This document shows, in pieces, positions 1-64,000 of a DNA stretch of 64,000 nucleotides. The translations under genes and the position numbers were made by a program. Positions within the stretch are counted from its first letter, which is position 1. Each line of letters begins with the position of its first letter. Where the stretch lies: IMG/VR virus record IMGVR_UViG_3300025039_000014, positions 1 to 64,000 of that record. One strand, given 5' to 3'. This DNA is from a virus. The notes under the pieces are model-generated. The model made no database searches and was not told the DNA's origin. It worked only from the letters and a program-made list of their open reading frames with translations.

Positions 1-432
1 TCAAAGATCGGCAGTGGCCTCCCGAAATTTTTCTAGCACGCGTTCGACATTATCCTTGCTCTGGGTAATTGCAGGGTCTTTATAGTCGGTAGCTGTGCGC
101 CAGACCTCGAGGACAGCAAGCTCATTGGCTGTGACCTGCGTTTTCTCTGAGAGAATCTGATCGAATAGCGATCTCGTCTCTGGCATGTAAGCGTCGATGT
201 AGAGCTGGAACAGTTTGACCATGTCCGCATCCAACAGAGCGCGAGCCTGAGCCAATTTGATTAGTGGGAACCGGGTCGCACCAGACTTCACCATACTGAT
301 GAAGTTCGCGTTCTTGTAGCCGAGATGAGAGGCCATTTCTCGGTTGGTCAGACCCATCTTGAGCTGACGCTCTTCAAAGTAATCCCCGAACGGGTTTCGC
401 TTCACATCGCTGGATGGAGTTGGGTTCGCCAT
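1..432 (-). CDS. XRE/Cro-type helix-turn-helix regulator
   Basis: A 143-residue protein. Residues about 18-60 look like a phage helix-turn-helix: LTNREMASHLGY forms helix 2 and turn, and NANFISMVKSG resembles the recognition helix. The rest is helical with no recognised domain. The start is the ATG at 430-432, preceded on the minus strand by an AAGGCGAG-like ribosome site. It is transcribed away from the small gene at 750, and the shared 317-bp region holds a genome-wide operator (509-524) and nested palindromes (556-596). It is a candidate for the protein reading the operators, or for a Cro-like counterpart of the LexA-like repressor at 10807-11478. Family assignment is by pattern only. Confidence 0.75.
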   Translation of the reverse strand: MANPTPSSDVKRNPFGDYFEERQLKMGLTNREMASHLGYKNANFISMVKSGATRFPLIKLAQARALLDADMVKLFQLYIDAYMPETRSLFDQILSEKTQVTANELAVLEVWRTATDYKDPAITQSKDNVERVLEKFREATADL

Positions 433-504
433 ATTACTCGCCTTTAGAATTGGTGCTGATCGTCTTTCCCTCCCGGTCAGCTATATCAATTCTTATACCT
501 GCTA

Positions 505-530
505 GTTAGTAAGTCAATAGTTACTGACTC
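505..530. promoter_or_regulatory. Operator copy between divergent genes
   Basis: Core GTAAGT-CAAT-AGTTAC at 509-524, one mismatch from the GTAAGT-N4-ACTTAC palindrome found throughout the window. Read on the minus strand it lies just upstream of a TATAAG -10-like hexamer, so it would control the HTH gene at 1-432. Confidence 0.7.
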
Positions 531-555
531 TTGGGTGCAGGGATTGTCTAAAAAT

Positions 556-596
556 CACTCCTAGGTATTAGGAGCTAATACCCCTGGGTATGAGTG
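556..596. repeat. Cluster of overlapping palindromes
   Basis: Four nested or overlapping inverted repeats: CACTC/GAGTG (556-560 and 592-596), CTCCTA/TAGGAG (558-563 and 569-574), GGTATTAG/CTAATACC (564-571 and 575-582) and ATACCC/GGGTAT (78-83 and 86-91 of the 500s block, i.e. 578-583 and 586-591). They sit in the divergent intergenic region between the HTH gene and the gene at 750. They are unlike the dispersed operator and could be a second regulator's binding site. Confidence 0.6.
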
Positions 597-661
597 TCTG
601 CGGGGCGCGACGCACTGTTACGGAATTGTTTGTCTGATGCAAAGATTCGTGACTATTTCAG

Positions 662-719
662 TTGACCATGATGAATCTCGCCCATTACTATAAGAGCCGT
701 TAGGTAAGCAGTTGCTTAC
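662..719 (+). promoter_or_regulatory. Promoter with downstream operator for the 750 gene
   Basis: TTGACC (662-667), 18-bp spacer, TACTAT (686-691), then the perfect palindrome GTAAGC-AGTT-GCTTAC at 704-719, where it would overlap the transcription start. The first gene follows at 750. Confidence 0.65.
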
Positions 720-749
720 CCTGTTCTCACCTCTCAATGGAAGTGACAC

Positions 750-947
750 ATGATTCACTCGGTTGCCCCGCTAACACAAGAAGAGTTCTTCGCGACCGCC
801 TTTGAGGCGCAGGAAGGTGCAGAGGGTCTACAAATTGTTGAGCCAGACTCGGCATGTCAGCTAATTTTCACCGCAGATCAACGATGTTTGTTCTATAACG
901 CCCTGACCGGCGCCACAGCATCCATCACCTTGGTCAGAGCCGCCTGA
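750..947 (+). CDS. Small hypothetical protein
   Basis: 65 residues, no recognised domain, slightly acidic. It is supported by its setting: a good promoter and operator upstream, a GGAAG ribosome site before the ATG, and an intrinsic terminator after it. It is a single-gene transcription unit controlled by the dispersed operator, so it may be an early or lysogeny-switch product. Function unknown. Confidence 0.6.
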   Translation: MIHSVAPLTQEEFFATAFEAQEGAEGLQIVEPDSACQLIFTADQRCLFYNALTGATASITLVRAA

Positions 948-1008
948 CTCAATTTTTTCTCGATCTACGATGAAAGCCAGTTCAAAAAGAATATGATTTT
1001 CAACGAGC

Positions 1009-1044
1009 AGGACAGGATGCCGCCACGCGCCCTGTCCTTTTTTT
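1009..1044 (+). terminator. Intrinsic terminator after the 750 gene
   Basis: GGACAGG (1010-1016) pairs with CCTGTCC (1031-1037), followed by seven T. The next operator starts 17 bp further on. Confidence 0.85.
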
Positions 1045-1060
1045 ATCGCCAAAAGGGTAA

Positions 1061-1076
1061 GTAAGTATTTACTTAA
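1061..1076. promoter_or_regulatory. Operator upstream of the CobT-like gene
   Basis: GTAAGT-ATTT-ACTTAA, one mismatch from the consensus, placed 74 bp before the start codon at 1150. No clear -35/-10 pair was identified around it. Confidence 0.7.
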
Positions 1077-1149
1077 CCATAAGAAGTTCGGATGATCCCC
1101 TGCGAGTCATAAATCATCATTGACATAACACGAAAACACGAGCGCTCCC

Positions 1150-3564
1150 ATGACCGACCTCAGCACTACTCACCACATCAACATCAGCGAAATGCGCGAT
1201 GCCATGAGCATCGTGGTGAAGCTCCTGGCCAACAAGGGCGTGAAGGTGACGCAGGCCGGACTCAAGGCGTATGTCCAATACGACACCAGGACGCTCGAAC
1301 CGGTGCGCGTAAACATTCCTATGATAAGTGACAAGTCGTCACCTGAGCTGGTCGTTGCGATCAAAGGCTTCATCGATCACGAAGTCGGCCATCTGCTGTT
1401 CTCCGATTCCAAGATCATCATGCGCGCCCACGATGAACGCATCGCCAACATGCACAACATCGTCGAAGACACCTTTATCGAGCGGAAGATGAAGGAAGCC
1501 TTCGCAGGCGCTACCCGGAACATCGATGCGACCCTGGAATTCGCCGTCAAGCATTTCTTCCAGCGGCGCTATGACGCAACCATCGAGCAGTTCCGCGAGG
1601 CAGATGGGGCGATCAGTCAGGCTCGATACTTCGTTCACGCCCTCGCATGCCCTGCCCTTCGTGCTCTCGCTGGTCACGAAGCAGCCATCGAGTTCATGAC
1701 GGACAAGTGGGAATTGATTCCAATCGTCTACGAGAACCTGGAGCCGCTTTCGGATCAGCTGCGCAGCGTGGATAGCTCATTCCAGGCGTTGAAGATCGCG
1801 AACACCATCCGCGACATTCTGGCCAACTGCGAGACGGAGGAAGAAGAGCAGCGCCGCAAGGAGCAGGAAGAGGCTGAATCGGAAGACGGCGACGATGAAG
1901 ATTCCGGCTCTGGAAGCTCGATGCCATCGAAAGGCAAGTCGAAATCCACCAGTGCTCCGAGCAAGGGTGAGAGTCCGTCATCACCTGGCGATCGCATCTT
2001 CGATGATGAAGCCTCCGGCGGTGGCGCAGGGGATGAGTCTGGGAAATCCGATGCCAAGGATGAATCCAAAAGCGAAGGCGCTGGCTCCGGTGACGATGAT
2101 GCCGAGGAAAGCGATGAAGGTTCAGGATCAGGCTCTGACGAGGAAGGCGAGGAATCGGACGAAGGGTCCGGCACCGACTCCGAAGACGACGAAACTGATG
2201 TCGATGATGAGGCAGAAGACGAAGACGCCGAGAAGCCCAAAGGGGCCGCGGATACCACGATGAATGATGACGGGTCTGACGCCAACGCCGCTGATGACGG
2301 CGATGAGGGCGATGAAGAGGCTGACGACGGCGATACCGAGTCTGACGAGAGCGATGGTGAAGGTGACGACGGCTGGGGCGACTCGGAAGACGAAGACGGT
2401 GAAGAGGATGACGAAGAAGACGACGCCGAGCCCTACGACAACGGCATGACCGGCACCGAGAAAGACCTAGAGAAATCGGAAGGCTCTGCCGGCGGAAAGA
2501 CCGGTCACAGTGACGGAAAAATGGAGTCTCATGGCACGCTGGACGAAGCCATCGAAGACACCACGTCGTTCGATGCCGCACTGGAGCAGGTCATCACCGA
2601 AGGCGCCAAGGAGTCTCTGTCGAGCCAGGGGTATACGCCCTTCTCCAACGCCAACGATTTCATCGGCAAGCACGTCGTCCCGAGTCGTCTCGTTGAGGTA
2701 GCCAAAAAACGCAAGGGCGAACTTCGTGAGCACAACCAGGAGCGCATCGGAGTCATGGCCAAGTCGCTCGAACGCCTGATGTCGGCACGGAACCGCTCTA
2801 TGTTCGTGCCGGGATTCAAATCAGGCCGCTTGCACTCGGCGAATCTCTACAAGCTCAAGACCGGCGACACCCGAGTGTTTCGCCGCAAGGAAGAGATCAG
2901 GACCAAGAACACGGCGGTTCTGCTGCTGATCGACTGCTCGGGCTCGATGACCTATCGCGACCGCATCGTCATCGCCTCGGAAGCAGCCTATGCCCTGGTC
3001 TCGTCTCTCGACCGCATCAACGTTGCCACGCAGGTCGTGGGGTTCACCACCAAGGATGAATTGGACCTTCACTACGAGGCCAAGCGTCAGCTGGAAGAGC
3101 TGGTCGAAGAGGATGAAAACTTCGAGGGTGGCTTCGATCGCACCGAGCCATTGCTAATGCCGATTTTCAAGACCTTCGAAGAGCGCATGACGCCCGACGT
3201 CGAGACCAGCATCGCTTCGATCCCGCTGATGGACTTACGCTCCAACGCCGACAGCGAGTCGGTGGAGATCGCGGCCAACATGCTCGCCAGACGAACCGAA
3301 GAGCGCAAGGTGCTCATCGTTCTGTCCGACGGCCGGCCGGCATGTGGAAGCGTCCACACCTCATACGGCATCAGTGACAAACGCCAGGAACTGCACCTCA
3401 AAAAAGTGATTGCGGAGGCGGAAGCGCGGGGCATCGAGACACTGGGGATCGGCATCGAGACCGACGCCGTGACCGAGTATTACCCCAAGTCCATGGTGTT
3501 GGAGGACGTCTCGGAACTGCCTGCCAAAGTCATGACCGAGATGTCGCGAATTCTTCTGAGTTAA
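1150..3564 (+). CDS. CobT-like protein: HExxH N-terminus, acidic linker, VWA domain
   Basis: 804 residues. N-terminal region with H77-E78-V-G-H81 followed by an NIVEDTFIER segment, as in CobT-family proteins and zinc metallopeptidase-like folds. Residues about 235-460 are a very acidic, Ser/Gly/Asp/Glu-rich linker. The C-terminal half is a von Willebrand A domain with a complete MIDAS motif D595-x-S597-x-S599. It pairs with the MoxR/CobS-type AAA+ ATPase at 3656. In bacteria CobS and CobT insert cobalt into the corrin ring, but no other corrin gene is present, so here the pair more likely acts as a remodelling chaperone or metal-dependent protease. Substrate unknown. The linker is coding in one frame; overlapping frames are shadows. 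Confidence 0.85.
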   Translation: MTDLSTTHHINISEMRDAMSIVVKLLANKGVKVTQAGLKAYVQYDTRTLEPVRVNIPMISDKSSPELVVAIKGFIDHEVGHLLFSDSKIIMRAHDERIANMHNIVEDTFIERKMKEAFAGATRNIDATLEFAVKHFFQRRYDATIEQFREADGAISQARYFVHALACPALRALAGHEAAIEFMTDKWELIPIVYENLEPLSDQLRSVDSSFQALKIANTIRDILANCETEEEEQRRKEQEEAESEDGDDEDSGSGSSMPSKGKSKSTSAPSKGESPSSPGDRIFDDEASGGGAGDESGKSDAKDESKSEGAGSGDDDAEESDEGSGSGSDEEGEESDEGSGTDSEDDETDVDDEAEDEDAEKPKGAADTTMNDDGSDANAADDGDEGDEEADDGDTESDESDGEGDDGWGDSEDEDGEEDDEEDDAEPYDNGMTGTEKDLEKSEGSAGGKTGHSDGKMESHGTLDEAIEDTTSFDAALEQVITEGAKESLSSQGYTPFSNANDFIGKHVVPSRLVEVAKKRKGELREHNQERIGVMAKSLERLMSARNRSMFVPGFKSGRLHSANLYKLKTGDTRVFRRKEEIRTKNTAVLLLIDCSGSMTYRDRIVIASEAAYALVSSLDRINVATQVVGFTTKDELDLHYEAKRQLEELVEEDENFEGGFDRTEPLLMPIFKTFEERMTPDVETSIASIPLMDLRSNADSESVEIAANMLARRTEERKVLIVLSDGRPACGSVHTSYGISDKRQELHLKKVIAEAEARGIETLGIGIETDAVTEYYPKSMVLEDVSELPAKVMTEMSRILLS

Positions 3565-3578
3565 CCACCCTTGAGCGT

Positions 3579-3629
3579 TTCGCACCCAGTGCGATTCGCT
3601 TATACTTTCATGAGTAAGTCATTACTTAC
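3579..3629 (+). promoter_or_regulatory. Promoter and operator for the CobS/DnaE operon
   Basis: TTCGCA (3579-3584), 16-bp spacer, TATACT (3601-3606), then GTAAGT-CATT-ACTTAC at 3614-3629. A small hairpin TCGCAC/GTGCGA (3580-3594) overlaps the -35 and may end the upstream transcript. Confidence 0.65.
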
Positions 3630-3655
3630 TTACCTGTTTCTAACGAGGAACTATC

Positions 3656-4906
3656 ATGACCACCAGCGCTACCGACTCCACTGACGCTCTGCCCTACGAC
3701 ACGCACGCGCCCGACGGCAAAATCTACTGCCAGATCGACGGTGCTGCGGTTCATGTGATTCAGAATTACCTCAAGAAGAGTCACCCGGACGTCAGCCTCG
3801 ACGAATACAAGGACCGCTATCCCGGCGCCCCGCTGCTGTCCGAGATCGCCAAGGATGCCGTTCGCAAGCGTCGTGCCGAGAAGGAAAGCGAATCGACCGT
3901 CCAGACGAACATGGCCGGTGTCGGTGACGCGGCGACAAAAGCGACGTCTCGCGTGGTCCCCTTGCGCGCACGCTCCGACGACTACCGCATCATCACCGCC
4001 GACGTGATGAAGTTGATCGCCAACATCAAGAACGCCGGCAGCGCAGCGTCAATCCCGGTCAAGGTGTTCGAGAAGCACGAGTGGCAGGACATGGTTCCCG
4101 ACATCGATGAAAACTTCATCTGGGACCGCTTCCTGCTGCGCGACTGCATCGCCGCTTTCGACTTCGAGATCCCCGCTTACTTCTGGGGCCATGCTGGCAC
4201 CGGCAAGACCTCACTGTTCGAGCAGTATGCCGCGAACACCAACCGTCCGCTGATTCGTATCCAGCACACGGCCAATACGGAAGAAGCCCACATTCTCGGC
4301 ACCACGCTCGCGAATGAGCAAGGCACCTACTTTCAGCCGGGACCGTTGGCGCTGGCCATGAAGCACGGCTGGGTCTATCTGGCTGACGAATACGACTTCG
4401 CGTTCCCGCAGGTGCTGGGCGTCTATCAGCCCGTGCTGGAAGGCAACGCCCTGCTGATCAAGGAAGCTCCGCCCGAGTGGCGACGAATCGATCCGCATCC
4501 GCAGTTCCGATTCGTCGCGACCGGCAACACCAACGGATCGGGTGACGAGACGGGTCTGTATCAGGGCACCAACGTCCAGAACGCGGCCAACTACTCGCGC
4601 TACGGCATCGTCTCCAAGGTGGGTTATCTGGACCCGGAAGACGAGGCAGACATTCTGGAGAAGAAGGCGCTGATCAAGCGCGAGATGGCCAACAATCTGG
4701 TCGACTTCGCCACTCGGGTCCGTAATTCCTACGACCGGGGTGAAATCTCCAACACCATCGGCCCGCGTGAATTGCTCCACGCTGCCAAAGTCGGCGGTCT
4801 CTTCGGAGGCGACTTCCGCGCTGGATTGGATCGCGCCTTCGTCAACAAGCTGCCGGGCGCCTCTGCGATCGCGGCCCGTGAACTCGCAGAGCGAGTCTTT
4901 TCATGA
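3656..4906 (+). CDS. CobS/MoxR-type AAA+ ATPase
   Basis: 416 residues. Walker A GHAGTGKT at about 178-185, Walker B in VYLADEYD near 241-248, then ATGNTNGSGDETG, which fits the sensor-1 region of MoxR/CobS ATPases. The N-terminal 100 residues lack a known domain. A GAGGAA ribosome site precedes the ATG. It is expected to form a hexamer that works with the VWA protein upstream. Although both genes have their own operator copy, the pair lies head to tail. The stop overlaps the next gene by ATGA, so it is translationally coupled to the polymerase operon. Confidence 0.9.
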   Translation: MTTSATDSTDALPYDTHAPDGKIYCQIDGAAVHVIQNYLKKSHPDVSLDEYKDRYPGAPLLSEIAKDAVRKRRAEKESESTVQTNMAGVGDAATKATSRVVPLRARSDDYRIITADVMKLIANIKNAGSAASIPVKVFEKHEWQDMVPDIDENFIWDRFLLRDCIAAFDFEIPAYFWGHAGTGKTSLFEQYAANTNRPLIRIQHTANTEEAHILGTTLANEQGTYFQPGPLALAMKHGWVYLADEYDFAFPQVLGVYQPVLEGNALLIKEAPPEWRRIDPHPQFRFVATGNTNGSGDETGLYQGTNVQNAANYSRYGIVSKVGYLDPEDEADILEKKALIKREMANNLVDFATRVRNSYDRGEISNTIGPRELLHAAKVGGLFGGDFRAGLDRAFVNKLPGASAIAARELAERVFS

Positions 4907-5457
4907 CCCAGGCGGCACCCTCTAGCTCCATGGGGTGCTTTGGGAGCGCAGTGACATTCAATCCTGCCTCCCAAGCCTGCCGCTCCTGCTCCCGCATTAG
5001 CGAATGTCACTCACTCGCCCTTGCATCGACTCGGGTGATTCGCCCAGGGGCGAGAGCCACTTTCCTTGCTATCGAATACGCCATGCCGGACCTCGACGAG
5101 TCGTTGATCGACCTGATTCAACGCTCGCCAGTTTCCGATCAGATCAAGGGTATGGCCTATCGACTGCATCAACAGGGTTTTCGCGTGGAAGACGCCAGAT
5201 TGCAACTGTTGCAAGGCGTCAACCCGTTGACTCCCTACCGCACACGCACCGCCGCGATCCGCATTTTCGATTCCCTGATAGCAAAAACCCACTCACGCAA
5301 GGCCGACCTGGTTCAGATGCTGATCGATGACCAAGGCGTCAGTCGCTCGGCGGCCAGCGTTGAAGTGAGCCGCGCCCTGGCGCTGGGTGGATTGTTTGGC
5401 TGGATCGACGTGTCGCGCTTCACCGTAACGCTCAATATCGAGGCACGAGAACCATGA
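4903..5457 (+). CDS. Hypothetical protein with four-cysteine N-terminus
   Basis: 184 residues. C12, C26, C29 and C35 form a possible zinc or Fe-S site (C-x13-C-x2-C-x5-C). The remainder is helical, with a segment around residues 120-165 that could be a winged-helix fold. It overlaps the CobS-like gene and the polymerase gene by ATGA at both ends, so it is co-translated with them and may be an accessory of either. Not recognised. Confidence 0.75.
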   Translation: MTQAAPSSSMGCFGSAVTFNPASQACRSCSRISECHSLALASTRVIRPGARATFLAIEYAMPDLDESLIDLIQRSPVSDQIKGMAYRLHQQGFRVEDARLQLLQGVNPLTPYRTRTAAIRIFDSLIAKTHSRKADLVQMLIDDQGVSRSAASVEVSRALALGGLFGWIDVSRFTVTLNIEAREP

Positions 5458-8400
5458 TTCTTTTCGGGAGAAGCCATTTCAGCGTAGGCGAAAGTATGCT
5501 CAAGCCGGCCGATATCATCGCGCTGGCTTCGTCGCTTGGATACTCCGCCGCCTGCCTGATGGACACCATGCAGATCAGCGGCATGATCGACTTCTCCAAA
5601 GCGGCCAAGGAGGCTGGCGTCAAGCCACTGATCGGTGTCCGCGTTCGCTGTGTGCCGGACCCGCTGCATCGTAAGCCGAAAAAAGGTGAGACCCATGAGG
5701 ACAAGCCTAATCCCGAGACGTTTCACGATGTCATCATCAAAAACGATGCAGGTCTCGGCGATATCTTCGAACTGCTGTCGCGGGCCTATTCCAGCCAGTA
5801 TTTCTACTATCGTGCCCGAGTCGGATTCGCAGACCTGGAAGAGGTCATTCAGCGCGGCAACCTGGTATCGCTCAACAGTGACGCTATGAGCGTGTTTCAC
5901 ACTCCGCACTATGACGACATCGCTTCACAGCTTCCCAGCGCTCAGAACGCAGAATTGAGCGTTCTAGCGATCCAACCGATCGAGACTCCTTATTACGATC
6001 AGCACAGCGCACGCGTGCTGGCGTATGCAGAGAAACACGACCTGCCGGTGATCGCTTATCTGCCGTGTTTTTACCTCGAGGGACAAGCCGACAGTCGCGA
6101 CATCTACCGCGTGATCGCTGAAAACTCGACCATCGATAATACCTTCGTCAAGAAGCCTTTTGCCCGCGATCTGCATCCGAAACGGGTCTGTGAATTGGCC
6201 GATGCACTCAAGGCATTCAGCCAGCGCATGGACCTCAAGGTCTCGAGCCAGATGCTGCGTCATCATCAGGTGATCGAGGACGCGGTCACGTATGAGTGGC
6301 ACAAGCTGCCGATCTCGCTGCCCAAGCTCTGCGATGACGAGGATGCCGAACTCGTGCGTCTGGCCAAGATCGGCTTCAAGGAGCGATTCTCCAAGCCGGT
6401 CATGGGCCACAAGCCCGACACGACGGAACTCCCCCTCTATCGCGACCGCCTGGCCTATGAGCTGTCGGTGCTGAAAACGATGGGCTTTGCCGGCTACTTC
6501 CTTCTGGTTCGTGACCTCGTCACCTGGTCCAAGGAGAGCGGCATTCTTGTTGGCCCCGGCCGCGGATCGGTCGGCGGATCGCTGGTGTCGTATCTACTCG
6601 GCATCACCGATGTCGACCCCATCCGCTTCGACCTGCTGTTCGAGCGATTCATCAACCCGGATCGACTCGATCTGCCCGACATCGACCTCGACTTCATGTC
6701 GTCGCGGCGCGGCGAGATCGTGATCTACCTGCGCGAGAAGTATGGCGCGGATCGTGTCGCCGGCATCACCAACTACTCGCAGCTCGGCTGCGCATCTGCC
6801 TTGCGCGACGTGGGGCGTGTTCACGGCCTGTCGATGTTCGATCTGGCCGTCTCCAAGAAGATCCCCGATGACGTGACACTCGAACAGGCTCGCGAGGCGG
6901 TGCCGGAGATCGAGAGCTATGCCAGCGCCAATCCTGATCTGTGGCGCCACTCCATCGCGCTCACCGGGGCGATGCGCTCATTCGGACAGCACGCCGCCGG
7001 TGTCATCGTCGGGGGTCAGCCGCTGATCAAGATGGCCGTCATCGAGTCGCGAACCCTCGATCCAGTGGTCAACTGGGACAAGCGCGTCTGCGAAGACATG
7101 GGCATGGTCAAGTTGGACGTCCTGGGACTTTCCAACCTGGACGTCATCCAACAGACCGTCGAGCGCGTGAAGGCACGCAAGGGCAAAGACCTCGACCTAC
7201 TCGACGTGTCGCTCGATCTGCCGGACGTGCTGGAGGCGTTCTCGCTGGGTCAAACCACTGCGGTCTTCCAGTTCGAAAGCGGCGGCATGAAGGGCTTGCT
7301 CAAAGACCTGGCGTTCATCGGCTGCCTGAACTTCGAAAACCTCGTCGCGGCGTCGGCGCTCTATCGTCCGGGTCCAATGGAATCCGGCATGCTCGAGACC
7401 TACGTCAACGTGACAAAGGGATTCGAAGCGCCCACCTATCCTCACCCGAAACTGGTGCCCGCGCTGGAGAAGACCCAAGGCGTTTTCATCTTTCAGGAGA
7501 ACGTCATGCAGGCCGCCCAGGCGTTGGCCGGATTCACCATGGCCGAAGCTGACGCGCTGCGCTCCGCGATGGGCAAGAAAGACGCCGTAAAAATGGCCAA
7601 GTCGCGTGATCTTTGGGTCGACGGCTGCATGCGCGAATCCGGCATGGAAGAGGAAGCTGCTGCCGATCTGTTCGACAAGATCGAGAAGTTCGCCGGCTAC
7701 GGCTTCAACCGTTCGCATTCCGTCGAATACACCATTTTGAGCTACTGGACCATGTTCTTGAAGGTCCGCCACCCCGCAGAATTCTTCGCCTCCTGTCTTT
7801 CCGTCATGGACTCCGACCGCATCCCCGGCCTCGTCGCGGATGCCTCAAAGCGAGGTATTTCCATTGGCCCGCCCGACATCAACACATCGACCGACCGCTA
7901 CGAGATTTATACCGATCCCACCACCGGAAGGGACACGCTGGTCGCCCCGCTCAATGCCGTCGCCAACATCAGCGACAAGGGTGCAAGAGCGATTATGGAG
8001 GCGCGAGAGACGGCCGGGGGATCGTTCACCGACCGAGACCAATTCTCGATGGCGGTCAACCGCCGGATCGTGAACGTGCGTGTCGTGCGCCATCTCGATC
8101 TCGTCGGTGCATTCGCATCGATCGAGCCCGGCACACCGTCGGCCACGGATTCCTCACGTCTCAAAGACCAGCTCACGCTGATGCCTGGCGTGCTCCAGAA
8201 GGTCGCCACCATCGAGCGCGACATGACCATCGACAAGTCGGTCGAGGCACGTCTTCTGAGCGTGGTGAACGACTACAGCCGTCACTATCACGACCGCTGG
8301 ACCAGCGTTCCGAAGATCGGCAAGCGGGCAAAGATCATGGTGATCTTCGACGCTCCGCTCTGGAGCGACGAGATCGAGGGAAAGTTGCTATCCGGCAAGC

Positions 8401-8783
8401 CCTATTTGTCGTGGACGACCGCCGCGCATCGCCTGGGTCTGGATCACGCCGACGTCTACTACACCACCCTCATGAAATTCGTGAAGGAGAAGGACGGTCA
8501 GTTCGAGACGACTGACATCGGCAAGTGCTCGGAATACCTGCTGCGCGAGATCGACGTGCTGAACCCGCCGGTGATCGTGACGATGGGCTCGCTTGTCACC
8601 CGTCTGGTCGCCGATGACAGCAAGAAGAAACCCGCTGAACTCGCTGGCAAAAGCATCTACGACCCGAAGAACGATCGCACCGTCATCTACGGATTCAACC
8701 AGGGAATGCTGTTCTTCAAACCCGAGATGACCGTTGACCTCGAGGGCTGCATTCGCAAGGCCATCGAAGCCGCTGGACTCTGA
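5454..8783 (+). CDS. dnaE-like: DNA polymerase III alpha (DnaE-type) with UDG-like C-terminal domain
   Basis: 1109 residues, the phage's replicative polymerase. A PHP-like N-terminal domain has lost part of the usual His cluster (SHFSVGES replaces the HSHYS pattern). The C-family palm contains GPGRGSVGGSLVSYLLG and PDIDLDF (about 408-414, catalytic acids), then FGQHAAGVIV and YRPGPM. The usual OB/tau-binding end is replaced, from about residue 960, by a segment resembling family 4/5 uracil-DNA glycosylases: DAPLWSDE, GKPYLSW, DVYYTTLMKF, NPPVIVTMGS. The classical catalytic residues and the Fe-S cysteines of that family are not evident, so it may bind rather than excise. Start overlaps the upstream gene by ATGA. 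Confidence 0.92.
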   Translation: MILFGRSHFSVGESMLKPADIIALASSLGYSAACLMDTMQISGMIDFSKAAKEAGVKPLIGVRVRCVPDPLHRKPKKGETHEDKPNPETFHDVIIKNDAGLGDIFELLSRAYSSQYFYYRARVGFADLEEVIQRGNLVSLNSDAMSVFHTPHYDDIASQLPSAQNAELSVLAIQPIETPYYDQHSARVLAYAEKHDLPVIAYLPCFYLEGQADSRDIYRVIAENSTIDNTFVKKPFARDLHPKRVCELADALKAFSQRMDLKVSSQMLRHHQVIEDAVTYEWHKLPISLPKLCDDEDAELVRLAKIGFKERFSKPVMGHKPDTTELPLYRDRLAYELSVLKTMGFAGYFLLVRDLVTWSKESGILVGPGRGSVGGSLVSYLLGITDVDPIRFDLLFERFINPDRLDLPDIDLDFMSSRRGEIVIYLREKYGADRVAGITNYSQLGCASALRDVGRVHGLSMFDLAVSKKIPDDVTLEQAREAVPEIESYASANPDLWRHSIALTGAMRSFGQHAAGVIVGGQPLIKMAVIESRTLDPVVNWDKRVCEDMGMVKLDVLGLSNLDVIQQTVERVKARKGKDLDLLDVSLDLPDVLEAFSLGQTTAVFQFESGGMKGLLKDLAFIGCLNFENLVAASALYRPGPMESGMLETYVNVTKGFEAPTYPHPKLVPALEKTQGVFIFQENVMQAAQALAGFTMAEADALRSAMGKKDAVKMAKSRDLWVDGCMRESGMEEEAAADLFDKIEKFAGYGFNRSHSVEYTILSYWTMFLKVRHPAEFFASCLSVMDSDRIPGLVADASKRGISIGPPDINTSTDRYEIYTDPTTGRDTLVAPLNAVANISDKGARAIMEARETAGGSFTDRDQFSMAVNRRIVNVRVVRHLDLVGAFASIEPGTPSATDSSRLKDQLTLMPGVLQKVATIERDMTIDKSVEARLLSVVNDYSRHYHDRWTSVPKIGKRAKIMVIFDAPLWSDEIEGKLLSGKPYLSWTTAAHRLGLDHADVYYTTLMKFVKEKDGQFETTDIGKCSEYLLREIDVLNPPVIVTMGSLVTRLVADDSKKKPAELAGKSIYDPKNDRTVIYGFNQGMLFFKPEMTVDLEGCIRKAIEAAGL

Positions 8784-8853
8784 TTCCACCCCCTTCAATC
8801 CGCATCTGACACTAGCGCTGTCCACAAACGACAGCGCAATTCGAGAAACCGAT

Positions 8854-9108
8854 ATGCCCTACGCCACACAATCTGAAATCAACCTGGCCGAAGAACTCGG
8901 CTATGTCGTCGAAGTCAGTCAGCACTATGGCCACCGCTTCCACCTGGATCAGCGCCGAGTGTGGTCATCCTATGAATCACCTACCGGTATCCAGTGGATG
9001 ACCGCGGATATCGTCGAAGGGCGATTCGCCAATCATCAGCGCTTCCCAGTGCTGGGCGCAGCGCTTCGCCGGCCACTCACGGAGAAAGAGTCATGCCCGT
9101 CGTCATGA
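8854..9108 (+). CDS. Small hypothetical protein
   Basis: 84 residues. The start at 8854 is chosen over an earlier ATG inside the polymerase gene because GAGAAA precedes it and it lies after the polymerase stop. Aromatic-rich, probably globular, no recognised domain. First of a run of six tightly packed small genes behind the polymerase. Confidence 0.65.
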   Translation: MPYATQSEINLAEELGYVVEVSQHYGHRFHLDQRRVWSSYESPTGIQWMTADIVEGRFANHQRFPVLGAALRRPLTEKESCPSS

Positions 9109-9413
9109 CCAAAGATCAGCGTCGCCATCTGGCGATTCTACGCATCAAGCGGCAGATGCCGGATGATTACGCTCAACTATTGATGCGCTTCAATATTCAT
9201 AGTGCTATCAATGGTCGGCCCAACCGACGCGACATGGACGAGAGTAATGCCTTGGTCATCTTCAAAGGTTGGAACGAGCGACCCGGCCATCGACAGTTTG
9301 AACTGTTGATTCTTCTGATCACCGACCACCCTACAAACGTTGAGGTCAGGGACCGAATCCGCTGCCGCATCGCCCGTAACATTCTTCATCGACGTCGGGA
9401 GAGGCCGCTATGA
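9093..9413 (+). CDS. Small hypothetical basic protein
   Basis: 106 residues, basic. The start at 9093 follows GGAGAAAGAG and overlaps the upstream gene by 16 bp. Basic ends (KDQRRH and HRRRERPL) suggest nucleic-acid contact, but no family was recognised. Confidence 0.65.
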   Translation: MPVVMTKDQRRHLAILRIKRQMPDDYAQLLMRFNIHSAINGRPNRRDMDESNALVIFKGWNERPGHRQFELLILLITDHPTNVEVRDRIRCRIARNILHRRRERPL

Positions 9414-9601
9414 GACGTCTCGGTTGGATCATCGTTGATCTCATCGGCCGGGCTGGGTGTGCCGCTCTGATCAGCGCAATCGTCTGGCCGCTGACCGGAC
9501 ATCAACTCGATCATGCTCTAGCGATCGGAATTGTCGGTGGCACGGTCATGATGGCTGCGATCATTGCCTCCTGTCGGTTCGAGAAGAGAATCAAACCATG
9601 A
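9410..9601 (+). CDS. Small two-helix membrane protein
   Basis: 63 residues with two predicted membrane spans (about 7-26 and 36-55). ATGA overlaps at both ends couple it to its neighbours. Function unknown; it is not placed next to lysis genes, so a holin role is not supported. Confidence 0.65.
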   Translation: MRRLGWIIVDLIGRAGCAALISAIVWPLTGHQLDHALAIGIVGGTVMMAAIIASCRFEKRIKP

Positions 9602-10059
9602 GCTCGTATGGTTCGGTCGACTCGTTCGACTTCCCTCACATTCAAGACCGTAAAACTGGCGCCAAGCGCTGCTATAGCCGAAGCACGCTCAGAGGCACCA
9701 CCAGCCGATCGCTCAACCGCACAGAGAGCCTTGAACATTACGAGGCGCTGGAGAAGGAACTGGGTGAACGCATCGAGCAGGTCCACCGGGAGATGGCGTT
9801 CAAGTTTCTGGATTTTCTGCGCAGTCAGCTCGAAGGCTTCAAAACCCATCGACACGATATCTGGATCGACGCGGGCATGGGCACAACGAGTGTGATGGTT
9901 GGCGAAGAATTCGCCAGCGAGTATCGCTCGACCCTGCCGATCGTTGAACGGCTACAGGAGATTGATCAGCTCTTAGAGGGACGTTGGGAGTGGGTTTCCT
10001 ATCTGGAAGGCGCCAAGCTCAACGGCGAGGGTTGGATGCCAGGCTACGATCCAACATGA
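9598..10059 (+). CDS. Hypothetical protein
   Basis: 153 residues. The start at 9598 makes an ATGA overlap with the membrane gene. Residues 50-85 are a charged helix likely to form a coiled coil (EALEKELGERIEQVHREM). Not recognised. Confidence 0.65.
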   Translation: MSSYGSVDSFDFPHIQDRKTGAKRCYSRSTLRGTTSRSLNRTESLEHYEALEKELGERIEQVHREMAFKFLDFLRSQLEGFKTHRHDIWIDAGMGTTSVMVGEEFASEYRSTLPIVERLQEIDQLLEGRWEWVSYLEGAKLNGEGWMPGYDPT

Positions 10060-10116
10060 ACCCCGTTTGCGGAACAGTTACAATCCTCGAAGAATCAAAA
10101 CGATAAGGCGGGGAAC

Positions 10117-10452
10117 ATGAGCAGCAATTGGGAATGGTTCAGGGACGTCGACTGCGAGAAGGTGCGACGGTTTTTCAACGAAGAGATCAGCAAGGAGACA
10201 ACACCAGCGCGTTACACGCTGGTCGATCGAATTGCAGATTCGTCGAAAGCGGTAGGCTGCACGCTGATTGCGCTGAGCATCATGGGTGGCTGGATCAGCA
10301 ATGCGGAAGGTTCGAACTTCAACGCCTTCGTCGGCGTCACCCTCGGAACCGGCTGTCTCTCCCTGGGCTTGGTATTACACTGCCTAGTGGCTAAGATAGA
10401 TGCCAAGCAAGTCACGAAACCGGACTCACCGGAACAGGAGGTCCAATCATGA
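10117..10452 (+). CDS. Small membrane protein
   Basis: 111 residues. An N-terminal soluble part of about 40 residues precedes two membrane spans (about 46-64 and 72-91) and a short charged tail. GGCGGGG ribosome site upstream. ATGA overlap with the 31-residue membrane gene that follows. Confidence 0.65.
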   Translation: MSSNWEWFRDVDCEKVRRFFNEEISKETTPARYTLVDRIADSSKAVGCTLIALSIMGGWISNAEGSNFNAFVGVTLGTGCLSLGLVLHCLVAKIDAKQVTKPDSPEQEVQS

Positions 10453-10544
10453 CCACGCTTCTGATCGCCTCGCCCTTCCTGCTTTTCATCGGCATCGCAG
10501 GGTTTTGGGCCATTCGCGTCACCCGACGAAGCACACGGCAATAA
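10449..10544 (+). CDS. 31-residue membrane peptide
   Basis: A single hydrophobic helix (LLIASPFLLFIGIAGFWAI) and a basic tail RVTRRSTRQ, inside-positive at the C-terminus. It starts by ATGA overlap with the gene upstream and is followed directly by a terminator, which supports it despite its size. Confidence 0.5.
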   Translation: MTTLLIASPFLLFIGIAGFWAIRVTRRSTRQ

Positions 10545-10558
10545 ACGAATTGATCTCT

Positions 10559-10590
10559 GAAAGCGTCCCTCTCGGGCGCTTTCTTCGTTT
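10559..10590 (+). terminator. Intrinsic terminator
   Basis: GAAAGCG (10559-10565) pairs with CGCTTTC (10577-10583), with CCC/GGG extending the stem toward the loop, followed by TTCGTTT. Closes the operon that contains the polymerase gene. Confidence 0.7.
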
Positions 10591-10606
10591 AGGGGGAATC
10601 ATAGCC

Positions 10607-10810
10607 ATGAAGTGGATTGCTACGCTGATCCTCGGAGCCTCTGTCCTGCTTATCGGGGCAGGACTCATGCCGCTACCCGCCATCGCCGGAGATCATGATG
10701 GCTGTGACGACATCGACATCGTCGAGCCGCCCTTTCCCGAGCCTTTCGACGACGATCCCTTTCCCGAGCCATTCGAATTCCCCGAGCCCGCCCCCGAAGA
10801 GACTGACTAA
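10607..10810 (+). CDS. Small secreted acidic proline-rich protein
   Basis: 67 residues. Signal peptide of about 28 residues ending PLPAIAG, then an acidic segment with the repeat FPEPF/DDDPFPEPF. A GGGGG ribosome site lies ahead of the ATG. Its stop overlaps the 3' end of the convergent repressor gene by 4 bp. Periplasmic location inferred; function unknown. Confidence 0.6.
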   Translation: MKWIATLILGASVLLIGAGLMPLPAIAGDHDGCDDIDIVEPPFPEPFDDDPFPEPFEFPEPAPEETD

Positions 10811-11478
10811 GCCACGTCGGCCATCAGCCACACCAAGCGACCCAGCACTCGCACTCGCTCTGGCCAGTCGGCCTCCAGTTCGACATCGGGCGACTCCTGT
10901 CGAGCCGAAATCGAAGCCTTCAATCGCAGCCGACCGCCGGGCATCCGCTGTAGATATTTCACCTGCAAGACGCCCTCATGATCGATGGCGAACATCTTGT
11001 CCTCTCGGTGAGACGTGTCGCCCTGATCGATGACGATCATGACCCGCTCCAGAAAGGGCGAGAAGACGCTACCAGGGACCGATGCTGCCGCAACCTGACT
11101 TCGACTCAGCTGACGCTGGTGAAGCACGCTGAGCGGCACAGAGGCGGTTTCCATCGAGTTGACCACTTTGAAGATGCCCGACTGTTCAGAGACCTGACAC
11201 TCGATCATCAGGGGCACCTCGACGTGCGAATGCCAAAAAGCGCTGATCTGCTGCTCATCGGCATTAGCATCCAGCCAGCGATTCTCGAGGCCGATTTGCT
11301 TTTCGATGTCTCGCGCCAGCGTCTCGCCGATCTTCTTGCGGTGCTGACCCTGAGATAGACAACGAGAAATGTAGCCAGCGCTGCGACCAACCGCTTTGGC
11401 CAACCGCGTCTGTGATCCCTCAAAGCGCTCAACCATCAGGCGGCGCAGGTTGATTTGGCGAACGTCGCAAAGGCTCAT
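10807..11478 (-). CDS. LexA/CI-like repressor with S24 peptidase domain
   Basis: 223 residues. N-terminal HTH: TRLAKAVGRSAGYISRCLSQG at about 24-44 fits helix-turn-helix. The C-terminal half fits the S24 self-cleaving fold: P-G-S137-V before FSPFLERVMIVID, and K174 in LQVKYLQ. The Ser-Lys spacing of 37 equals that of LexA (S119/K156) and UmuD (S60/K97), so it probably self-cleaves when RecA is activated. Divergent from the gene at 11648, with an operator copy at 11566-11581 between them. Best candidate for the prophage repressor that reads the dispersed palindrome; no direct proof. Confidence 0.85.
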   Translation of the reverse strand: MSLCDVRQINLRRLMVERFEGSQTRLAKAVGRSAGYISRCLSQGQHRKKIGETLARDIEKQIGLENRWLDANADEQQISAFWHSHVEVPLMIECQVSEQSGIFKVVNSMETASVPLSVLHQRQLSRSQVAAASVPGSVFSPFLERVMIVIDQGDTSHREDKMFAIDHEGVLQVKYLQRMPGGRLRLKASISARQESPDVELEADWPERVRVLGRLVWLMADVA

Positions 11479-11565
11479 GGCTAGCTTAGTTGGACTGTTT
11501 GGTCAGTATAACCATACACTTACATTAGACCATTGTAATGAGAATGAATTTACTCATACCAGTAA

Positions 11566-11599
11566 GTAAGTAATGACTTACCATCGCTTCATGTATAAG
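11566..11599 (+). promoter_or_regulatory. Operator and promoter opposite the repressor gene
   Basis: GTAAGT-AATG-ACTTAC at 11566-11581 overlaps the expected -35 position of a promoter with -10 TATAAG (11594-11599). It faces the gene at 11648 and lies 88 bp from the repressor start, the place where a repressor would control the lytic side. Confidence 0.7.
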
Positions 11600-11647
11600 C
11601 TAAAGATGTCGGAACGCGAGTGTTCCGAATCACCACCGGAGCAATCC

Positions 11648-12181
11648 ATGTCGAGTGAAGTTCAGAACCTGATCGATGCTCACCAGCTCAAGGCCGATGT
11701 CGCGTTCAACGCCACCGATCTCGATGCGATGTGGGCGAGCCAGGCCGCGCTCTACGTCCGCTATGGCGTTCTCGCAGCCCGCGCTGAACACCAAAGCAAT
11801 GCGTTCAAGAACCGTCTTGCGATCGTCGAGGCGGAGTTGGGCAAGGAAGCTCGCGATGAGCTGCCGAAGTCCGGCGTGAAGGTCACTGAGGGCACGGTGA
11901 CGGAATACGTGCAGAGTCACGATCGCCGTCTCAAGGCATTCAGCGACTACAATCGCTCGATCCTCGTCTTCAACCTGTCGAAGACCGCTCTCGAAGCCCT
12001 TCGCCAGCGGCGAGACATGATCGTGCAGGCATCCAAGCATCATCTGGAGCAGGCCGTCATGCGCGGAGACTTCAAGGGTGGCGCCGTTCCGGCCGCTCGT
12101 GCGGAAGAGCGCAAGGCGATGCTGGAAGGACTCGAACGCCAGTCCAAGCGCGAGCAGACTATGGAAGAGTCAGAGGGCTAA
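11648..12181 (+). CDS. Hypothetical helical protein
   Basis: 177 residues from the ATG at 11648, chosen because GGAG lies ahead of it; an earlier ATG at 11573 falls inside the operator. Mostly helical and charged, coiled-coil-prone, no recognised domain. It is the first gene opposite the repressor and precedes the ssDNA-binding protein gene, so a replication or recombination accessory role is possible. Confidence 0.65.
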   Translation: MSSEVQNLIDAHQLKADVAFNATDLDAMWASQAALYVRYGVLAARAEHQSNAFKNRLAIVEAELGKEARDELPKSGVKVTEGTVTEYVQSHDRRLKAFSDYNRSILVFNLSKTALEALRQRRDMIVQASKHHLEQAVMRGDFKGGAVPAARAEERKAMLEGLERQSKREQTMEESEG

Positions 12182-12209
12182 GAATCGGTCTTTTCTTATT
12201 CCTCTAGTA

Positions 12210-12225
12210 GTAAGTCATAACTTAC
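12210..12225. promoter_or_regulatory. Operator upstream of the ssDNA-binding protein gene
   Basis: Perfect GTAAGT-CATA-ACTTAC, followed by the overhanging TTAC seen at most copies. A 17-bp spacing would put a weak -10 (TACCAT) at 12227-12232. Confidence 0.75.
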
Positions 12226-12240
12226 TTACCATGCAGTAAT

Positions 12241-12296
12241 GCCGCTATCGGCGGCTCGATATACCACCGACAACGCCGCTATCAGCGGCTCGATAT
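12241..12296 (+). repeat. Two tandem hairpin-forming repeats in the gp32-like leader
   Basis: A 22-bp unit occurs at 12241-12262 and 12275-12296, differing by one base. Each begins GCCGC-TAT-C-GCGGC-like, forming a small GC hairpin. They lie between operator and start codon, so they fall in the mRNA leader. Confidence 0.75.
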
Positions 12297-12312
12297 CACT
12301 GAGGATTCACCA

Positions 12313-13368
12313 ATGGCAGCAACAAGTTCACTGGCCGACCTGAAAGCCCGCATGGGTCAGCGCAAAGCCGATCAGGCCGCGAAAAAGGCTCAGTTCATCC
12401 GTCCCTTCCGCTTCCCCACCGGCAAGACCCGCGTTCGTCTGTTGCCGGGCTGGAATCCGACCGATCCGAACACGTTCTGGCATGACTTCGGCATGCACTA
12501 CGTCAAGGACAAGGACAACAAGCTGGCTGCCGTCTACATCTGCGCCGACAAGACCTACCAGCGTGATTGCCCGGTTTGTTCCGCGATCTGGGAAGGCATC
12601 CGGGCATCCAAGGATACCGGCAACACCAGCATGGAGAAGCTGCTGGGTCAGGCCAAGTCGACCGCTCGCGTGCTCGTCAACGGTCTGGTTCGTGATGGCG
12701 AAGAGCCCAACAAGCCGCAAGTCATCGAACTGCCTTCTGGCGTGTTCGACGCAATGGTCGAGCAGATCACGACCTTCGCCGACGACGACGTCAACATGCT
12801 CGATCCGAAGGAAGGTCACGACTTCTTCGTCACAAAAACCGGTTCCGGCCTCGATACCGAATACTCCGTATCCACCGCACCGAAGGCGACGGAAGTCACC
12901 TATGACGTGGCCGCCGTCACCGATCTGAATGCCTACTGCTCCCAGGAATCGGATCAAGGTCTGCTCAAGGCGACGGGTGCCGTCACGGCTGTCACCGGTC
13001 TGGCTGCTCCGGTCGCGCTGACACATTCGTCCGTGAAGACCGGAACGACGGGCGCCTTCATGACACCGCCGACTGCTGCCGCTGCGGGTGCGGGAGCTGC
13101 GGGTGGCGCTGCGCTGCTGCACGAAGCATCCGAGCCCGACGAAGACCTGGCGGCCGATCTGGAAGGTGAGCTGGCTGATCTCGAGGGCGAGATCGAAGGC
13201 GAGCTGGTCGAGGACGACGTGCCGTTCGAAGTCGATGAGCCGAAGCCAACGCCCAAAGCGAAGGCGGAAGCCAAGCCGGCACCGAAGCCCGCCGAAGACC
13301 TGGCCGATGAGATTGCCGGCGTGCCTGATGATCTGGACGACATTCTCGACGGTCTCGACGGTATCTGA
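12313..13368 (+). CDS. gp32-like single-stranded DNA-binding protein
   Basis: 351 residues. The zinc ligands of T4 gp32 are matched: H62, C77, C86, C89 (T4 H64, C77, C87, C90). A basic N-terminus would serve cooperativity, an Ala/Gly-rich linker follows around 250-265, and a very acidic tail ends DDLDDILDGLDGI, as expected for recruiting replication partners. It binds ssDNA at forks and in recombination. The leader hairpins suggest RNA-level autoregulation, as known for T4 gp32. Confidence 0.88.
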   Translation: MAATSSLADLKARMGQRKADQAAKKAQFIRPFRFPTGKTRVRLLPGWNPTDPNTFWHDFGMHYVKDKDNKLAAVYICADKTYQRDCPVCSAIWEGIRASKDTGNTSMEKLLGQAKSTARVLVNGLVRDGEEPNKPQVIELPSGVFDAMVEQITTFADDDVNMLDPKEGHDFFVTKTGSGLDTEYSVSTAPKATEVTYDVAAVTDLNAYCSQESDQGLLKATGAVTAVTGLAAPVALTHSSVKTGTTGAFMTPPTAAAAGAGAAGGAALLHEASEPDEDLAADLEGELADLEGEIEGELVEDDVPFEVDEPKPTPKAKAEAKPAPKPAEDLADEIAGVPDDLDDILDGLDGI

Positions 13369-13384
13369 TCCCGCCCATCCGAAA

Positions 13385-13408
13385 GGGGCTCTGCGGAGCC
13401 CCTTTTTT
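13385..13408 (+). terminator. Intrinsic terminator after the ssDNA-binding protein gene
   Basis: GGGGCTC (13385-13391), loop TGCG, GAGCCCC (13396-13402), then six T. The exonuclease gene starts 14 bp later with no operator of its own, so read-through is likely. Confidence 0.9.
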
Positions 13409-13422
13409 CTGGAGACTCTTCC

Positions 13423-14382
13423 ATGCGCCAACTGTTGTTCGACAGTCACGCGATTGGTTACGCAGCACAGGATGGGACGAAGCTCACCGTCGGCGACCGC
13501 GAAGTGCAGTCCATCTTCGGATGCCTGCGTTCGGTGCGACGCTACGTGCGTGATCTCAAGGCCCGTCCGGTGCTGCTATGGGACGGCAAGGCCAAGTGGC
13601 GTTACGAGCTGTTCCCCGACTACAAGGCCAAGCGCGGCAAAGAACCAGACCCCCGTCTGCAACACATGCGTGCCTGTTTCCGCGATCAACGCGAAGACAT
13701 CAAGCGCGGCCTCGGCCTGCTCGGGGTTCCCTCGATCTATGCCGAAGACTTCGAAGCCGACGATTTGGCCGGCTACATGGTCCGCCAATACAACGCAAAG
13801 GGCTTTCAGACGTTCCTCGTCACCGGCGATCACGACTGGAAACAGCTGATCGGCGAAAGCGTGACCTGGGTCAATCACAAGGATGGCCGAATGGTCCACG
13901 CCTCCACCTTTGCGGAGAACACGGGCTATCTGACGCCGGTGGCCTTCGTTCAGGGCAAGGCGCTAGTCGGCGATCAATCGGACGAGATCCCCGGCGTTGG
14001 CCGGATCGGCGAGAAGTCAGCGCCTACCGTGCTGGCGCAATACGGAGACGTGCCGAACTTCGTCGCCCGCATCCGTGATGACGTGGCCAACAAACGCAAG
14101 GTGCTGAAAGCCTACCGCGACTTCGCGATGGGTGTGCCGTCACCGAAAGAACCCGAGATGACCCGGCTGGAAGTGTTCAAGCGCAACGTCCGGCTGATGA
14201 ATCTGCTGACCGGTCCCTCGCCGACCGGCGTGCAGGTGCTGCACCGCAATGCGATGGACCTGGATGCCTTTCGGGAGTTTTGTCGCGAATTCGCCTTTAA
14301 CTCGATCCTCAACGACTTCGACAACTTCGTCGAACCGTTCGTGGACTTCGCCTCACCCTCTTCACTCAGGAAAGCCTCATGA
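13423..14382 (+). CDS. 5'-3' exonuclease / flap endonuclease (T4 RNase H / PolA-N type)
   Basis: 319 residues. FEN-family motifs in order: WDGKAKWRYELFPDYKAKRG, YAEDFEADDLAG, TGDHDWKQLI and GDQSDEIPGVGRIGEKSA (helix-hairpin-helix/H3TH). It would remove RNA primers and flaps during replication. Stop overlaps the RecA gene by ATGA. Confidence 0.92.
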   Translation: MRQLLFDSHAIGYAAQDGTKLTVGDREVQSIFGCLRSVRRYVRDLKARPVLLWDGKAKWRYELFPDYKAKRGKEPDPRLQHMRACFRDQREDIKRGLGLLGVPSIYAEDFEADDLAGYMVRQYNAKGFQTFLVTGDHDWKQLIGESVTWVNHKDGRMVHASTFAENTGYLTPVAFVQGKALVGDQSDEIPGVGRIGEKSAPTVLAQYGDVPNFVARIRDDVANKRKVLKAYRDFAMGVPSPKEPEMTRLEVFKRNVRLMNLLTGPSPTGVQVLHRNAMDLDAFREFCREFAFNSILNDFDNFVEPFVDFASPSSLRKAS

Positions 14383-15431
14383 GCCTCGATCTCGCCAAGG
14401 AAATCGCCGGTGCTATCGGCAAGAACGACGATGTCTCCACCGTCAGCATCTGGATCAATACCGGGTTCCCGCCCCTTAACCGGATCGTCAGCGGACGCTA
14501 CGACGGCGGCATGCCATCGGGACGTGTCATCGAACTGTCCGGCCCGGAATCCTCGGGCAAGACGGCGATCGCTAACGAATGCATGAAAGCAGCCCAGGCT
14601 GCCGGCGGTATCGCTGCATTCTGGGACCACGAGCGCTCCTTCGACACCAACCAGGCAGAGCAGTCCGGTCTCGACGTGACCCCCGGCCGCTTCGTCTACA
14701 AGAAGGGAATCACCTACGAACAGACGGTGGTCGAAACCCGCAACCTGATGAAGATCGTGCGTGACAAGAAGCTGATCCCTAAGGAAGCGCCGATGGTCAT
14801 CGTGTGGGACTCGCTGGCCTCGATGGTGCCGCAACAGATCGCCGAGAAGTCGGCTGACGCTCTCAACATGAACGACAACACCGCCCTGGCTCGCGCTACG
14901 TCGGCATCGTTCAAGCTAATCGCCCAGGCGGCGGACGATTACAACGCCCTGGTGATCGTGCTCAACCAGGTGCGCACGAAAATCGGGGTGATGTTCGGCG
15001 ACCCGACAACGACCCCTGGTGGCGAGGCGATCAAATTCTACTCGTCAGTGCGTATCCGCCTGGGCCGCACGATGATCAAGAAGTCGGCCACGGACTCCAC
15101 GAAGGTCGGCCAACAGATCGGCGCCGAGTGCATCAAGAACAAGGTCAGCGCCCCCTTCCGCAAGTGCAAATGGAACTTCATGTTCAACGAGGACGGCACC
15201 GGACACTTCGATGTCGAAGGTTCGCTGGTCGAGTATCTGTGCGAGCACGAAATCATCGAGGCCGGCGGCAAGAAGTCTGCCTACTGCCACTGGAACGGCG
15301 AGAAGATCACCAAGAAGAAACTGGCGGGCATGATCCGAACCGATCCGGCGACTCAGGTAGAGATTCAGAAGCTGTTGGACGGCGCAGCGGTCGACGACAT
15401 CACCGTCGAGGATGATTCTTCTGATGAATAG
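14379..15431 (+). CDS. RecA-like recombinase
   Basis: 350 residues. Walker A GPESSGKT (about 55-62), FWDHERSFD, Walker B VIVWDSLASM, and NQVRTKIGVMFGDP as L2/ATP-cap-like motifs. Shorter than E. coli RecA and closest in appearance to phage RecA/UvsX-type proteins. It acts with the gp32-like and Mre11/Rad50-like proteins here in recombination-dependent replication; it might also trigger LexA-like repressor cleavage, although phage RecAs vary in that. Confidence 0.93.
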   Translation: MSLDLAKEIAGAIGKNDDVSTVSIWINTGFPPLNRIVSGRYDGGMPSGRVIELSGPESSGKTAIANECMKAAQAAGGIAAFWDHERSFDTNQAEQSGLDVTPGRFVYKKGITYEQTVVETRNLMKIVRDKKLIPKEAPMVIVWDSLASMVPQQIAEKSADALNMNDNTALARATSASFKLIAQAADDYNALVIVLNQVRTKIGVMFGDPTTTPGGEAIKFYSSVRIRLGRTMIKKSATDSTKVGQQIGAECIKNKVSAPFRKCKWNFMFNEDGTGHFDVEGSLVEYLCEHEIIEAGGKKSAYCHWNGEKITKKKLAGMIRTDPATQVEIQKLLDGAAVDDITVEDDSSDE

Positions 15432-15511
15432 GCGCTTAACGCCTTGATTCGCTAGCTGCCTCAATCACTGGGAACGTATAGTCATGCGAGTGCGACAACT
15501 GGGACATTGGC

Positions 15512-16102
15512 ATGACTATCGAATTGAAACGCGCTCGTTGGGTGAAGCGCACGGAAGACAACCGCTTCACGATCGAGACTGCCGCGGAAAAGAAACGCGA
15601 GGTAATGCTGTGCGACACCTGCGGTATTCACGAGCAGTGCCCCGTCAAGCAGATGATGAACCGCGCCGAGCACTTCGTGACGCTGTCGGTTCGCCACTGC
15701 GAGAAGTATATCCCCAGCATCGGGTTCATGCCGCCCATCGTCGGTGTCGAGCGAGCGTTCAACACGCTGCGCGTCGGCCGGGGCTGGTTCGATCGACTGC
15801 GTGCCGGCGACAAGGTTGCTCTGGTCAACACCAGGACCGCCCTGCCCGAAGGCTACGCCGAAGTCGTGCGCCTGGATCATGGCGAGTATTCGCCCATGCT
15901 CAAGAAACACGCCTCGTTCAACCATGCTGCGCTGGAGAAGCCGGAAGGTGTAACGGCCATCGATCACATCGGCAAGATCATGCAGCAGGCACACGGGCAC
16001 TTCCTCAACGAGCAATCGACCTTAACCGCTATCTATCTGCGGAGGCTTGTCGATGTTCGAGTTAGGACCAAAGCACAAGCTGGAGCTGGTCAAGAAGGGT
16101 AA
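15512..16102 (+). CDS. Hypothetical cysteine-containing protein
   Basis: 196 residues. C34, C37 and nearby C43 in LCDTCGIHEQCPVK, plus a later Cys-Glu segment, could bind zinc. The 3' end overlaps the next gene by 50 bp, more than is usual here. Not recognised. Confidence 0.65.
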   Translation: MTIELKRARWVKRTEDNRFTIETAAEKKREVMLCDTCGIHEQCPVKQMMNRAEHFVTLSVRHCEKYIPSIGFMPPIVGVERAFNTLRVGRGWFDRLRAGDKVALVNTRTALPEGYAEVVRLDHGEYSPMLKKHASFNHAALEKPEGVTAIDHIGKIMQQAHGHFLNEQSTLTAIYLRRLVDVRVRTKAQAGAGQEG

Positions 16103-16460
16103 GCGTCTCTACGGCGCCATCGTCACGCTCGACTCCGGTCAGCGCGTCTACATGGCGTATCGCAAGCATTCCGAAATCTACCGGGCCGGCGAGGCGCGTC
16201 TCTCAGAGGCGATGAAGAAAGGCATCGCCGCCTGGGCCATGGATAATGACACCCTGCGCGTCATGCGAGCCCACAGCATCAACGTCGTGGGCGTCTTTGT
16301 CCGCGACACCAATGAGCGCTACGTCACCGCGATCGACAACTACTTCGACCGCGACAAGATCAAGGTGCTCAACTACACCGCCCGTGGCGGTGCCCTCCAG
16401 CGATACCTGCCGCTGAGTTATTTCAGCCATCGAAAACCCGCAATTACCAAATTGCGCTGA
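16053..16460 (+). CDS. Hypothetical protein
   Basis: 135 residues. The start at 16053 is preceded by a strong GGAGG (16041-16045). A TTG two codons earlier is less likely. Basic N-terminus, beta-rich middle, no family recognised. Confidence 0.65.
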   Translation: MFELGPKHKLELVKKGKRLYGAIVTLDSGQRVYMAYRKHSEIYRAGEARLSEAMKKGIAAWAMDNDTLRVMRAHSINVVGVFVRDTNERYVTAIDNYFDRDKIKVLNYTARGGALQRYLPLSYFSHRKPAITKLR

Positions 16461-16531
16461 TTCAACCCCTCGATCCTTCGCGTGATACTTCATTCAGTAA
16501 ACGTTGAATCACAAAACGATACGATCGAGGG
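16459..16531 (+). promoter_or_regulatory. Crossing inverted repeats covering a ribosome-binding site
   Basis: GATTCAAC (16459-16466) pairs with GTTGAATC (16503-16510). CCCTCGATC (16467-16475) pairs with GATCGAGGG (16523-16531), which contains the ribosome-binding purines of the gene at 16539. The two pairings cross, so the RNA could form either stem or a pseudoknot-like fold. Confidence 0.5.
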
Positions 16532-16538
16532 AACCCCC

Positions 16539-16919
16539 ATGAAACGCAAGAAACTCGCCATCATCACAGCATCCACCGTCGTTGCACTCGGCCTGGGGCT
16601 AGGCGCTGCTTACGGCGGACTGTTCATCTACGTCAAAGGGCTCTATCTCCCCTACACCAGCGACGAATCACGCCAGTGCCTTACGGTAGCCGAGCGCTTC
16701 GAGGACAAGAGCAGCTTGGATATCAACCAGATCATCGGGCCAGAAAATGGCAGCGAAATGGCGATGGTGCATTACCACACCGAAACCCAATTGGGCCTGC
16801 CTGCCGAGCGTGTCGCCGCGTGCTATTTCGATGGTCCGAATGGGATGCGTGCAGCGAACATATCGACCTTGAAGAACGGCAAGATCATCGACGACATCAC
16901 TCTCGATCTCACCCGCTAA
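16539..16919 (+). CDS. Membrane-anchored hypothetical protein
   Basis: 126 residues from the ATG after GAGGGAAC. Basic start MKRKK, one hydrophobic segment (about 6-30) and a periplasmic domain with two cysteines that could form a disulphide. Function unknown. Confidence 0.65.
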   Translation: MKRKKLAIITASTVVALGLGLGAAYGGLFIYVKGLYLPYTSDESRQCLTVAERFEDKSSLDINQIIGPENGSEMAMVHYHTETQLGLPAERVAACYFDGPNGMRAANISTLKNGKIIDDITLDLTR

Positions 16920-16970
16920 TCTTCATCGATCAAGCTGCCTTGGGCGGCTTCGGTATCTCGCGCGCTATCA

Positions 16971-17018
16971 GTAAGCATTTACTTACTGACAACCTGTATA
17001 GAGTAAGTCATTATTTAC
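16971..17018. promoter_or_regulatory. Double operator upstream of the SbcDC-like operon
   Basis: GTAAGC-ATTT-ACTTAC at 16971-16986 and GTAAGT-CATT-ATTTAC at 17003-17018, centres 32 bp apart (about three helical turns). A TATAGA-like -10 lies between them. The only clear pair of copies in one intergenic region. Confidence 0.75.
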
Positions 17019-17043
17019 TTACACATGCGCGAGAACCCTCCCA

Positions 17044-18114
17044 ATGACATACGGCATCATTTCTGACACCCACTTTCACTCGTGGTCCCAGTTCTCAACG
17101 ACCAACGAAACTCTGGTCAATTCGCGGCTCCAGATTCTCATCGACGAGACACGCAAAGCCGCACAGCACATGAAGGACCAGGGCTGCGAAGCGATCTTCC
17201 ATTGCGGTGACATCTTCCATGTCCGGGGTCGCGTCGCCCCTTCCGTGCTGAATCCGGTCGCCGATCTGTTCCGCGAGATCATCATGGATATCGGCCTGCC
17301 GGTGTTCCTGCTCGCCGGCAATCACGACCTGGAGTTCGAGGATGCCAACCGCATCGGCAACAGTGGCGAAGCACTGTCTCGTGTGGGCCTGAAAGTCGTC
17401 TCCGAAGAGCCCTTCTTCGAACACACCCATCACGTCCTAATGGTGCCCTGGCATGCCAAGCAGAAGGCGCTGCTTTCAACCATCGAAGAAGCCAAAGCCC
17501 GATTGCTACCGAGCGAGGTCGCGGACTGGACATTGATGATCCATGCGCCAGTCAACGAGATCATCCCCGGCCTGCCCGATCACGGTATCGATCCTGACGT
17601 GTTGGCCGGTCTCGGCTTCAAGCACGTTTTCTCGGGGCACTATCACAACCACAAGGAAGTTCGCCCGAGCGTCTATTCCGTCGGCGCCATGACGCATCAG
17701 ACCTGGGGCGACATCGGATCGATGGCCGGTTACCTGATGGTCGATGGTGATGGCGTTCGCCAATACGTCACCGATGCCCCGCAGTTCCTCGACATGGCCA
17801 ATCTCGAAGAGGACGAATTCGACCGCATCGCCGGCAACTACGTGCGCGCCAAGATCGAGATCAGTAAGGAGCGCGAGATTGGCGAGTTCCGCGACATGCT
17901 GGTCAACGAGCTCGGCGCCACCGCTGCATTGATCCTGCCGACGCGCACCGGAGCCACCGTCACGCGCACCGGGGCGGTGAAGGCCAACATGGATCGCCTC
18001 GAAGATTCCATCACCCATTTCATCAAGGACAGCACCACGATCCACGCCGACATGAAGGACGACGTGAACGCCGAAGTGCTCAAGACTCTAGCGGAGACCG
18101 ACCATGATCTTTGA
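17044..18114 (+). CDS. SbcD/Mre11-like nuclease (gp47 type)
   Basis: 356 residues. Calcineurin-type phosphoesterase motifs in order: D8-T-H10, HCGDIFH, AGNHDLEFED, MIHAPVNE and SGHYHNH, giving a full two-metal site. It works with the Rad50-like partner that overlaps it by 11 bp to process DNA ends in recombination-dependent replication. Confidence 0.93.
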   Translation: MTYGIISDTHFHSWSQFSTTNETLVNSRLQILIDETRKAAQHMKDQGCEAIFHCGDIFHVRGRVAPSVLNPVADLFREIIMDIGLPVFLLAGNHDLEFEDANRIGNSGEALSRVGLKVVSEEPFFEHTHHVLMVPWHAKQKALLSTIEEAKARLLPSEVADWTLMIHAPVNEIIPGLPDHGIDPDVLAGLGFKHVFSGHYHNHKEVRPSVYSVGAMTHQTWGDIGSMAGYLMVDGDGVRQYVTDAPQFLDMANLEEDEFDRIAGNYVRAKIEISKEREIGEFRDMLVNELGATAALILPTRTGATVTRTGAVKANMDRLEDSITHFIKDSTTIHADMKDDVNAEVLKTLAETDHDL

Positions 18115-20017
18115 GCGCCTGATTATCGAGAATTTCCTGTCGATCAAGGAGGCATCGGTCGAACTCAATGGCCGCGGCCTGCTGCTGATCCAGGGCGTGA
18201 ACCGTGAGAACGGTGGCGCTTCGAGCAACGGTGCCGGCAAGAGCTCGGTGGTCGACGCCGTGTTCTGGACGCTCTACGGCAAGACCGCACGTGGAATCGG
18301 CACTGATGAAGTGGTCAACGACACGGTGGGCAAGGACTGTCGCGTCTCGCTGTTACTCAAGGATGGCGACGACGAATACCTGATCACGCGTCATCGCAAG
18401 CACGCCAAAGGCAAGAATCGTCTGGTCGTGTTCATGAACGGTAAGGAGATCACGTCCGGCACCGATAAGCAGACCCAGGAGCAGGTGAATAAGATCATCG
18501 GTTCGACCGAGTCCGTGTTCGCCAACTCCGTCTATGCCGGGCAGGAAGCGATGCCGGATCTTCCCAACCGCACCGACAAGGAACTCAAGTCGCTGGTCGA
18601 GGAAGCCGCCGGGATCGATCGTCTGAATCTCGCGTATCAAGCCCAGCTCAAGAAAGCCTCGACACTCAAGACCGAAGTGATCGCCTCGGAAGCGCAGCTC
18701 GACAAGCTCAACGATCGCCTCGTCAACGCCGAAAACCAGCTCACGCGCTATCGAGACGCCGACAATCAGTGGGGTATCGATCGCGGGATCAAGGCCAAGA
18801 AGATGCGCGGCGAAATCGAAGGTTGGAAAGCAGCCTTCGAAAAGCTCGAGGTGGCCAGCGTTCTCGCTCGCAAGAAAGACCTCGAGGCCCAGGCCGAAGC
18901 GATCAAGGCCAAGATTGCAGCCACCGATGCCGAGCGCGAGAAGCTGACCACGCTGGAACGCGAAGCCACCGCCGCAGATACCGCCGTGAAACTCGAACAG
19001 AGCAAGGTGACGTCCGCCGGCGAGCTGGTCAAGAAGCGCAAGGCCGAACTGGAGAACGTCGAGAAGCTGGTCGGCACGCCCTGCTCCGAATGCGGCAAGG
19101 ATTATGCGGAACATGACCTCGACGACGTGCGCAAGCTGCGCAAGCAATCCCTGATCGACGCCGTCGCATCCTACAAAGCACTCAGGACATCGCTGGGAGA
19201 CGTCGAGAATCGCTCCACAATCGCGCAGGAGACGCTTACCGACTTTAGAGCATCGATGACTAACGTCAGCGACGAAATCGACGCAGAGCGCAAAATTCGA
19301 AGCTCCCTGTTCGATATCCAAGGCGACATCACCAGCGCGACGAATCTCAAGTCACAGGTGACCAATGGCGTGAAGACGCTCAAGGCGCTGATCGCGGAGT
19401 CGAGCCCTTACGTCAAGATGATCGCCGACGAGGAAGTTGCCCTTGAGGGTCACAAACAGGCGATCGTCGATCACCAGGAAGCGTTAGATGCGCTGCGTCA
19501 CCGGCATCTGGTCTCGATGAAGGCCGCCGAAGTGCTCTCCACCTCCGGCGTGCGGGCGCACATTCTCGATCACGTCACCCCGCTGCTCAACGATCGCACC
19601 AGTCACTATCTCGGCCAACTCTCCGAAGGCGAGATCGGCGCGACCTGGCAGACGATCAACGCCACCAAAGCGGGTGAGCTGCGCGAGAAATTCGCCATCA
19701 ACGTCACCAACACCAAAGGCTCGCAGTCGTTCGGCGGACTCTCGGGTGGCGAGAAGCGCAAGGTTCGCATCGCAACGGCGATGGCCCTGCAAGACCTGGT
19801 GTCGACTCGAAGCTCCAAGGCATTGCCGCTGTTCATCTTCGACGAGATCGATCATGCGCTGGATGGCGACGGTCTCGAGCGGCTGATGTCGATCATCAAG
19901 GAGAAAGCCAGCAGCACGAGCACCGTGTTGGTGATCTCGCACAACGACCTGAACCACTACATCACCGACACCCTGACCGTCATCAAGGAAGACGGATTCA
20001 GCCGGGTCGAGGCGTGA
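18104..20017 (+). CDS. SbcC/Rad50-like ATPase (gp46 type)
   Basis: 637 residues. Walker A NGAGKSSV near 45-52, long coiled coils interrupted by a zinc hook C327-S-E-C330, then the ABC signature LSGGEKRKVRIA and Walker B LFIFDEIDHALD. Overlaps the nuclease gene; together they form the Mre11-Rad50-type end-processing complex. Confidence 0.93.
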   Translation: MIFERLIIENFLSIKEASVELNGRGLLLIQGVNRENGGASSNGAGKSSVVDAVFWTLYGKTARGIGTDEVVNDTVGKDCRVSLLLKDGDDEYLITRHRKHAKGKNRLVVFMNGKEITSGTDKQTQEQVNKIIGSTESVFANSVYAGQEAMPDLPNRTDKELKSLVEEAAGIDRLNLAYQAQLKKASTLKTEVIASEAQLDKLNDRLVNAENQLTRYRDADNQWGIDRGIKAKKMRGEIEGWKAAFEKLEVASVLARKKDLEAQAEAIKAKIAATDAEREKLTTLEREATAADTAVKLEQSKVTSAGELVKKRKAELENVEKLVGTPCSECGKDYAEHDLDDVRKLRKQSLIDAVASYKALRTSLGDVENRSTIAQETLTDFRASMTNVSDEIDAERKIRSSLFDIQGDITSATNLKSQVTNGVKTLKALIAESSPYVKMIADEEVALEGHKQAIVDHQEALDALRHRHLVSMKAAEVLSTSGVRAHILDHVTPLLNDRTSHYLGQLSEGEIGATWQTINATKAGELREKFAINVTNTKGSQSFGGLSGGEKRKVRIATAMALQDLVSTRSSKALPLFIFDEIDHALDGDGLERLMSIIKEKASSTSTVLVISHNDLNHYITDTLTVIKEDGFSRVEA

Positions 20018-20241
20018 GCGCGATGACACTGACCCAACCTCAACTTGCCGGGCTGAAATGCCTGGCATCCGGCCCCGGCGACTACTTCGACCTGGCACGC
20101 GTTGGCGTGCGAGGTCCGACGATTCATTGGCTGATCAATCAGGGCTTCGTCATGGTCGACATCAAGCAGGGCCTCAAGACCTACGTGATCACCGAGGCTG
20201 GCCGCGTGAAGCTGGCTGACATTCAGGTGGCAATACCATGA
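20014..20241 (+). CDS. Small winged-helix-like protein
   Basis: 75 residues starting at GTG (GTGA overlap with the upstream stop) or at the ATG four codons later. The pattern of a helix, a helix with PTIHWLINQGFV, and a beta wing (KTYVITEAGRVKL) fits a minimal winged helix. Possible DNA-binding accessory or regulator. Confidence 0.6.
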   Translation: MSAMTLTQPQLAGLKCLASGPGDYFDLARVGVRGPTIHWLINQGFVMVDIKQGLKTYVITEAGRVKLADIQVAIP

Positions 20242-21086
20242 CGACGACCCCTAAGCCCCACTGGCCAACCCTGCCCGCCGGCTCACTTCCCCGTCCCTTC
20301 GCGAAAGAGACTTCGATGGAGCCGTTTTTCTTTTCCCAGTCGCTGGGTGGCGCACCGACGGGCTATCGACATGATCCGCTGGATTACCTGACGCTTGTCG
20401 GCCACAAGCCCTCGGATCGCTTCTGCCACACCCTGGCTAGCGAGTTGGCCGACGATCGCTACAAGACCTACACCGTCGCCAGCTATTCGGACTTGAAGCG
20501 TGTGGGTGACATGAGCCCAGGTGAAATCGACGACTCTTCGACGATCACGACTCGAACCGTGGCCGTGGTGGATATGGCCAACGTCGTGAGCTTCACCTTC
20601 TCGGAGCATCGCGGGCAACTCCAGTTGGCCTACATCTGCGAAGACATCAATGGGGATCGGTTCATCATGTCGGAATCGGAGTTTCACCCGCAATTCACCA
20701 AGTTGTCGGCTCTGACGGGGCTGAGCATCGTTGACCTGATCTATGAGGAATTGCGCGCCAGTTTTCAGACTTGGATTCCGCCGACAGCCATGTCCAAGCC
20801 TTCGATCGAACCCTACACGATGCTGCCGCTGAACAACGCCCTCAAGAAAATTCCACCCGAAAGCCTGAAAGGCAATCCGGGTATGACCGCCTATGTGCTT
20901 CGTCATATCTGCGAGTTCAACGACTTCCCGTTCATCGCGGAAAGCGGCGCTGTCATGTTCATGTCACCGGAAACCGCCGGTAGGCGTGCAGCGGCGGCAC
21001 TGGAGATCCCCGAGCTGATCGACACCGAGGCGGCCTTCAAGGAGGCGCAGCGTCTCAACCCTCACTTTGGCATTCTGAAACTGTAA
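20238..21086 (+). CDS. Hypothetical protein
   Basis: 282 residues from the ATGA overlap. A second start at 20316 after AAGAGA is possible. Mixed alpha/beta, no motif recognised. It lies between recombination genes in the same operon. Confidence 0.7.
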   Translation: MTTTPKPHWPTLPAGSLPRPFAKETSMEPFFFSQSLGGAPTGYRHDPLDYLTLVGHKPSDRFCHTLASELADDRYKTYTVASYSDLKRVGDMSPGEIDDSSTITTRTVAVVDMANVVSFTFSEHRGQLQLAYICEDINGDRFIMSESEFHPQFTKLSALTGLSIVDLIYEELRASFQTWIPPTAMSKPSIEPYTMLPLNNALKKIPPESLKGNPGMTAYVLRHICEFNDFPFIAESGAVMFMSPETAGRRAAAALEIPELIDTEAAFKEAQRLNPHFGILKL

Positions 21087-21673
21087 TGGAGAACACCATG
21101 GGACAAACCATCCAGGTCGTCGGGCTCGACCCGAGTCTGCGCAACTGGGGCATCTGCAAGGCAACGCTCGATCTCACCGCGCTCAAATTGACGGTGCATG
21201 AGGTCGATACCGTGCAGCCCACCAAGCTGACCGGTAAGCAGGTGCGCCAGAACTCCACGGACATCGATGCGGCGACTCAGCTATCGATTGGCGCTCAGGC
21301 CGCCATCAAGGGGGCTCAGGCGGTTTTCATCGAAGTCCCGGTCGGTAGTCAGTCAGCACGCGCAATGGCCTCCTACGGCATCTGTGTGGGCGTGCTGGGC
21401 GGTTTGCGTGCCGGTGGCGGTGCGTTTTTCGAGTTGACCCCGAAGGAAGTGAAAGTCGCCGCTACCGGCAAGGGCACCGCGACCAAGTCCGAGATGATCG
21501 CCTGGGCCACGAAGCATCACCCCGAGGCTAACTGGCCAACCTACATGCGCAAGGGTGAAATCCTGATCAGTGAAGGCACGGCGGAGCATCAGGCCGACGC
21601 ACTCGGGGCGATCTATGCCGGAATCCAACTGCCTGAATTCCAGCGACTTATCACCTTCATGAAAGCCGCATGA
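21086..21673 (+). CDS. RuvC-like Holliday junction resolvase
   Basis: 195 residues. RNase H-fold acids are placed as in RuvC: GLDPSLRNWG (first Asp), VFIEVPVGSQS (Glu), ATKSEMIAWA, and the final HQADALGAIYAG (Asp). It would resolve branched intermediates made by the RecA/Mre11/Rad50 system before packaging. Confidence 0.85.
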   Translation: MENTMGQTIQVVGLDPSLRNWGICKATLDLTALKLTVHEVDTVQPTKLTGKQVRQNSTDIDAATQLSIGAQAAIKGAQAVFIEVPVGSQSARAMASYGICVGVLGGLRAGGGAFFELTPKEVKVAATGKGTATKSEMIAWATKHHPEANWPTYMRKGEILISEGTAEHQADALGAIYAGIQLPEFQRLITFMKAA

Positions 21674-21708
21674 TGTAGTTCCCCACCCTTAGACCTACCA
21701 GATATAGG

Positions 21709-21758
21709 GCCGGCATCGAGACTCTTTCTCATGCCGGTTCTAGTAAGTAAGCACTTAC
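21709..21758. promoter_or_regulatory. Hairpin and operator upstream of nrdA
   Basis: A hairpin GCCGGCAT (21709-21716) with ATGCCGGT (21731-21738), lacking a good T-run, is followed by the perfect operator GTAAGT-AAGC-ACTTAC at 21743-21758. nrdA starts at 21802. Confidence 0.7.
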
Positions 21759-21801
21759 TTAGCATAGACTGAACGACCCACCACTCGATACGGACACCTC
21801 C

Positions 21802-24150
21802 ATGCAAGTCGTCAAACGCGATGGCTCGTTGCAGCCATTCTCGCTCGAAAAAATCGAGCGCATCTTGTTCTTCGCCGTGGGCGAACTCAAGACCGTCAGT
21901 GTCAGCATCATCGCCAAGATTGCCGCGGCCAACGCCTTCGACGGCATTTCCACCGCCCAGCTTCACACCGTCATGACTCAGGCCGCCGCTGACCTGATCG
22001 GTGTCGAGGAAGGCTTCCATCCTGACTACGCGCTTGTCGCCGGGCGTCTCGAGATGTTTCGGGCGCAGAAGGAAGCCTACGACACCTATGGCTACCCGCA
22101 CCTCGGCGGCCACACCCAGAGCCTGATCGACGCCGGCATCTACGACAGCGAACTCCTGGCGCCCTTCTCCGAAGCCGAGATCGCCGAGCTCTCCGCCTAT
22201 ATCCGACCCGAGCGCGACATGCTGTTCCAGTATGCCGGCTCCAAGCAGATGACCTCGAAGTATCTGATCAAGAACCGCGTGACGGGTCGCATCTACGACG
22301 CCCCGCAGCATGCCGCCATGCTGATCGGTATGGCCGTGCTGCCGACGCACTACTCGGGTGAACGCCTGATCCGTGAGTGCAAGGACTTCTACGATGTCGT
22401 GACCACCTTCGAAGGCAGTCTGCCGACACCGATCTGGGGTGGTGTGCGCACACCGCTCAGGCAGTTCTCCAGCTGCGTGGTGGTGGAAGCCGGAGACTCG
22501 CTCAAGGAGATTAACGCGGCGTGTGACGTGGCGAGTCTCTATGGCGCGGCTCGTGCTGGTTTGGGCATCAATGTCGGCATGATTCGCGCCGAGGGATCGG
22601 AAGTCCGTGGTGGGCTCGCGTATCACACCGGCATCGTGCCGTTCATCAAGAAGGTCGAGGCGTCGGTCAAGGCGTGCTCCCAGGGTGGTATCCGCGGTGC
22701 CAGCGCGACGCTGTTCTATCCGCTGTGGCACCTGGAGTTCGACAACCTGGTCGTGCTCAAGAATAACAAGGGTCTGGAGCTCAACCGGGCGCGGCGCATG
22801 GATCACGCCTTCCAGATGAACACCTACCTCTGGCAGCGGCTCCAGCTGGGCCAGAACATCACCCTGTTCTCCCCGCATGACGTGCCGGGCCTCTACGATG
22901 CGTTCTTTGCCGATAACGAGAAATTCATCAGGCTCTATGAAGCCGCCGAGCGCAATCCGTCGATCCGCAAGATCACCAAGACCGCACTGGACGTGTTCAA
23001 GACGCTGATGATCGAGCGTGGCGAGACATCTCGGGACTACCTGATGAATGTCGACCACTGCAATACCCACTCGTCTTTCATCCCTGAGATCGCCCCGATC
23101 CGTCAGTCGAATCTCTGCATGGAGATCACCCTGCCGACGGTGTCGCTCCAGAACGAACAAGACCCCGAGGGTGAAGTGTCGCTCTGCACCCTGGCCGCCG
23201 TGAACATGGGCGTGGTCAAGACGCTCGCGTCTCTACGTCGTGTCGTGCGGGTGCTGTCGAACTACCTCGACGCCCTGCTCGACTATCAGGACTACCAGGT
23301 GCCGGCCGCCAAGAACGCGACCATGAAATACCGCCCGCTCGGTATCGGCTTGACCAATTTCGCCTACTGGCTGGCCGACCAGGGTCTGAAATACTCCGAC
23401 GGCTCGGGCAACAACGCCACCCACCGCTACGCCGAGGCGTTCCAGTATTACCTGATCGAAGCGGCTGTCGACCGCGCCATCGAGTTTGGGCCGGCGCCTG
23501 GCTTCCACTCGACCAAGTATTCGCGTGGACTGCTGCCGATCGATCACTACAAGAAAGCGGTCGACGAGCTTCACACCGAGTCGCTGTTTCTCGATTGGGA
23601 ATCCCTGCGCGCCCGCGTCATTCATCACGGCATGCGCAACTGCACCCTGTCCGCCCAGATGCCGTGCGAGTCATCCAGTCAGGTCTCGAACTCCACCAAT
23701 GGCGTCGAGCCGCCTCGCGAGCTGGTCTCCGTGAAGGGCAATCAAACCATGACCATCACCCAGGTCGTGCCGGAGTATCACCGCTTGAAGGACGTCTACG
23801 AGACGTTGTGGGAGTGGCCGAACAACGAAGGCTATCTCCAACTGATGGCGATCATTCAGAAGTTCTTCGACCAGTCGATCTCGACGAACACCAACTACAA
23901 CCCGGATGCCTACGAGGATGGAATGGTGCCGCTCCAGACGATGCTGCGCGAGCAACTGCTGGCTGTGCGCTGGGGCATCAAGACCATGTATTACTCCAAC
24001 CTCCGCGACGGACAGGGTGACGAAGAAACGGTTGGGAAAGGGAAGGAAATCGCTTCTGTAGAGGACGCCAAGGCAGTTTCCCCAGCGATGGTGGCAGAGC
24101 CCGTCTTGGACATGGCCAGCGGCTGCGACAGCGGCGCCTGCTCACTTTAA
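21802..24150 (+). CDS. nrdA: Class Ia ribonucleotide reductase, large subunit
   Basis: 782 residues. N-terminal ATP-cone (MQVVKRDGSLQPFSLEKIE). Catalytic residues fall at exactly the E. coli NrdA numbers: C225, N437, C439, E441, C462, Y730 and Y731. The redox tail is GCDSGACSL (C775, C780). It reduces ribonucleoside diphosphates for phage DNA synthesis. The unbroken numbering implies a close bacterial ancestor. Confidence 0.96.
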   Translation: MQVVKRDGSLQPFSLEKIERILFFAVGELKTVSVSIIAKIAAANAFDGISTAQLHTVMTQAAADLIGVEEGFHPDYALVAGRLEMFRAQKEAYDTYGYPHLGGHTQSLIDAGIYDSELLAPFSEAEIAELSAYIRPERDMLFQYAGSKQMTSKYLIKNRVTGRIYDAPQHAAMLIGMAVLPTHYSGERLIRECKDFYDVVTTFEGSLPTPIWGGVRTPLRQFSSCVVVEAGDSLKEINAACDVASLYGAARAGLGINVGMIRAEGSEVRGGLAYHTGIVPFIKKVEASVKACSQGGIRGASATLFYPLWHLEFDNLVVLKNNKGLELNRARRMDHAFQMNTYLWQRLQLGQNITLFSPHDVPGLYDAFFADNEKFIRLYEAAERNPSIRKITKTALDVFKTLMIERGETSRDYLMNVDHCNTHSSFIPEIAPIRQSNLCMEITLPTVSLQNEQDPEGEVSLCTLAAVNMGVVKTLASLRRVVRVLSNYLDALLDYQDYQVPAAKNATMKYRPLGIGLTNFAYWLADQGLKYSDGSGNNATHRYAEAFQYYLIEAAVDRAIEFGPAPGFHSTKYSRGLLPIDHYKKAVDELHTESLFLDWESLRARVIHHGMRNCTLSAQMPCESSSQVSNSTNGVEPPRELVSVKGNQTMTITQVVPEYHRLKDVYETLWEWPNNEGYLQLMAIIQKFFDQSISTNTNYNPDAYEDGMVPLQTMLREQLLAVRWGIKTMYYSNLRDGQGDEETVGKGKEIASVEDAKAVSPAMVAEPVLDMASGCDSGACSL

Positions 24151-24170
24151 TCGACCCCGGAGAATCGACC

Positions 24171-25331
24171 ATGGCATACACCACCTTCAATCAGAAGCAG
24201 ACCGACACCCTGAGCCAACCGGCGTTCCTCGGTGAAGGGCTCAATGTCGCTCGCTTCGACCAGATGAAGCATCGCTTCATCGACCGCGCCACCATCGAAC
24301 AGATCAGCCAGTTCTGGGTGCCGGAAGAGATCGACCTGTCGCAAGACCGGATCGACTTTCGCACCAAGCTGAACGACGGCCAGCGCTACATCTTCATGGC
24401 CAACCTGCGCTACCAGACCTTGCTCGACTCGATTCAGGAGCGAGCGCCGATGCTGGCGTTCGGCCCGCTGGTCTCGATCCCCGAGCTTGAGTCGTTCATC
24501 GACGCCTGGGCCTTCTTCGAGCTTATCCACTCTCGCAGCTACACCCACATTCTGCGCAACCTGGTGCCGAACCCGGACGAGATTTTCAACAACATCGTCA
24601 GCGACCCGGCAATCATCAGCCGTGCCGAGTCCCTGACCTCTGCCTACGACGATCTGATCGAGCTGGGCATGATCTACTCGGTCTATGGCTACGGCTTCCA
24701 CATGGTGCCCTCCAAGGGCGAACACATGATGATCACGCCGAAGGTGATGCGTCGGGCGATCATTCGGGCACTGGCCACCGTCAACGCGCTGGAAGGCGTG
24801 CGCTTCTACGTCTCGTTCGCCACGTCGTTTGCCTTCGCCGAGAAGCTGGATGCGATGCAGGGCTCGGTCAAGGTGCTGCGCTTCATTGCTCGCGACGAAG
24901 CGATCCATCGCCAGACCGTCGGCAATATCCTCAAGGCGTTCGCCAGCGGCAAGGAGGGACCGGAGTGGAAAACCGACTTCGAGGACATGATCCCCGAGAT
25001 GACCGCGATCTATCGGGAGACCTTCGAGCAGGAGATCGTGTGGGCTGAACACCTGTTCTCGGAAGGCCGCACCATGCCCGGTCTCAACACCGAGCTGCTG
25101 ACCGGCTTCATGCAGCTGGTGACGAATCAGACGATGGCCGGTGGTGGTCTCGAGCCGATGTTCGACAAGCTCGGCGCCCACACCATCCCCTGGGTCAAAA
25201 AGTTCCTCTACTCCGGCAACGTGCAGGTGGCACCACAGGAAGCCGAGATCAGTTCCTACCTCGTCGGCCGCATCAACACGGTTGTCGATCTGCCTGCTCT
25301 GGCCGCGATCAAACTCGTGGACGCTGCATAG
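24171..25331 (+). CDS. nrdB: Class Ia ribonucleotide reductase, small subunit
   Basis: 386 residues. The diiron/tyrosyl motif is intact: E117, H120 and Y124 in FFELIHSRSYTHI. Later RDEAIH and a C-terminal tail ending AIKLVDAA, which would dock to NrdA. Cotranscribed with nrdA, 20 bp apart. Confidence 0.95.
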   Translation: MAYTTFNQKQTDTLSQPAFLGEGLNVARFDQMKHRFIDRATIEQISQFWVPEEIDLSQDRIDFRTKLNDGQRYIFMANLRYQTLLDSIQERAPMLAFGPLVSIPELESFIDAWAFFELIHSRSYTHILRNLVPNPDEIFNNIVSDPAIISRAESLTSAYDDLIELGMIYSVYGYGFHMVPSKGEHMMITPKVMRRAIIRALATVNALEGVRFYVSFATSFAFAEKLDAMQGSVKVLRFIARDEAIHRQTVGNILKAFASGKEGPEWKTDFEDMIPEMTAIYRETFEQEIVWAEHLFSEGRTMPGLNTELLTGFMQLVTNQTMAGGGLEPMFDKLGAHTIPWVKKFLYSGNVQVAPQEAEISSYLVGRINTVVDLPALAAIKLVDAA

Positions 25332-25350
25332 TAAGTAATCTTATACTTAC
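25331..25350. promoter_or_regulatory. Variant operator at the nrdB stop
   Basis: Half-sites GTAAGT and ACTTAC separated by 8 bp instead of 4, starting on the last base of the nrdB stop codon. TATACT (25342-25347) is inside it. A terminator follows at 25367. Confidence 0.5.
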
Positions 25351-25366
25351 TAGATCATAACAATGT

Positions 25367-25395
25367 ATGACGGGATTACGCGTCCCGTCATTTTG
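25367..25395 (+). terminator. Intrinsic terminator after nrdAB
   Basis: ATGACGGGA (25367-25375) with TCCCGTCAT (25383-25391) followed by TTTTG. Confidence 0.8.
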
Positions 25396-25477
25396 TCTGC
25401 GATTCCCTGTAACGCATGCGTGACAATTCATCCTGTCAGCGCTTACTGAGTGACTTCACTACAGATAAGGGTTCTCA

Positions 25478-26341
25478 ATGAAGACCATCTCTCACCAGCA
25501 AGTCCTCAATGCATTCGCCAAGACCCCGATGATGGTCCGTGAATTTCATGAAGTGTTCGAACACCCTGCCCGTCTTCATGATGATATGACGTGCAGCCTG
25601 GACGAGCGCCGCGCGATGGAGCGCGTCGGTTATGTGACAGAGGAATGTCTGGAAGGTCTGTTGGCTGCTCTCGCCGGCAATCGCGAGGAAGCGCTGGATG
25701 CGGTCGGCGATATTGCCTACTTCCTCGCCGGCAACCTGGTGGAATGCGGGGCTGCCTACCCCGGTGAGCTCGCAGGCATGATGACTGATTTGATGGATAG
25801 CAACGAGAACGACCTGTGCATCAAGCGGGTGCAGAAGCACCTCGAAAAAGCCGCCTGGGACCGCTATCTGGCGCAGTTCTTCATCGGCATGAATGCCAGT
25901 ATCAGCAACCTCTTCATCGAAGCCGTGGACCCGGAAGCGCCGATCGAGACCTCTGTCGTCGAGACTCTGCAACCGTCCGCCGCAATGCTGATGAGTGCGC
26001 TGTTCGTGATGGGTGCCGTGTTCGAAGTCGACCCCCTCGAAGTGATGTCCGAAATTCATAGCGCAAACATGAGCAAGCTGCTGCCGGCCTACCTGCCGGA
26101 CGAGACAGCCTGTCTGCAATACATGATCCACAATGGCACCCCGACGCCCTACACGGAGTTGGATTTCTACCGCATCGATGATGGTCGCTGGATCGCCAAG
26201 AACGTGAACACCCGGAAGGTCGTGAAGAACCCGTGCTTCGATAAGCCGGACATCAAGCAGTTCGTGACCTACCCGGAGAAGTCTGCTGCTGAGTTGTTGC
26301 AAGCTCACAGCGAAATGGCTTTTTCGATGCTTAAAGGGTAA
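25478..26341 (+). CDS. MazG-like nucleotide pyrophosphohydrolase
   Basis: 287 residues. VREFHEVFEHP, then VTEECLEGLLAA and EALDAVGDIAYF fit the all-alpha NTP pyrophosphatase metal-binding pattern (EExxE...D). FEVDPLEVMSEIHSANMSK matches the hallmark of phage MazG-like proteins. Likely hydrolyses non-canonical or regulatory nucleotides; placed between nrdB and thyA. Confidence 0.8.
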   Translation: MKTISHQQVLNAFAKTPMMVREFHEVFEHPARLHDDMTCSLDERRAMERVGYVTEECLEGLLAALAGNREEALDAVGDIAYFLAGNLVECGAAYPGELAGMMTDLMDSNENDLCIKRVQKHLEKAAWDRYLAQFFIGMNASISNLFIEAVDPEAPIETSVVETLQPSAAMLMSALFVMGAVFEVDPLEVMSEIHSANMSKLLPAYLPDETACLQYMIHNGTPTPYTELDFYRIDDGRWIAKNVNTRKVVKNPCFDKPDIKQFVTYPEKSAAELLQAHSEMAFSMLKG

Positions 26342-26360
26342 GTCATAACTTACTTATAGC
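26338..26360 (+). promoter_or_regulatory. Promoter with operator in the spacer, upstream of thyA
   Basis: GTAAGT-CATA-ACTTAC at 26338-26353 begins inside the stop codon of the MazG-like gene. TATAGC at 26355-26360 would be the -10 with the operator filling the spacer; the -35 is weak. Confidence 0.65.
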
Positions 26361-26370
26361 TAACGTTATA

Positions 26371-26424
26371 AAGGGCGATAACATGGTGATGAAATGCGTA
26401 GAGGGCATCGCTGTTATCGCCCTT
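26371..26424 (+). promoter_or_regulatory. Long hairpin over the thyA leader start
   Basis: A perfect 13-bp inverted repeat AAGGGCGATAACA (26371-26383) and TGTTATCGCCCTT (26412-26424), loop 28 nt. It holds the ribosome site and first base of the leader ORF at 26383. No T-run follows, so it looks regulatory rather than terminating. Confidence 0.6.
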
Positions 26425-26484
26425 CTGCTTCTGGCTTCCGCGGATTGGGAGCCTCTTATCCAACTACTGACCGCGAGTCTCTGA
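26383..26484 (+). CDS. 33-residue hydrophobic leader peptide before thyA
   Basis: [19 protein letters not shown] and a short tail. AAAGGGCG lies upstream. The stop TGA overlaps the thyA ATG (TGATG), so translation would be coupled. Its start lies in the stem at 26371-26424. It may be a membrane peptide or a pure translational leader. Confidence 0.45.
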
Positions 26485-27548
26485 TGAGCAACGTCGATGA
26501 CGTCTACCTGGCGGTTGCCCGCCGCATCCTGAACAACGGGCACGAGAAGAGCGATCGCACCGGCACCGGCACGACCAGTGCCTTTGGCGAGTCAATGGTA
26601 TTCAGTCTGATCGCCGGTGAAATGCCGCTGCTGACCACCAAGAAGCTGGTCTTGCGCTCGATCATTCATGAGCTGATCTGGTTTCTGCGTGGCGAGGGTA
26701 ATATCCAATACCTGCGCGATAAAAATGTGGGTATCTGGGACGCGTGGGCTGATGAAAATGGCGATCTAGGGCCGGTCTACGGCGTCCAGTGGCGTCACTG
26801 GCAGGACACTCGCGTCATCGACGATACCCAAGTCGAGGCGTTCAAGGATCGCGGCTTCACGATCGAGGGTGAGATCGCCCAGGCCAAGACCATGACGGGG
26901 CGCTACGTCGCCACCCGAGAGATCGACCAGATTCAGGACGTGCTGAATCAGCTGCGCACCAACCCGGACTCCCGGCGCATCATCCTGACCGCCTGGAATC
27001 CGGCGGTCATCGAAGAGCAGGCGTTGCCGCCCTGCCACTCCTTCATTCAGTTCTACACCCACGAGCTCGACTGCACCCAGCGACAGGTGATCGCTCTGGA
27101 ACGCATCAAGCACGCCATGAACGCCGGCTACGAGCTCAACACCATGCAGCACGCGCTGCTGACGGCGCTCCAGCAAGACAACCTCGACGAGAAGTTGCTG
27201 GACGACCTGGTGCCGAAGCGGGCGCTGTCGTGCCACTTGTATCAGCGCAGCGGTGACTTCTTCCTGGGTGTGCCCTTCAACATCGCCAGCTACGCCCTGC
27301 TGACGCACATGATTGCGGCTTGCGTCGGCATGGAGGCGTTCGAGCTGGTTCATACGATCGGCGACGGCCATCTCTACTCAAATCACCGAGACCAGATCGA
27401 GGAGCAGTTGAAGCGCTGCGCCATCCCCGGCACGACGACGGTTCGTTTCCTGCGCACAGCTTCCGATCCCGGCGAGTTCGCCTTCGAGGACATCGAGATC
27501 ATCGGCTACAACAGCCACCCGCCGATCAAGGCGCCTATCTCTGTTTGA
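26484..27548 (+). CDS. thyA: Thymidylate synthase
   Basis: 354 residues. SDRTGTGT near the start, the catalytic C184 in [25 protein letters not shown], and the C-terminal IKAPISV typical of ThyA. It is about 90 residues longer than E. coli ThyA, with insertions around 95-140 and 215-250, as in several phage and protist enzymes. Makes dTMP from dUMP and methylene-tetrahydrofolate; the DHFR at 37566 would recycle the folate. Confidence 0.95.
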
Positions 27549-27611
27549 TGGGGCGCTGTAGCCCCGTCGTCACGCGCTCGACAATGAATAAGCACACAAC
27601 AGGAGTGACCC

Positions 27612-28019
27612 ATGAACAACCCCAACTTCGGTGCGCTCGCTGGATTCGAAACGCCCAAGATCGAGCCGGTCGCAGCGTCTGGAACGCGCAAGACAGCCGA
27701 TGGCCGAATTCTCGGCCTGCTTCAAGAGTCGAATCTGGAACGAGCCATGAGCCTCAAGCCAACCGAGCAGGGCTGGAAAGAGGCTCTGGATTTGAAGTGC
27801 TGGCTCGGTTCGAAAAGCGCTCAGCACATCCAACAGATGGCGCCGCACCACATCATGAATTCGATTCGCATGTTGCGTGAGGAACGCCACTCGACCTTGA
27901 AGGGCAATCAGGCCATTCGCGCCATCGAGATTCTGATCATCGAACTGGAAGAGCGATTGATCCGCGGCCATCTCGATGCAGAGAAAGAGCATGCCGACGT
28001 GGAGAAATTCCTGAAATGA
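27612..28019 (+). CDS. Hypothetical protein
   Basis: 135 residues, helical C-terminal half, no recognised domain. CAGGAG ribosome site. Head of a chain of overlapping small genes reaching 30495. Confidence 0.65.
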   Translation: MNNPNFGALAGFETPKIEPVAASGTRKTADGRILGLLQESNLERAMSLKPTEQGWKEALDLKCWLGSKSAQHIQQMAPHHIMNSIRMLREERHSTLKGNQAIRAIEILIIELEERLIRGHLDAEKEHADVEKFLK

Positions 28020-28642
28020 GCGACTACACCTGCGCAGTCAGGAAGGTGACTCAACTCGCGATCAACCGCAACGGCGGCGCGACCCACGTTACCTTCCGCC
28101 CCTTCAAGGGTAGCGACGAGAGCCGCGTCAACGGCGGGACGCTGACGATCGATGGTGACTTCGGCCCCTTCTCGCACACCTGGACACACATCGGTGGTGA
28201 AGACTTCGTCGACTTTCTGGAAAGCCTCAGCTTCGATTACGCCATGAACAAGCTGTCACCGCAGCCCATCATGCAGTTCGACGGCGACAAGACTCGCGAT
28301 CTGATCAAGCAGGCGATCATCGAGCGTCGCAAGGAGGGTGAGATCACCGCACCCCAGGCGCGCCACTTCTGGGACGAGATCGACCAACTCGACCTCCACT
28401 CGGAACACGATGCCTATCGCGATCTCTGCGACATCGAATGGAGTGGCATCGAACCCGACGGCGATCGTCTCTACCAGCATCTCACGCTGCTGGATGGCGT
28501 TTTCGGTGATGACCCCACAGCCATCCCGTTCGGCACGTCGATCCGCGGCAACCTCGAGTATTTCTGGCGCGAAGTTTGGCCAATCATCCTGGTCGAGATG
28601 CGCAAGGCTGTAGACGCCGAAAAGCTGGAGGTAGCGGCATGA
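28016..28642 (+). CDS. Hypothetical protein
   Basis: 208 residues, acidic. The N-terminal 60 residues look beta-rich (TFRPFKGSDES, DGDFGPFSHTW) and the rest helical. ATGA overlaps on both sides. Many tailed phages carry a similar protein of unknown role; I do not recognise a function. Confidence 0.7.
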   Translation: MSDYTCAVRKVTQLAINRNGGATHVTFRPFKGSDESRVNGGTLTIDGDFGPFSHTWTHIGGEDFVDFLESLSFDYAMNKLSPQPIMQFDGDKTRDLIKQAIIERRKEGEITAPQARHFWDEIDQLDLHSEHDAYRDLCDIEWSGIEPDGDRLYQHLTLLDGVFGDDPTAIPFGTSIRGNLEYFWREVWPIILVEMRKAVDAEKLEVAA

Positions 28643-28812
28643 GCCGGAAACCCTACGCCAGCGACTGGAAGGAGATCGAACCCGGTCTCGAGTATAGCGC
28701 CGAGCTCGATCGCTACTGGCACAACGGTCGTGTCTATGACGAGCGCTCCGCCCGTCACAACGGTCTGGTCGGCATGGGCGCGCAGCTGCGCCGGCTGCTC
28801 AAGGAGGAATAG
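28639..28812 (+). CDS. Small hypothetical protein
   Basis: 57 residues from the ATG in the ATGA overlap. Contains YWHNGRVYDERSARHNGL, no known motif. Confidence 0.55.
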   Translation: MSRKPYASDWKEIEPGLEYSAELDRYWHNGRVYDERSARHNGLVGMGAQLRRLLKEE

Positions 28813-28815
28813 GTC

Positions 28816-29463
28816 ATGCGTAAACCTACCCATGCCCTGGTTCACTGGTCGGAGAGCACACGCTTTCCGGGCGAGAATGCCCTCATGACGTTCGCCACAT
28901 TCGAGGAAACCGCCGCACGCGCCGCCTGGGCTAATCCGCCCAGGGGCTGCTACGACAAGACCCAAGTCACGATCCTTTTCAGCGACGGATCGAGCTACGG
29001 CTGCCGGATTGACCTGAAACAAGGCGACGAACGCGGCTTCCGTGACCACGTTGAGCAGTTCATTCGCGGCCACGAAGGCGGGTGTCACGACAACTGGCCT
29101 AACCGGGAGGCGTTCAACGAGCTCTGCACCTTCCTCAAGGATATCGACTTCGAAACGCCGCCGACCGACGAGGAACTGGCCAACCAGCCGCACCCGACCA
29201 AGCTCCAATTCGTCTTGGCACAGGCTCAGATCATGCCCATCGACTACAACCGCATCATCATGATCCGAGACTTCCGTCATGCTGATGGGCGTCCGTGGGT
29301 CGACAAAGGAGCCATCGGCACCATCAGGGCCAGGAATGGCAGTTACGTCGGCGTTCTCTTCGATGAGGGGCAGGACGTTCACATCGAGCGCGACGGCAGC
29401 GGCCGTCTGATTCAGGAGGTTCCGTTCGTCGATACCGCCGTCTATCGAGGGGATCAGTCATGA
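28816..29463 (+). CDS. Hypothetical protein
   Basis: 215 residues. GAGGAATAGGTC precedes the ATG. The C-terminal 60 residues (DKGAIGTIRARNGSYVGVLFDEG) look like an SH3-type beta barrel, as in small nucleic-acid- or protein-binding domains. Function unknown. Confidence 0.65.
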   Translation: MRKPTHALVHWSESTRFPGENALMTFATFEETAARAAWANPPRGCYDKTQVTILFSDGSSYGCRIDLKQGDERGFRDHVEQFIRGHEGGCHDNWPNREAFNELCTFLKDIDFETPPTDEELANQPHPTKLQFVLAQAQIMPIDYNRIIMIRDFRHADGRPWVDKGAIGTIRARNGSYVGVLFDEGQDVHIERDGSGRLIQEVPFVDTAVYRGDQS

Positions 29464-29651
29464 GCGGTCAGCTCTACCAGCTCCAGGTCAGCGGTAATCC
29501 CAAAGCGGGCGATGTCGTTCGAATCAGCGGCCCCTGGGATACGTGGGGCGTGATCCAGGCGCTGCGAGATAACGGCTACCACCTCATTCGTGGCGCCGGT
29601 CACCGCAAACCGCAGGAGAAGCTGTCATGTCTGACCAGCCGAAGTTCGTGA
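29460..29651 (+). CDS. Small hypothetical protein
   Basis: 63 residues. AGDVVRISGPWDTWGVIQAL suggests a small beta-barrel. Overlaps the RNase H gene by 25 bp in another frame. Confidence 0.55.
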   Translation: MSGQLYQLQVSGNPKAGDVVRISGPWDTWGVIQALRDNGYHLIRGAGHRKPQEKLSCLTSRSS

Positions 29652-30091
29652 CCATGATATGTGATGCGAGTCACTGTCCTCACACTCGTGCCACCGGCTG
29701 GGCGGTCTGGATCAAGCACGGATCGCCCGCGCAAACCGAGCGCCTGTCCGGGTCGGCGAAATCCAAGAACAGCACCAAGGCCGAACATCTCGCGCTGGAG
29801 AAAGGCACTCGTTACCTGATCGAGAACGTCGACCTGCAAGACGCCATCGTGATCGTTCAATCGGACTGCAAGGGGGCGCTGGAGAAGGTCGATGTCGGGC
29901 TTCTCAAGGAGCGCGGCGCCCAGCACGTCAAGCTCAAGTGGGTCCGTGGCCACCAGGGCGTCAAAGACCCTCGATCTGCCGTGAACACCTGGTGCGACAT
30001 CGAAGCCAAGCGTCAGATGCGGCCGCTGCGAGACGCGATTCTCGCCGCACAAACCTCCCCATCAATCTACTCACCCAAGGAATCCGCATGA
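29627..30091 (+). CDS. rnhA-like: Ribonuclease HI
   Basis: 154 residues. The acids of type 1 RNase H are seen: D13 in ICDAS, Glu in STKAEHLALEKG, Asp in VQSDCKGAL, WVRGHQG, and the last Asp in NTWCDIEAKRQM. Removes RNA from RNA:DNA hybrids, complementing the FEN-type exonuclease. Confidence 0.88.
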   Translation: MSDQPKFVTMICDASHCPHTRATGWAVWIKHGSPAQTERLSGSAKSKNSTKAEHLALEKGTRYLIENVDLQDAIVIVQSDCKGALEKVDVGLLKERGAQHVKLKWVRGHQGVKDPRSAVNTWCDIEAKRQMRPLRDAILAAQTSPSIYSPKESA

Positions 30092-30495
30092 GCCTTCTAT
30101 TCGAATCACCCGAAGCCAAAGCCATGACTGAGCCTCACGTCTACTATCGCTGCGAACCCACCGATGACGTCGGTCTGGATAGCAACGGCAACATCATCAC
30201 GGGCTTCACGCTCAAACCCTACGCCATCTCCGGTCATGACTTCGTCGAGGGTGAAGTCGAGGCCGCCGGCCAAGACGTCAAGCTGTCGATCCTGGGGGAT
30301 CTCGTGACCGGCGCCATCTACCGAGCCGGGATTACCGATATCGTATATGACTGCGAAACTGGCCAGGCGGATGACTGGAGCGTCACGCTGGCTCGCGTCG
30401 ACAATGACGATGAGCTGGCCGAAGTCGAGCGGATTCGCCAAGCCGCTGAATCAGCTGAACAATCCGATGTGGGTGCTGACAGCACCTCAAATTGA
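30088..30495 (+). CDS. Hypothetical acidic protein
   Basis: 135 residues from the ATGA overlap. Acidic throughout, no domain recognised. Last gene before the SOS-controlled umuDC pair. Confidence 0.6.
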   Translation: MSLLFESPEAKAMTEPHVYYRCEPTDDVGLDSNGNIITGFTLKPYAISGHDFVEGEVEAAGQDVKLSILGDLVTGAIYRAGITDIVYDCETGQADDWSVTLARVDNDDELAEVERIRQAAESAEQSDVGADSTSN

Positions 30496-30532
30496 TCTGC
30501 CAGCCCTATTGCACCGGGAGCGGAATCGTTAA

Positions 30533-30552
30533 TACTGTATGGATGAACAGCA
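30533..30552 (+). promoter_or_regulatory. LexA (SOS) box upstream of umuDC
   Basis: TA-CTGT-N8-ACAG-CA: both conserved half-sites are perfect for the gammaproteobacterial LexA consensus, 16 bp before the umuD start. No copy of the phage palindrome is present at this operon. Confidence 0.8.
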
Positions 30553-30567
30553 TCCCATGCAGGACCA

Positions 30568-31023
30568 ATGATGACGCTCCCGACCTTCGAATACCCCGCC
30601 AAATCGCCCACTGAGACACTACTATCCCACCCGCCACAGCTAGCGCGGTGTGGCGTCTCAGGCTTCCCTTCGCCCGCCGAGGATTACCAGGGCGACAGGC
30701 TCGATCTTACCCGCTATTTCATCAAGCACCCTGCCGCCTCGTTCTTCATGACGGTCGTTGGTGATTCGATGCGCGAGTTCGGCATCATGGATGGCTCGAA
30801 AGTGCTGGTTGATCGAGCGGTGAAGGCCCGTGCCGGTCTGATCGCGGTGATCCTGATCGACGGGGAGATCGTGGTTAAATCGCTGGAGAAGCGGGCCGGG
30901 GTGCTGTGCCTGTGCAGCGGTGGCGATCGCTACCCGCCCATCCCCGCATCGACGATCGATGAGGGTGAGTCCTATGGCGTGGTGACTTCCGTTCACACCC
31001 AGCTCTACGCCCACCCGTCATGA
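30568..31023 (+). CDS. umuD: UmuD-like S24 self-cleaving protein
   Basis: 151 residues. Cleavage site C28-G29 as in E. coli UmuD (C24-G25), catalytic GDS67M and K104 in VVKSL, spacing 37. RecA-stimulated cleavage would yield the active partner of UmuC. It overlaps umuC by ATGA and lies under a LexA box, giving DNA-damage-induced translesion synthesis. Confidence 0.93.
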
Positions 31024-32300
31024 TCGGCATCGCAGACTGCAACAACTTCTACTGCTCGTGCGAAAGGGTATTTGACCCCTCGCTGCGCGGCCGGCCCGTT
31101 GGTGTCCTCTCGAATAACGATGGTTGTGTCGTTGCTCGGTCGAATGAGCTCAAAGCGCTGGGGGTGCCGATGGGCGCACCGGCGTTTCAGTTGCGTGATC
31201 AGGTTCGTCGCGGCGAGATCGTGCTGAAATCGTCCAACTACGAGCTCTATGGGGATCTCAGCCAGCGGGTGCAGACGATCCTCGCCGATCACTCGGCTGG
31301 GATAGAGCCGTATTCAATCGACGAATGTTTCCTGATGCTGGACGGCTTCGCCCCGGAAACCCTGGAAAGGCACTGTATTGACTTGAAGGCGCAAGTTCGC
31401 CAATGGACCGGCATTCCGATCTCCATCGGGGTGGCGCCAAGCCGGACCCTAGCCAAACTCGCCAACCGCCTGTCCAAGAAGATTGCCGCATTCGAGGGTG
31501 TCTGCGTGCTGGAGAAAGACAGCCAGGCGCTCAAGCAGGTTCTCGAGCGCACCGATCTCGATGATATCTGGGGCATCGCCCGCCGACAGCGCGACAAGCT
31601 CCACCGCATCAACGTGTTCAACGCCCTCGATCTGGCCCGCGTCGACCTGAAAACGATCCAGCGCCAATTCGGGGTGGTAATGGAAAGGACCGTGCTGGAG
31701 CTGCGCGGGATTCCGGCGATCGAGATGAATGACCACGACGAGCCGAAACAGCGGATCATGACCTCGAGGTCGTTCGGGCAATCGACGAGTGACAGGGGTG
31801 AAGTCGCCGCGGCGCTCACGAAGCATGGCCAGCGCGGTGCCGAGAAACTGAGACAGCAAGAGAGCACGGCGCGGGCGGTGATGGTGTTCATTCAGACCGA
31901 TCGTTTCCGCCAAGACCTGCCGCAGTATTCGCAGAGCACGGTGATCGGTCTCGACCGGCCATCCTGCGACTCGCGGGTGATCCTGGCCGCCGTGAAGATA
32001 GGGTTCAATTCGATCTGGCGGGACGGCTATCGCTACAAGAAGGCTGGCGTGATGATGCTCGATCTGCGCGATACCAACCGGGCACAGCTATCGCTGCTGG
32101 ACGAGTCGGAACACGCCACACGCGACGAGAAATCCCAGCGGCTGATGTCGACGCTGGACGAGCTCAACCAGAAGATGGGGCGCGGAACAGTCAATTTCGG
32201 TCTCCCCTCGAAGAACGCGCCATGGAAACTCAAGGCTGACAGTCGATCGCCGAGATGGACGACGCGCTGGGACGAGATACCCCGCGTGCGGGCAGGATGA
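31020..32300 (+). CDS. umuC: UmuC-like Y-family DNA polymerase V catalytic subunit
   Basis: 426 residues. [16 protein letters not shown] at the N-terminus, [12 protein letters not shown], and YSIDECFL with the catalytic Asp-Glu pair. [17 protein letters not shown] follows and the length matches bacterial UmuC. Acts with UmuD' in error-prone bypass. Confidence 0.95.
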
Positions 32301-32342
32301 CACCACGATCCAGTGCGCTATACTTAGCTAAGCACTTAGCTA
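32297..32342 (+). promoter_or_regulatory. Promoter and direct-repeat operator of the toxin-antitoxin pair
   Basis: ATGACA (32297-32302), 16-bp spacer, TATACT (32319-32324), then the direct repeat ACTTAGCTA at 32322-32330 and 32334-32342 with internal TTAGCTAA symmetry. AGGAGG follows. Distinct from the dispersed operator; fits autoregulation by the Phd-like antitoxin. Confidence 0.7.
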
Positions 32343-32354
32343 GGAGGCCATTCC

Positions 32355-32615
32355 ATGAACTATAACGTCCACGACGCCAAGTCGCAGCTATCCAAGTTGA
32401 TCGAGCAGGCACTGGCTGGCGAGGAAGTGATCATTGCCCGTCGCGGCAAGCCGGCAGTGAAGCTCGTGGCCTGCGAGCCGAAGGGTATCGATTCGATCTG
32501 GGGCGCGCTAAAGGGGGCAGCGCTGGAACCCGGATGGGACGCCCCGATGACCGAGGAAGAGCTGGCCGATTGGTATGAGGGTCAGGATGAGACGCTGCCG
32601 GAGAACGCACGATGA
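32355..32615 (+). CDS. Phd/YefM-family antitoxin
   Basis: 86 residues. N-terminal VHDAKSQLSKLIEQALAGEEVIIARRGKPAVKLV is split over the Phd/YefM DNA-binding fold. The acidic C-terminal tail (TEEELADWYEGQDE) would bind the toxin. Overlaps the PIN toxin gene by ATGA. Confidence 0.9.
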   Translation: MNYNVHDAKSQLSKLIEQALAGEEVIIARRGKPAVKLVACEPKGIDSIWGALKGAALEPGWDAPMTEEELADWYEGQDETLPENAR

Positions 32616-33019
32616 ACCTGCTGCTCGATACCAACATCATCATCGGCATCTTGGAAGGCGATTCACGATTGATCCCACCGGCGGCCAGGGAGATTCTGTC
32701 AAATGCAACTCTCCACTACAGCGTAGCGGTGATCTGGGAGGTCTCGATCAAGCATTCGACCGGCAAGTTGGCCATCTCGCCGATGCAGATGTTCGACATG
32801 GTCAAGCGGGTCGGCATGATCGAAAAGCCAATCGCCACCTCTCACACTCTGATCGTCTCCACACTGAATCCGATCCACCGTGACCCGTTCGATCGCATTC
32901 AGATCGCTCAGGCGATCGGCGAACGACTGACCCTGGTCACAGCCGATAATCTGCTGCCCCGCTACGACAGCACCGGAAACGTCGTCAGGCACATTTCTTC
33001 TGTAGCCAGTAAGTCATAG
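32612..33019 (+). CDS. VapC-like PIN-domain toxin
   Basis: 135 residues. PIN nuclease acids: D6 in LLLDTNIIIG, Glu in AVIWEVSIK, Asp in HRDPFDRI, and Asp in TLVTADNLLP. Expected ribonuclease (often against tRNA or rRNA), held by the upstream antitoxin. Could provide prophage or plasmid maintenance, or defence against other phages. The last codons contain a copy of the phage operator. Confidence 0.9.
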   Translation: MNLLLDTNIIIGILEGDSRLIPPAAREILSNATLHYSVAVIWEVSIKHSTGKLAISPMQMFDMVKRVGMIEKPIATSHTLIVSTLNPIHRDPFDRIQIAQAIGERLTLVTADNLLPRYDSTGNVVRHISSVASKS

Positions 33020-33031
33020 CTTACTTATACT
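33009..33031 (+). promoter_or_regulatory. Operator in promoter spacer at the toxin stop
   Basis: GTAAGT-CATA-GCTTAC (33009-33024) lies in the end of the toxin gene. TATACT at 33026-33031 is a good -10, with the operator as spacer and a weak -35 (TAGCCA). Confidence 0.7.
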
Positions 33032-33042
33032 AACGATGAGCG

Positions 33043-33068
33043 CAGGGGCCATGAGCCCCTGTTTATTT
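33043..33068 (+). terminator. Intrinsic terminator after the toxin gene
   Basis: CAGGGGC (33043-33049) with GCCCCTG (33055-33061), then TTTATTT. It starts only about 5 nt after the expected start point of the promoter at 33009-33031. Confidence 0.8.
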
Positions 33069-33114
33069 GCGCTGACAATGAAAACTCCAAGTCGCAACGC
33101 ACATCGAGAACACC

Positions 33115-33876
33115 ATGCACAACATTCCCGTCCGTCTCGTCTATGAAGGGCTCGCGACATCGTTCGTCGAATCCCCGGACCTGATCGCCGTGCCCGTCAG
33201 TCCGATGGTTCGCCATCGTGAGCTGCGCTATGCCATCCTCGACCTGAACACCTGGCCCAGTGCAATCGACACTCGCGATCGAGCGACGGCCGTCGACAAC
33301 GCGATTCGCAACCTGGGTGACCACCCGTTCCTCGAACTGGCCCCGGAAGATCCGCCCGAGCAGTGGAACATCCGACAGCATCCGAGCATCTCCGGAATGT
33401 GGCTCGTCATCGACGACGAAATCGACATCGTCTCAAGCTGGCCTTACCGCGAACAGGCAGTCTACGCCGCATGGTCCAAGGCTTATAGCAAGTGGAGTGA
33501 GACCGAGCACCACGCTCTGTTCCGCATCACCCTCGACGCGCCGCCGGGTTACCTCGTGTCTTTGAGTGCCATGACACGGGAGCCATGGATCGTTCATGTT
33601 GCTTCTGAAATGTTGCGACAAACGCACCCTAACGAGCTCGCCGCCAAGGCCGCCGCTTGGCAGGACTACCTGGCCAACGCCAAGTCCCGCGACACCGGCT
33701 TCGAGGCTGGCAACATCGAGGATGCCAACGAGTGTGGCAACTGGTGCGCTGGCATCCGTCAGGTCTACGAGACTTGGGTCTGGGAGAACCAGATCGAGGT
33801 TTACGGCAAGTCCGAGGCTGAAGCCACCGAGCTGCGCGACCGGATTCTGGCGTTCCTGCAAGGAGCGTCACGATGA
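33115..33876 (+). CDS. Hypothetical protein
   Basis: 253 residues, no recognised domain; segments such as ISGMWLVIDDEIDIVSSWPYREQA and a Trp-rich C-terminal part suggest a globular fold. First gene of the 33.1-36.7 kb operon under the operator at 33009. Confidence 0.65.
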   Translation: MHNIPVRLVYEGLATSFVESPDLIAVPVSPMVRHRELRYAILDLNTWPSAIDTRDRATAVDNAIRNLGDHPFLELAPEDPPEQWNIRQHPSISGMWLVIDDEIDIVSSWPYREQAVYAAWSKAYSKWSETEHHALFRITLDAPPGYLVSLSAMTREPWIVHVASEMLRQTHPNELAAKAAAWQDYLANAKSRDTGFEAGNIEDANECGNWCAGIRQVYETWVWENQIEVYGKSEAEATELRDRILAFLQGASR

Positions 33877-34268
33877 CCGCACACGTTCACGCCGAATCGA
33901 TGGCGCAATATGCCGAGGACGCCCGCGAGACGGAAAAACCGTGGGAGCGGTGGGAGATAGAGATTGGCAAGGAGTGGTGGCCGCTAAGCAAAATGGCGGA
34001 ATGGCACCCGCAGTTCAAATACCGCCGCAAGCCGCGCACGATCAATATCAACGGACATGAGGTGCCCGAGCCACTACGCGAGGAACCGGCGAACGGCCAG
34101 TCGCTATATAGCCCCGCCTTTTTCAATAGCGAATCCTTCCAGGTTACATACTGGCACGCAACGCGAGTCCAGCAAGATTGGCTGAGTCAAGGGCTGTTTC
34201 ACCTCACCCGCGAAGCCGCCGAGCTGCACGCCAAAGCGCTGTTGTCGTTCACCAAATCGGGCGACTGA
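33873..34268 (+). CDS. Phage protein of a widespread unknown family
   Basis: 131 residues. The layout WERWEIEIGKEWW, QFKYRRKPRTI, then EVPEPLREEP and LFHLTREAAELHAKALL is one I recognise from many small phage proteins without known function. Overlaps the upstream gene by ATGA. Confidence 0.7.
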   Translation: MTAHVHAESMAQYAEDARETEKPWERWEIEIGKEWWPLSKMAEWHPQFKYRRKPRTININGHEVPEPLREEPANGQSLYSPAFFNSESFQVTYWHATRVQQDWLSQGLFHLTREAAELHAKALLSFTKSGD

Positions 34269-34271
34269 CCA

Positions 34272-34529
34272 ATGACTAACTTCGTATGGCCCAGCGATGC
34301 CGATCGTGCAGAGAGCGACGAGCTCAATCGTGTCTGTGAACAGCTCGAACGCGTAATGGATAACAGCCAAGCGATCATCGACGCCGGTAAACGCCTGCGC
34401 GAACTGGCCGACGACCTGATGCCCGGCCTCAAATACATCGTCTTGCAGGACTACGCGCTGCTAACCGCCTTCGACGAGTGGGACCGGGCGATGCGGCCGA
34501 TGAAACAGGAAGGGGAGAACAACCAATGA
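34272..34529 (+). CDS. Small hypothetical helical protein
   Basis: 85 residues, helical, no recognised motif. ATGA overlap with the next gene. Confidence 0.55.
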   Translation: MTNFVWPSDADRAESDELNRVCEQLERVMDNSQAIIDAGKRLRELADDLMPGLKYIVLQDYALLTAFDEWDRAMRPMKQEGENNQ

Positions 34530-34834
34530 CCGTCCAAGAACGCATGAGCATGCAACTGACCATCGTCCGCGCTGCGGTTGAAGGGTTGATCGCCGCTGGC
34601 TACCGCGTCGGCTACCACGACGGCGACACACACTGCCACGAAGGTGAGATCGTGGCGCAGCATGAGAACGGCACGTTTTTCCTGACGCACAGCAACTGGG
34701 TGGGCAAAGGCGGTGCTAGCAAGCCAGGCAGTGATGACGAGAGGCCTGCCTACCAGTCGCTGCTGGATGCGGGCTATACACATTGGTTTCCACTCTCAGC
34801 CGTCAACGATGCAGAAGGTCGCGGCGATGCTTAA
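34526..34834 (+). CDS. Small hypothetical protein
   Basis: 102 residues from the ATGA overlap. Histidine-rich YHDGDTHCHEG could bind a metal. Overlaps the next gene by 8 bp. Confidence 0.55.
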   Translation: MTVQERMSMQLTIVRAAVEGLIAAGYRVGYHDGDTHCHEGEIVAQHENGTFFLTHSNWVGKGGASKPGSDDERPAYQSLLDAGYTHWFPLSAVNDAEGRGDA

Positions 34835-35240
34835 CACCAACAGCCTCGCGGGCATGATGTGTCCGCACTGCAAGCAGACCAAGCGCTTCGAGATCGAGGT
34901 CAAAGCCTACGCCAGCGTCACCGATGAGGGCGTCGAGGACGTCAACAGCGGGGAGAACGAGTGGTTCAATCACACCCCGATCCGCTGCCCTGCCTGCCAC
35001 ACTCAGGGCGAGGTTGGGAGTTTCACCTACCCACGCGGATATCCCCTCAAGAGCCGCCGTCTCGAGGTCGACCACGACGAGAGAGATTGGCGTCGCGAGA
35101 CACCGGCCGGCAGCACGTTCGAGGTTGATCAGATGGTGTCGCTGACCCGCCGGGTGATCGGGTGCCCTGCCACCGGTGCCACGCTGATCTTCGAAATCAA
35201 CGACATCGACGACGGCTTCGAGGATATGACCGATGAGTGA
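34827..35240 (+). CDS. Zinc-ribbon-like hypothetical protein
   Basis: 137 residues. C-P-H-C near residue 12 and C-P-A-C near residue 53 form a treble-clef or zinc-ribbon pattern. The start at 34827 fits the overlapping gene order. Function unknown. Confidence 0.65.
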   Translation: MLNTNSLAGMMCPHCKQTKRFEIEVKAYASVTDEGVEDVNSGENEWFNHTPIRCPACHTQGEVGSFTYPRGYPLKSRRLEVDHDERDWRRETPAGSTFEVDQMVSLTRRVIGCPATGATLIFEINDIDDGFEDMTDE

Positions 35241-35451
35241 TCCAGGCTGGTATATCCACCCGTTCGCCCCGGCCAACAGCAAGTTCCACTACTACCGCAA
35301 GGATGGTGGGTCGCTGTGCCGGAAATACACCAAGCTCGGTGGTCAGGTCGACGACGATCCGAAGTATGACCAGGACGAGGCGAACTGCGCAGTCTGTAAG
35401 CGCCGCATTGCAGACCACCGCGCCAATCGCAAGAAGGAGGCGGTCAAATGA
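35233..35451 (+). CDS. Small hypothetical protein with CxxC
   Basis: 72 residues, basic C-terminus (CKRRIADHRANRKKEAVK), one CAVC plus an earlier single Cys. Often seen in phages as a zinc-binding small protein; not recognised further. Confidence 0.55.
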   Translation: MSDPGWYIHPFAPANSKFHYYRKDGGSLCRKYTKLGGQVDDDPKYDQDEANCAVCKRRIADHRANRKKEAVK

Positions 35452-36068
35452 ATCCGCACCTGTTCGGTAGAGCTAGGGCGTTCGCGATCGCCGCCCATGA
35501 AGCGGTCGGCCAGAAGCGCAAATACACCGGCGAGCCCTACTACTTCCATCCGCTGCAAGTCGCCACGATCGTGCAGTCATTCGGGGGCACCGACGAAATG
35601 GTCGTCGCGGCGCTGCTGCATGACACGGTCGAGGACACCGACATCACGCTCGACATCATCGAGCAAGAGTTCGGCGCGACGGTGGCCAAGCTGGTCGATG
35701 AGCTGACCGACAAGTTCGTCGACCCGGCGATCGGCAACCGAGCGCACCGAAAGACCCTGGAGCGCGAGCGACTGGCGACGATCTCCAAGGAGGCGCAGAC
35801 GATCAAGCTGGCCGACCTGCTGCACAACACCAGCTCGATCGTGCGCTACGACCCCGGCTTCGCGAGAGTCTATCTGACCGAGAAGCGTGCCATCTTGGGA
35901 GGTATGAGACAGGGCAACAAAGCACTCGGCCAGGCGGTGCTGAACCAGCTCGTTCGCTGTGAAGCCAAGCTCAACATGACTCCGATGGCGTCTTGCGGCT
36001 GCGTCTACAGCCTGGCCAAGAACAGCCCGAGTTGCCGAGTGATCTGGCGTTGGCCGGGCATGTCGTGA
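35448..36068 (+). CDS. HD-domain (p)ppGpp hydrolase-like protein (SpoT/MESH1 type)
   Basis: 206 residues. The HD metal site fits MESH1/SpoT hydrolases: H34, H58-D59 in ALLHDTVEDT, and D123 in KLADLLHN (human MESH1 H35, H61, D62, D122). No synthetase domain. It probably removes (p)ppGpp or a related nucleotide, countering the stringent response or a nucleotide-based defence. The last 35 residues are unlike the family and may be a frameshifted tail or a lineage extension. Confidence 0.82.
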   Translation: MNPHLFGRARAFAIAAHEAVGQKRKYTGEPYYFHPLQVATIVQSFGGTDEMVVAALLHDTVEDTDITLDIIEQEFGATVAKLVDELTDKFVDPAIGNRAHRKTLERERLATISKEAQTIKLADLLHNTSSIVRYDPGFARVYLTEKRAILGGMRQGNKALGQAVLNQLVRCEAKLNMTPMASCGCVYSLAKNSPSCRVIWRWPGMS

Positions 36069-36253
36069 CACCCTGCCGAGATCATGACTTCGGCCATAAG
36101 CGATACCAGATCGTCTCGGCACCGGAAGGCGCCGACGAGGATGAGGTGCTGGAGTCGTTCGATAGCCAGGAGGAAGCTGAACTGCGTCTCGCAGCGATGA
36201 TCAGTGACGGCGACGACTGTGAACTCTACCTCGTCGACATCGAGGACGAATGA
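36065..36253 (+). CDS. Small acidic protein, GTG start
   Basis: 62 residues starting at GTG in a GTGA overlap with the HD gene. Acidic (EEAELRLAAMISDGDDCE), no motif. Confidence 0.5.
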   Translation: MTPCRDHDFGHKRYQIVSAPEGADEDEVLESFDSQEEAELRLAAMISDGDDCELYLVDIEDE

Positions 36254-36438
36254 TGGCCGACTACCTGCTTAACTACGAGATGGACGACGACCCGCGTCAG
36301 GAGCATGAAGTCGAGTTTGAGGCTACTGACGACGACGAGGCTGTCGAGATCGGCATGAGTAAGCTGGGCGATCCCTCCATGGTGGCTTGGTTTACCATCA
36401 CCGACCGACACGGCGAAATCATTAGAGATCAATGGTGA
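36250..36438 (+). CDS. Small acidic protein
   Basis: 62 residues with EFEATDDDEAVEIGMSKLG, a pattern I recognise only loosely from other small phage proteins. ATGA overlap upstream. Confidence 0.5.
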   Translation: MMADYLLNYEMDDDPRQEHEVEFEATDDDEAVEIGMSKLGDPSMVAWFTITDRHGEIIRDQW

Positions 36439-36442
36439 AACG

Positions 36443-36742
36443 ATGAACGATACCCAGATCATGAATGCTGCCCGCGAGGCGGGAATCACGACGCTACCCG
36501 AAGGGCAAACTGACGAGAAGATCATGACCTTCGCCAAGACCGTCACCGCCGCTGACAGGACGATGATCGAGCAGCTGGCCAACTATCTGGCCAAGGTCAG
36601 CCAATACCTCGATATCAATCCCGAGGAAGCACAGGAACATAGCGGCGATGTAGCCGATGTGCTGATCGAGGCGATCCATCAGAAGAACGAAGAGATAGAG
36701 CGCCTGGAGGCCGAAGTCGAACGCCTCTCCAGCATGCAGTAA
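36443..36742 (+). CDS. Small coiled-coil protein
   Basis: 99 residues. Ends in the heptad-like segment NEEIERLEAEVERLSS. Last gene of the operon, followed by a terminator. Confidence 0.6.
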   Translation: MNDTQIMNAAREAGITTLPEGQTDEKIMTFAKTVTAADRTMIEQLANYLAKVSQYLDINPEEAQEHSGDVADVLIEAIHQKNEEIERLEAEVERLSSMQ

Positions 36743-36747
36743 TTCGA

Positions 36748-36769
36748 GGCCCGTTTCGGGCCTTTTCTT
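36748..36769 (+). terminator. Intrinsic terminator
   Basis: GGCCCG (36748-36753), loop TTT, CGGGCC (36757-36762), then TTTTCTT. Confidence 0.9.
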
Positions 36770-36774
36770 GGCGC

Positions 36775-36803
36775 TTGATAGTAAGTCATTACTTACTTAT
36801 AGT
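36775..36803 (+). promoter_or_regulatory. Model promoter-operator: operator fills the -35/-10 spacer
   Basis: TTGATA (36775-36780), a 17-bp spacer that holds the perfect GTAAGT-CATT-ACTTAC (36781-36796), and TATAGT (36798-36803). The clearest sigma70 promoter of the set. A bound repressor would exclude RNA polymerase. Confidence 0.88.
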
Positions 36804-36877
36804 AATAACAGATCGAAGACTGCCAGCGTGATCAGAATGACAATGATTGCAGTTCCAACACACAGAGATCGACTCCA

Positions 36878-37390
36878 ATGACCATCATTGCAATCGCCAC
36901 CGGCACGCAGAAGCCCATCGAGGCTTTCATGAACGAGAACGAGCGCCTTCGCGCTGAGCTCGGCATGGTGCTCAACGACAAGTTCAGTGCCGATCAGTCT
37001 CTCGACGAGATGATGGGCCGTTACCTCGACGACATGCAGCGCCTCAAAGACGCCGAGAAGCGCGTCGCCGAACTCGAGCAGGCTAACGCTGAGCTGTCGG
37101 CACAACTCGCCGCTACCACCGAACTCAAGGCCGAAGTCGAATCCTCCCTGGATTTCGCCGAGACCTTCCTCGACAAGCTGCGAGCCTATGTCGTCAAGGC
37201 AATCATCGAAGAAAGCCAGAGCAGCAACCCCGGTTCCAAGCCACCATCCATTGCGATCACTCCCAACTTCACGACTGATCTGACGGTCGCTCAGTTCATG
37301 GCGGAAAACGCCATGAACAAGGTTCGCGATGTGCATCGGGCTAACGCTCACCCCATCAACATCATCGCCGCCAGGATCAGACTGAAATGA
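36878..37390 (+). CDS. Coiled-coil hypothetical protein
   Basis: 170 residues. Residues about 20-110 are a charged coiled coil (QRLKDAEKRVAELEQANAEL). The C-terminal part is unremarkable. Directly under the model promoter, so probably expressed strongly on induction. Function unknown. Confidence 0.65.
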   Translation: MTIIAIATGTQKPIEAFMNENERLRAELGMVLNDKFSADQSLDEMMGRYLDDMQRLKDAEKRVAELEQANAELSAQLAATTELKAEVESSLDFAETFLDKLRAYVVKAIIEESQSSNPGSKPPSIAITPNFTTDLTVAQFMAENAMNKVRDVHRANAHPINIIAARIRLK

Positions 37391-37512
37391 CCCTTCAAGA
37401 CCTCGGAACGCCACTTCGTCGCCAGGATTTCTATGCCAGCACCGCCACGCCGACCAGCGGGCTCCGACAGTGGCTGGACAGACTCCGCCGCTTCGTCAGC
37501 CGCTTCAAATGA
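37387..37512 (+). CDS. 41-residue basic peptide
   Basis: Starts by ATGA overlap with the preceding gene and ends just before a terminator. Arg-rich C-terminal helix RQWLDRLRRFVSRFK is amphipathic and could bind membrane or nucleic acid. Confidence 0.5.
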   Translation: MTLQDLGTPLRRQDFYASTATPTSGLRQWLDRLRRFVSRFK

Positions 37513-37517
37513 CTAGA

Positions 37518-37540
37518 GGGCGCCCTGAGCGCCCTTCTTT
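37518..37540 (+). terminator. Intrinsic terminator
   Basis: GGGCGC (37518-37523) with GCGCCC (37529-37534), then TTCTTT. Confidence 0.85.
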
Positions 37541-37565
37541 CTGCCTTCTCATCGAGAACAACACC

Positions 37566-38075
37566 ATGAAGATCATCGTCATCGCTGCCGCCGGGATGAA
37601 CAACGAGATCGGCCGGAACAACCAGCTGCTTTGGAAGATCCCCGAAGACATGAAGCACTTTCGCGAGACCACCCTGTGTCACGCGGTGCTGATGGGACGC
37701 AAGACCTACGAGTCGATCGGCCAGGCGCTCCCTAACCGTCACAACTACATCATGAGCCGGTCGATCGAAGAGGAATCCGGAATCTTTGGCGGTGAGAGCT
37801 ACAACCTCGTCGGCTCGCTGCCGGTGGCCGTGGATAACGCCAAGCGCTCCGGTTATCAGAAGCTGTTCGTGATCGGCGGTGGCGAGATTTACGACAGCGT
37901 AATCCGCAACGGTCTGGCCCACGAAATCATCCTGACGCGGATCGCGAAGACCGCCGAGGACGCCGATGCCTTCTTCCCCGAGATCGGTGCGTCGACGCTG
38001 TATCAGGAAACACACCTGCGCCCGCTGAATGACTATGCGGACGTTTACACCTACACCCGCACTGACCTGATCTGA
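37566..38075 (+). CDS. folA: Dihydrofolate reductase
   Basis: 169 residues. IAAAGMNNEIGRNNQLLWKIPEDMKHF with the substrate-binding acid D28, MGRKTYESIG, and IGGGEIYDSVI. It regenerates tetrahydrofolate used by the thymidylate synthase at 26484. The start at 37566 follows a purine-rich leader. Confidence 0.95.
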   Translation: MKIIVIAAAGMNNEIGRNNQLLWKIPEDMKHFRETTLCHAVLMGRKTYESIGQALPNRHNYIMSRSIEEESGIFGGESYNLVGSLPVAVDNAKRSGYQKLFVIGGGEIYDSVIRNGLAHEIILTRIAKTAEDADAFFPEIGASTLYQETHLRPLNDYADVYTYTRTDLI

Positions 38076-38082
38076 GGTGACT

Positions 38083-38679
38083 ATGGATCGCATCGGACTG
38101 AGTGGCCCGCACAAGTCGGGCAAGACGACACTGGCGAAAGCCTATGCCCGTCGCTGGAATCTTGACTACGTCGACATGAACATTCGGGGCGTGCTCAAGT
38201 CGTTCGGCGTCTCGCCCAACGAAGAGCTGAACTTCCCTCGGCGTCTCGAGATTCAGGAAAACCTGGTCAGTCACTTTCACAACATGCTGAGCTACCGGAA
38301 CCGCTCCTACATCACCGACCGGACCTACATGGACATCGCGGCGATGACGCTGTCGTTCATGCCCCACACGATCACCGCGCTGGAGGGTGAATCGGTCGCC
38401 GCTCATCTCAATCGCTGCTATGACGGCCAGAGTCAGCTGTTCAACAACCTGATCGTGATGGGTAACGCCTTCGAGCCGCCGGTCGACACGTCCAATCCTC
38501 ACAAGGCGACCTACAACTGGGCCTGGAACTTCCAGATCGAGGCGCTGATCAAGGGGCTGGTGCTGAACCAGCATAACCATTGCATCACCAATTTCCTGAC
38601 CGACAAATACGACACCGTCGAGAAGCGCCTGGAGCGATTGGATTCGCTGCTGGAGCGCGACACGTCGGTGACGCACTGA
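38083..38679 (+). CDS. P-loop kinase, probably a nucleotide/nucleoside kinase
   Basis: 198 residues from the ATG at 38083 (GAGGTG 5 nt before it). Walker A GPHKSGKTTLAKA at about 8-20, SYITDRTYMDIA as a DR-type second motif, and helical rest. Similar in layout to phage deoxynucleoside monophosphate kinases; next to DHFR, which supports a nucleotide role. Substrate not determinable. Confidence 0.75.
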   Translation: MDRIGLSGPHKSGKTTLAKAYARRWNLDYVDMNIRGVLKSFGVSPNEELNFPRRLEIQENLVSHFHNMLSYRNRSYITDRTYMDIAAMTLSFMPHTITALEGESVAAHLNRCYDGQSQLFNNLIVMGNAFEPPVDTSNPHKATYNWAWNFQIEALIKGLVLNQHNHCITNFLTDKYDTVEKRLERLDSLLERDTSVTH

Positions 38680-38689
38680 GGACACAGAG

Positions 38690-39037
38690 ATGATCATCAG
38701 AGGGAAGAACCCTACCCGCGTCATCGTGGATGGGCGCGACTTCGTGGGGCGCAACGTCACCATCAATGGCGATCGCGTGATCGTCGACGGTGTCACCCAG
38801 CCCGGTTCGCTCGTCAACCTGGTGCAAGTGGTCGTTCACGGCGATTGCGAGATGGCCGAAGTCACACGGGGCCACATCACGATCAACGGTAATGCTGGCC
38901 GGGTGAAGACAGCATCGGGCGATGTCGAGATCACCGGCAATGTCACCGGCAATGTCGAGACGATGTCAGGCGATGTTCAGGCGATGTCCATCCACGGCAG
39001 CACACGAACGATGTCGGGCGACATCATCCGGGGCTGA
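38690..39037 (+). CDS. Small beta-helix-like repeat protein
   Basis: 115 residues with short repeats: VIVDG, NVTINGD, then ASGDVEITGNVTGNV, MSGDVQAM and MSGDIIRG. The SGDV periodicity resembles DUF4097/bactofilin-like parallel beta structures. Possibly an assembling or adhesive small protein; role unknown. Confidence 0.6.
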   Translation: MIIRGKNPTRVIVDGRDFVGRNVTINGDRVIVDGVTQPGSLVNLVQVVVHGDCEMAEVTRGHITINGNAGRVKTASGDVEITGNVTGNVETMSGDVQAMSIHGSTRTMSGDIIRG

Positions 39038-39092
39038 GCTTGCCATCGTGCGCTGCGAGACACTGAAAGCAGCGCGTTATTGGAGACATCAC

Positions 39093-39545
39093 ATGCACCC
39101 GGCACACGAGATACCCACCAAAGCCGAAGAGCTGGATCGCAAATCGATGACCGAACTGAGCCGCATCGTTCACCTCTACGAAACCCATCAGATCACCCAT
39201 CGCGAGATGAACCTGATGCTCGACACGCTGTGGTCGTGCGTCTCGGGTCTCGTTAGCGAGGAATGGCGCGAGATGATCGAGGCCGCCCGGCGAGTAGCGA
39301 ACACCCAGGCGCCCTGGAACCTGGTGATGATGCGCCCGGCCGCGAAACCCGGTGGTCTTGGGCTGTTCGTGCTGGCCAAGCGCGGCCAGGAAGAGATCGA
39401 CATGAGCATCTATGCCGGCGACGGCAAGCTGATGCAGAAATCACACTTGCCCTTCACGGATCGGGAAGTTCCCTCCGTGGCGACTTCCGAGAACTTCGAA
39501 CGGCTCCAGAAGAGCCTGACTGACAAGGGATATCAGACCACATGA
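39093..39545 (+). CDS. Hypothetical protein
   Basis: 150 residues from the ATG after TTGGAG. Helical N-terminal half, no motif recognised. Overlaps the exonuclease gene by ATGA. Confidence 0.6.
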   Translation: MHPAHEIPTKAEELDRKSMTELSRIVHLYETHQITHREMNLMLDTLWSCVSGLVSEEWREMIEAARRVANTQAPWNLVMMRPAAKPGGLGLFVLAKRGQEEIDMSIYAGDGKLMQKSHLPFTDREVPSVATSENFERLQKSLTDKGYQTT

Positions 39546-40120
39546 CAATCTGCACCGGGATCGACCTGGAGACCACCGGCCTCTCCGCAGAGAAGGGTCA
39601 TCGCATCATCGAGATCGCGGCGACGATGCACGACTTCCACACTGGCAAGATGCTGGGAAAATGGGTCAAGCGGATCAATCCGAAGCGCGCCATCGATCCG
39701 AAGGCTCAGGCCGTTCACAAGATCAGCCTGGAAGACCTCAAGGACGAGCCATTGTGGGAAGACGTGGCGCCTTCGCTAGTCAAGCTGATCCAGCGCTCCG
39801 ACATTCTGGTCGCTCACAACGGTATGGGGTTTGATTATCCCTTCATCCTGCATGAATTGGACCGCGTCGGACTGGCCATGCCCGACGTCGAGCTCTTCGA
39901 CACCATGCTCGGCTGCTACTGGGCAACGCCGGATGGCAAGCCACCCAGTCTGCGCGAGCTGGCGCACTCGCTCGGCTACATCTACGACGAGAGCCAGGCT
40001 CACGGTGCTCTCTACGACACGGCGCTGATGATGCAGTGTTTCTTCCGGGCACGGCGTGAGTATCCGGGTTTCATCACGACGCGGTTCGATGAGAAGTCGG
40101 AGGTGACGCATGTCGTCTGA
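39542..40120 (+). CDS. dnaQ-like: DnaQ-type 3'-5' exonuclease
   Basis: 192 residues. DEDDh motifs: D8-L-E10-T-T-G, HNGMGFDYPF, and HGALYDTALM. Likely proofreading subunit for the phage DnaE polymerase, although it is 30 kb away. Its 3' end overlaps the next gene by 11 bp. Confidence 0.92.
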   Translation: MTICTGIDLETTGLSAEKGHRIIEIAATMHDFHTGKMLGKWVKRINPKRAIDPKAQAVHKISLEDLKDEPLWEDVAPSLVKLIQRSDILVAHNGMGFDYPFILHELDRVGLAMPDVELFDTMLGCYWATPDGKPPSLRELAHSLGYIYDESQAHGALYDTALMMQCFFRARREYPGFITTRFDEKSEVTHVV

Positions 40121-40442
40121 TCATGACTTCCGCATGCTAGCCTTCCGTGTTTGTGCCGACGAGCGCGACTATCTCAAGTCGATTCGCTGGCTGTTCTGGC
40201 TGATCCTGAATCTGCCGTTGATCGCGATCGAGGCGATGGTCTTTTCCTGGAGGGTGTCGACCTCTCGCCGCATGTTCCGAGGTATCGCCCTGCCAGGCGC
40301 CCTGATGTTCTTCGGTCTCGTCACCATGGCCGTCGTGTCATTCATGCTCGCCGACATCGTGTTCAATGCACTGAATGGTCGACTCACCAATATCTGCTTC
40401 AAGACCGGCACACTGGAGGACATCGGCCTGCCACGAGAATGA
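40110..40442 (+). CDS. Small membrane protein
   Basis: 110 residues with two predicted spans (about 27-46 and 59-83) and a soluble N-terminal region. Unknown function. Confidence 0.65.
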   Translation: MSSDHDFRMLAFRVCADERDYLKSIRWLFWLILNLPLIAIEAMVFSWRVSTSRRMFRGIALPGALMFFGLVTMAVVSFMLADIVFNALNGRLTNICFKTGTLEDIGLPRE

Positions 40443-40549
40443 GAAAGTTCAGTCTAGCCCCGCGATTCAGCGATCCAACGCCAGCGCTCGTGCTCTGACA
40501 ATGGAATTGTAGCGAACACACTGCAAACCCAACGATCGGAGTTACCCTC

Positions 40550-41401
40550 ATGAAGAACCAGAAAGCCCAACAGGACGAACTGGACCAGGTGCTGAGCGGG
40601 ATGGACGCGCTGGATGACCTGGACGCGCTGGATTTCGAAGTCGAGGAAGTCACCGCCTCCGCCAACGATGAGCAGCAGGAAGTGGCTCATGCCGAGGACA
40701 TCGTGCTGGAAGATGACGATGTTGCCGCCGAGCTCGAAGTGGAAGTCGAAGCCGCCGCTCAAGAGTCCGACGACGAGCCGGAAATCGACGACACGATCGA
40801 GGCTGAGATCAAGGCAGCGGAGCGCGAGCGCAAGCTGAAAGAAGCGACCATGAGCGAGGACGAGGTCGAAGCCGCCCAGGCCAAGTCTGCCAAGACCGGC
40901 AAGGCCGGCAAGAAGTCGCGTGCTCCAGTAACCGCTGCCCCCCGCGAGCCGAGCGAAGCCATCGATGTCGCTGCGCTGATCGCGTCCAAAGTGCAGCCGA
41001 CGATGAGTCACTGGAAGATGATACCGGGCATGGACGAGGAAACGGCCGAACTCTTCAAGGCGGAACTCGAGGCACAGTTCGAGGCACTGCCCAAGAAGAC
41101 TCGCGAGAAAGCCGTGAACCTGATGGATTGGTTCGTCCGCGGCCGCTCGCTCTCCGTCTTCGTCGGTATCGCCTTCGACGTGCTATCCAGCCAGGGCGAG
41201 ATCACGCCGGCGGACCTGCGCAATCGCTATCAGTCGAATCCGGGCAAGTCGTATACCCAGGGCACGGCCAATGCGCAGACCGGCCAGGTGATGCAGATTC
41301 TGCGCACCTTCCAGATCATCGACAGCGACGGCAAGATCAACGAAAAGCACGCCATGATCAGCGCGTTCAAGGAGCGCGAGGTGGAAGACAAGGTCGCATG
41401 A
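40550..41401 (+). CDS. Hypothetical protein with acidic N-terminus
   Basis: 283 residues. The first 100 residues are very acidic (DALDDLDALDFEVEEV), a Lys/Ala linker follows, and the last 140 residues are helical and globular, with a possible winged-helix near the end (TPADLRNRYQSNPGKSYTQG). The layout is like a DNA mimic or replication accessory protein; unproven. Confidence 0.65.
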   Translation: MKNQKAQQDELDQVLSGMDALDDLDALDFEVEEVTASANDEQQEVAHAEDIVLEDDDVAAELEVEVEAAAQESDDEPEIDDTIEAEIKAAERERKLKEATMSEDEVEAAQAKSAKTGKAGKKSRAPVTAAPREPSEAIDVAALIASKVQPTMSHWKMIPGMDEETAELFKAELEAQFEALPKKTREKAVNLMDWFVRGRSLSVFVGIAFDVLSSQGEITPADLRNRYQSNPGKSYTQGTANAQTGQVMQILRTFQIIDSDGKINEKHAMISAFKEREVEDKVA

Positions 41402-41419
41402 CCCAGTCATCAATAGGTC

Positions 41420-41438
41420 GCGGGGTCGCGTGCCCCGC
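41420..41438 (+). terminator. Weak terminator-like hairpin
   Basis: GCGGGG (41420-41425) with CCCCGC (41433-41438), followed by TTCCTTC. A stronger terminator lies 60 bp on. Confidence 0.5.
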
Positions 41439-41496
41439 TTCCTTCTAGGTCTTCGATGAGGGTCTAGCGGGAAGAGAGAGGTAGCTGTGTGTGCGC

Positions 41497-41523
41497 GGGG
41501 CTCCAAGTGAGCCCCATTTTTTT
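41497..41523 (+). terminator. Intrinsic terminator
   Basis: GGGGCTC (41497-41503) with GAGCCCC (41509-41515), then A and seven T. Confidence 0.92.
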
Positions 41524-41661
41524 GGCCTGCAAAATTAAACCAAGGTGTTGATTCAAAACGGTTCGCTGAGACCAACGTGTTGAGATTAACCATCTGATAA
41601 TTAGGGTCTTTTATTATGCAGGCTATCTCGATATGGTCCCGGTTAACAGGAGATCATTGCC

Positions 41662-41961
41662 ATGCAATACACGCTGACCTATCACTTCGTGGACAAGGAA
41701 GGCCGGGTCTATGACACCTGGTTCGAAAGCAGCACCCGGACACAGCCGTGGGAATGTATCGACCTCTCATGGCGTGGCGAGATACCCGTAGCCGGAGACG
41801 AAATTAGCTTCTGGAAACACAGCGGGGAACAACAGCGCCATCGCGTCACGGCGATCATTCAAGATCGTCAATTCTGCTACGGATACCAGGACACCGAGGA
41901 CGTCCAGCATGCATCCACCTGCGATGTGATGCTACGTGCGCGAGTGATCGACATCGACTAG
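41662..41961 (+). CDS. Small hypothetical protein
   Basis: 99 residues, Trp-rich, beta-type (TYHFVDKEGRVYDTWFESS). GGAGAT ribosome site upstream. Its 5' region has a partial repeat of ACCAA-GTGTTGA and no operator copy, so its regulation differs from its neighbours. Confidence 0.55.
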   Translation: MQYTLTYHFVDKEGRVYDTWFESSTRTQPWECIDLSWRGEIPVAGDEISFWKHSGEQQRHRVTAIIQDRQFCYGYQDTEDVQHASTCDVMLRARVIDID

Positions 41962-42125
41962 CGTCGGGAAGCGCTCAATCTGCGCGTCTGAGAGCGTTAC
42001 CTGCTCGACAGTTATCTCGTTACACGTCAGAGACTCCCAGCGACTCCAGCGCGTCTCTGGAGCAATCCCAGTAATCGCAACACCCCTCCCAAAAAGACGT
42101 TGTCGACCCCGGAAGAAAATGCAAC

Positions 42126-42149
42126 TATAAGCAGTAAGTCAATACTTAC
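42126..42149 (+). promoter_or_regulatory. -10-like element and operator
   Basis: TATAAG (42126-42131) immediately followed by the perfect GTAAGT-CAAT-ACTTAC (42134-42149). The gene starts at 42166, so the operator covers the transcription start. Confidence 0.7.
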
Positions 42150-42165
42150 TTACGGCTAATAGAAA

Positions 42166-42552
42166 ATGTTCAACCTGGATCAGCTGTTCGTTCGCCGGCC
42201 ACGAGCCGTCCACATCGAACCCTTCACCGTAAACAAGGCCGACGAGGTCATTCGTGACAGCGCTGGCCACCCGATCATTTTCTACATCAAGACCCGCGAA
42301 GGTCGTCGGCTGATCAACCCCGGAATGATGATTGCGACCAAAACTGACGACTATCGCCATCCGATGGACGCCGACGTGTTCAATCGCGATTACGTCGCGC
42401 TGCTGGGCTACGAGAGCGCACTGGTCGAAGAGTTCAAGCGTCAGATCGCCGCTCAGCTCAGCACGGCTCTCGCTAGCGAGGCACCGATCGCAGCGATTAC
42501 CAACCTGGTGGCCATGATCGAGCCGCCGAAATCACTCGAAGTCACGGAGTAA
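42166..42552 (+). CDS. Hypothetical protein
   Basis: 128 residues, no recognised domain. First of a two-gene operon with 42557, under the operator at 42134. Confidence 0.6.
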   Translation: MFNLDQLFVRRPRAVHIEPFTVNKADEVIRDSAGHPIIFYIKTREGRRLINPGMMIATKTDDYRHPMDADVFNRDYVALLGYESALVEEFKRQIAAQLSTALASEAPIAAITNLVAMIEPPKSLEVTE

Positions 42553-42556
42553 CCGC

Positions 42557-43003
42557 ATGTCCGAACAGACGACCAATATCGTGCAGGGCCAGTTCATCGA
42601 GCTTTCACCCGAAGAGCGAGTTCGATTCATGGCTCACCTGACACTCGGCTTTGGTATCCAGCCCCAGATGTCGTTCCAGATGCTCGGCACGGTCATGCTG
42701 CTGCGTAACGCCCGCCGGATGCCGGATCACGATGAGAGCCAGATGATCCAGATGATGGTTGATCAGGCAAACAACGAGCTGAGCGTCCCGGCGGAGAATC
42801 TGCGAGCGGTCATCGAGCGCACACTGGCACATGCCGAGAGCGTTGTCGTTGCCTATGAGTCAGCGGTGATCGACGCACGCCAATCCGACACCCCGGTGGA
42901 TTGGACGCAAGTGGACGATCTGATGAGTGAGCGTGGGGAAGTCATCGGCAGCGACTTCGTGACCCAGTCAGCGAACGATGAGCAAGCCGAGTTCAAGGCT
43001 TGA
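42557..43003 (+). CDS. Hypothetical protein
   Basis: 148 residues, mostly helical, no motif recognised. Last gene before the long repeat-rich region. Confidence 0.6.
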   Translation: MSEQTTNIVQGQFIELSPEERVRFMAHLTLGFGIQPQMSFQMLGTVMLLRNARRMPDHDESQMIQMMVDQANNELSVPAENLRAVIERTLAHAESVVVAYESAVIDARQSDTPVDWTQVDDLMSERGEVIGSDFVTQSANDEQAEFKA

Positions 43004-43052
43004 CCCCCGAGCGCTCGCTTCTAGCCCTGACGCGACGTGATATGATTGTCTT

Positions 43053-43129
43053 GTTGCAGAGATGCGATCTACCTTTTTGTGAGAGAGAAGGTTAGTTCTT
43101 GAAGCCGCCCCACTAGGGCGGTTTTTTTT
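43053..43129 (+). ncRNA. Candidate small RNA
   Basis: A possible promoter TTCTAG (43019-43024), 16-bp spacer, TATGAT (43041-43046) would start a transcript near 43053. A small ACCTT/AAGGT hairpin (43071-43092) and a strong terminator CCGCCC/GGGCGG plus eight T (43105-43129) follow. No ORF fits. It may instead be the 3' end of the 42166-43003 mRNA. Confidence 0.4.
43105..43129 (+). terminator. Intrinsic terminator
   Basis: CCGCCC (43105-43110), loop CACTA, GGGCGG (43116-43121), eight T. Confidence 0.93.
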
Positions 43130-43392
43130 GTCTGCTGTCACAGTCGTCACGCCGATGATCACGCTTGTGACTCGTAGAATCACCTCAAGGTTAAAATTTT
43201 CTTGGCCATTTTGGTCCGTTTCAAAACCTCTGTTGCGAAACATTCTTATCTTGAAAAGACCATATCGCTCTTTCCTACCGCATATCAGTGACTTAACCAA
43301 AACCCGTCACAACATGAGAAACATTCTCAATAGAGGTTTCGTGAAGGAACCTGGCGGGACCAGGTCACTCGCGCCTCCCACCCCGAAACCCA

Positions 43393-43550
43393 TGTGACGT
43401 CTGTGACGTTTGAGGTCAAAACATAAGGATCGAGGTGACAACACGAATCACGACCCGGTCACGCGATAAACCCTACGGATCAAGCGGTTCCGCGCACACC
43501 CCGCCCTAGCGTCACGACTCCTACCCCGGCATCACGACAACGTCACGCGA
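43393..43550. repeat. Iteron-like TCACG/GTGACG cluster
   Basis: TGTGACGT at 43393 and 43402; TCACGAC or TCACGCG words near 43449, 43459, 43512, 43532 and 43542, two of them extended as GTCACGCGA. Seven related words in about 150 bp with no gene. Confidence 0.5.
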
Positions 43551-43590
43551 ATCAGATATCGGGATTCGCTCCACAAAGCGCTCTAAAGCG

Positions 43591-43703
43591 TTCCCGAGCA
43601 TGAAGCGCTACGTCGACTCAAGTTGATCAGGGAACGCGCTCAAAACGAAGCGCTGACGTCTTCCCGAGCATGATGGATCGCTCGAATCGCTCGAATCGCT
43701 CGA
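43591..43703. repeat. Direct repeats and a 9-bp tandem array
   Basis: TTCCCGAGCATGA at 43591-43603 and 43661-43673 (70 bp apart), then ATCGCTCGA three times in tandem at 43677-43703. Confidence 0.75.
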
Positions 43704-43767
43704 CAGCACGAAATCGACAGGGATCGACTCCAGAGACACAGATCACGGACCCCGATCCGAGTGAGAC

Positions 43768-43788
43768 GGTCTCTCGAGCACCAGGCTA
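43768..43788 (+). repeat. GGTCTCTC...CAGGCTA dispersed repeat, copy 1
   Basis: A 21-bp word beginning GGTCTCTC and ending CAGGCTA. Related copies are at 44048-44069, 44077-44097, 47611-47631, 48570-48590, 48591-48612 and 48618-48637. All lie between 43.7 and 48.7 kb in apparently non-coding or weakly coding DNA, in the same orientation. Confidence 0.6.
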
Positions 43789-45604
43789 GCCGCGCCCGAC
43801 ACCATGATCAGCCAGATCCCATGCGGCAGACCTATATCTCTGTTGTCTGTGTTTTCAGAGAGTGATGGATTTATAGATGGAGACAGGCACCCGAGCTAAA
43901 AACAAAACCTCACTCGGGAGAGACGAAATCCCTGGAAACCTGGAATGGGAAACACCTCGGAACCGGGGTTTCTCCCAACTCACAAAGCCTGATCACCAGG
44001 AGTCCGGGGCTGCGCCGCGTCTAGGCTTCCCGGATCACCATGAAAAAGGGTCTCGCTCTGACCAGGCTCAGGCAACGGGTCTTTCCCAACCAGGCTCCCG
44101 AACACCACGGAATCAGGAAACCAAGTGCCAGGACTCAGCCAGCCGGATTCCGGGAACACCAAGAAAATGGGTGAAATGTTTCCAGGGCTCAGGCTCGGGG
44201 GAAAGAGAAACCAGAGTGAGGAAACCGAATCGACCAGGAGAAAGACAATCCGGGAGAGAAAGCGAACCTGAACCTCAAGGGAACAGAGAGAGCCTGATGA
44301 GCATGGGAGAGAATGAATCCAAGGAGATCATGAGTGTGGGAGTGATAGAGCTGTGGAAAAGGCAGAGAGACGGGAGAGGACGGATAGACGGGAAGAGGTA
44401 TGGAAACGGGGAAAGCGGAGAGAATAGAGGTAGAGAAAAACGGGAGAGAGATGGTGACGGGGAAACGGGGACATAAGGGGCCGGGGCATTGCCGCCTCTG
44501 CCAATCACTCGCCTGGCCGCCTAACCTTGGTCACAGCCTCCACAGCCATCCCGAGCGCCCATCTCCCTTTCTCTCCCAGGCATCGCCGATTCGCACCATA
44601 CTCGGGAAAGGGAAGCTATCCACATAGACACCGACACCAAGGGAGAATCGGGAAAGGCGAGCGATGCACCTATAGAGCGACGCCAAGGGATTGAGCCCGT
44701 GGTCGATCGCAAAGTGAAGGCACCGGGAGAGACCTTGCTAATGCCGGTCATGGGGATTTTTCGCCTCCCGAATCGGTGACGCTCGCGAGGGTCATGGTGC
44801 TCGAGGAACGACCTCGGTGGACACGCCGCGACACCACTCGGCGAGGCGAATGTAACCGTCGGTTACCTTGTCTGAATAGCCGCTGAAAACAGGGTTATTT
44901 CACGGCTTAAAATTGGTGAGTGCAAATAGGCCAGAGGGCAGTGCGTTTTTTCGAGACGGATTTACAGACATAACACCGCGCCGGACCAGAGCTCATTTTT
45001 TCGAGCAGCATCGCAAGTATAAGACCGCAGGTGCGACCTGGCCGTCAAGGGCTTCCTCGGAGCCCAGCATCCACGGGGGTTCGTTCCTCTACCTCACCTG
45101 ACGACTCGATTCGCTTCCCCATTAAAAATCGGAGTTATTATAATAAGAAAAAAACTATCGTTCTTCAGCGTAGAAATTAGTTTCACTCGGTTACAGCTTT
45201 AAATTGCAGGGTTTTGCCCCTGCTGTGCTCGCCCTTTAAATTCTTTACTTAAATATTAATCCAAACTTTAAAATAATATCGCGGTTACACATTCTGAGGT
45301 GCTTCTCTGCAAGCTCATCCTTCCCCTCACCCCGCGTGGCTGGGCGCTTGTAGCCACAAATGCACACGCAAGAGGTGGTAGTAGATCGGATGACAACACA
45401 TGGCAATACATGATCAGGAACCCGAGAGTCGGTCATCGCTCAAAAATGAGCGATATGAAAAAAAGTGGCTCCGAAAGCAAATAAGGGCTTGCCTGCATCG
45501 CAAGGGCAATATAAGTTTTAAATCGTCGACGTTACGCGTTGGCAATGAAACCCACACGCAACAACACACGCCCACTACACGGCGTGACGAGAGAGGTATG
45601 CCTG

Positions 45605-46096
45605 ATGGAAACGCAGAGACTGGAAGCGGTAACGAGAATGACAGAGGGAGAGATCGAGATCGTCAAGTGCGGCGATGAAACGATTGTCTGCCACTACGAT
45701 GCGCCGTCCGTGACGCTCTATGGTGATGTGCAGCACCTGGCGGTGTTCAACGTGACGCTGACCGATCCGGATCGCTTCCCTGACCACCTGCTCTACCGTA
45801 GCTATGTGGTGACGCTGTGGCAGGAACCTGGAAATGATCCGTTCTACCAGACGTCTATCAAAGCCGTGGTGTGTCCGGTGAAGAGTCAGCGAAGGATCGA
45901 GGCGCCGAAGATGTGGTGGTCTATGCCCCTCATGTCGAAGATGAATTTGCTGCCCGATAACTCGACGGCCGAGCTGAGCGAAGACATGCTGGAAGCCATT
46001 GCGAATCGAGCGGCGAAGGAAATGGTATTGGGAGCTTGTGCGCCTGTGCATCCGGTAACGACTGCATGGTCTTCGGCGCATTCTTCGCTGGTATGA
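45605..46096 (+). CDS. Hypothetical protein
   Basis: 163 residues from the ATG at 45605, with GAGAGG 9 nt upstream. Beta-rich N-terminal half and a helical C-terminus, no motif recognised. Isolated gene in the repeat-rich region. Confidence 0.6.
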   Translation: METQRLEAVTRMTEGEIEIVKCGDETIVCHYDAPSVTLYGDVQHLAVFNVTLTDPDRFPDHLLYRSYVVTLWQEPGNDPFYQTSIKAVVCPVKSQRRIEAPKMWWSMPLMSKMNLLPDNSTAELSEDMLEAIANRAAKEMVLGACAPVHPVTTAWSSAHSSLV

Positions 46097-46224
46097 AACG
46101 AACCCTCTCCAGTGCGACCTAGTTTGCAGACCGGAGAGCACACGGGAAAGGGTTTGAGCAGGACTATACCGCTAAGGGAGGGTCAGGGGGAAACCCTGAC
46201 TCTCTCGTAGTCTAGGAGAACACC

Positions 46225-46455
46225 ATGGCAAAGAAATCACTGAATGGCTGGATGCGGCTGTGGATCGGTATCTCGAGCTTGTGGATCGGCCTATGGGTCG
46301 CCTTGGGCATTACCGTCAGCATGACAGCCACAAACCCAAATTTTGACTACACCGACATGACACCCACGCTTCTGGTAACCCTCGCTCCACCCGCCGTTCT
46401 CTTCGGCCTCGGTCATTTCGTGGCCTGGATTCGCCGCGGCTTCTCTCACGACTGA
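46225..46455 (+). CDS. Small membrane protein
   Basis: 76 residues, two predicted spans (about 12-33 and 46-67) and a basic C-terminus. TAGGAGAAC ribosome site. A GTCAGGG/CCCTGAC hairpin lies just upstream (46182-46200). Holin-like in size, but no lysis gene is adjacent. Confidence 0.6.
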   Translation: MAKKSLNGWMRLWIGISSLWIGLWVALGITVSMTATNPNFDYTDMTPTLLVTLAPPAVLFGLGHFVAWIRRGFSHD

Positions 46456-46652
46456 GATTCCGCCCACTCTTTTGCCGACAGCCAGGCGTCTTGCGGACGG
46501 GACTCTTCGGCGATCTGCTGAGCGTTCGGTAACACCACGGCGTAGAGCGTGCGGCCGTATCTCGAGGTCTTGATGCACTTGGTGCCGGCAGGCAACAGCG
46601 CCATGGCTTGGTCTTTGTGCGAGGGGGTCGGTTTCTTGTCGAAGGTAATCAT
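46446..46652 (-). CDS. Small hypothetical protein
   Basis: 68 residues, convergent with the membrane gene (10-bp overlap). Contains PAGTKCIKTSRYGRTLYAVVLPNAQQ. Not recognised. Confidence 0.5.
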   Translation of the reverse strand: MITFDKKPTPSHKDQAMALLPAGTKCIKTSRYGRTLYAVVLPNAQQIAEESRPQDAWLSAKEWAESQS

Positions 46653-46668
46653 GGCTATTTCCTAACGC

Positions 46669-47049
46669 TCATCTACAAGATAGCTCTGGGCGACTTTGAA
46701 CGAACAACATGAAGGCGCTTGGGGCATTGGTAACCGGGCTGATCTGCTCCGATGTCTGGAGATACTCCCAGAACTGATCAAAGATTCCCTCTATATTGGC
46801 GGTAGAACTCATACAGACGGGTAAATCTAGACCTGCGTTGACGTTGTAGAACGAAAAGGCCTTTTGCATATCCAGCATGCCGCGCACATAGGCTTGGTAG
46901 ACAATGGGGGACTGAGCATGGAATTGGATTAACCTCCCCACCGTCTGTCCATTCAAATTTTGAGAATCCGCTGACGCGTCATCTGCCTGAGAAACCGGAG
47001 CCATGCATAAGGCTAAGCTGACCAGAACCAATCTTGCAAAAATTCTCAT
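46669..47049 (-). CDS. Secreted protein, possibly Rap1a/Tai-like
   Basis: 126 residues from the start at 47049, preceded on the minus strand by GGAGAG. Signal peptide ending near PVSQADD. The mature part, YVRGMLDMQKAF, a Cys in LPVCMSS, and a C-terminal LFVQSRPELSC, resembles the Rap1a/Tai immunity fold, in which two Cys form a disulphide. Could protect the periplasm from an effector, or act in superinfection exclusion. Confidence 0.55.
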   Translation of the reverse strand: MRIFARLVLVSLALCMAPVSQADDASADSQNLNGQTVGRLIQFHAQSPIVYQAYVRGMLDMQKAFSFYNVNAGLDLPVCMSSTANIEGIFDQFWEYLQTSEQISPVTNAPSAFMLFVQSRPELSCR

Positions 47050-47107
47050 CGAAAATCTCTCCGTGGTTATCATACAAATATCGGCCATCATGACGGTCTC
47101 ATTAAGC

Positions 47108-47149
47108 AAAAAAATGGCCCTGGCGTCGTAGGGGAGACGGCCAGGGCCA
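47108..47149 (-). terminator. Strong terminator on the minus strand
   Basis: TGGCCCTGGC (47115-47124) and GCCAGGGCCA (47140-47149), with a seven-A run at 47108-47114 that becomes seven U on the minus-strand RNA. Confidence 0.9.
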
Positions 47150-47245
47150 CAACCGAGAGGGTGGGACTCTCGGGTGTTACGCAGGGAACAAGACGAACGA
47201 GTGGTGAACTCAAATCCGCCTTGAGAACCGATACTCGCCGAGAGC
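47108..47245 (-). ncRNA. Candidate minus-strand small RNA
   Basis: Between the operator-like promoter at 47251 and the terminator at 47108-47149 there is no gene. Reading the minus strand, TTGACT, a 17-bp spacer and GAGTAT could start an RNA of about 130-150 nt. It has a CCGAGAG/CTCTCGG hairpin in addition to the terminator stem. Confidence 0.45.
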
Positions 47246-47250
47246 TAACC

Positions 47251-47270
47251 ATAAGTCAATGGTTACTTAC
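47251..47270. promoter_or_regulatory. Degenerate operator copy
   Basis: ATAAGT-CAAT-GGTTAC (47251-47266) followed by TTAC. Two or three mismatches to the consensus. Faces the candidate small RNA. Confidence 0.5.
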
Positions 47271-47313
47271 CCATAAGAATAAAAAACCAGAAACGACAAC
47301 GCCCGAGGGGTAG

Positions 47314-47610
47314 TCACGATCTCGTCGGGAAGACCGTTCTATGCCCACGGGCGCTTTGCAGTATTGGCGTCCTGGCAGAGACGACAAACATGATGGGGAT
47401 CGGCTTATCGACGAGCACCCCGCCAGGACGCTCCCAGTATAAGCACGCTTTCGAGAGCACGCCAAGCGGCGGTGTGACGGGCTTGGACTGATTTTCCTGG
47501 TCATGAATCGTCAATCGCTTACAGACCGTGTTAGAGCGGCTCGATCGAGAATCCAGAGAGAACAGTCGATCGCCGTCGAGGCACGCGAGACACTGTCTCT
47601 CGCAGCGCAT
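47314..47610 (-). CDS. Possible small protein
   Basis: 98 residues. The start at 47610 has AAGAGA upstream on the minus strand, and the operator at 47632 sits where its promoter would be. The sequence is basic and Cys-containing, with unusual amino-acid use for this phage, so coding status is uncertain. Confidence 0.3.
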   Translation of the reverse strand: MRCERQCLACLDGDRLFSLDSRSSRSNTVCKRLTIHDQENQSKPVTPPLGVLSKACLYWERPGGVLVDKPIPIMFVVSARTPILQSARGHRTVFPTRS

Positions 47611-47631
47611 GAGTCTCTTCGGCTCAGGCTA

Positions 47632-47647
47632 GTAAGTCATTGGTTAC
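47632..47647. promoter_or_regulatory. Operator copy between divergent units
   Basis: GTAAGT-CATT-GGTTAC, closely matching the copy at 509-524 when read on the other strand. A plus-strand -10-like TATAAG lies at about 47679. Confidence 0.6.
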
Positions 47648-47782
47648 TGACTAAAGTCATTGACAGACAGGCCGTTCTATAAGAACACTAGGAGTTAGAG
47701 GCAGTCAGTAAACGCTGATACCGGCCTTCCAATAACGAGTGATTTTCTCTCTCCCGCAGTCGCAACAATTCGAAGGTGATGT

Positions 47783-48139
47783 ATGGCACTCTCCGCACTG
47801 TCGTTCGTTCCCGCCCACAATCGCGACCAGATCGACATGGAATACGTCGAGACCATGGCGCAGTTCATGGGTATCGATCTCTCCCAGATACGCCAGGACA
47901 TGAAAGACCGTGCCGAACGTAACCAGGAGCTCCACGAGATCGCCTGGCGGGAACGCGAAAACCCCAATTGGGAAACGTCGAAAGCCTTTCACCGCTACGA
48001 GCAGGTCTTCTCTCATGGCTCGGCACAGGTCTTTTACAACGACTGGTTCGATCGCTATGCGGTCTATGGGCTCAAGAAAGGCACCCAGGAGCCGAAATCT
48101 TTGGAAGAGGCGATACGGCTCGTCTACGAGAACAATTAA
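47783..48139 (+). CDS. Hypothetical protein
   Basis: 118 residues. GAAGGTGA ribosome site. Helical and acidic, with KAFHRYEQVFSHGS in the middle; no recognised family. Under the operator at 47632. Confidence 0.6.
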   Translation: MALSALSFVPAHNRDQIDMEYVETMAQFMGIDLSQIRQDMKDRAERNQELHEIAWRERENPNWETSKAFHRYEQVFSHGSAQVFYNDWFDRYAVYGLKKGTQEPKSLEEAIRLVYENN

Positions 48140-48157
48140 CCCATAGAGGCGAAACTG

Positions 48158-48508
48158 ATGGCGGTTGGCATGCTGACCATAGAAGACAGCTACGTAGACC
48201 ATGAGAACGGTGAGGTCTTCCTGTTACTGGTCAGGAAGGATTATCAAGGCGAAATAATTTCGGTGGACATTGGCGTGGTGGAGAGCGATCGCGATGTTCT
48301 GCCGAGAGACCTGGACTTTCTCAAGCCCGATTTGATCTCTCGCTCCGCAAAGCATGGCAAGAACTGCGTAATGAACCAGTTCTCTGCCATCAAACGGGGC
48401 ATCCCCTCGCATGAAGCCCTCAAACTCCACGCTCCAAAGAAAATCAGACCATCATGGGCTCCCAATCTGTCGGATGCTTTGTGGCTACCGAAAAAGCCGG
48501 ATAGCTGA
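48158..48508 (+). CDS. Hypothetical protein
   Basis: 116 residues. Follows the gene at 47783 by 18 bp with a GAGGCG ribosome site. Beta-rich N-terminus, basic C-terminus. Not recognised. Confidence 0.55.
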   Translation: MAVGMLTIEDSYVDHENGEVFLLLVRKDYQGEIISVDIGVVESDRDVLPRDLDFLKPDLISRSAKHGKNCVMNQFSAIKRGIPSHEALKLHAPKKIRPSWAPNLSDALWLPKKPDS

Positions 48509-48569
48509 TTTCGTGAAAGGTTAGCTATCAACACGTAGAGCGCATCGCCGAGATAATGACCATAGCCAA

Positions 48570-48637
48570 GGGTCTCTCCCGCTCAGGCTAAGGGTCTCTC
48601 TTCGCCAGGCTACCGAGGGGTCTTTTTCTCGCAGGCT
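48570..48637 (+). repeat. Three tandem copies of the GGTCTCTC/CAGGCTA repeat
   Basis: Copies at 48570-48590, 48591-48612 and 48618-48637, each beginning GGGTCT and ending CAGGCTA. Confidence 0.75.
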
Positions 48638-49063
48638 ACCAGCACTCACCAAAACGACTCACCGTGGTGGAAATCTCCCATAAAGCGCCATCTGACGGGT
48701 CGACCAGGATCTCACTGTGGTCCTCTCACCGGGGGTGACGTGTCGAACTCGCCCTGCCGCTCACTGACCTTGAGAGCGTGATTCCCGCCCTACCACTGCC
48801 AGTGTCACCCGCTCGCCTGCACACCACGGTCACAGCCACCCAGAATCGCCCCAGGAGCCATTCTCCACTCGGAACCGGGCTTGGTGCTGTCTTGCCATGG
48901 GGAAAGGGAGACGGGGCTGTCTGGGGCTCGTCTGACCGAGGGTAACGCTGACCAGCACCAGGATTGACTGCCGGGATGACGAATTGACGGTGATCGCCAC
49001 GCAACCGACTCACCATGGGGAAAGGGAAACGGGTCCGGTGAGAATCCGGGTGCCACGGTCACA

Positions 49064-49186
49064 GGGAAAGGCTGGCGATCCACTGCTCTCGGTGAGAACC
49101 AAGGTCACTGGGAACGGGAAAGGCTGGCGATCCAACCGGGAACGGGAAAGGCTGGCTTTGCATTTTTGGGAAAGGCTGGCGATCCA
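49064..49186 (+). repeat. GGGAAAGGCTGGCGATCCA direct-repeat array
   Basis: Perfect 19-bp copies at 49064-49082, 49116-49134 and 49168-49186 and a 13-bp partial copy at 49144-49156. Spacings 52, 28 and 24 bp. Iteron-like. Confidence 0.85.
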
Positions 49187-49490
49187 TAGACCGTGGTGGA
49201 TAGCCGTGGTGCGGGGTGCTGCCAGCCGCGATTTTTGGCGGCGGCGACGTTGCCACGACGGGTTTTTGCCGCTGGTTACTTTGCCACCCAACGATTTTGT
49301 GGCTAACGACTTGGTGATGTTTTCGCCAGCCTGCTAATGATTAGCCACCCAATCGTTTCTTTGCTGGTCAATCCTCCGGTTCGTTCGCGTCATATCCATT
49401 AGCAGCATACGCGTTAATTCTAAGCGTGATTTGCTCGGGGAAATCAATCTTTTTTTGGTCAAATTCCCTCATAGCGGGAATTTATAGGGT

Positions 49491-49529
49491 GTTTACGCGT
49501 CATAGTTTTATTTGTGTTTACGCGTTAAC
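49491..49529. repeat. TTTACGCGT motif pair
   Basis: GTTTACGCGT at 49491-49500 and GTTTACGCGTTAAC at 49516-49529. The exact reverse complement of the 14-mer occurs at 60194-60207. Precedes the gene at 49606. Confidence 0.6.
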
Positions 49530-49605
49530 AGTAAATCGATAATCTGGATACGTGCTCAAGACGAAGCACACAAAAAAAAGTCTCTCTCTCATTAAGGAAA
49601 TCATC

Positions 49606-50238
49606 ATGAAAATCACAGCTAACGATCGCACTATTGCTACTAACTCCAACGAAAAGAAAGTTTCGTTGTCTGAAAAATTCAATCTTGTCAAGACGCACGT
49701 TTCTTCTCTTGCTATCACGTCTAAGCAAACGAAGATTAAGGAGACGCAAAGCGCAATTATCGACGCATCCAAAAAGCGCGTCGAGAACTACGAAGCGAAA
49801 GCGCAGCGCAACGAAACAGACTATCGCGAATTAACAGTCGAAGTGACTCACGCAAAATATAACGCGTCGTTGCTCGACTTGGACGCAAAAGCGATGAAAT
49901 ACACTATCGACAAGAACATCAATCTCGCATCCGCTGTTAATGAGTCGCGCGAATATAAGAAACGTCTCAAGTCGTTTTTGGAAGCGTGCGCGAACAACGA
50001 CGCATCCAAACTCGACAAAGCGCTAGCGAAGCTACAAGCGCACATGAAAGCGTCCAGCGCATCCGCTATCACTGTCGCGCAAGTCGCGACAATCATGGAA
50101 CACAGCACGACGACGCAAGCGAGCTACTTTAAGAAATTCGCGACAATCCTCGGAGTTGTATCGTCCGAACGCTCTAATCAGTCTCCTATGACAATCAATA
50201 AAGAAAGCGATGTTTATAAAGACTTCGTTTCACTCTAA
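49606..50238 (+). CDS. Helical hypothetical protein of foreign composition
   Basis: 210 residues, Lys/Ala/Ser/Asn-rich, helical, no motif recognised. AAGGAAA ribosome site. Base composition and codon use differ sharply from the rest: AT-rich, yet rich in CGC, GCG and ACG. It ends near a terminator. Probably acquired recently, together with 50304. Confidence 0.7.
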   Translation: MKITANDRTIATNSNEKKVSLSEKFNLVKTHVSSLAITSKQTKIKETQSAIIDASKKRVENYEAKAQRNETDYRELTVEVTHAKYNASLLDLDAKAMKYTIDKNINLASAVNESREYKKRLKSFLEACANNDASKLDKALAKLQAHMKASSASAITVAQVATIMEHSTTTQASYFKKFATILGVVSSERSNQSPMTINKESDVYKDFVSL

Positions 50239-50251
50239 TTGATCGACACAT

Positions 50252-50278
50252 AAGCGCACTCCTTAGAGTGCGCTTTCT
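50252..50278 (+). terminator. Intrinsic terminator
   Basis: GCGCACTC (50254-50261), loop CTTA, GAGTGCGC (50266-50273), then TTTCTC. Confidence 0.85.
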
Positions 50279-50303
50279 CACTGGATTCCGAGGACAATTC
50301 GAC

Positions 50304-50609
50304 ATGATTAAATTCATTATCCGCAATAACACAAAGCGCTTTTACAATGCGCACGCTGTCGCGCAAGTCGACGCGCAGATGATAAACACTCGCATCGTCT
50401 ACTTCGTTCGCGCTGGATATATCATCGACACGAAAGCGCATCCATCATGCGCAGACTTTGAGCGTCAGCACGTCGCAACATATGCGACACGACAGGATGC
50501 GGAACACGCAGCGTATGACGCAATTGACGGAATCGCTAACGAAGTCGACTTCGACGTGATCGAAGCGTATTTTTATCGCTATCATGTCCAGCAATTCAAA
50601 GCAGCGTAG
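50304..50609 (+). CDS. Small hypothetical protein of foreign composition
   Basis: 101 residues after GAGGACAATTCGAC. Alpha/beta, with aromatic residues toward the C-terminus. Same composition as the gene at 49606. Unknown function. Confidence 0.6.
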   Translation: MIKFIIRNNTKRFYNAHAVAQVDAQMINTRIVYFVRAGYIIDTKAHPSCADFERQHVATYATRQDAEHAAYDAIDGIANEVDFDVIEAYFYRYHVQQFKAA

Positions 50610-51063
50610 CGCGTCCAGCAGCGCGCAGAGAGCGCGTTAACGTCAATCCGCTGTCATGATATGGATTCGATGTTAGCGCGTCTCTGAGGACGAAATAGAG
50701 CGATTGAGGATTAGCTAATGAAAGCGAGGACGATGGAGACATTAGGACGACATGAATTAGCAAAGTCTTAGAAATTCCCGACTTAGTGGCTGGGCATAGC
50801 CGCCTCAATTTCCCATTCCCGGCACTCCCCTTATACCACCAGGCCCCAGCCCCAGAGCCCCGCCCTTATACCACCGGCTACGAGTTCCCCGCGTCCCAAG
50901 CGTCCCCGCATCCCGAGTCCGACCGCCTGCCGTGAATCACCGAGCCCCATCGCCACCCCTGACCGACGTGAACCCGTGCCTTATACGACCGCGACCACCC
51001 GGCGTTGCCGGCAGTCTCAGCCCGCTCACAAGCCCTGGGCGTTGCCAGGGCTCCAAGTCGACC
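50610..51063. other. Gene-free stretch with CCTTATAC repeats
   Basis: No gene seen on either strand. The left half keeps the foreign composition. The right half is C-rich and contains CCTTATACCACC at 50829-50840 and 50864-50875 and CCTTATACGACC at 50979-50990. On the minus strand these read as TATAAG -10-like elements. Confidence 0.5.
51031..51052 (-). terminator. Hairpin at the 3' end of the secreted-protein gene
   Basis: AGCCCTGG (51031-51038) with CCAGGGCT (51045-51052). Only a weak U-tract follows on the minus strand. Confidence 0.55.
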
Positions 51064-51510
51064 CTAGCTCCCTTCTCTAACGATCTTTTGAGGCGTAATT
51101 CCGCACCAGGTGTTCAAGCCCACCAAGTCTGCAAGCTCTTCTGCCGTCGACTCGCAGGCTTTCACAGAGGTCGTGGACTTGATCGAAACGTAGCTACCCA
51201 TGAAGGTGATCGACGTCGGGGTAGCTTTGCTCAAATCTTCGTTCATATCTGGCAGCACGACAGCCTCTGTCTTGACGCAGCGAAACTCTGCGTCCGCGTT
51301 AGGCCCTTTCACATCGCCAACTACCTCGGAAAGCTTGGTCGCAATCTCGACGCAATAATCCTCGTCATCCGCGATTTTATCGCCCTGCAAAACCACGTTG
51401 ATAGGTGGCGTATCGTCAAAAGCGTGGTGCCCTACTATTGTCCATCGAAAATCGGCAAGCGCCGTCGATGAAAAGAGCAAGGTGCTCGCGGCGATTAAAA
51501 ACAACTTCAT
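51064..51510 (-). CDS. Secreted hypothetical protein
   Basis: 148 residues. Clear signal peptide (MKLFLIAASTLLFSSTALAD) and four later Cys, so it is probably periplasmic with disulphides. AAAGGGGAAATC precedes the start on the minus strand. Stands alone next to serS; could be a lysogenic-conversion product. Confidence 0.7.
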   Translation of the reverse strand: MKLFLIAASTLLFSSTALADFRWTIVGHHAFDDTPPINVVLQGDKIADDEDYCVEIATKLSEVVGDVKGPNADAEFRCVKTEAVVLPDMNEDLSKATPTSITFMGSYVSIKSTTSVKACESTAEELADLVGLNTWCGITPQKIVREGS

Positions 51511-51610
51511 GATTTCCCCTTTGTCATGACTCGGCTAATCGGCCGGCACTTCTGTGTTATCGGCTGAAACCTAGAATTCTGCTGTTTGCTCGATAGTCCC
51601 CCCACGCTGA

Positions 51611-52933
<1,323 letters not shown>

Positions 52934-52943
52934 TTTGGTCTGT

Positions 52944-52968
52944 GCGCCTGAGTGATCGGGCGCTTTTC
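52944..52968 (+). terminator. Intrinsic terminator after serS
   Basis: GCGCCTGA (52944-52951), loop GTGA, TCGGGCGC (52956-52963), then TTTTC. Confidence 0.85.
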
Positions 52969-52971
52969 ACG

Positions 52972-53015
52972 TTGCGACGTGTAAGGGTTTCGCCCTATAG
53001 TAAGTAAATACTTAC
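52972..53015 (+). promoter_or_regulatory. Promoter and operator
   Basis: TTGCGA (52972-52977), 18-bp spacer, TATAGT (52996-53001), overlapped by the perfect GTAAGT-AAAT-ACTTAC (53000-53015). Drives the genes at 53037 and 53429. Confidence 0.75.
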
Positions 53016-53036
53016 TTACTGCAAGGTAATCTGCGC

Positions 53037-53426
53037 ATGGCCACTCTCTTCTCGAAATCCCCGGTTGCTGATCAGCACGCCAAGACCGCTTTTGATCATG
53101 CCGACAAGGCTATTGCCTCGCTCACCAACGCTCACACAAGCGCCGTGGAGGAAATGGCAACGATCGAAAGTCAGATCGCCGCCCTCGAGGATCGCCGCGC
53201 AGAGTTGACCGTGCGTCGTGACAATATCGGTCGAGTCATCGAGTCGCTGGATAACAGCCTGTTCTTCCAGATGATTCAGGGCGAGGTTTACTCCACGACC
53301 AAGACGCCGTTCGATTTTGTGCCTCCGACGAAACCGGTCAAGCCTATCGACCCGTCCGCAGACCCGATTGGACCGACGCCAGAAGTTCGTCTCTACACCG
53401 ACGCCACGATGACCAAGGAGCTCTGA
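53037..53426 (+). CDS. Hypothetical coiled-coil protein
   Basis: 129 residues. Helical with a coiled coil around 35-75 (EMATIESQIAALEDRRAEL), then a Pro-rich tail. First gene after the operator; unknown role. Confidence 0.6.
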   Translation: MATLFSKSPVADQHAKTAFDHADKAIASLTNAHTSAVEEMATIESQIAALEDRRAELTVRRDNIGRVIESLDNSLFFQMIQGEVYSTTKTPFDFVPPTKPVKPIDPSADPIGPTPEVRLYTDATMTKEL

Positions 53427-53428
53427 TC

Positions 53429-53626
53429 ATGCGCACCCTGCTCCAAGCCATCGGCCTGTTCTTCCTGTGCCTTAACGCCGTCGTGTTGATTGGAGGCTAC
53501 TTCCTGATCATGCATTTCGGATGGGGCTTGTCTGTCCAGAACTGGAACTGGATCGTGATGGGTCCGATCTCGATCATGATCCTGTCCCTGATCTTCAAGA
53601 CAATCGGGAAAGCCCTGTCGAGATAA
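53429..53626 (+). CDS. Small membrane protein
   Basis: 65 residues with two spans (about 5-29 and 38-59). GGAG in the 3' end of the preceding gene serves as ribosome site. Size and topology fit a holin or a superinfection factor, but nothing adjacent confirms it. Confidence 0.6.
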   Translation: MRTLLQAIGLFFLCLNAVVLIGGYFLIMHFGWGLSVQNWNWIVMGPISIMILSLIFKTIGKALSR

Positions 53627-53670
53627 TATCGAGACAAAGAATCCCCAGCAGAGTTATTAACCTGCTAAAG

Positions 53671-53695
53671 AAAAAGGCGCCTTGTGCGCCTTTTT
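53671..53695. terminator. Bidirectional terminator
   Basis: AAAAAGGCGC (53671-53680), loop CTTGT, GCGCCTTTTT (53686-53695): U-tract on both strands, between convergent operons. Confidence 0.92.
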
Positions 53696-54063
53696 CATTC
53701 CTTGGCGTTGTCGCTGCCTGGATCGTTTTCTTTACTCTCTGACTCGCCGTTTTGGGCGCGGGTGATCTCGCTAAGCAGCTGGCGCACGCGGTCAACCGTC
53801 AAGTTTCGCTCGGGCACGACGGTCGACGTATTCATTCGACGAGTCTGGCTCTGCCGGCGCTTCTCTGCCAGCAACCGCTTCTTCTCAAGCATCTTCTCAT
53901 TGAGCATTTTGAGCGCGGTATCGTGACTAATGTGGCGGAGTAGTTCGGACACCACCACCTCGTTGGTCAGCCCGGTGGCCACTGCCAGCTTGCGCAGGTT
54001 CTCATGCGCCTTGGGCTCAAGTTTCAGATTGACGGCAATCTGTTTCGAATCGTTGGTGATCAT
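53695..54063 (-). CDS. Ribbon-helix-helix-like DNA-binding protein
   Basis: 122 residues. KQIAVNLKLEPKAHENLRK followed by LTNEVVVSELLRHI fits a beta strand and two helices of an RHH/MetJ fold. The rest is charged and probably disordered. Downstream of the helicase gene in the same operon. A candidate regulator, possibly reading one of the other motifs. Confidence 0.6.
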   Translation of the reverse strand: MITNDSKQIAVNLKLEPKAHENLRKLAVATGLTNEVVVSELLRHISHDTALKMLNEKMLEKKRLLAEKRRQSQTRRMNTSTVVPERNLTVDRVRQLLSEITRAQNGESESKENDPGSDNAKE

Positions 54064-54077
54064 TCCTACGTCTCTAA

Positions 54078-55676
54078 CTAGCCGGTTGTTATACCCATCG
54101 TCCCGAGATCGAAATCCCGAGGACCATAGACGATATTCTCGTTGAATCCCGGTGTGTTCTGGACGATCGCTAACCGCTCAAGCGAGTGTTGCCGCAAGTG
54201 GTTGTTCGACTGATCAATAAAGTCGATGATCAGCGCCACGTTGGCACCCTGCTTCTTCGCCCGCAGTCCGCGACCGATACGTTGTCTCAGTGCTACTTCT
54301 GCCTTCCCACCACCGGCCAGGATCACGCACCCTACCGCTGGCACGTCCACACCGACATCCATGATCGTCGAGCCAATCAGCACTTGGGTATTGCCGTCAC
54401 GGAGATCGTTGAGCGCATCTTGCCGAGTCTGCTTCGATGATTCGCCGAAGACGAAATTAACCCGAAGGCCGGCTTCGGACATACGTTTTTCGAGCAGTCG
54501 CCCGTGCGCCTTCTGGAGCACCAAGAGCATGACGGGTAAACCGAGCTCGGCAGCACGCAAAGCCTCCTTCACAATTAAGGCATTGCGCGTAGCGTTATAT
54601 ATGATGCCGAGCTTATACGCTCGCTGCCATCCGGTGCCATTCCCCAGCACCGTGCTTTTCACACCAGTCTCATTCATCTGTTTCAGGCCGAGCCTGTCGG
54701 GACTATAACCGACGGTGTGATATCGAAAATAGGGGCGCGCCAAAACACCGCGCTCGATGAGCTCTTTTTCGGTAACGCGAGCCATGACCGGACCCGTGCA
54801 AGCCAGCAGTCGCATGTTGGCTTCCTGGTCGTCCTTCATGAACGGTGTCGCTGTCAGCGCGAGTCTGAAATGCGCGTTGCGACAGGCATCCATGATGGCG
54901 TAATACGAGTTGCCCGAGACCTCGTGCGCTTCTTCCAAGATCACGAATTCGACCATCTCCAGATATTTGAGCGTTGCTGCTCTGACCTTCGCCTGGCGTT
55001 CCTGTTCCGCTTTCGGCTTCGAACGATCCGGCTCCTTGAGCCGCTGCACCAGCGTCTGAACCATTGCCACCGTGACGGCACGACGCGGCGCGAACTCGCC
55101 GTCTCCAATGACGCCGACCTGCTTGCCCTTGAAGAACGTATCGCCGTTGTCCAACTGGAACGTGAACGATTCTTCGAAGGCTCTCTGCATCTGATACATC
55201 AGCACAAATCGGGTGGTGATGAACAGCGTCGGCCGGCGAATCCTCGAGACCGCCATGTTGGCCACCCGACTCTTGCCGCCACCCGTCGCGATCTGCGCGA
55301 TCCCCGCCCCTTCCCGCACTAGCGTGCGCACGACCTTCGGCTGGTAGTCGTATTGAGCGGTGTAGCCGAAACCGTCGATTCGAGGCATGTCCGGGCCGAG
55401 TGCTTCCGGCAGAGGCTTCTGGATCACCTGGGGCACAAAACCGCGTTTCTTGAGCTCTGCGCACAGCGGCTTGGTGAATCCCGCCGGGAACGTCGCATTA
55501 CCCCATTCGAAAAACGTCGAGACGCCATCCCAGTCGTCGTTCCTGGCAGCGTATGAGTATTCCGATCCGGCTGACTTATACGAGGTCAAGGATTGGACAA
55601 TTTCTTTCACCTTGACGCTGTCGTCGACCAGCTTGGCGACCCTGGCATTACGGGCGATTCGAATGATCTGCCCCAT
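54078..55676 (-). CDS. UvsW-like SF2 helicase
   Basis: 532 residues. Motif I ATGGGKS, motif II ILEEAHEVS (DEAH-like with E for D), motif III LTATPF, and motif VI QRIGRGLRAKKQG. Similar layout to T4 UvsW, which unwinds branched DNA and R-loops and promotes recombination-dependent replication. Reads away from the operator at 55715. Confidence 0.88.
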   Translation of the reverse strand: MGQIIRIARNARVAKLVDDSVKVKEIVQSLTSYKSAGSEYSYAARNDDWDGVSTFFEWGNATFPAGFTKPLCAELKKRGFVPQVIQKPLPEALGPDMPRIDGFGYTAQYDYQPKVVRTLVREGAGIAQIATGGGKSRVANMAVSRIRRPTLFITTRFVLMYQMQRAFEESFTFQLDNGDTFFKGKQVGVIGDGEFAPRRAVTVAMVQTLVQRLKEPDRSKPKAEQERQAKVRAATLKYLEMVEFVILEEAHEVSGNSYYAIMDACRNAHFRLALTATPFMKDDQEANMRLLACTGPVMARVTEKELIERGVLARPYFRYHTVGYSPDRLGLKQMNETGVKSTVLGNGTGWQRAYKLGIIYNATRNALIVKEALRAAELGLPVMLLVLQKAHGRLLEKRMSEAGLRVNFVFGESSKQTRQDALNDLRDGNTQVLIGSTIMDVGVDVPAVGCVILAGGGKAEVALRQRIGRGLRAKKQGANVALIIDFIDQSNNHLRQHSLERLAIVQNTPGFNENIVYGPRDFDLGTMGITTG

Positions 55677-55714
55677 GTGATTGCTCTCCGTGTGGCGATT
55701 GCCTTACACTGCCT

Positions 55715-55734
55715 GTAAGTAAGTGCTTACTTAC
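55715..55734. promoter_or_regulatory. Operator shared by two divergent operons
   Basis: An almost perfect 20-bp palindrome that contains two overlapping registers of the core: GTAAGT-AAGT-GCTTAC (55715-55730) and GTAAGT-GCTT-ACTTAC (55719-55734). Lies 39 bp from the helicase start and 53 bp from the ParB-like gene. Confidence 0.85.
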
Positions 55735-55786
55735 CTTTAATGCGGGAAAAAATGTCCACGCGTAAGTATAAGTGAAGACTAACACG

Positions 55787-56452
55787 ATGAGCGAAATCCA
55801 GAAAGTAGACCCTCGGGAACTCCGCAAAAATTCTTGGAATACCAACAAGATGACGGCGGAAAACGAGGAAAAGCTGAGAACCAGCGTCCGGCGCAATGGC
55901 TTGCTCGGCGTGGTGCTGGTTCGAGAGCTGAAAGACGGCTCTATGGAGATCGTCGGCGGCGAACACCGCGTCGATATCGCTATCGAGGACGGTCAGTCAA
56001 CGGTCAACGTCCAAAACCTGGGCAAGATCAGCGATGCTCGCGCCAAGGAAATGATGCTGCTGGACAACGGCCGCTACGGACAGGATGACCCATTCGAACT
56101 GGCCGGCATTCTGGACGAGCTCGCCGCCGGCGGCGACGTGGATCTCTCCACCTTCATGCCCTTCGCCAGCGAGGACATGGACAAGCTGCTAAGCACCACC
56201 GACATCGACCTCGACAGTCTCGATTACCTCGACGAGCCGGACTACACCGGCGTCGAAGTCACCACCGAGAAGCGTGAGTCGAAAGTCCAGTCGCATCAGG
56301 TGCTGCGCTTCAAGGTCACGATGGACGACGCCGCGGCCGTGAAGCGCGTGATCGACAAGATCATGGAGTCACGGGGCTTCACCGAAGAGGACTCGCTGAC
56401 CAACGCCGGTGATGCCCTGGTCTACCTGGCGGGGGAATACGCCAATGAGTAA
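55787..56452 (+). CDS. ParB/sulfiredoxin-fold protein 1
   Basis: 221 residues from the ATG at 55787; a GTG five codons earlier is possible. LRKNSWNTNKM, SVRRNGLLGVVLV and GGEHRVDIA match the ParB N-terminal (CTPase/Srx) fold. No ParB HTH or dimer domain. In phages such short ParB-like proteins occur beside packaging or DNA-modification genes. First gene of the 55.8-59.4 kb operon. Confidence 0.8.
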   Translation: MSEIQKVDPRELRKNSWNTNKMTAENEEKLRTSVRRNGLLGVVLVRELKDGSMEIVGGEHRVDIAIEDGQSTVNVQNLGKISDARAKEMMLLDNGRYGQDDPFELAGILDELAAGGDVDLSTFMPFASEDMDKLLSTTDIDLDSLDYLDEPDYTGVEVTTEKRESKVQSHQVLRFKVTMDDAAAVKRVIDKIMESRGFTEEDSLTNAGDALVYLAGEYANE

Positions 56453-57119
56453 CGACCGCGGCGGCCAGGAGATCGTCTACCTCGATCCCAAGACCCTTAT
56501 TCCCTACGAGAACAACGTCAAGCGCCACCCGCGCAAGCACATCGAGGCGCTGAAAGCTCTGATGCTGCGTCACGGCTTCTCGAAGGGAAACCCCATCCAG
56601 GTCGACCGCAACATGGTCATCATCGCTGGACACGGCCGCACGGAAGCCGCGTGCGAGCTTGAGATGCCGGTGGTGCCGGTTGTCATCCGTTCGGACCTGT
56701 CCGACGACGAGGTGAAGCGCTGGCGTCTGGAAGAGAACAAGTCGGTCTCCAACGACTACGACGTGGTCGGCATGAAGGCCGAGATTGCCGATCTACTGGA
56801 TCTCGATGGGCCGTTGGTCGGCTTCGACGAGAAAGAGTGGGCGGTGCTGACCGAAGACCTCACGGCTGACTTCGATGCCGACTCGATGATCGCCGATCTC
56901 GAGGCCGAGATGGAATCCGCCGCGAAGCATCACGACGAGACCACCGAGAAGGCTCGCACCGAACAGGTGGCGATCACCGATCTTCTGGGATTCCGGCATG
57001 TGCCGGCGGCGCAGCAGCGCAAGATCGTCAAGTTCGTGGCGCGCCTCGAAGCTGAAACCGGCAAGACCGGCGCTGATGCCTTCCTGGCTCACATCGATCA
57101 GAGCGAGGGCGCGGCATGA
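56445..57119 (+). CDS. ParB/sulfiredoxin-fold protein 2
   Basis: 224 residues, overlapping the first ParB-like gene. NVKRHPRKHIEAL, FSKGNPIQVD and IIAGHGRTEAA are the ParB signature, followed by an acidic helical tail. A paralogue or partner of the protein upstream. Confidence 0.85.
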   Translation: MSNDRGGQEIVYLDPKTLIPYENNVKRHPRKHIEALKALMLRHGFSKGNPIQVDRNMVIIAGHGRTEAACELEMPVVPVVIRSDLSDDEVKRWRLEENKSVSNDYDVVGMKAEIADLLDLDGPLVGFDEKEWAVLTEDLTADFDADSMIADLEAEMESAAKHHDETTEKARTEQVAITDLLGFRHVPAAQQRKIVKFVARLEAETGKTGADAFLAHIDQSEGAA

Positions 57120-57754
57120 GCGACATCGTCATCGACAAGCGATTCAGCTCCCGCGTGACGCGCACCGATCGTGTGCTCGAAGTGGCCGAAGCCTTCGGGC
57201 TGGGCCTTGAGGATCGCGAGTTCGTGATCTACGACCAGCTGTCCGTCCAGGTCGAGCGTGGTGATGTCGTCTACATCAACGGGCAGTCCGGTTCCGGCAA
57301 GTCGTTGGCGCTGCGCGAGATCGCTCGCCAGTTGGCCGACCAGGGCATGCGCGTCGCCAACATCGACGAGATCGCCCTGGAAGACGTCCCGTTGATCGAT
57401 CAGATCGGCACCGACACCAACGACGCGGTTCGCCTGCTGTCGCTGGCTGGGCTCAACGATGCCTATCTGCTGGTGCGATCCCCTGCCGAGCTTTCCGATG
57501 GTCAGAAATATCGCTTCCGGCTGGCCAAGGTCATCGAGTCCGGCGCCGACGTGTGGGTCGCCGACGAGTTCTGCGCGGTCTTGGATCGCGAAACCGCAAA
57601 GGTCGTCTCGTTCAACGTCCAGCGCACGGCACGCAAGGCTGGCGCCACGGTGATCGTGGCCACCACCCATACCGACTTGGTAGAAGACCTCAAGCCAAGT
57701 CTGGTGATCGAGAAGTATTACAAGGCCAAAGTCAGCATGGAGAGACCCGCATGA
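57116..57754 (+). CDS. Soluble ABC-type ATPase
   Basis: 212 residues. Walker A GQSGSGKS at about 56-63, signature LSDGQKYRFRLAK at about 125-137, and Walker B VWVADEFCAVLD. No membrane part, so not a transporter. Sits between ParB-like and GNAT-like genes with ATGA overlaps on both sides; probably a DNA-associated ATPase of the same system. Confidence 0.85.
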   Translation: MSDIVIDKRFSSRVTRTDRVLEVAEAFGLGLEDREFVIYDQLSVQVERGDVVYINGQSGSGKSLALREIARQLADQGMRVANIDEIALEDVPLIDQIGTDTNDAVRLLSLAGLNDAYLLVRSPAELSDGQKYRFRLAKVIESGADVWVADEFCAVLDRETAKVVSFNVQRTARKAGATVIVATTHTDLVEDLKPSLVIEKYYKAKVSMERPA

Positions 57755-58230
57755 GTGATGCTTCGACAACAGACGGACCCGCTACCGATACCTCTACGGT
57801 CGACCATGCGAAGACCATTCAGATCGTCGAGAAGCGCTGCAAGAAGCACGGTGTGGCGATCGTCACGATCCAGCCGTTCAGTGCGCGCCTGTTCGTGTTC
57901 AGAGGTCTCGATACCTACAGCGACAAGCTCAAGGCGATCTTCGGCGTCGAGACGCAGATGGGCTGCATCCTGCAAGACCTGAACGTCGGTGGTTTCTTCG
58001 GCTCCGAGTTGGACGTCAACGGCTGCCCGATTCTGGTGCTGGCGATCGATGGCACGACGAAATACCCGGAAGAAGCCATCTGGCACGAAGCGCTGCACGC
58101 GACCTTCGTCATCCTGGACCTCTACGGGGTCGAGTTCGACGTCGATAACCACGAAATCTACACCTACACCCAGGGCTACATCGTCAGTCAGATTCGCCAG
58201 CAACTCTACGGGCGAGAGTCGTTTCGATGA
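57751..58230 (+). CDS. HExxH metallopeptidase-like protein
   Basis: 159 residues. H112-E113-A-L-H116 within WHEALHATFVILDLYG, followed by NHEIYTYTQGYI, whose Glu could complete a zincin site. Small predicted zinc hydrolase; ATGA overlaps couple it to the ATPase and the GNAT-like gene. Confidence 0.7.
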   Translation: MSDASTTDGPATDTSTVDHAKTIQIVEKRCKKHGVAIVTIQPFSARLFVFRGLDTYSDKLKAIFGVETQMGCILQDLNVGGFFGSELDVNGCPILVLAIDGTTKYPEEAIWHEALHATFVILDLYGVEFDVDNHEIYTYTQGYIVSQIRQQLYGRESFR

Positions 58231-59132
58231 TCCCGAATGACGTCGCGATCCGCCGGCCGGCCGCCTCTGAGTGGTCGGAGGGCTTCTCGTTGCTGTCGCG
58301 AATGGTCCTCGAGCGCGGCACCCGCGAAGACTGGCTGGCGCTGCACGATCTTCACTACAAGACCGAGACTGACTCCTTCGGCCAGACCTACTACCGCTGC
58401 ACGCTCGACGGCACGCTGATCGGCGTGGTCGTCACGGCCTACCCGAAGCTGTTGCTGGAACCGCGTCATCGCATGTTCCCGAAGATCAAGCCGACCGGCG
58501 GCTCCAAGCTCACCAATACGGCGCGGGCGAAGTTCGTGAATGACCTGTTCGCGATCGTCAACCGCTCGGTCGTTGACACGCTCTACCGCGGTGTCGGCGT
58601 CTCCTATCGGATGCTCAACCTGGCCGCCCGGATGCATCCACGCCAGGTGGTGGAGATCCAATCGGCCATGTCGAAATTCTCGCCCTTCGCCATGAAGGCA
58701 GGGTTCCTCTTCGCCAAGCCGATCCCGAACAAGAACTACGCCAAAGGCGTAGCGATGGTCACTCGTTTCTTCGATAGCCATCCGATGGACACCGTCGGCC
58801 TGCTCGAAGAGATCGACGCCATGCCGGACTCGCTCAAGCTCAAGACCCTGCGTGAGCTCACGGCGTTCTATTACAAGTGCTCGGCGCTTGAGAAGACCGG
58901 TCGCAACCTGGGTCGCGGCCTGGCTGACCTGGATTACGAGCCTGCCGAGCTGATCGCCAAGATTCAGGGACTGATCTTCGCCTCCCCGCTCTATGGCGCC
59001 TATCGCAATCCTGACTTTGGCCGTGCGCTGCCCGACCGGCTACCGCTGGCCGCGTTCGATCTCCAAAGTCCCAACGAACCGCTGAACCTCGCTGCCCTGG
59101 AAACCCTGATTGGAAGCGTCCCCGATGAGTGA
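58227..59132 (+). CDS. GNAT-fold protein, possibly Mom-like DNA modifier
   Basis: 301 residues. N-terminal 180 residues fit a GNAT fold, with R121-G-V-G-V-S as the acyl-CoA pyrophosphate loop inside LYRGVGVSYRMLNLAAR, followed by MKAGFLFAKP. The C-terminal 120 residues are unknown. Phage Mu Mom, a GNAT relative that carbamoylmethylates adenine in DNA, is the nearest analogue I can name, and the ParB/ABC neighbours fit a DNA-targeted system. A protein acetyltransferase is the alternative. Confidence 0.6.
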   Translation: MIPNDVAIRRPAASEWSEGFSLLSRMVLERGTREDWLALHDLHYKTETDSFGQTYYRCTLDGTLIGVVVTAYPKLLLEPRHRMFPKIKPTGGSKLTNTARAKFVNDLFAIVNRSVVDTLYRGVGVSYRMLNLAARMHPRQVVEIQSAMSKFSPFAMKAGFLFAKPIPNKNYAKGVAMVTRFFDSHPMDTVGLLEEIDAMPDSLKLKTLRELTAFYYKCSALEKTGRNLGRGLADLDYEPAELIAKIQGLIFASPLYGAYRNPDFGRALPDRLPLAAFDLQSPNEPLNLAALETLIGSVPDE

Positions 59133-59418
59133 ATACCGCATGACCCAGAAGCAGCTCCAGATCATCACCGCGATCCACGAGCACCAGAAGAACCACAAGC
59201 AGGACATCGACCTGGATCAGCTGCTGGGCTCTCTGCCCTACGAGACGACCAAGGAATCGATGCAGTTCAGCCTGCGAGCCCTGATCAAGAAGGGTCTGCT
59301 GGCGAAGGTAGGCGACGCCGTGATTCGTCGTGGACGGGCTCGTCGGACCTATCGGCTGACGCTGATGGCCAAGGAAATGTTCCGGCTGGGGTCAGAAAAA
59401 TCACACACACCAGCTTAA
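59125..59418 (+). CDS. Small winged-helix protein
   Basis: 97 residues overlapping the GNAT-like gene by 8 bp. Helices with MQFSLRALIKKGLLAKV and a basic wing RRGRARRTYRL fit a winged-helix DNA-binding domain. Last gene of the operon. Confidence 0.65.
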   Translation: MSEYRMTQKQLQIITAIHEHQKNHKQDIDLDQLLGSLPYETTKESMQFSLRALIKKGLLAKVGDAVIRRGRARRTYRLTLMAKEMFRLGSEKSHTPA

Positions 59419-60459
59419 AGTATTGATACAATCGGCAGAAGCTGTGCCAAGCAAATATCACTGATACCACCGATAAAACTCATACCACCGAACGCCCACT
59501 CGACACCGATATCACCGACTCCCCGCGACTCACACCTGCCGACATGACCGCTATCACCTGGCTTCACCTCCGCTAAGACCGACTGCACGCGATACCCAGG
59601 TTCAAGACCGAGACCACCGAGACAACCGATCGCTGACAGACCGCGCTGAAAGCGCAACGACGACGCACTGAACGAACCGACAGTCACCCGGCGCCACGAT
59701 CACCGATATCACCGCCCTATTCCGACGGCCAAGAGATCCGACCATCCCCAGAATGGTCCCAGGTGGGAAGCGAGTCCGGTATGTGTCCGCATCATGTTCT
59801 GGAAATTCAGGTCGGTCCCGTCCGACAAGGTCAATATCTATCGGCCTCATTGGCACAAACTCTCCAGACATAGAGCGCAGTTGGCGCGAAAAATCGTCGT
59901 CTGGGAGACGGGGAAGTTGCGCCTTCTCCCTTTGTGCGTTTCTGGCGAAAAATTCTGAGAGCACAGGATAACGCGAAATAATGCTTTCTAATCAATGCTT
60001 TACAGAGAAAACGCAACCCCGCTCATCCGAGGATATTGGGATCAAAAACACCCCTTCATCCGAGGCATCCAAATTCTCTCTAAAGTATTGTTTTGAAACG
60101 AGAAAAGAGTTTTTAGCTCCGATGCCTCAGTCCCTCTATAAATACACTCTCAAAACAAGAACCCCTAAAAACAGAATATTCAGTTTACGCAAAGTTAACG
60201 CGTAAACGTAAACGAAAAACCATCTGATATACGCGTAAAAATTCGGCCAGCGCGGGCCGCCGACCCTGACGACGGGAAACCTCGGAACGGATCGGAACCT
60301 GGCGGCGACCACCCGCCCAATGACTCTCTGAAAATCTGATCTTCGTGCCCCTGCTCAAATTTGCGTTCTAAGCGACGATATCGCTCCGATCCACCCCGAC
60401 ATACAGGGTAGCTTCGGAAAATCGCTGAGAACGCATCCCTGATCGATTGGGAGCGATTT
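59419..60459. other. 1.0-kb gene-free region upstream of the terminase genes
   Basis: No convincing gene. Contains degenerate (AT)ACCACCGA/ATCACCGA words, a 14-bp CACCGATATCACCG at 59504-59517 and 59701-59714, a 10-bp TCATCCGAGG at 60023 and 60056, an inverted repeat GAGGCATC/GATGCCTC (60062 and 60121), and AT-rich DNA with TTTACGCGT-type words (60184-60235). Its position before terS makes it a candidate packaging (pac/cos) or origin region. Confidence 0.6.
60194..60207. repeat. GTTAACGCGTAAAC, shared with 49.5 kb
   Basis: Exact reverse complement of 49516-49529. Related words ACGCGTAAA at about 60229 and GTTTACGCA at 60183 lie nearby. Confidence 0.6.
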
Positions 60460-61104
60460 ATGAGCGACACGAAGACTGCACGAAAGCGAATGTCTCCGAG
60501 CCAGTGGGCAGAAGCGCGTGCGATGTGGGCGTCGGGCGAGTTCACGCTGGAACAGATCGCCGAGAAATACGGCGTCGCCCGCGAAACCCTGTCGCGCCGG
60601 TTCGCCAAGGACGGGGTCAAGAAGGGTCAGAGCCAGATCGATCGCAAGGTCGAGCAGGAGCTGATCGAGAAAGCCGTCCAGGCTGCCGACAAGTGGGCGG
60701 AGCGCGGCGAACAAGCCCGCGAATCGTTCTTCAAGATGAACAAGATGGTCGTCGCGCTGACCGGCAAGGTCTTGCAAGACGCGATCGCCGGGGGCAAGGG
60801 GCTCTACACCGCCCAGGCCGACCTCAAGGCACTCCAGATGACATCGATCATTCTGGAGAAGACTCGGGCGAATCAGTGGGCCGTCGTGGGTCTCGACAAG
60901 GAAACCGACAACGACGACGAAATCCCCCAGCTGCTGGTGCGCACGCTGACCCCGGATCAGGTCGTCGAACTCCAGCGCATGCAGCATCAGGTAACGCCGG
61001 AAGACGAGATCGAGGTCGGCGACGCCGAACCCTACCTCGAAGACATCGATGTTCTCGATGACGAAGACGACGATGCGGTTATCGTCGAAGAGGCCGACGA
61101 CTAA
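60460..61104 (+). CDS. Terminase small subunit
   Basis: 214 residues. N-terminal HTH: FTLEQIAEKYGVARETLSRRFAK at about 28-50. Helical middle for oligomerisation, very acidic C-terminus. GGGAGCG ribosome site; stop and next start share TAATG. Recognises the packaging site. Confidence 0.85.
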   Translation: MSDTKTARKRMSPSQWAEARAMWASGEFTLEQIAEKYGVARETLSRRFAKDGVKKGQSQIDRKVEQELIEKAVQAADKWAERGEQARESFFKMNKMVVALTGKVLQDAIAGGKGLYTAQADLKALQMTSIILEKTRANQWAVVGLDKETDNDDEIPQLLVRTLTPDQVVELQRMQHQVTPEDEIEVGDAEPYLEDIDVLDDEDDDAVIVEEADD

Positions 61105-62339
61105 TGGCCGCCGTCATCGATCTCAGCCTTCACGACAAGCAGATGGAAGTCTTCTCCGACCCGGCGCGATTCAAGGTCGTCGTGGCCGGCCGGCGCTGGG
61201 GCAAGTCTCGTCTGTCGCTGACCTCGATGCTGCGCGCCGCCCGGATGCCCCGCTCTCGGGTCTGGTATATCGCGCCGACCTTCCGCATGGCCAAGCAGAT
61301 CATGTGGGACGAGCTGCTGGAGATGATCCCCAAGCAGTGGGTCAGGAAGACCAACCACTCGACCCTTACGGTGGTGCTCAAGAACAAGACCGAAATCTCG
61401 CTCAAGGGTGCCGACCGCCCCGATACCCTGCGCGGTGTCGCGCTGAACTACGTGGTCCTCGACGAATTTCAGGACATGAAGGCCGACGTCTGGGTCAAGG
61501 TGCTTCGCCCGACGCTGTCGTCAACCGGCGGACACGCACTGATCATCGGCACCCCGAAGGCGTTCAACTACCTCTACGAGCTGTGGAAGCTCGGTCAGGA
61601 TGGCCGCTCGAAGCAGTGGAAGTCCTGGCAGTTCGAAACCGCCTCATCGCCCTTCATCCCGGCATCCGAAATCGAAGCAGCCCGCGAGGACATGGACCCC
61701 AAGTCGTTCGCACAGGAATACCTGGCGAGCTTCGCCACCATGTCGGGCCGAGTCTACTACCCGTTCGATCGCATGGAGCATGTCGGCACCTATGCGTTCA
61801 ACCCCGCCCTGCCGATCTGGGTGGGCCAGGATTTCAACATCGACCCGATGTCCTCGGTGGTCATGCAGCCGCAGAGCAACGGCGATATCTGGATCGTCGA
61901 CGAGATGATTTTGCCATCCTCGAATACGGCCGAAGTGTGTGACGAGCTGGAGCGCAAGTTCTGGCGCTGGCAGTCCAATTTGACGGTTTACCCCGATCCA
62001 GCCGGAGGCCAGCGCCAACACGCCCGCGGCGAAACCGATATGGACATCTTTCGGGAACGCGGCTTCAAGCGGCTCAAATACAAGCGCCGGCACCCGGCGA
62101 TCGCCGACCGCGTCAACGCGGTCAACTCGATGCTGATGAGTGCATCCGGCCAGGTTCGCCTGCGCGTGGACGCGAGCTGCCGTCAAACGATCTCGGCCTT
62201 CGAACAGACGCTTTACAAGCCAGGCAGTCGGGACATCGACAAGGCCGCCGGTGTGGAGCACCCGGCCGATGCGCTGGGCTACTGCATCGACCTCGAACGT
62301 CCGGTGCGGAAATTCAAGCCGATGGGCGCTTCTTTCTGA
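61104..62339 (+). CDS. terL: Terminase large subunit
   Basis: 411 residues. Walker A AGRRWGKSR, Walker B YVVLDEFQDM, then the RNase H-fold nuclease region with QDFNIDP, YPDPAGGQ and EHPADALGY. Motor of DNA packaging; acts with the small subunit and the portal. Confidence 0.95.
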   Translation: MAAVIDLSLHDKQMEVFSDPARFKVVVAGRRWGKSRLSLTSMLRAARMPRSRVWYIAPTFRMAKQIMWDELLEMIPKQWVRKTNHSTLTVVLKNKTEISLKGADRPDTLRGVALNYVVLDEFQDMKADVWVKVLRPTLSSTGGHALIIGTPKAFNYLYELWKLGQDGRSKQWKSWQFETASSPFIPASEIEAAREDMDPKSFAQEYLASFATMSGRVYYPFDRMEHVGTYAFNPALPIWVGQDFNIDPMSSVVMQPQSNGDIWIVDEMILPSSNTAEVCDELERKFWRWQSNLTVYPDPAGGQRQHARGETDMDIFRERGFKRLKYKRRHPAIADRVNAVNSMLMSASGQVRLRVDASCRQTISAFEQTLYKPGSRDIDKAAGVEHPADALGYCIDLERPVRKFKPMGASF

Positions 62340-62351
62340 CCTATGGAGTAA

Positions 62352-62367
62352 GTAAGTATTTACTTAC
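62352..62367. promoter_or_regulatory. Operator upstream of the portal gene
   Basis: Perfect GTAAGT-ATTT-ACTTAC inside a longer symmetric GAGTAAGTAAG...CTTACTC context. The same repressor site therefore reaches into the structural genes. Confidence 0.8.
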
Positions 62368-62414
62368 TCTCTAATTTATGGTTACATTCCACACTAGGCA
62401 AAAGAGTGAACCGC

Positions 62415-63938
62415 ATGGATCTCAAGAAACTCGTCAAGCGTCGCCATCCCGAGTTCGCGGGAAAGCTGACTCACTGGCAGTTCCTCCATGCCACTTATCA
62501 GGGTGGACGGGATTGGTTTGACCAACACATCTTCCGCTATCTGAAAGAAGGCGATTGCGAGTTCAAGGATCGCAAGTCACGCGCCTACCGTTTCAACCAC
62601 ACCCGAGAAATCGTCAACCTGGTCAACAAATACGTCTTTCGCGGTGACATCACCCGCAAGAAGGACGCTGACAAGGCGATTCTCGACTTCTGGAAACGAA
62701 CCACTCGCGACGGCATCTGCATCGACGAATTCATGCGTCAGGCAGATATCGAATCCTCGATCTACGGTCGCGTCTGGATCGTCGTCGACTCCACCCACAA
62801 AGGCGAAGCGGTATCCAAGGCCGACGAGCGTTTGAACGGCTCGAAGACCTACGCCTACGTGGTGCCACCGACCCACATGCTCGATATGGGCACTGACGAT
62901 GACGGCCAACTGCTGTGGATGTTGTTCTACGAACCGACCCGAGACGACGATGACCCGTTTACGTCCTCCGGTGCGATCGAGGACCGCTGGCGTCTCTGGA
63001 CCCGAACGAGCTGGTCTCTGTATGCCCTGAGTGAAGAGAAAGGGCCGGACGGCGAGCCCCTGGTCATCGAGATGGATAAGGGCGACAACCACCTGGGCGA
63101 AGTGCCGGTGGTGCCGCTCGACGCGATGGTCTGTCATGAGTCGCGCTACTCGTCACCGGCGCTGATCAATGACATCGCCTACCTGGATCGAGCGGTCGCC
63201 AACTACCTCTCGAACCTCGACGCGATCATCCAGGACCAGACGTTTTCGCAGCTGGCGATTCCGGCGCAGAACATGATGCCGGGCGACAAGGAATACAACC
63301 AGATGGTCGCGATGGGCACCAACCGGGTGTTCGTCTTCGACGGTGGCGAAGGTGGTTCAGGCCCCTTCTTCCTCTCGCCTGACGTCAAGCAGGCGCATCT
63401 GATCCTCGAAGTGGTCAGCAAGATCATCAACGAAATCTACCACTCGGTAGGTGTCGCCGGTGAGCGGACCAAAGAGGACAACTCGAAGGGTATCGACAAC
63501 AGCTCTGGCGTCGCCAAAGCCTACGACTTCGAGCGGGTCAACAGCCTGCTTGCATCGAAGTCGAGCGCCCTGCAACGCGCGGAGAACCGAATTTCCCGAC
63601 TGGCGGCGATGTATGCCGGAGTCGAGATGGACGCGGATGACCGCGTCGTGGATTACCCGAAGTCGTATGACGTTCGGGGTCTGACGGATGAATTCGCTGT
63701 GGCCGAGCAACTGAGCCTCATCGACGCGCCGGAAACCGTCAGACGCGAGCAGATGCGCTCGCTGGTCGACAAGCTCTTCCCGAACCTCACGGACGATGTG
63801 CGTGCGGCGATCGAGAAGGAACTGGAGAAGTTCCCCGCGTCACCCGAAGCCTTGCCTGGCATGCCGCCACTTCCGCAGCAGCCGGCACAGCAAGAGGATG
63901 ACGCCCCTACCCAGCAGGACCAGTGGACCGCCGAGTGA
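62415..63938 (+). CDS. Portal protein
   Basis: 507 residues from the ATG at 62415; a GTG three codons earlier is possible. YSSPALINDIAYLDRAVANY and the following long helix, with LAIPAQNMMPG, resemble SPP1/DUF4055-type portals. Tail region Pro/Gln-rich. Forms the DNA gate at the head vertex. Confidence 0.85.
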   Translation: MDLKKLVKRRHPEFAGKLTHWQFLHATYQGGRDWFDQHIFRYLKEGDCEFKDRKSRAYRFNHTREIVNLVNKYVFRGDITRKKDADKAILDFWKRTTRDGICIDEFMRQADIESSIYGRVWIVVDSTHKGEAVSKADERLNGSKTYAYVVPPTHMLDMGTDDDGQLLWMLFYEPTRDDDDPFTSSGAIEDRWRLWTRTSWSLYALSEEKGPDGEPLVIEMDKGDNHLGEVPVVPLDAMVCHESRYSSPALINDIAYLDRAVANYLSNLDAIIQDQTFSQLAIPAQNMMPGDKEYNQMVAMGTNRVFVFDGGEGGSGPFFLSPDVKQAHLILEVVSKIINEIYHSVGVAGERTKEDNSKGIDNSSGVAKAYDFERVNSLLASKSSALQRAENRISRLAAMYAGVEMDADDRVVDYPKSYDVRGLTDEFAVAEQLSLIDAPETVRREQMRSLVDKLFPNLTDDVRAAIEKELEKFPASPEALPGMPPLPQQPAQQEDDAPTQQDQWTAE

Positions 63939-63989
63939 CCGGCGCCCACACCACCCGATAGGCCAAGAGACCGGCCATAGGAGCTTGAG

Positions 63990-64000
63990 ATGAAGAAGTC
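63990..64000 (+). CDS. Start of next gene, cut by the window
   Basis: ATG AAG AAG begins at 63990, after AGGAGCTTGAG. Nothing more can be said; in this position a head or scaffold gene is expected. Confidence 0.5.

Follow-up and report, generated by a model that had tools for sequence, protein, structure and literature searches.

The operon described here is, in our judgement, fairly probably a split version, equipped with two ParB proteins, of a DNA-modification system already predicted in phages, in which a GNAT acyltransferase works together with an ABC ATPase, and this gene set is probably used by the phage to acylate its own DNA shortly before packaging. It lies in a stretch of 64,000 nucleotides (the window) of a 104.8-kb viral contig. 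The general idea has been put forward before: acylation of a DNA base by ABC-coupled GNATs was predicted by Iyer et al. (2013), and the prediction is restated in PMC7824862, which gives phage pT24 as an example. The suggestion of the initial annotation that the system may be undescribed is therefore not supported, and the split, two-ParB form is a variant. In the literature searched no experimental report of GNAT-ABC DNA modification was found, and it has apparently never been measured.

The operon consists of six plus-strand ORFs at 55787–59418, which overlap or abut, and the tight packing and the parts list first proposed for it (two ParB proteins, an ABC ATPase, an HExxH protein, a GNAT and a winged-helix protein) are both borne out by the ORF calls and the domain assignments. 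ParB1 (55787–56452, 221 aa) and ParB2 (56445–57119, 224 aa), whose genes overlap by 8 nt, are followed by a stand-alone soluble ABC ATPase (57116–57754, 212 aa), a putative zincin (57751–58230, 159 aa), the GNAT-fold acyltransferase (58227–59132, 301 aa) and a small winged-helix-like protein (59125–59418, 97 aa; phrog_900, E 7e-21), which is probably a local regulator. Upstream, on the minus strand, a UvsW/DEAD-like helicase recognized by homologue annotation and HMM search (54078–55676) is a conserved divergent neighbour. Downstream, after a 1.04-kb stretch with no assigned gene, the operon is followed on the plus strand by the packaging module, as had been noticed at the outset, with a TerS-like DNA-binding protein (60460–61104; phrog_867, E 4e-44, and weaker terminase-small-subunit matches) and the terminase large subunit TerL (61104–62339; Pfam Terminase_6N and 6C). 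Between the divergent helicase and ParB1 genes there is a perfect palindrome with 9-bp arms, GTAAGTAAG-TG-CTTACTTAC (55715–55734), which agrees with the shared divergent operator that had been claimed. Its consensus, GTAAGT-N8-ACTTAC, is however found at 17 dispersed operator-like sites in the window, this one included, against 0.04 expected by chance, and it is therefore a phage-wide operator rather than one private to the operon.

The set is conserved as one unit next to the terminase genes. In related loci the order is divergent UvsW helicase, ParB1, ParB2, ABC ATPase, a variable slot, GNAT, winged-helix protein, TerS-like protein and TerL, and the whole block is kept in all 95 of the loci that were completely sampled, to which these counts are restricted; GNAT and ABC ATPase are equally conserved, and the winged-helix protein is likewise present in 95/95. 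SSU5-type phage-plasmids are among the carriers, and this group (Salmonella SSU5, Escherichia Cyrano, and Klebsiella and Pseudomonas/Rhizobium relatives) has the same gene order around the operon. Its GNATs are 42–52% identical to that of the phage in the window, which differs by a longer gap before TerS and by the HExxH gene, absent from SSU5 itself. The variable slot holds this gene in only 19 of the 95 loci. The HEALH motif is invariant among the zincin homologues, and a search with the predicted fold gave no match at E < 0.001. The zincin is thus rejected as a core component: contrary to the first proposal, it is optional cargo in some lineages and stands outside the core mechanism.

The assignment of the 301-residue protein to the GNAT fold, with its R-G-x-G acyl-CoA loop, holds up well. 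The structural model is confident (pLDDT 90.4), and the loop, at residues 121–124, is nearly invariant in 43 homologous sequences (R121 in 43, G122 in 42 and G124 in 43). The protein belongs to phrog_886 (385 bits) and has no match in Pfam or NCBIfam, and a sequence search of solved structures with the protein and its profile gave none either. In the fold search, the PDB and viral matches were GNATs, including the ABC-GNAT of Leptospira phage LE4 and the Mom of a Salmonella phage. Enzymes of this fold can acetylate proteins and small molecules as well, and polyamine and N-terminal acetyltransferases are the best PDB matches, both of which count against the DNA-acylation reading; the generic fold is common to all the rival readings, protein N-acetyltransferase included. 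A protein acetyltransferase family had been named as the finding that would speak against DNA modification; it was looked for, and no curated family of the RimI/Rac type was matched in Pfam or NCBIfam. By sequence, the 301-residue protein is instead closest to the GNAT portion of phage proteins in which ABC and GNAT are fused (hhalign probability 96, E 3e-9), and GNATs of the phrog_886 type are annotated in GenBank in terms such as 'ABC-type ATPase fused to a predicted acyltransferase domain'.

The ABC protein leads to the same fusions. It has intact nucleotide-binding motifs (Walker A GQSGSGKS, signature LSDGQ, Walker B and H-loop residues), is a homologue of the ABC portion of ABC-GNAT fusions of the phrog_11143/pT24 type (hhalign probability 99.7, E 4e-26) and matches Tenacibaculum phage pT24 (tblastn E 1e-13). 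Its PHROG label, ABC transporter, is rejected, given this kinship and the finding of no permease-family match among the six operon proteins. A survey of cellular ABC-GNATs with phrog_11143 was dropped, as the profile matches ABC ATPases generally (14/14 controls). The PHROG 11143 systems (pT24, Leptospira phages LE3/LE4) share with the operon a homologous ABC ATPase and GNAT, a ParB neighbour and the phage setting. They differ in that GNAT and ABC are fused, whereas here they are separate proteins encoded by adjacent genes, and in that this operon has two ParB paralogues and a GNAT with a long extra C-terminal part; unlike them, this block belongs to the fixed core of a single phage group and adjoins the terminase.

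The phage Mu enzyme Mom (PF25680; PDB 8bv8, titled methylcarbamoylase), with which a comparison had been suggested, has in common with this protein the GNAT fold, a His-Tyr after the first helix and the phage setting. By sequence the protein is not a member of the Mom family: there is no Pfam match, and hhalign against six Moms is not significant (probability 1.5, P 0.034). Direct homology, not significant in single-sequence or profile comparisons, was rejected and kept only as a weak register of the HY motif. In this register, which rests on a weak profile alignment, a His/Tyr-Tyr signature follows the first helix in all three types, as HYK here (residues 43–45; 41/41 gap-free sequences), [HY]YL in ABC-GNATs (5/5) and HYS in Moms (6/6). 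The conserved Asp of Mom (D149, SFAD strand, 6/6 Moms) is replaced by Ser149 in 42 of 43 GNAT homologues and, unlike Mom, this GNAT is invariably accompanied by an ABC ATPase and ParB proteins. Comparative support that both enzyme types do the same job comes from ten related transposable phages of Porphyromonas gingivalis, in which a slot with homologous flanks after the last tail gene, at the right end, is occupied by Mom in four (012a–015a), by an ABC-GNAT fusion in five (006a, 007a, 008a, 009a and 011a) and is empty in one (010a); in Mu, mom is the last gene too. The right end of transposable phages is a moron site, so that this swap demonstrates a shared slot and not a proven shared function. 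The GNAT of the operon is connected to these slot-swapping ABC-GNATs by homology only.

A protein-acetylating or packaging role is the main rival, since no member of the block's terminase clade lacks it. In this reading, which we hold to be rather unlikely, packaging is licensed through protein acetylation: the ABC ATPase and the two ParB proteins would work together as a DNA-loading machine close to the packaging site, and the GNAT would time packaging by acetylating the terminase, the portal or a host factor. The constant position beside TerS and TerL (95/95 loci) is in its favour. Unrelated phages of Leptospira, Gordonia and Streptococcus also have ParB-ABC genes close to terminase genes, and protein acetylation is frequent among GNATs. 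It is opposed by the lack of any match to protein acetyltransferase families, by the position of the closest homologues, the ABC-GNATs that replace Mom at the end of transposable phages, away from terminase, and by the relatives in pT24 and vB_VmeM-32, where no terminase is annotated within about 4 kb. Retention of the block in 30/30 records of the TerL clade is not what one would usually see for an anti-restriction gene; it is in keeping with a core function and counts against the DNA-acylation reading.

ParB1 exceeds the Pfam cut-off for ParB_N (31.2 bits), belongs to PHROG 723 (phrog_723, E 5.5e-53) and weakly matches the CTP-binding domain of Spo0J (6sdk), while ParB2, its paralogue (E 6e-5), stays under that cut-off (15.4 bits), its ParB assignment coming from PHROG only (phrog_930, E 1.8e-56, 192 bits). 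ParB2 resembles the ParB domains of ParB-methyltransferase fusions (phrog_498 'DNA methyltransferase', E 4e-27; PADLOC MTase_II, E 3e-12), and PHROG 723 proteins adjoin Mom in Microbacterium phage Bush and an ABC-GNAT in Gordonia phage Jace. In Leptospira LE3 and Gordonia phages, ABC-GNAT fusions also have a ParB neighbour and lie close to terminase genes. ParB-methyltransferase fusions, DndB and DpdB likewise place a ParB/Srx protein next to, or fused to, a DNA-modifying enzyme, as does the ParBc near CmoX (PMC12783734), although in all of these systems the modification enzyme differs from the GNAT of this operon. No N6/N4 methyltransferase and no formyltransferase was found in the record of the phage, and no TGT or Dnd gene in the operon.

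A second rival starts from the action of ParB/Srx domains and SMC-like soluble ABC ATPases on DNA structure and sees in them a module for partition, condensation or recombination of phage-plasmid DNA, with the GNAT as passenger or regulator. Many carriers are contigs of phage-plasmid size, and the conserved helicase next door would suit such a module. Nevertheless, a ParABS partition role is rejected, since no ParA (AAA_31) match was found across the whole record, which may be incomplete, and in SSU5 the ParA is encoded elsewhere, separate from the block. Furthermore, a copy of the phage-wide operator precedes the operon, whereas a maintenance gene would be expected to stay active in the plasmid state, and the GNAT is conserved like the ABC ATPase and fused to it elsewhere, making this rival very unlikely. 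That the enzyme modifies a small molecule, a nucleotide or tRNA, for example altering the nucleotide pool for replication, is highly improbable: agmatine/polyamine acetyltransferases and the tRNA cytidine acetyltransferase TmcA are among its best PDB fold matches, but it resembles general GNATs weakly (E about 1e-4), and DNA as the substrate is indicated by the two ParB partners, the ABC ATPase and the Mom slot swap.

The DNA-modification role put forward by the initial annotation is thus likely, supported by the ABC-GNAT homology, the Mom/ABC-GNAT swap in P. gingivalis phages and the PHROG 723 ParB link. The model proposes that the operon acts in the lytic cycle, after release from the phage-wide repressor. 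ParB1 and ParB2 would load on phage DNA in a nucleotide-dependent manner, and a dimer of the soluble ABC ATPase would engage the DNA, coupling ATP hydrolysis to scanning or to exposure of the base. The GNAT, whose P-loop, recognized by motif and fold, would hold CoA and whose conserved His-Tyr pair may lie in the active site, would then move an acyl group from acyl-CoA to the exocyclic amine of a DNA base, and this mark may shield the DNA about to be packaged from host restriction. Restriction-site avoidance was discarded as a sign of modification, as the Mom-producing phage Mu and T7 avoid palindromes to about the same degree; the window itself shows little 4-mer avoidance.

It is also conceivable, if quite unlikely, that the block is core, possibly essential, and that the adjacent terminase recognizes the acyl mark, or the complex that makes it, and packages modified phage DNA only. 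If true, DNA acylation would serve as a license for packaging and not simply as a coat against restriction. As the block is fixed in SSU5-type phage-plasmids of Escherichia, Klebsiella and Salmonella, one of them, PhiR41_1, with laboratory E. coli K-12 as its listed host, the prediction of acylated DNA is directly testable by mass spectrometry. Its confirmation would extend the known base modifications of phages by a DNA acylation that is driven by ATP and assisted by ParB, and would give a function to two recurrent families of phage ParB proteins now labelled 'partition protein'.

The six ORFs that the initial annotation had grouped into an operon are indeed present at 55787–59418 on the plus strand of the window, which covers positions 1–64,000 of a viral contig 104,759 bp long; they abut or overlap by 4–8 nt and carry the features claimed for them. 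They encode ParB1, ParB2, an ABC ATPase, an HExxH protein (zincin), a 301-aa GNAT protein and a winged-helix (wHTH) protein, and are followed by TerS-like and TerL genes. ParB1 lies above the Pfam ParB_N cut-off and ParB2, its paralogue, is recognised via PHROGs. The Walker A, signature and Walker B motifs of the ABC ATPase are all intact. The 301-aa protein has no match in Pfam or NCBIfam, and is a clean member of phrog_886.

An AlphaFold2 model of the 301-aa protein, based on 43 diverse homologues, reached a mean pLDDT of 90.4. Its best Foldseek matches are GNATs, namely polyamine and N-terminal acetyltransferases and TmcA/NAT10, and among viral models it matches the ABC-GNAT protein of Leptospira phage LE4 and a Mom; the matches of this predicted structure are of modest strength and favour no particular substrate. 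In profile comparisons the protein groups with the GNAT domain that forms the C-terminal part of ABC-GNAT fusions in phages (phrog_11143; probability 96, E 3e-9), and the stand-alone ABC protein with their N-terminal half (E 4e-26). Therefore, the operon is the split form of a system found elsewhere as a single polypeptide. This single polypeptide adjoins a ParB gene near the terminase in Leptospira phage LE3 and Gordonia phages Jace and AnClar, Streptococcus phage Javan420 being a partial case.

Several links to DNA modification involve ParB proteins. Those of PHROG 723, to which ParB1 belongs, adjoin Mom in Microbacterium phage Bush and ABC-GNAT in Jace, and the ParB2 domain is similar to those of ParB-methyltransferase fusions. 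ParB genes were also described near CmoX DNA-hypermodification enzymes in 2025 (PMC12783734). The operon GNAT family has an invariant [HY]-Y pair straight after its first helix, and such a pair also occurs in the ABC-GNAT and Mom families. Counting against DNA acylation, neither the profile nor the Asp residue places the operon GNAT in the Mom family. In Aeromonas phage PX29, a Mom-like gene occurs together with a match to the operon's ABC ATPase.

A further link to DNA modification comes from the otherwise homologous transposable P. gingivalis phages (described in PMC10367356). At the genome's right end, just past the final tail gene, one slot holds Mom in four, ABC-GNAT in five and neither in one, and the flanking sequences align across the swap; mom is the last gene of phage Mu too. 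The two enzyme types thus have one common slot, found in the present analysis; a term search of the PMC10367356 text gave no mention of Mom or acetyltransferase. A formyltransferase-like gene follows ABC-GNAT in 007a, 008a and 011a, the three of the five whose annotation was read. Such genes, all of one PHROG (9240), adjoin the fusions of both Porphyromonas and Gordonia phages; in Jace, an aspartate decarboxylase, which makes beta-alanine, also adjoins the fusion (small-molecule enzymes at L020:4981-5454, a P. gingivalis phage, and at L017:2312-2962 and L016:5113-5538, further comparison loci); these neighbours may be the source of the group that is transferred, or tailor it.

The palindrome GTAAGT-N8-ACTTAC occurs 17 times in the window (0.04 expected), from 509 to 62367 (e.g. 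at 3614, 12210, 17003, 42134, 53000, 55715 and 62348). Most copies precede an assigned gene start by no more than ~130 bp, and the genes concerned include some of DNA metabolism and the ORF that follows TerL. A relative whose GNAT is 79% identical (L003) has eight copies, allowing up to two mismatches. This dispersed operator looks like a genome-wide repressor regulon and, as the operon's palindrome (55715–55734) is one of the 17 copies, the operon is probably controlled by the phage's global repressor. Between wHTH and TerS, 1.04 kb (59419–60459) has no assigned gene and contains short ACCGATATCACCG-like repeats; the SSU5 and Cyrano records both begin and end inside the same interval, which may point to the packaging site or reflect a mere numbering convention.

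SSU5-type phage-plasmids share the gene order of the window, as do phages of Stenotrophomonas, Pseudomonas and Rhizobium. IMG/VR holds 273 homologous loci, the best 80 of which were fetched, and the same order also lies on 19 contigs of bacterial genomes, most of them elements of ~90–150 kb. Gene-by-gene HMMs run over all fetched loci recovered helicase (−), ParB1, ParB2, ABC, GNAT, wHTH, TerS-like and TerL in this order in 95 of the 95 loci spanning the region (94 by script, plus one, L117, that differs only by an open frame beginning upstream), and the HExxH gene in 19. Within the phage collection, GNAT and ParB1 occur in 30 records, and these are precisely the 30 whose terminases are closest (52% identity or more); the next terminase, at 42%, belongs to a record outside the GNAT and ParB1 matches. 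The block therefore belongs to the core of its phage group, and the zincin does not. Anti-restriction genes are not usually conserved so completely, and the pattern suits a role in packaging or replication, which counts against DNA acylation and agrees with packaging-coupled protein acetylation, a reading that we nevertheless consider unlikely. General GNAT folds also suit many amine acceptors. A relative in the 4.2-Mb Halomonas sulfidaeris chromosome, with a 90%-identical GNAT segment and with helicase, GNAT and terminase genes broken into several ORFs, is a decayed or frameshifted prophage, and suggests that the phage of the window has a Halomonas-like host.

For the operon, predicted fold, motifs, homology, gene order and co-inheritance are established, and we think it fairly probable that it acylates DNA. 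Acyl-CoA would be the donor and a DNA base the acceptor, with scanning presumably driven by ATP, possible loading by ParB and putative protection against restriction as the outcome. The system had been proposed as possibly undescribed, but the proposal rediscovers a published prediction: the GNAT-ABC system was predicted in 2013, and phage pT24, named in PMC7824862, is matched by the window's ABC protein. The pT24 example appears as two adjacent ORFs (L014:3842-5014, Tenacibaculum phage pT24), each matched by the ABC-GNAT profile and annotated as an ABC ATP-binding protein; a frameshift or a split gene is a possible cause. Experimental reports on the predicted system were not found in searches of an open-access library, which does not prove their absence. 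The present analysis adds to the prediction that the architecture can be split and include two ParBs, that the block is a fixed core component in the SSU5 group, and that Mom and ABC-GNAT swap in one slot.
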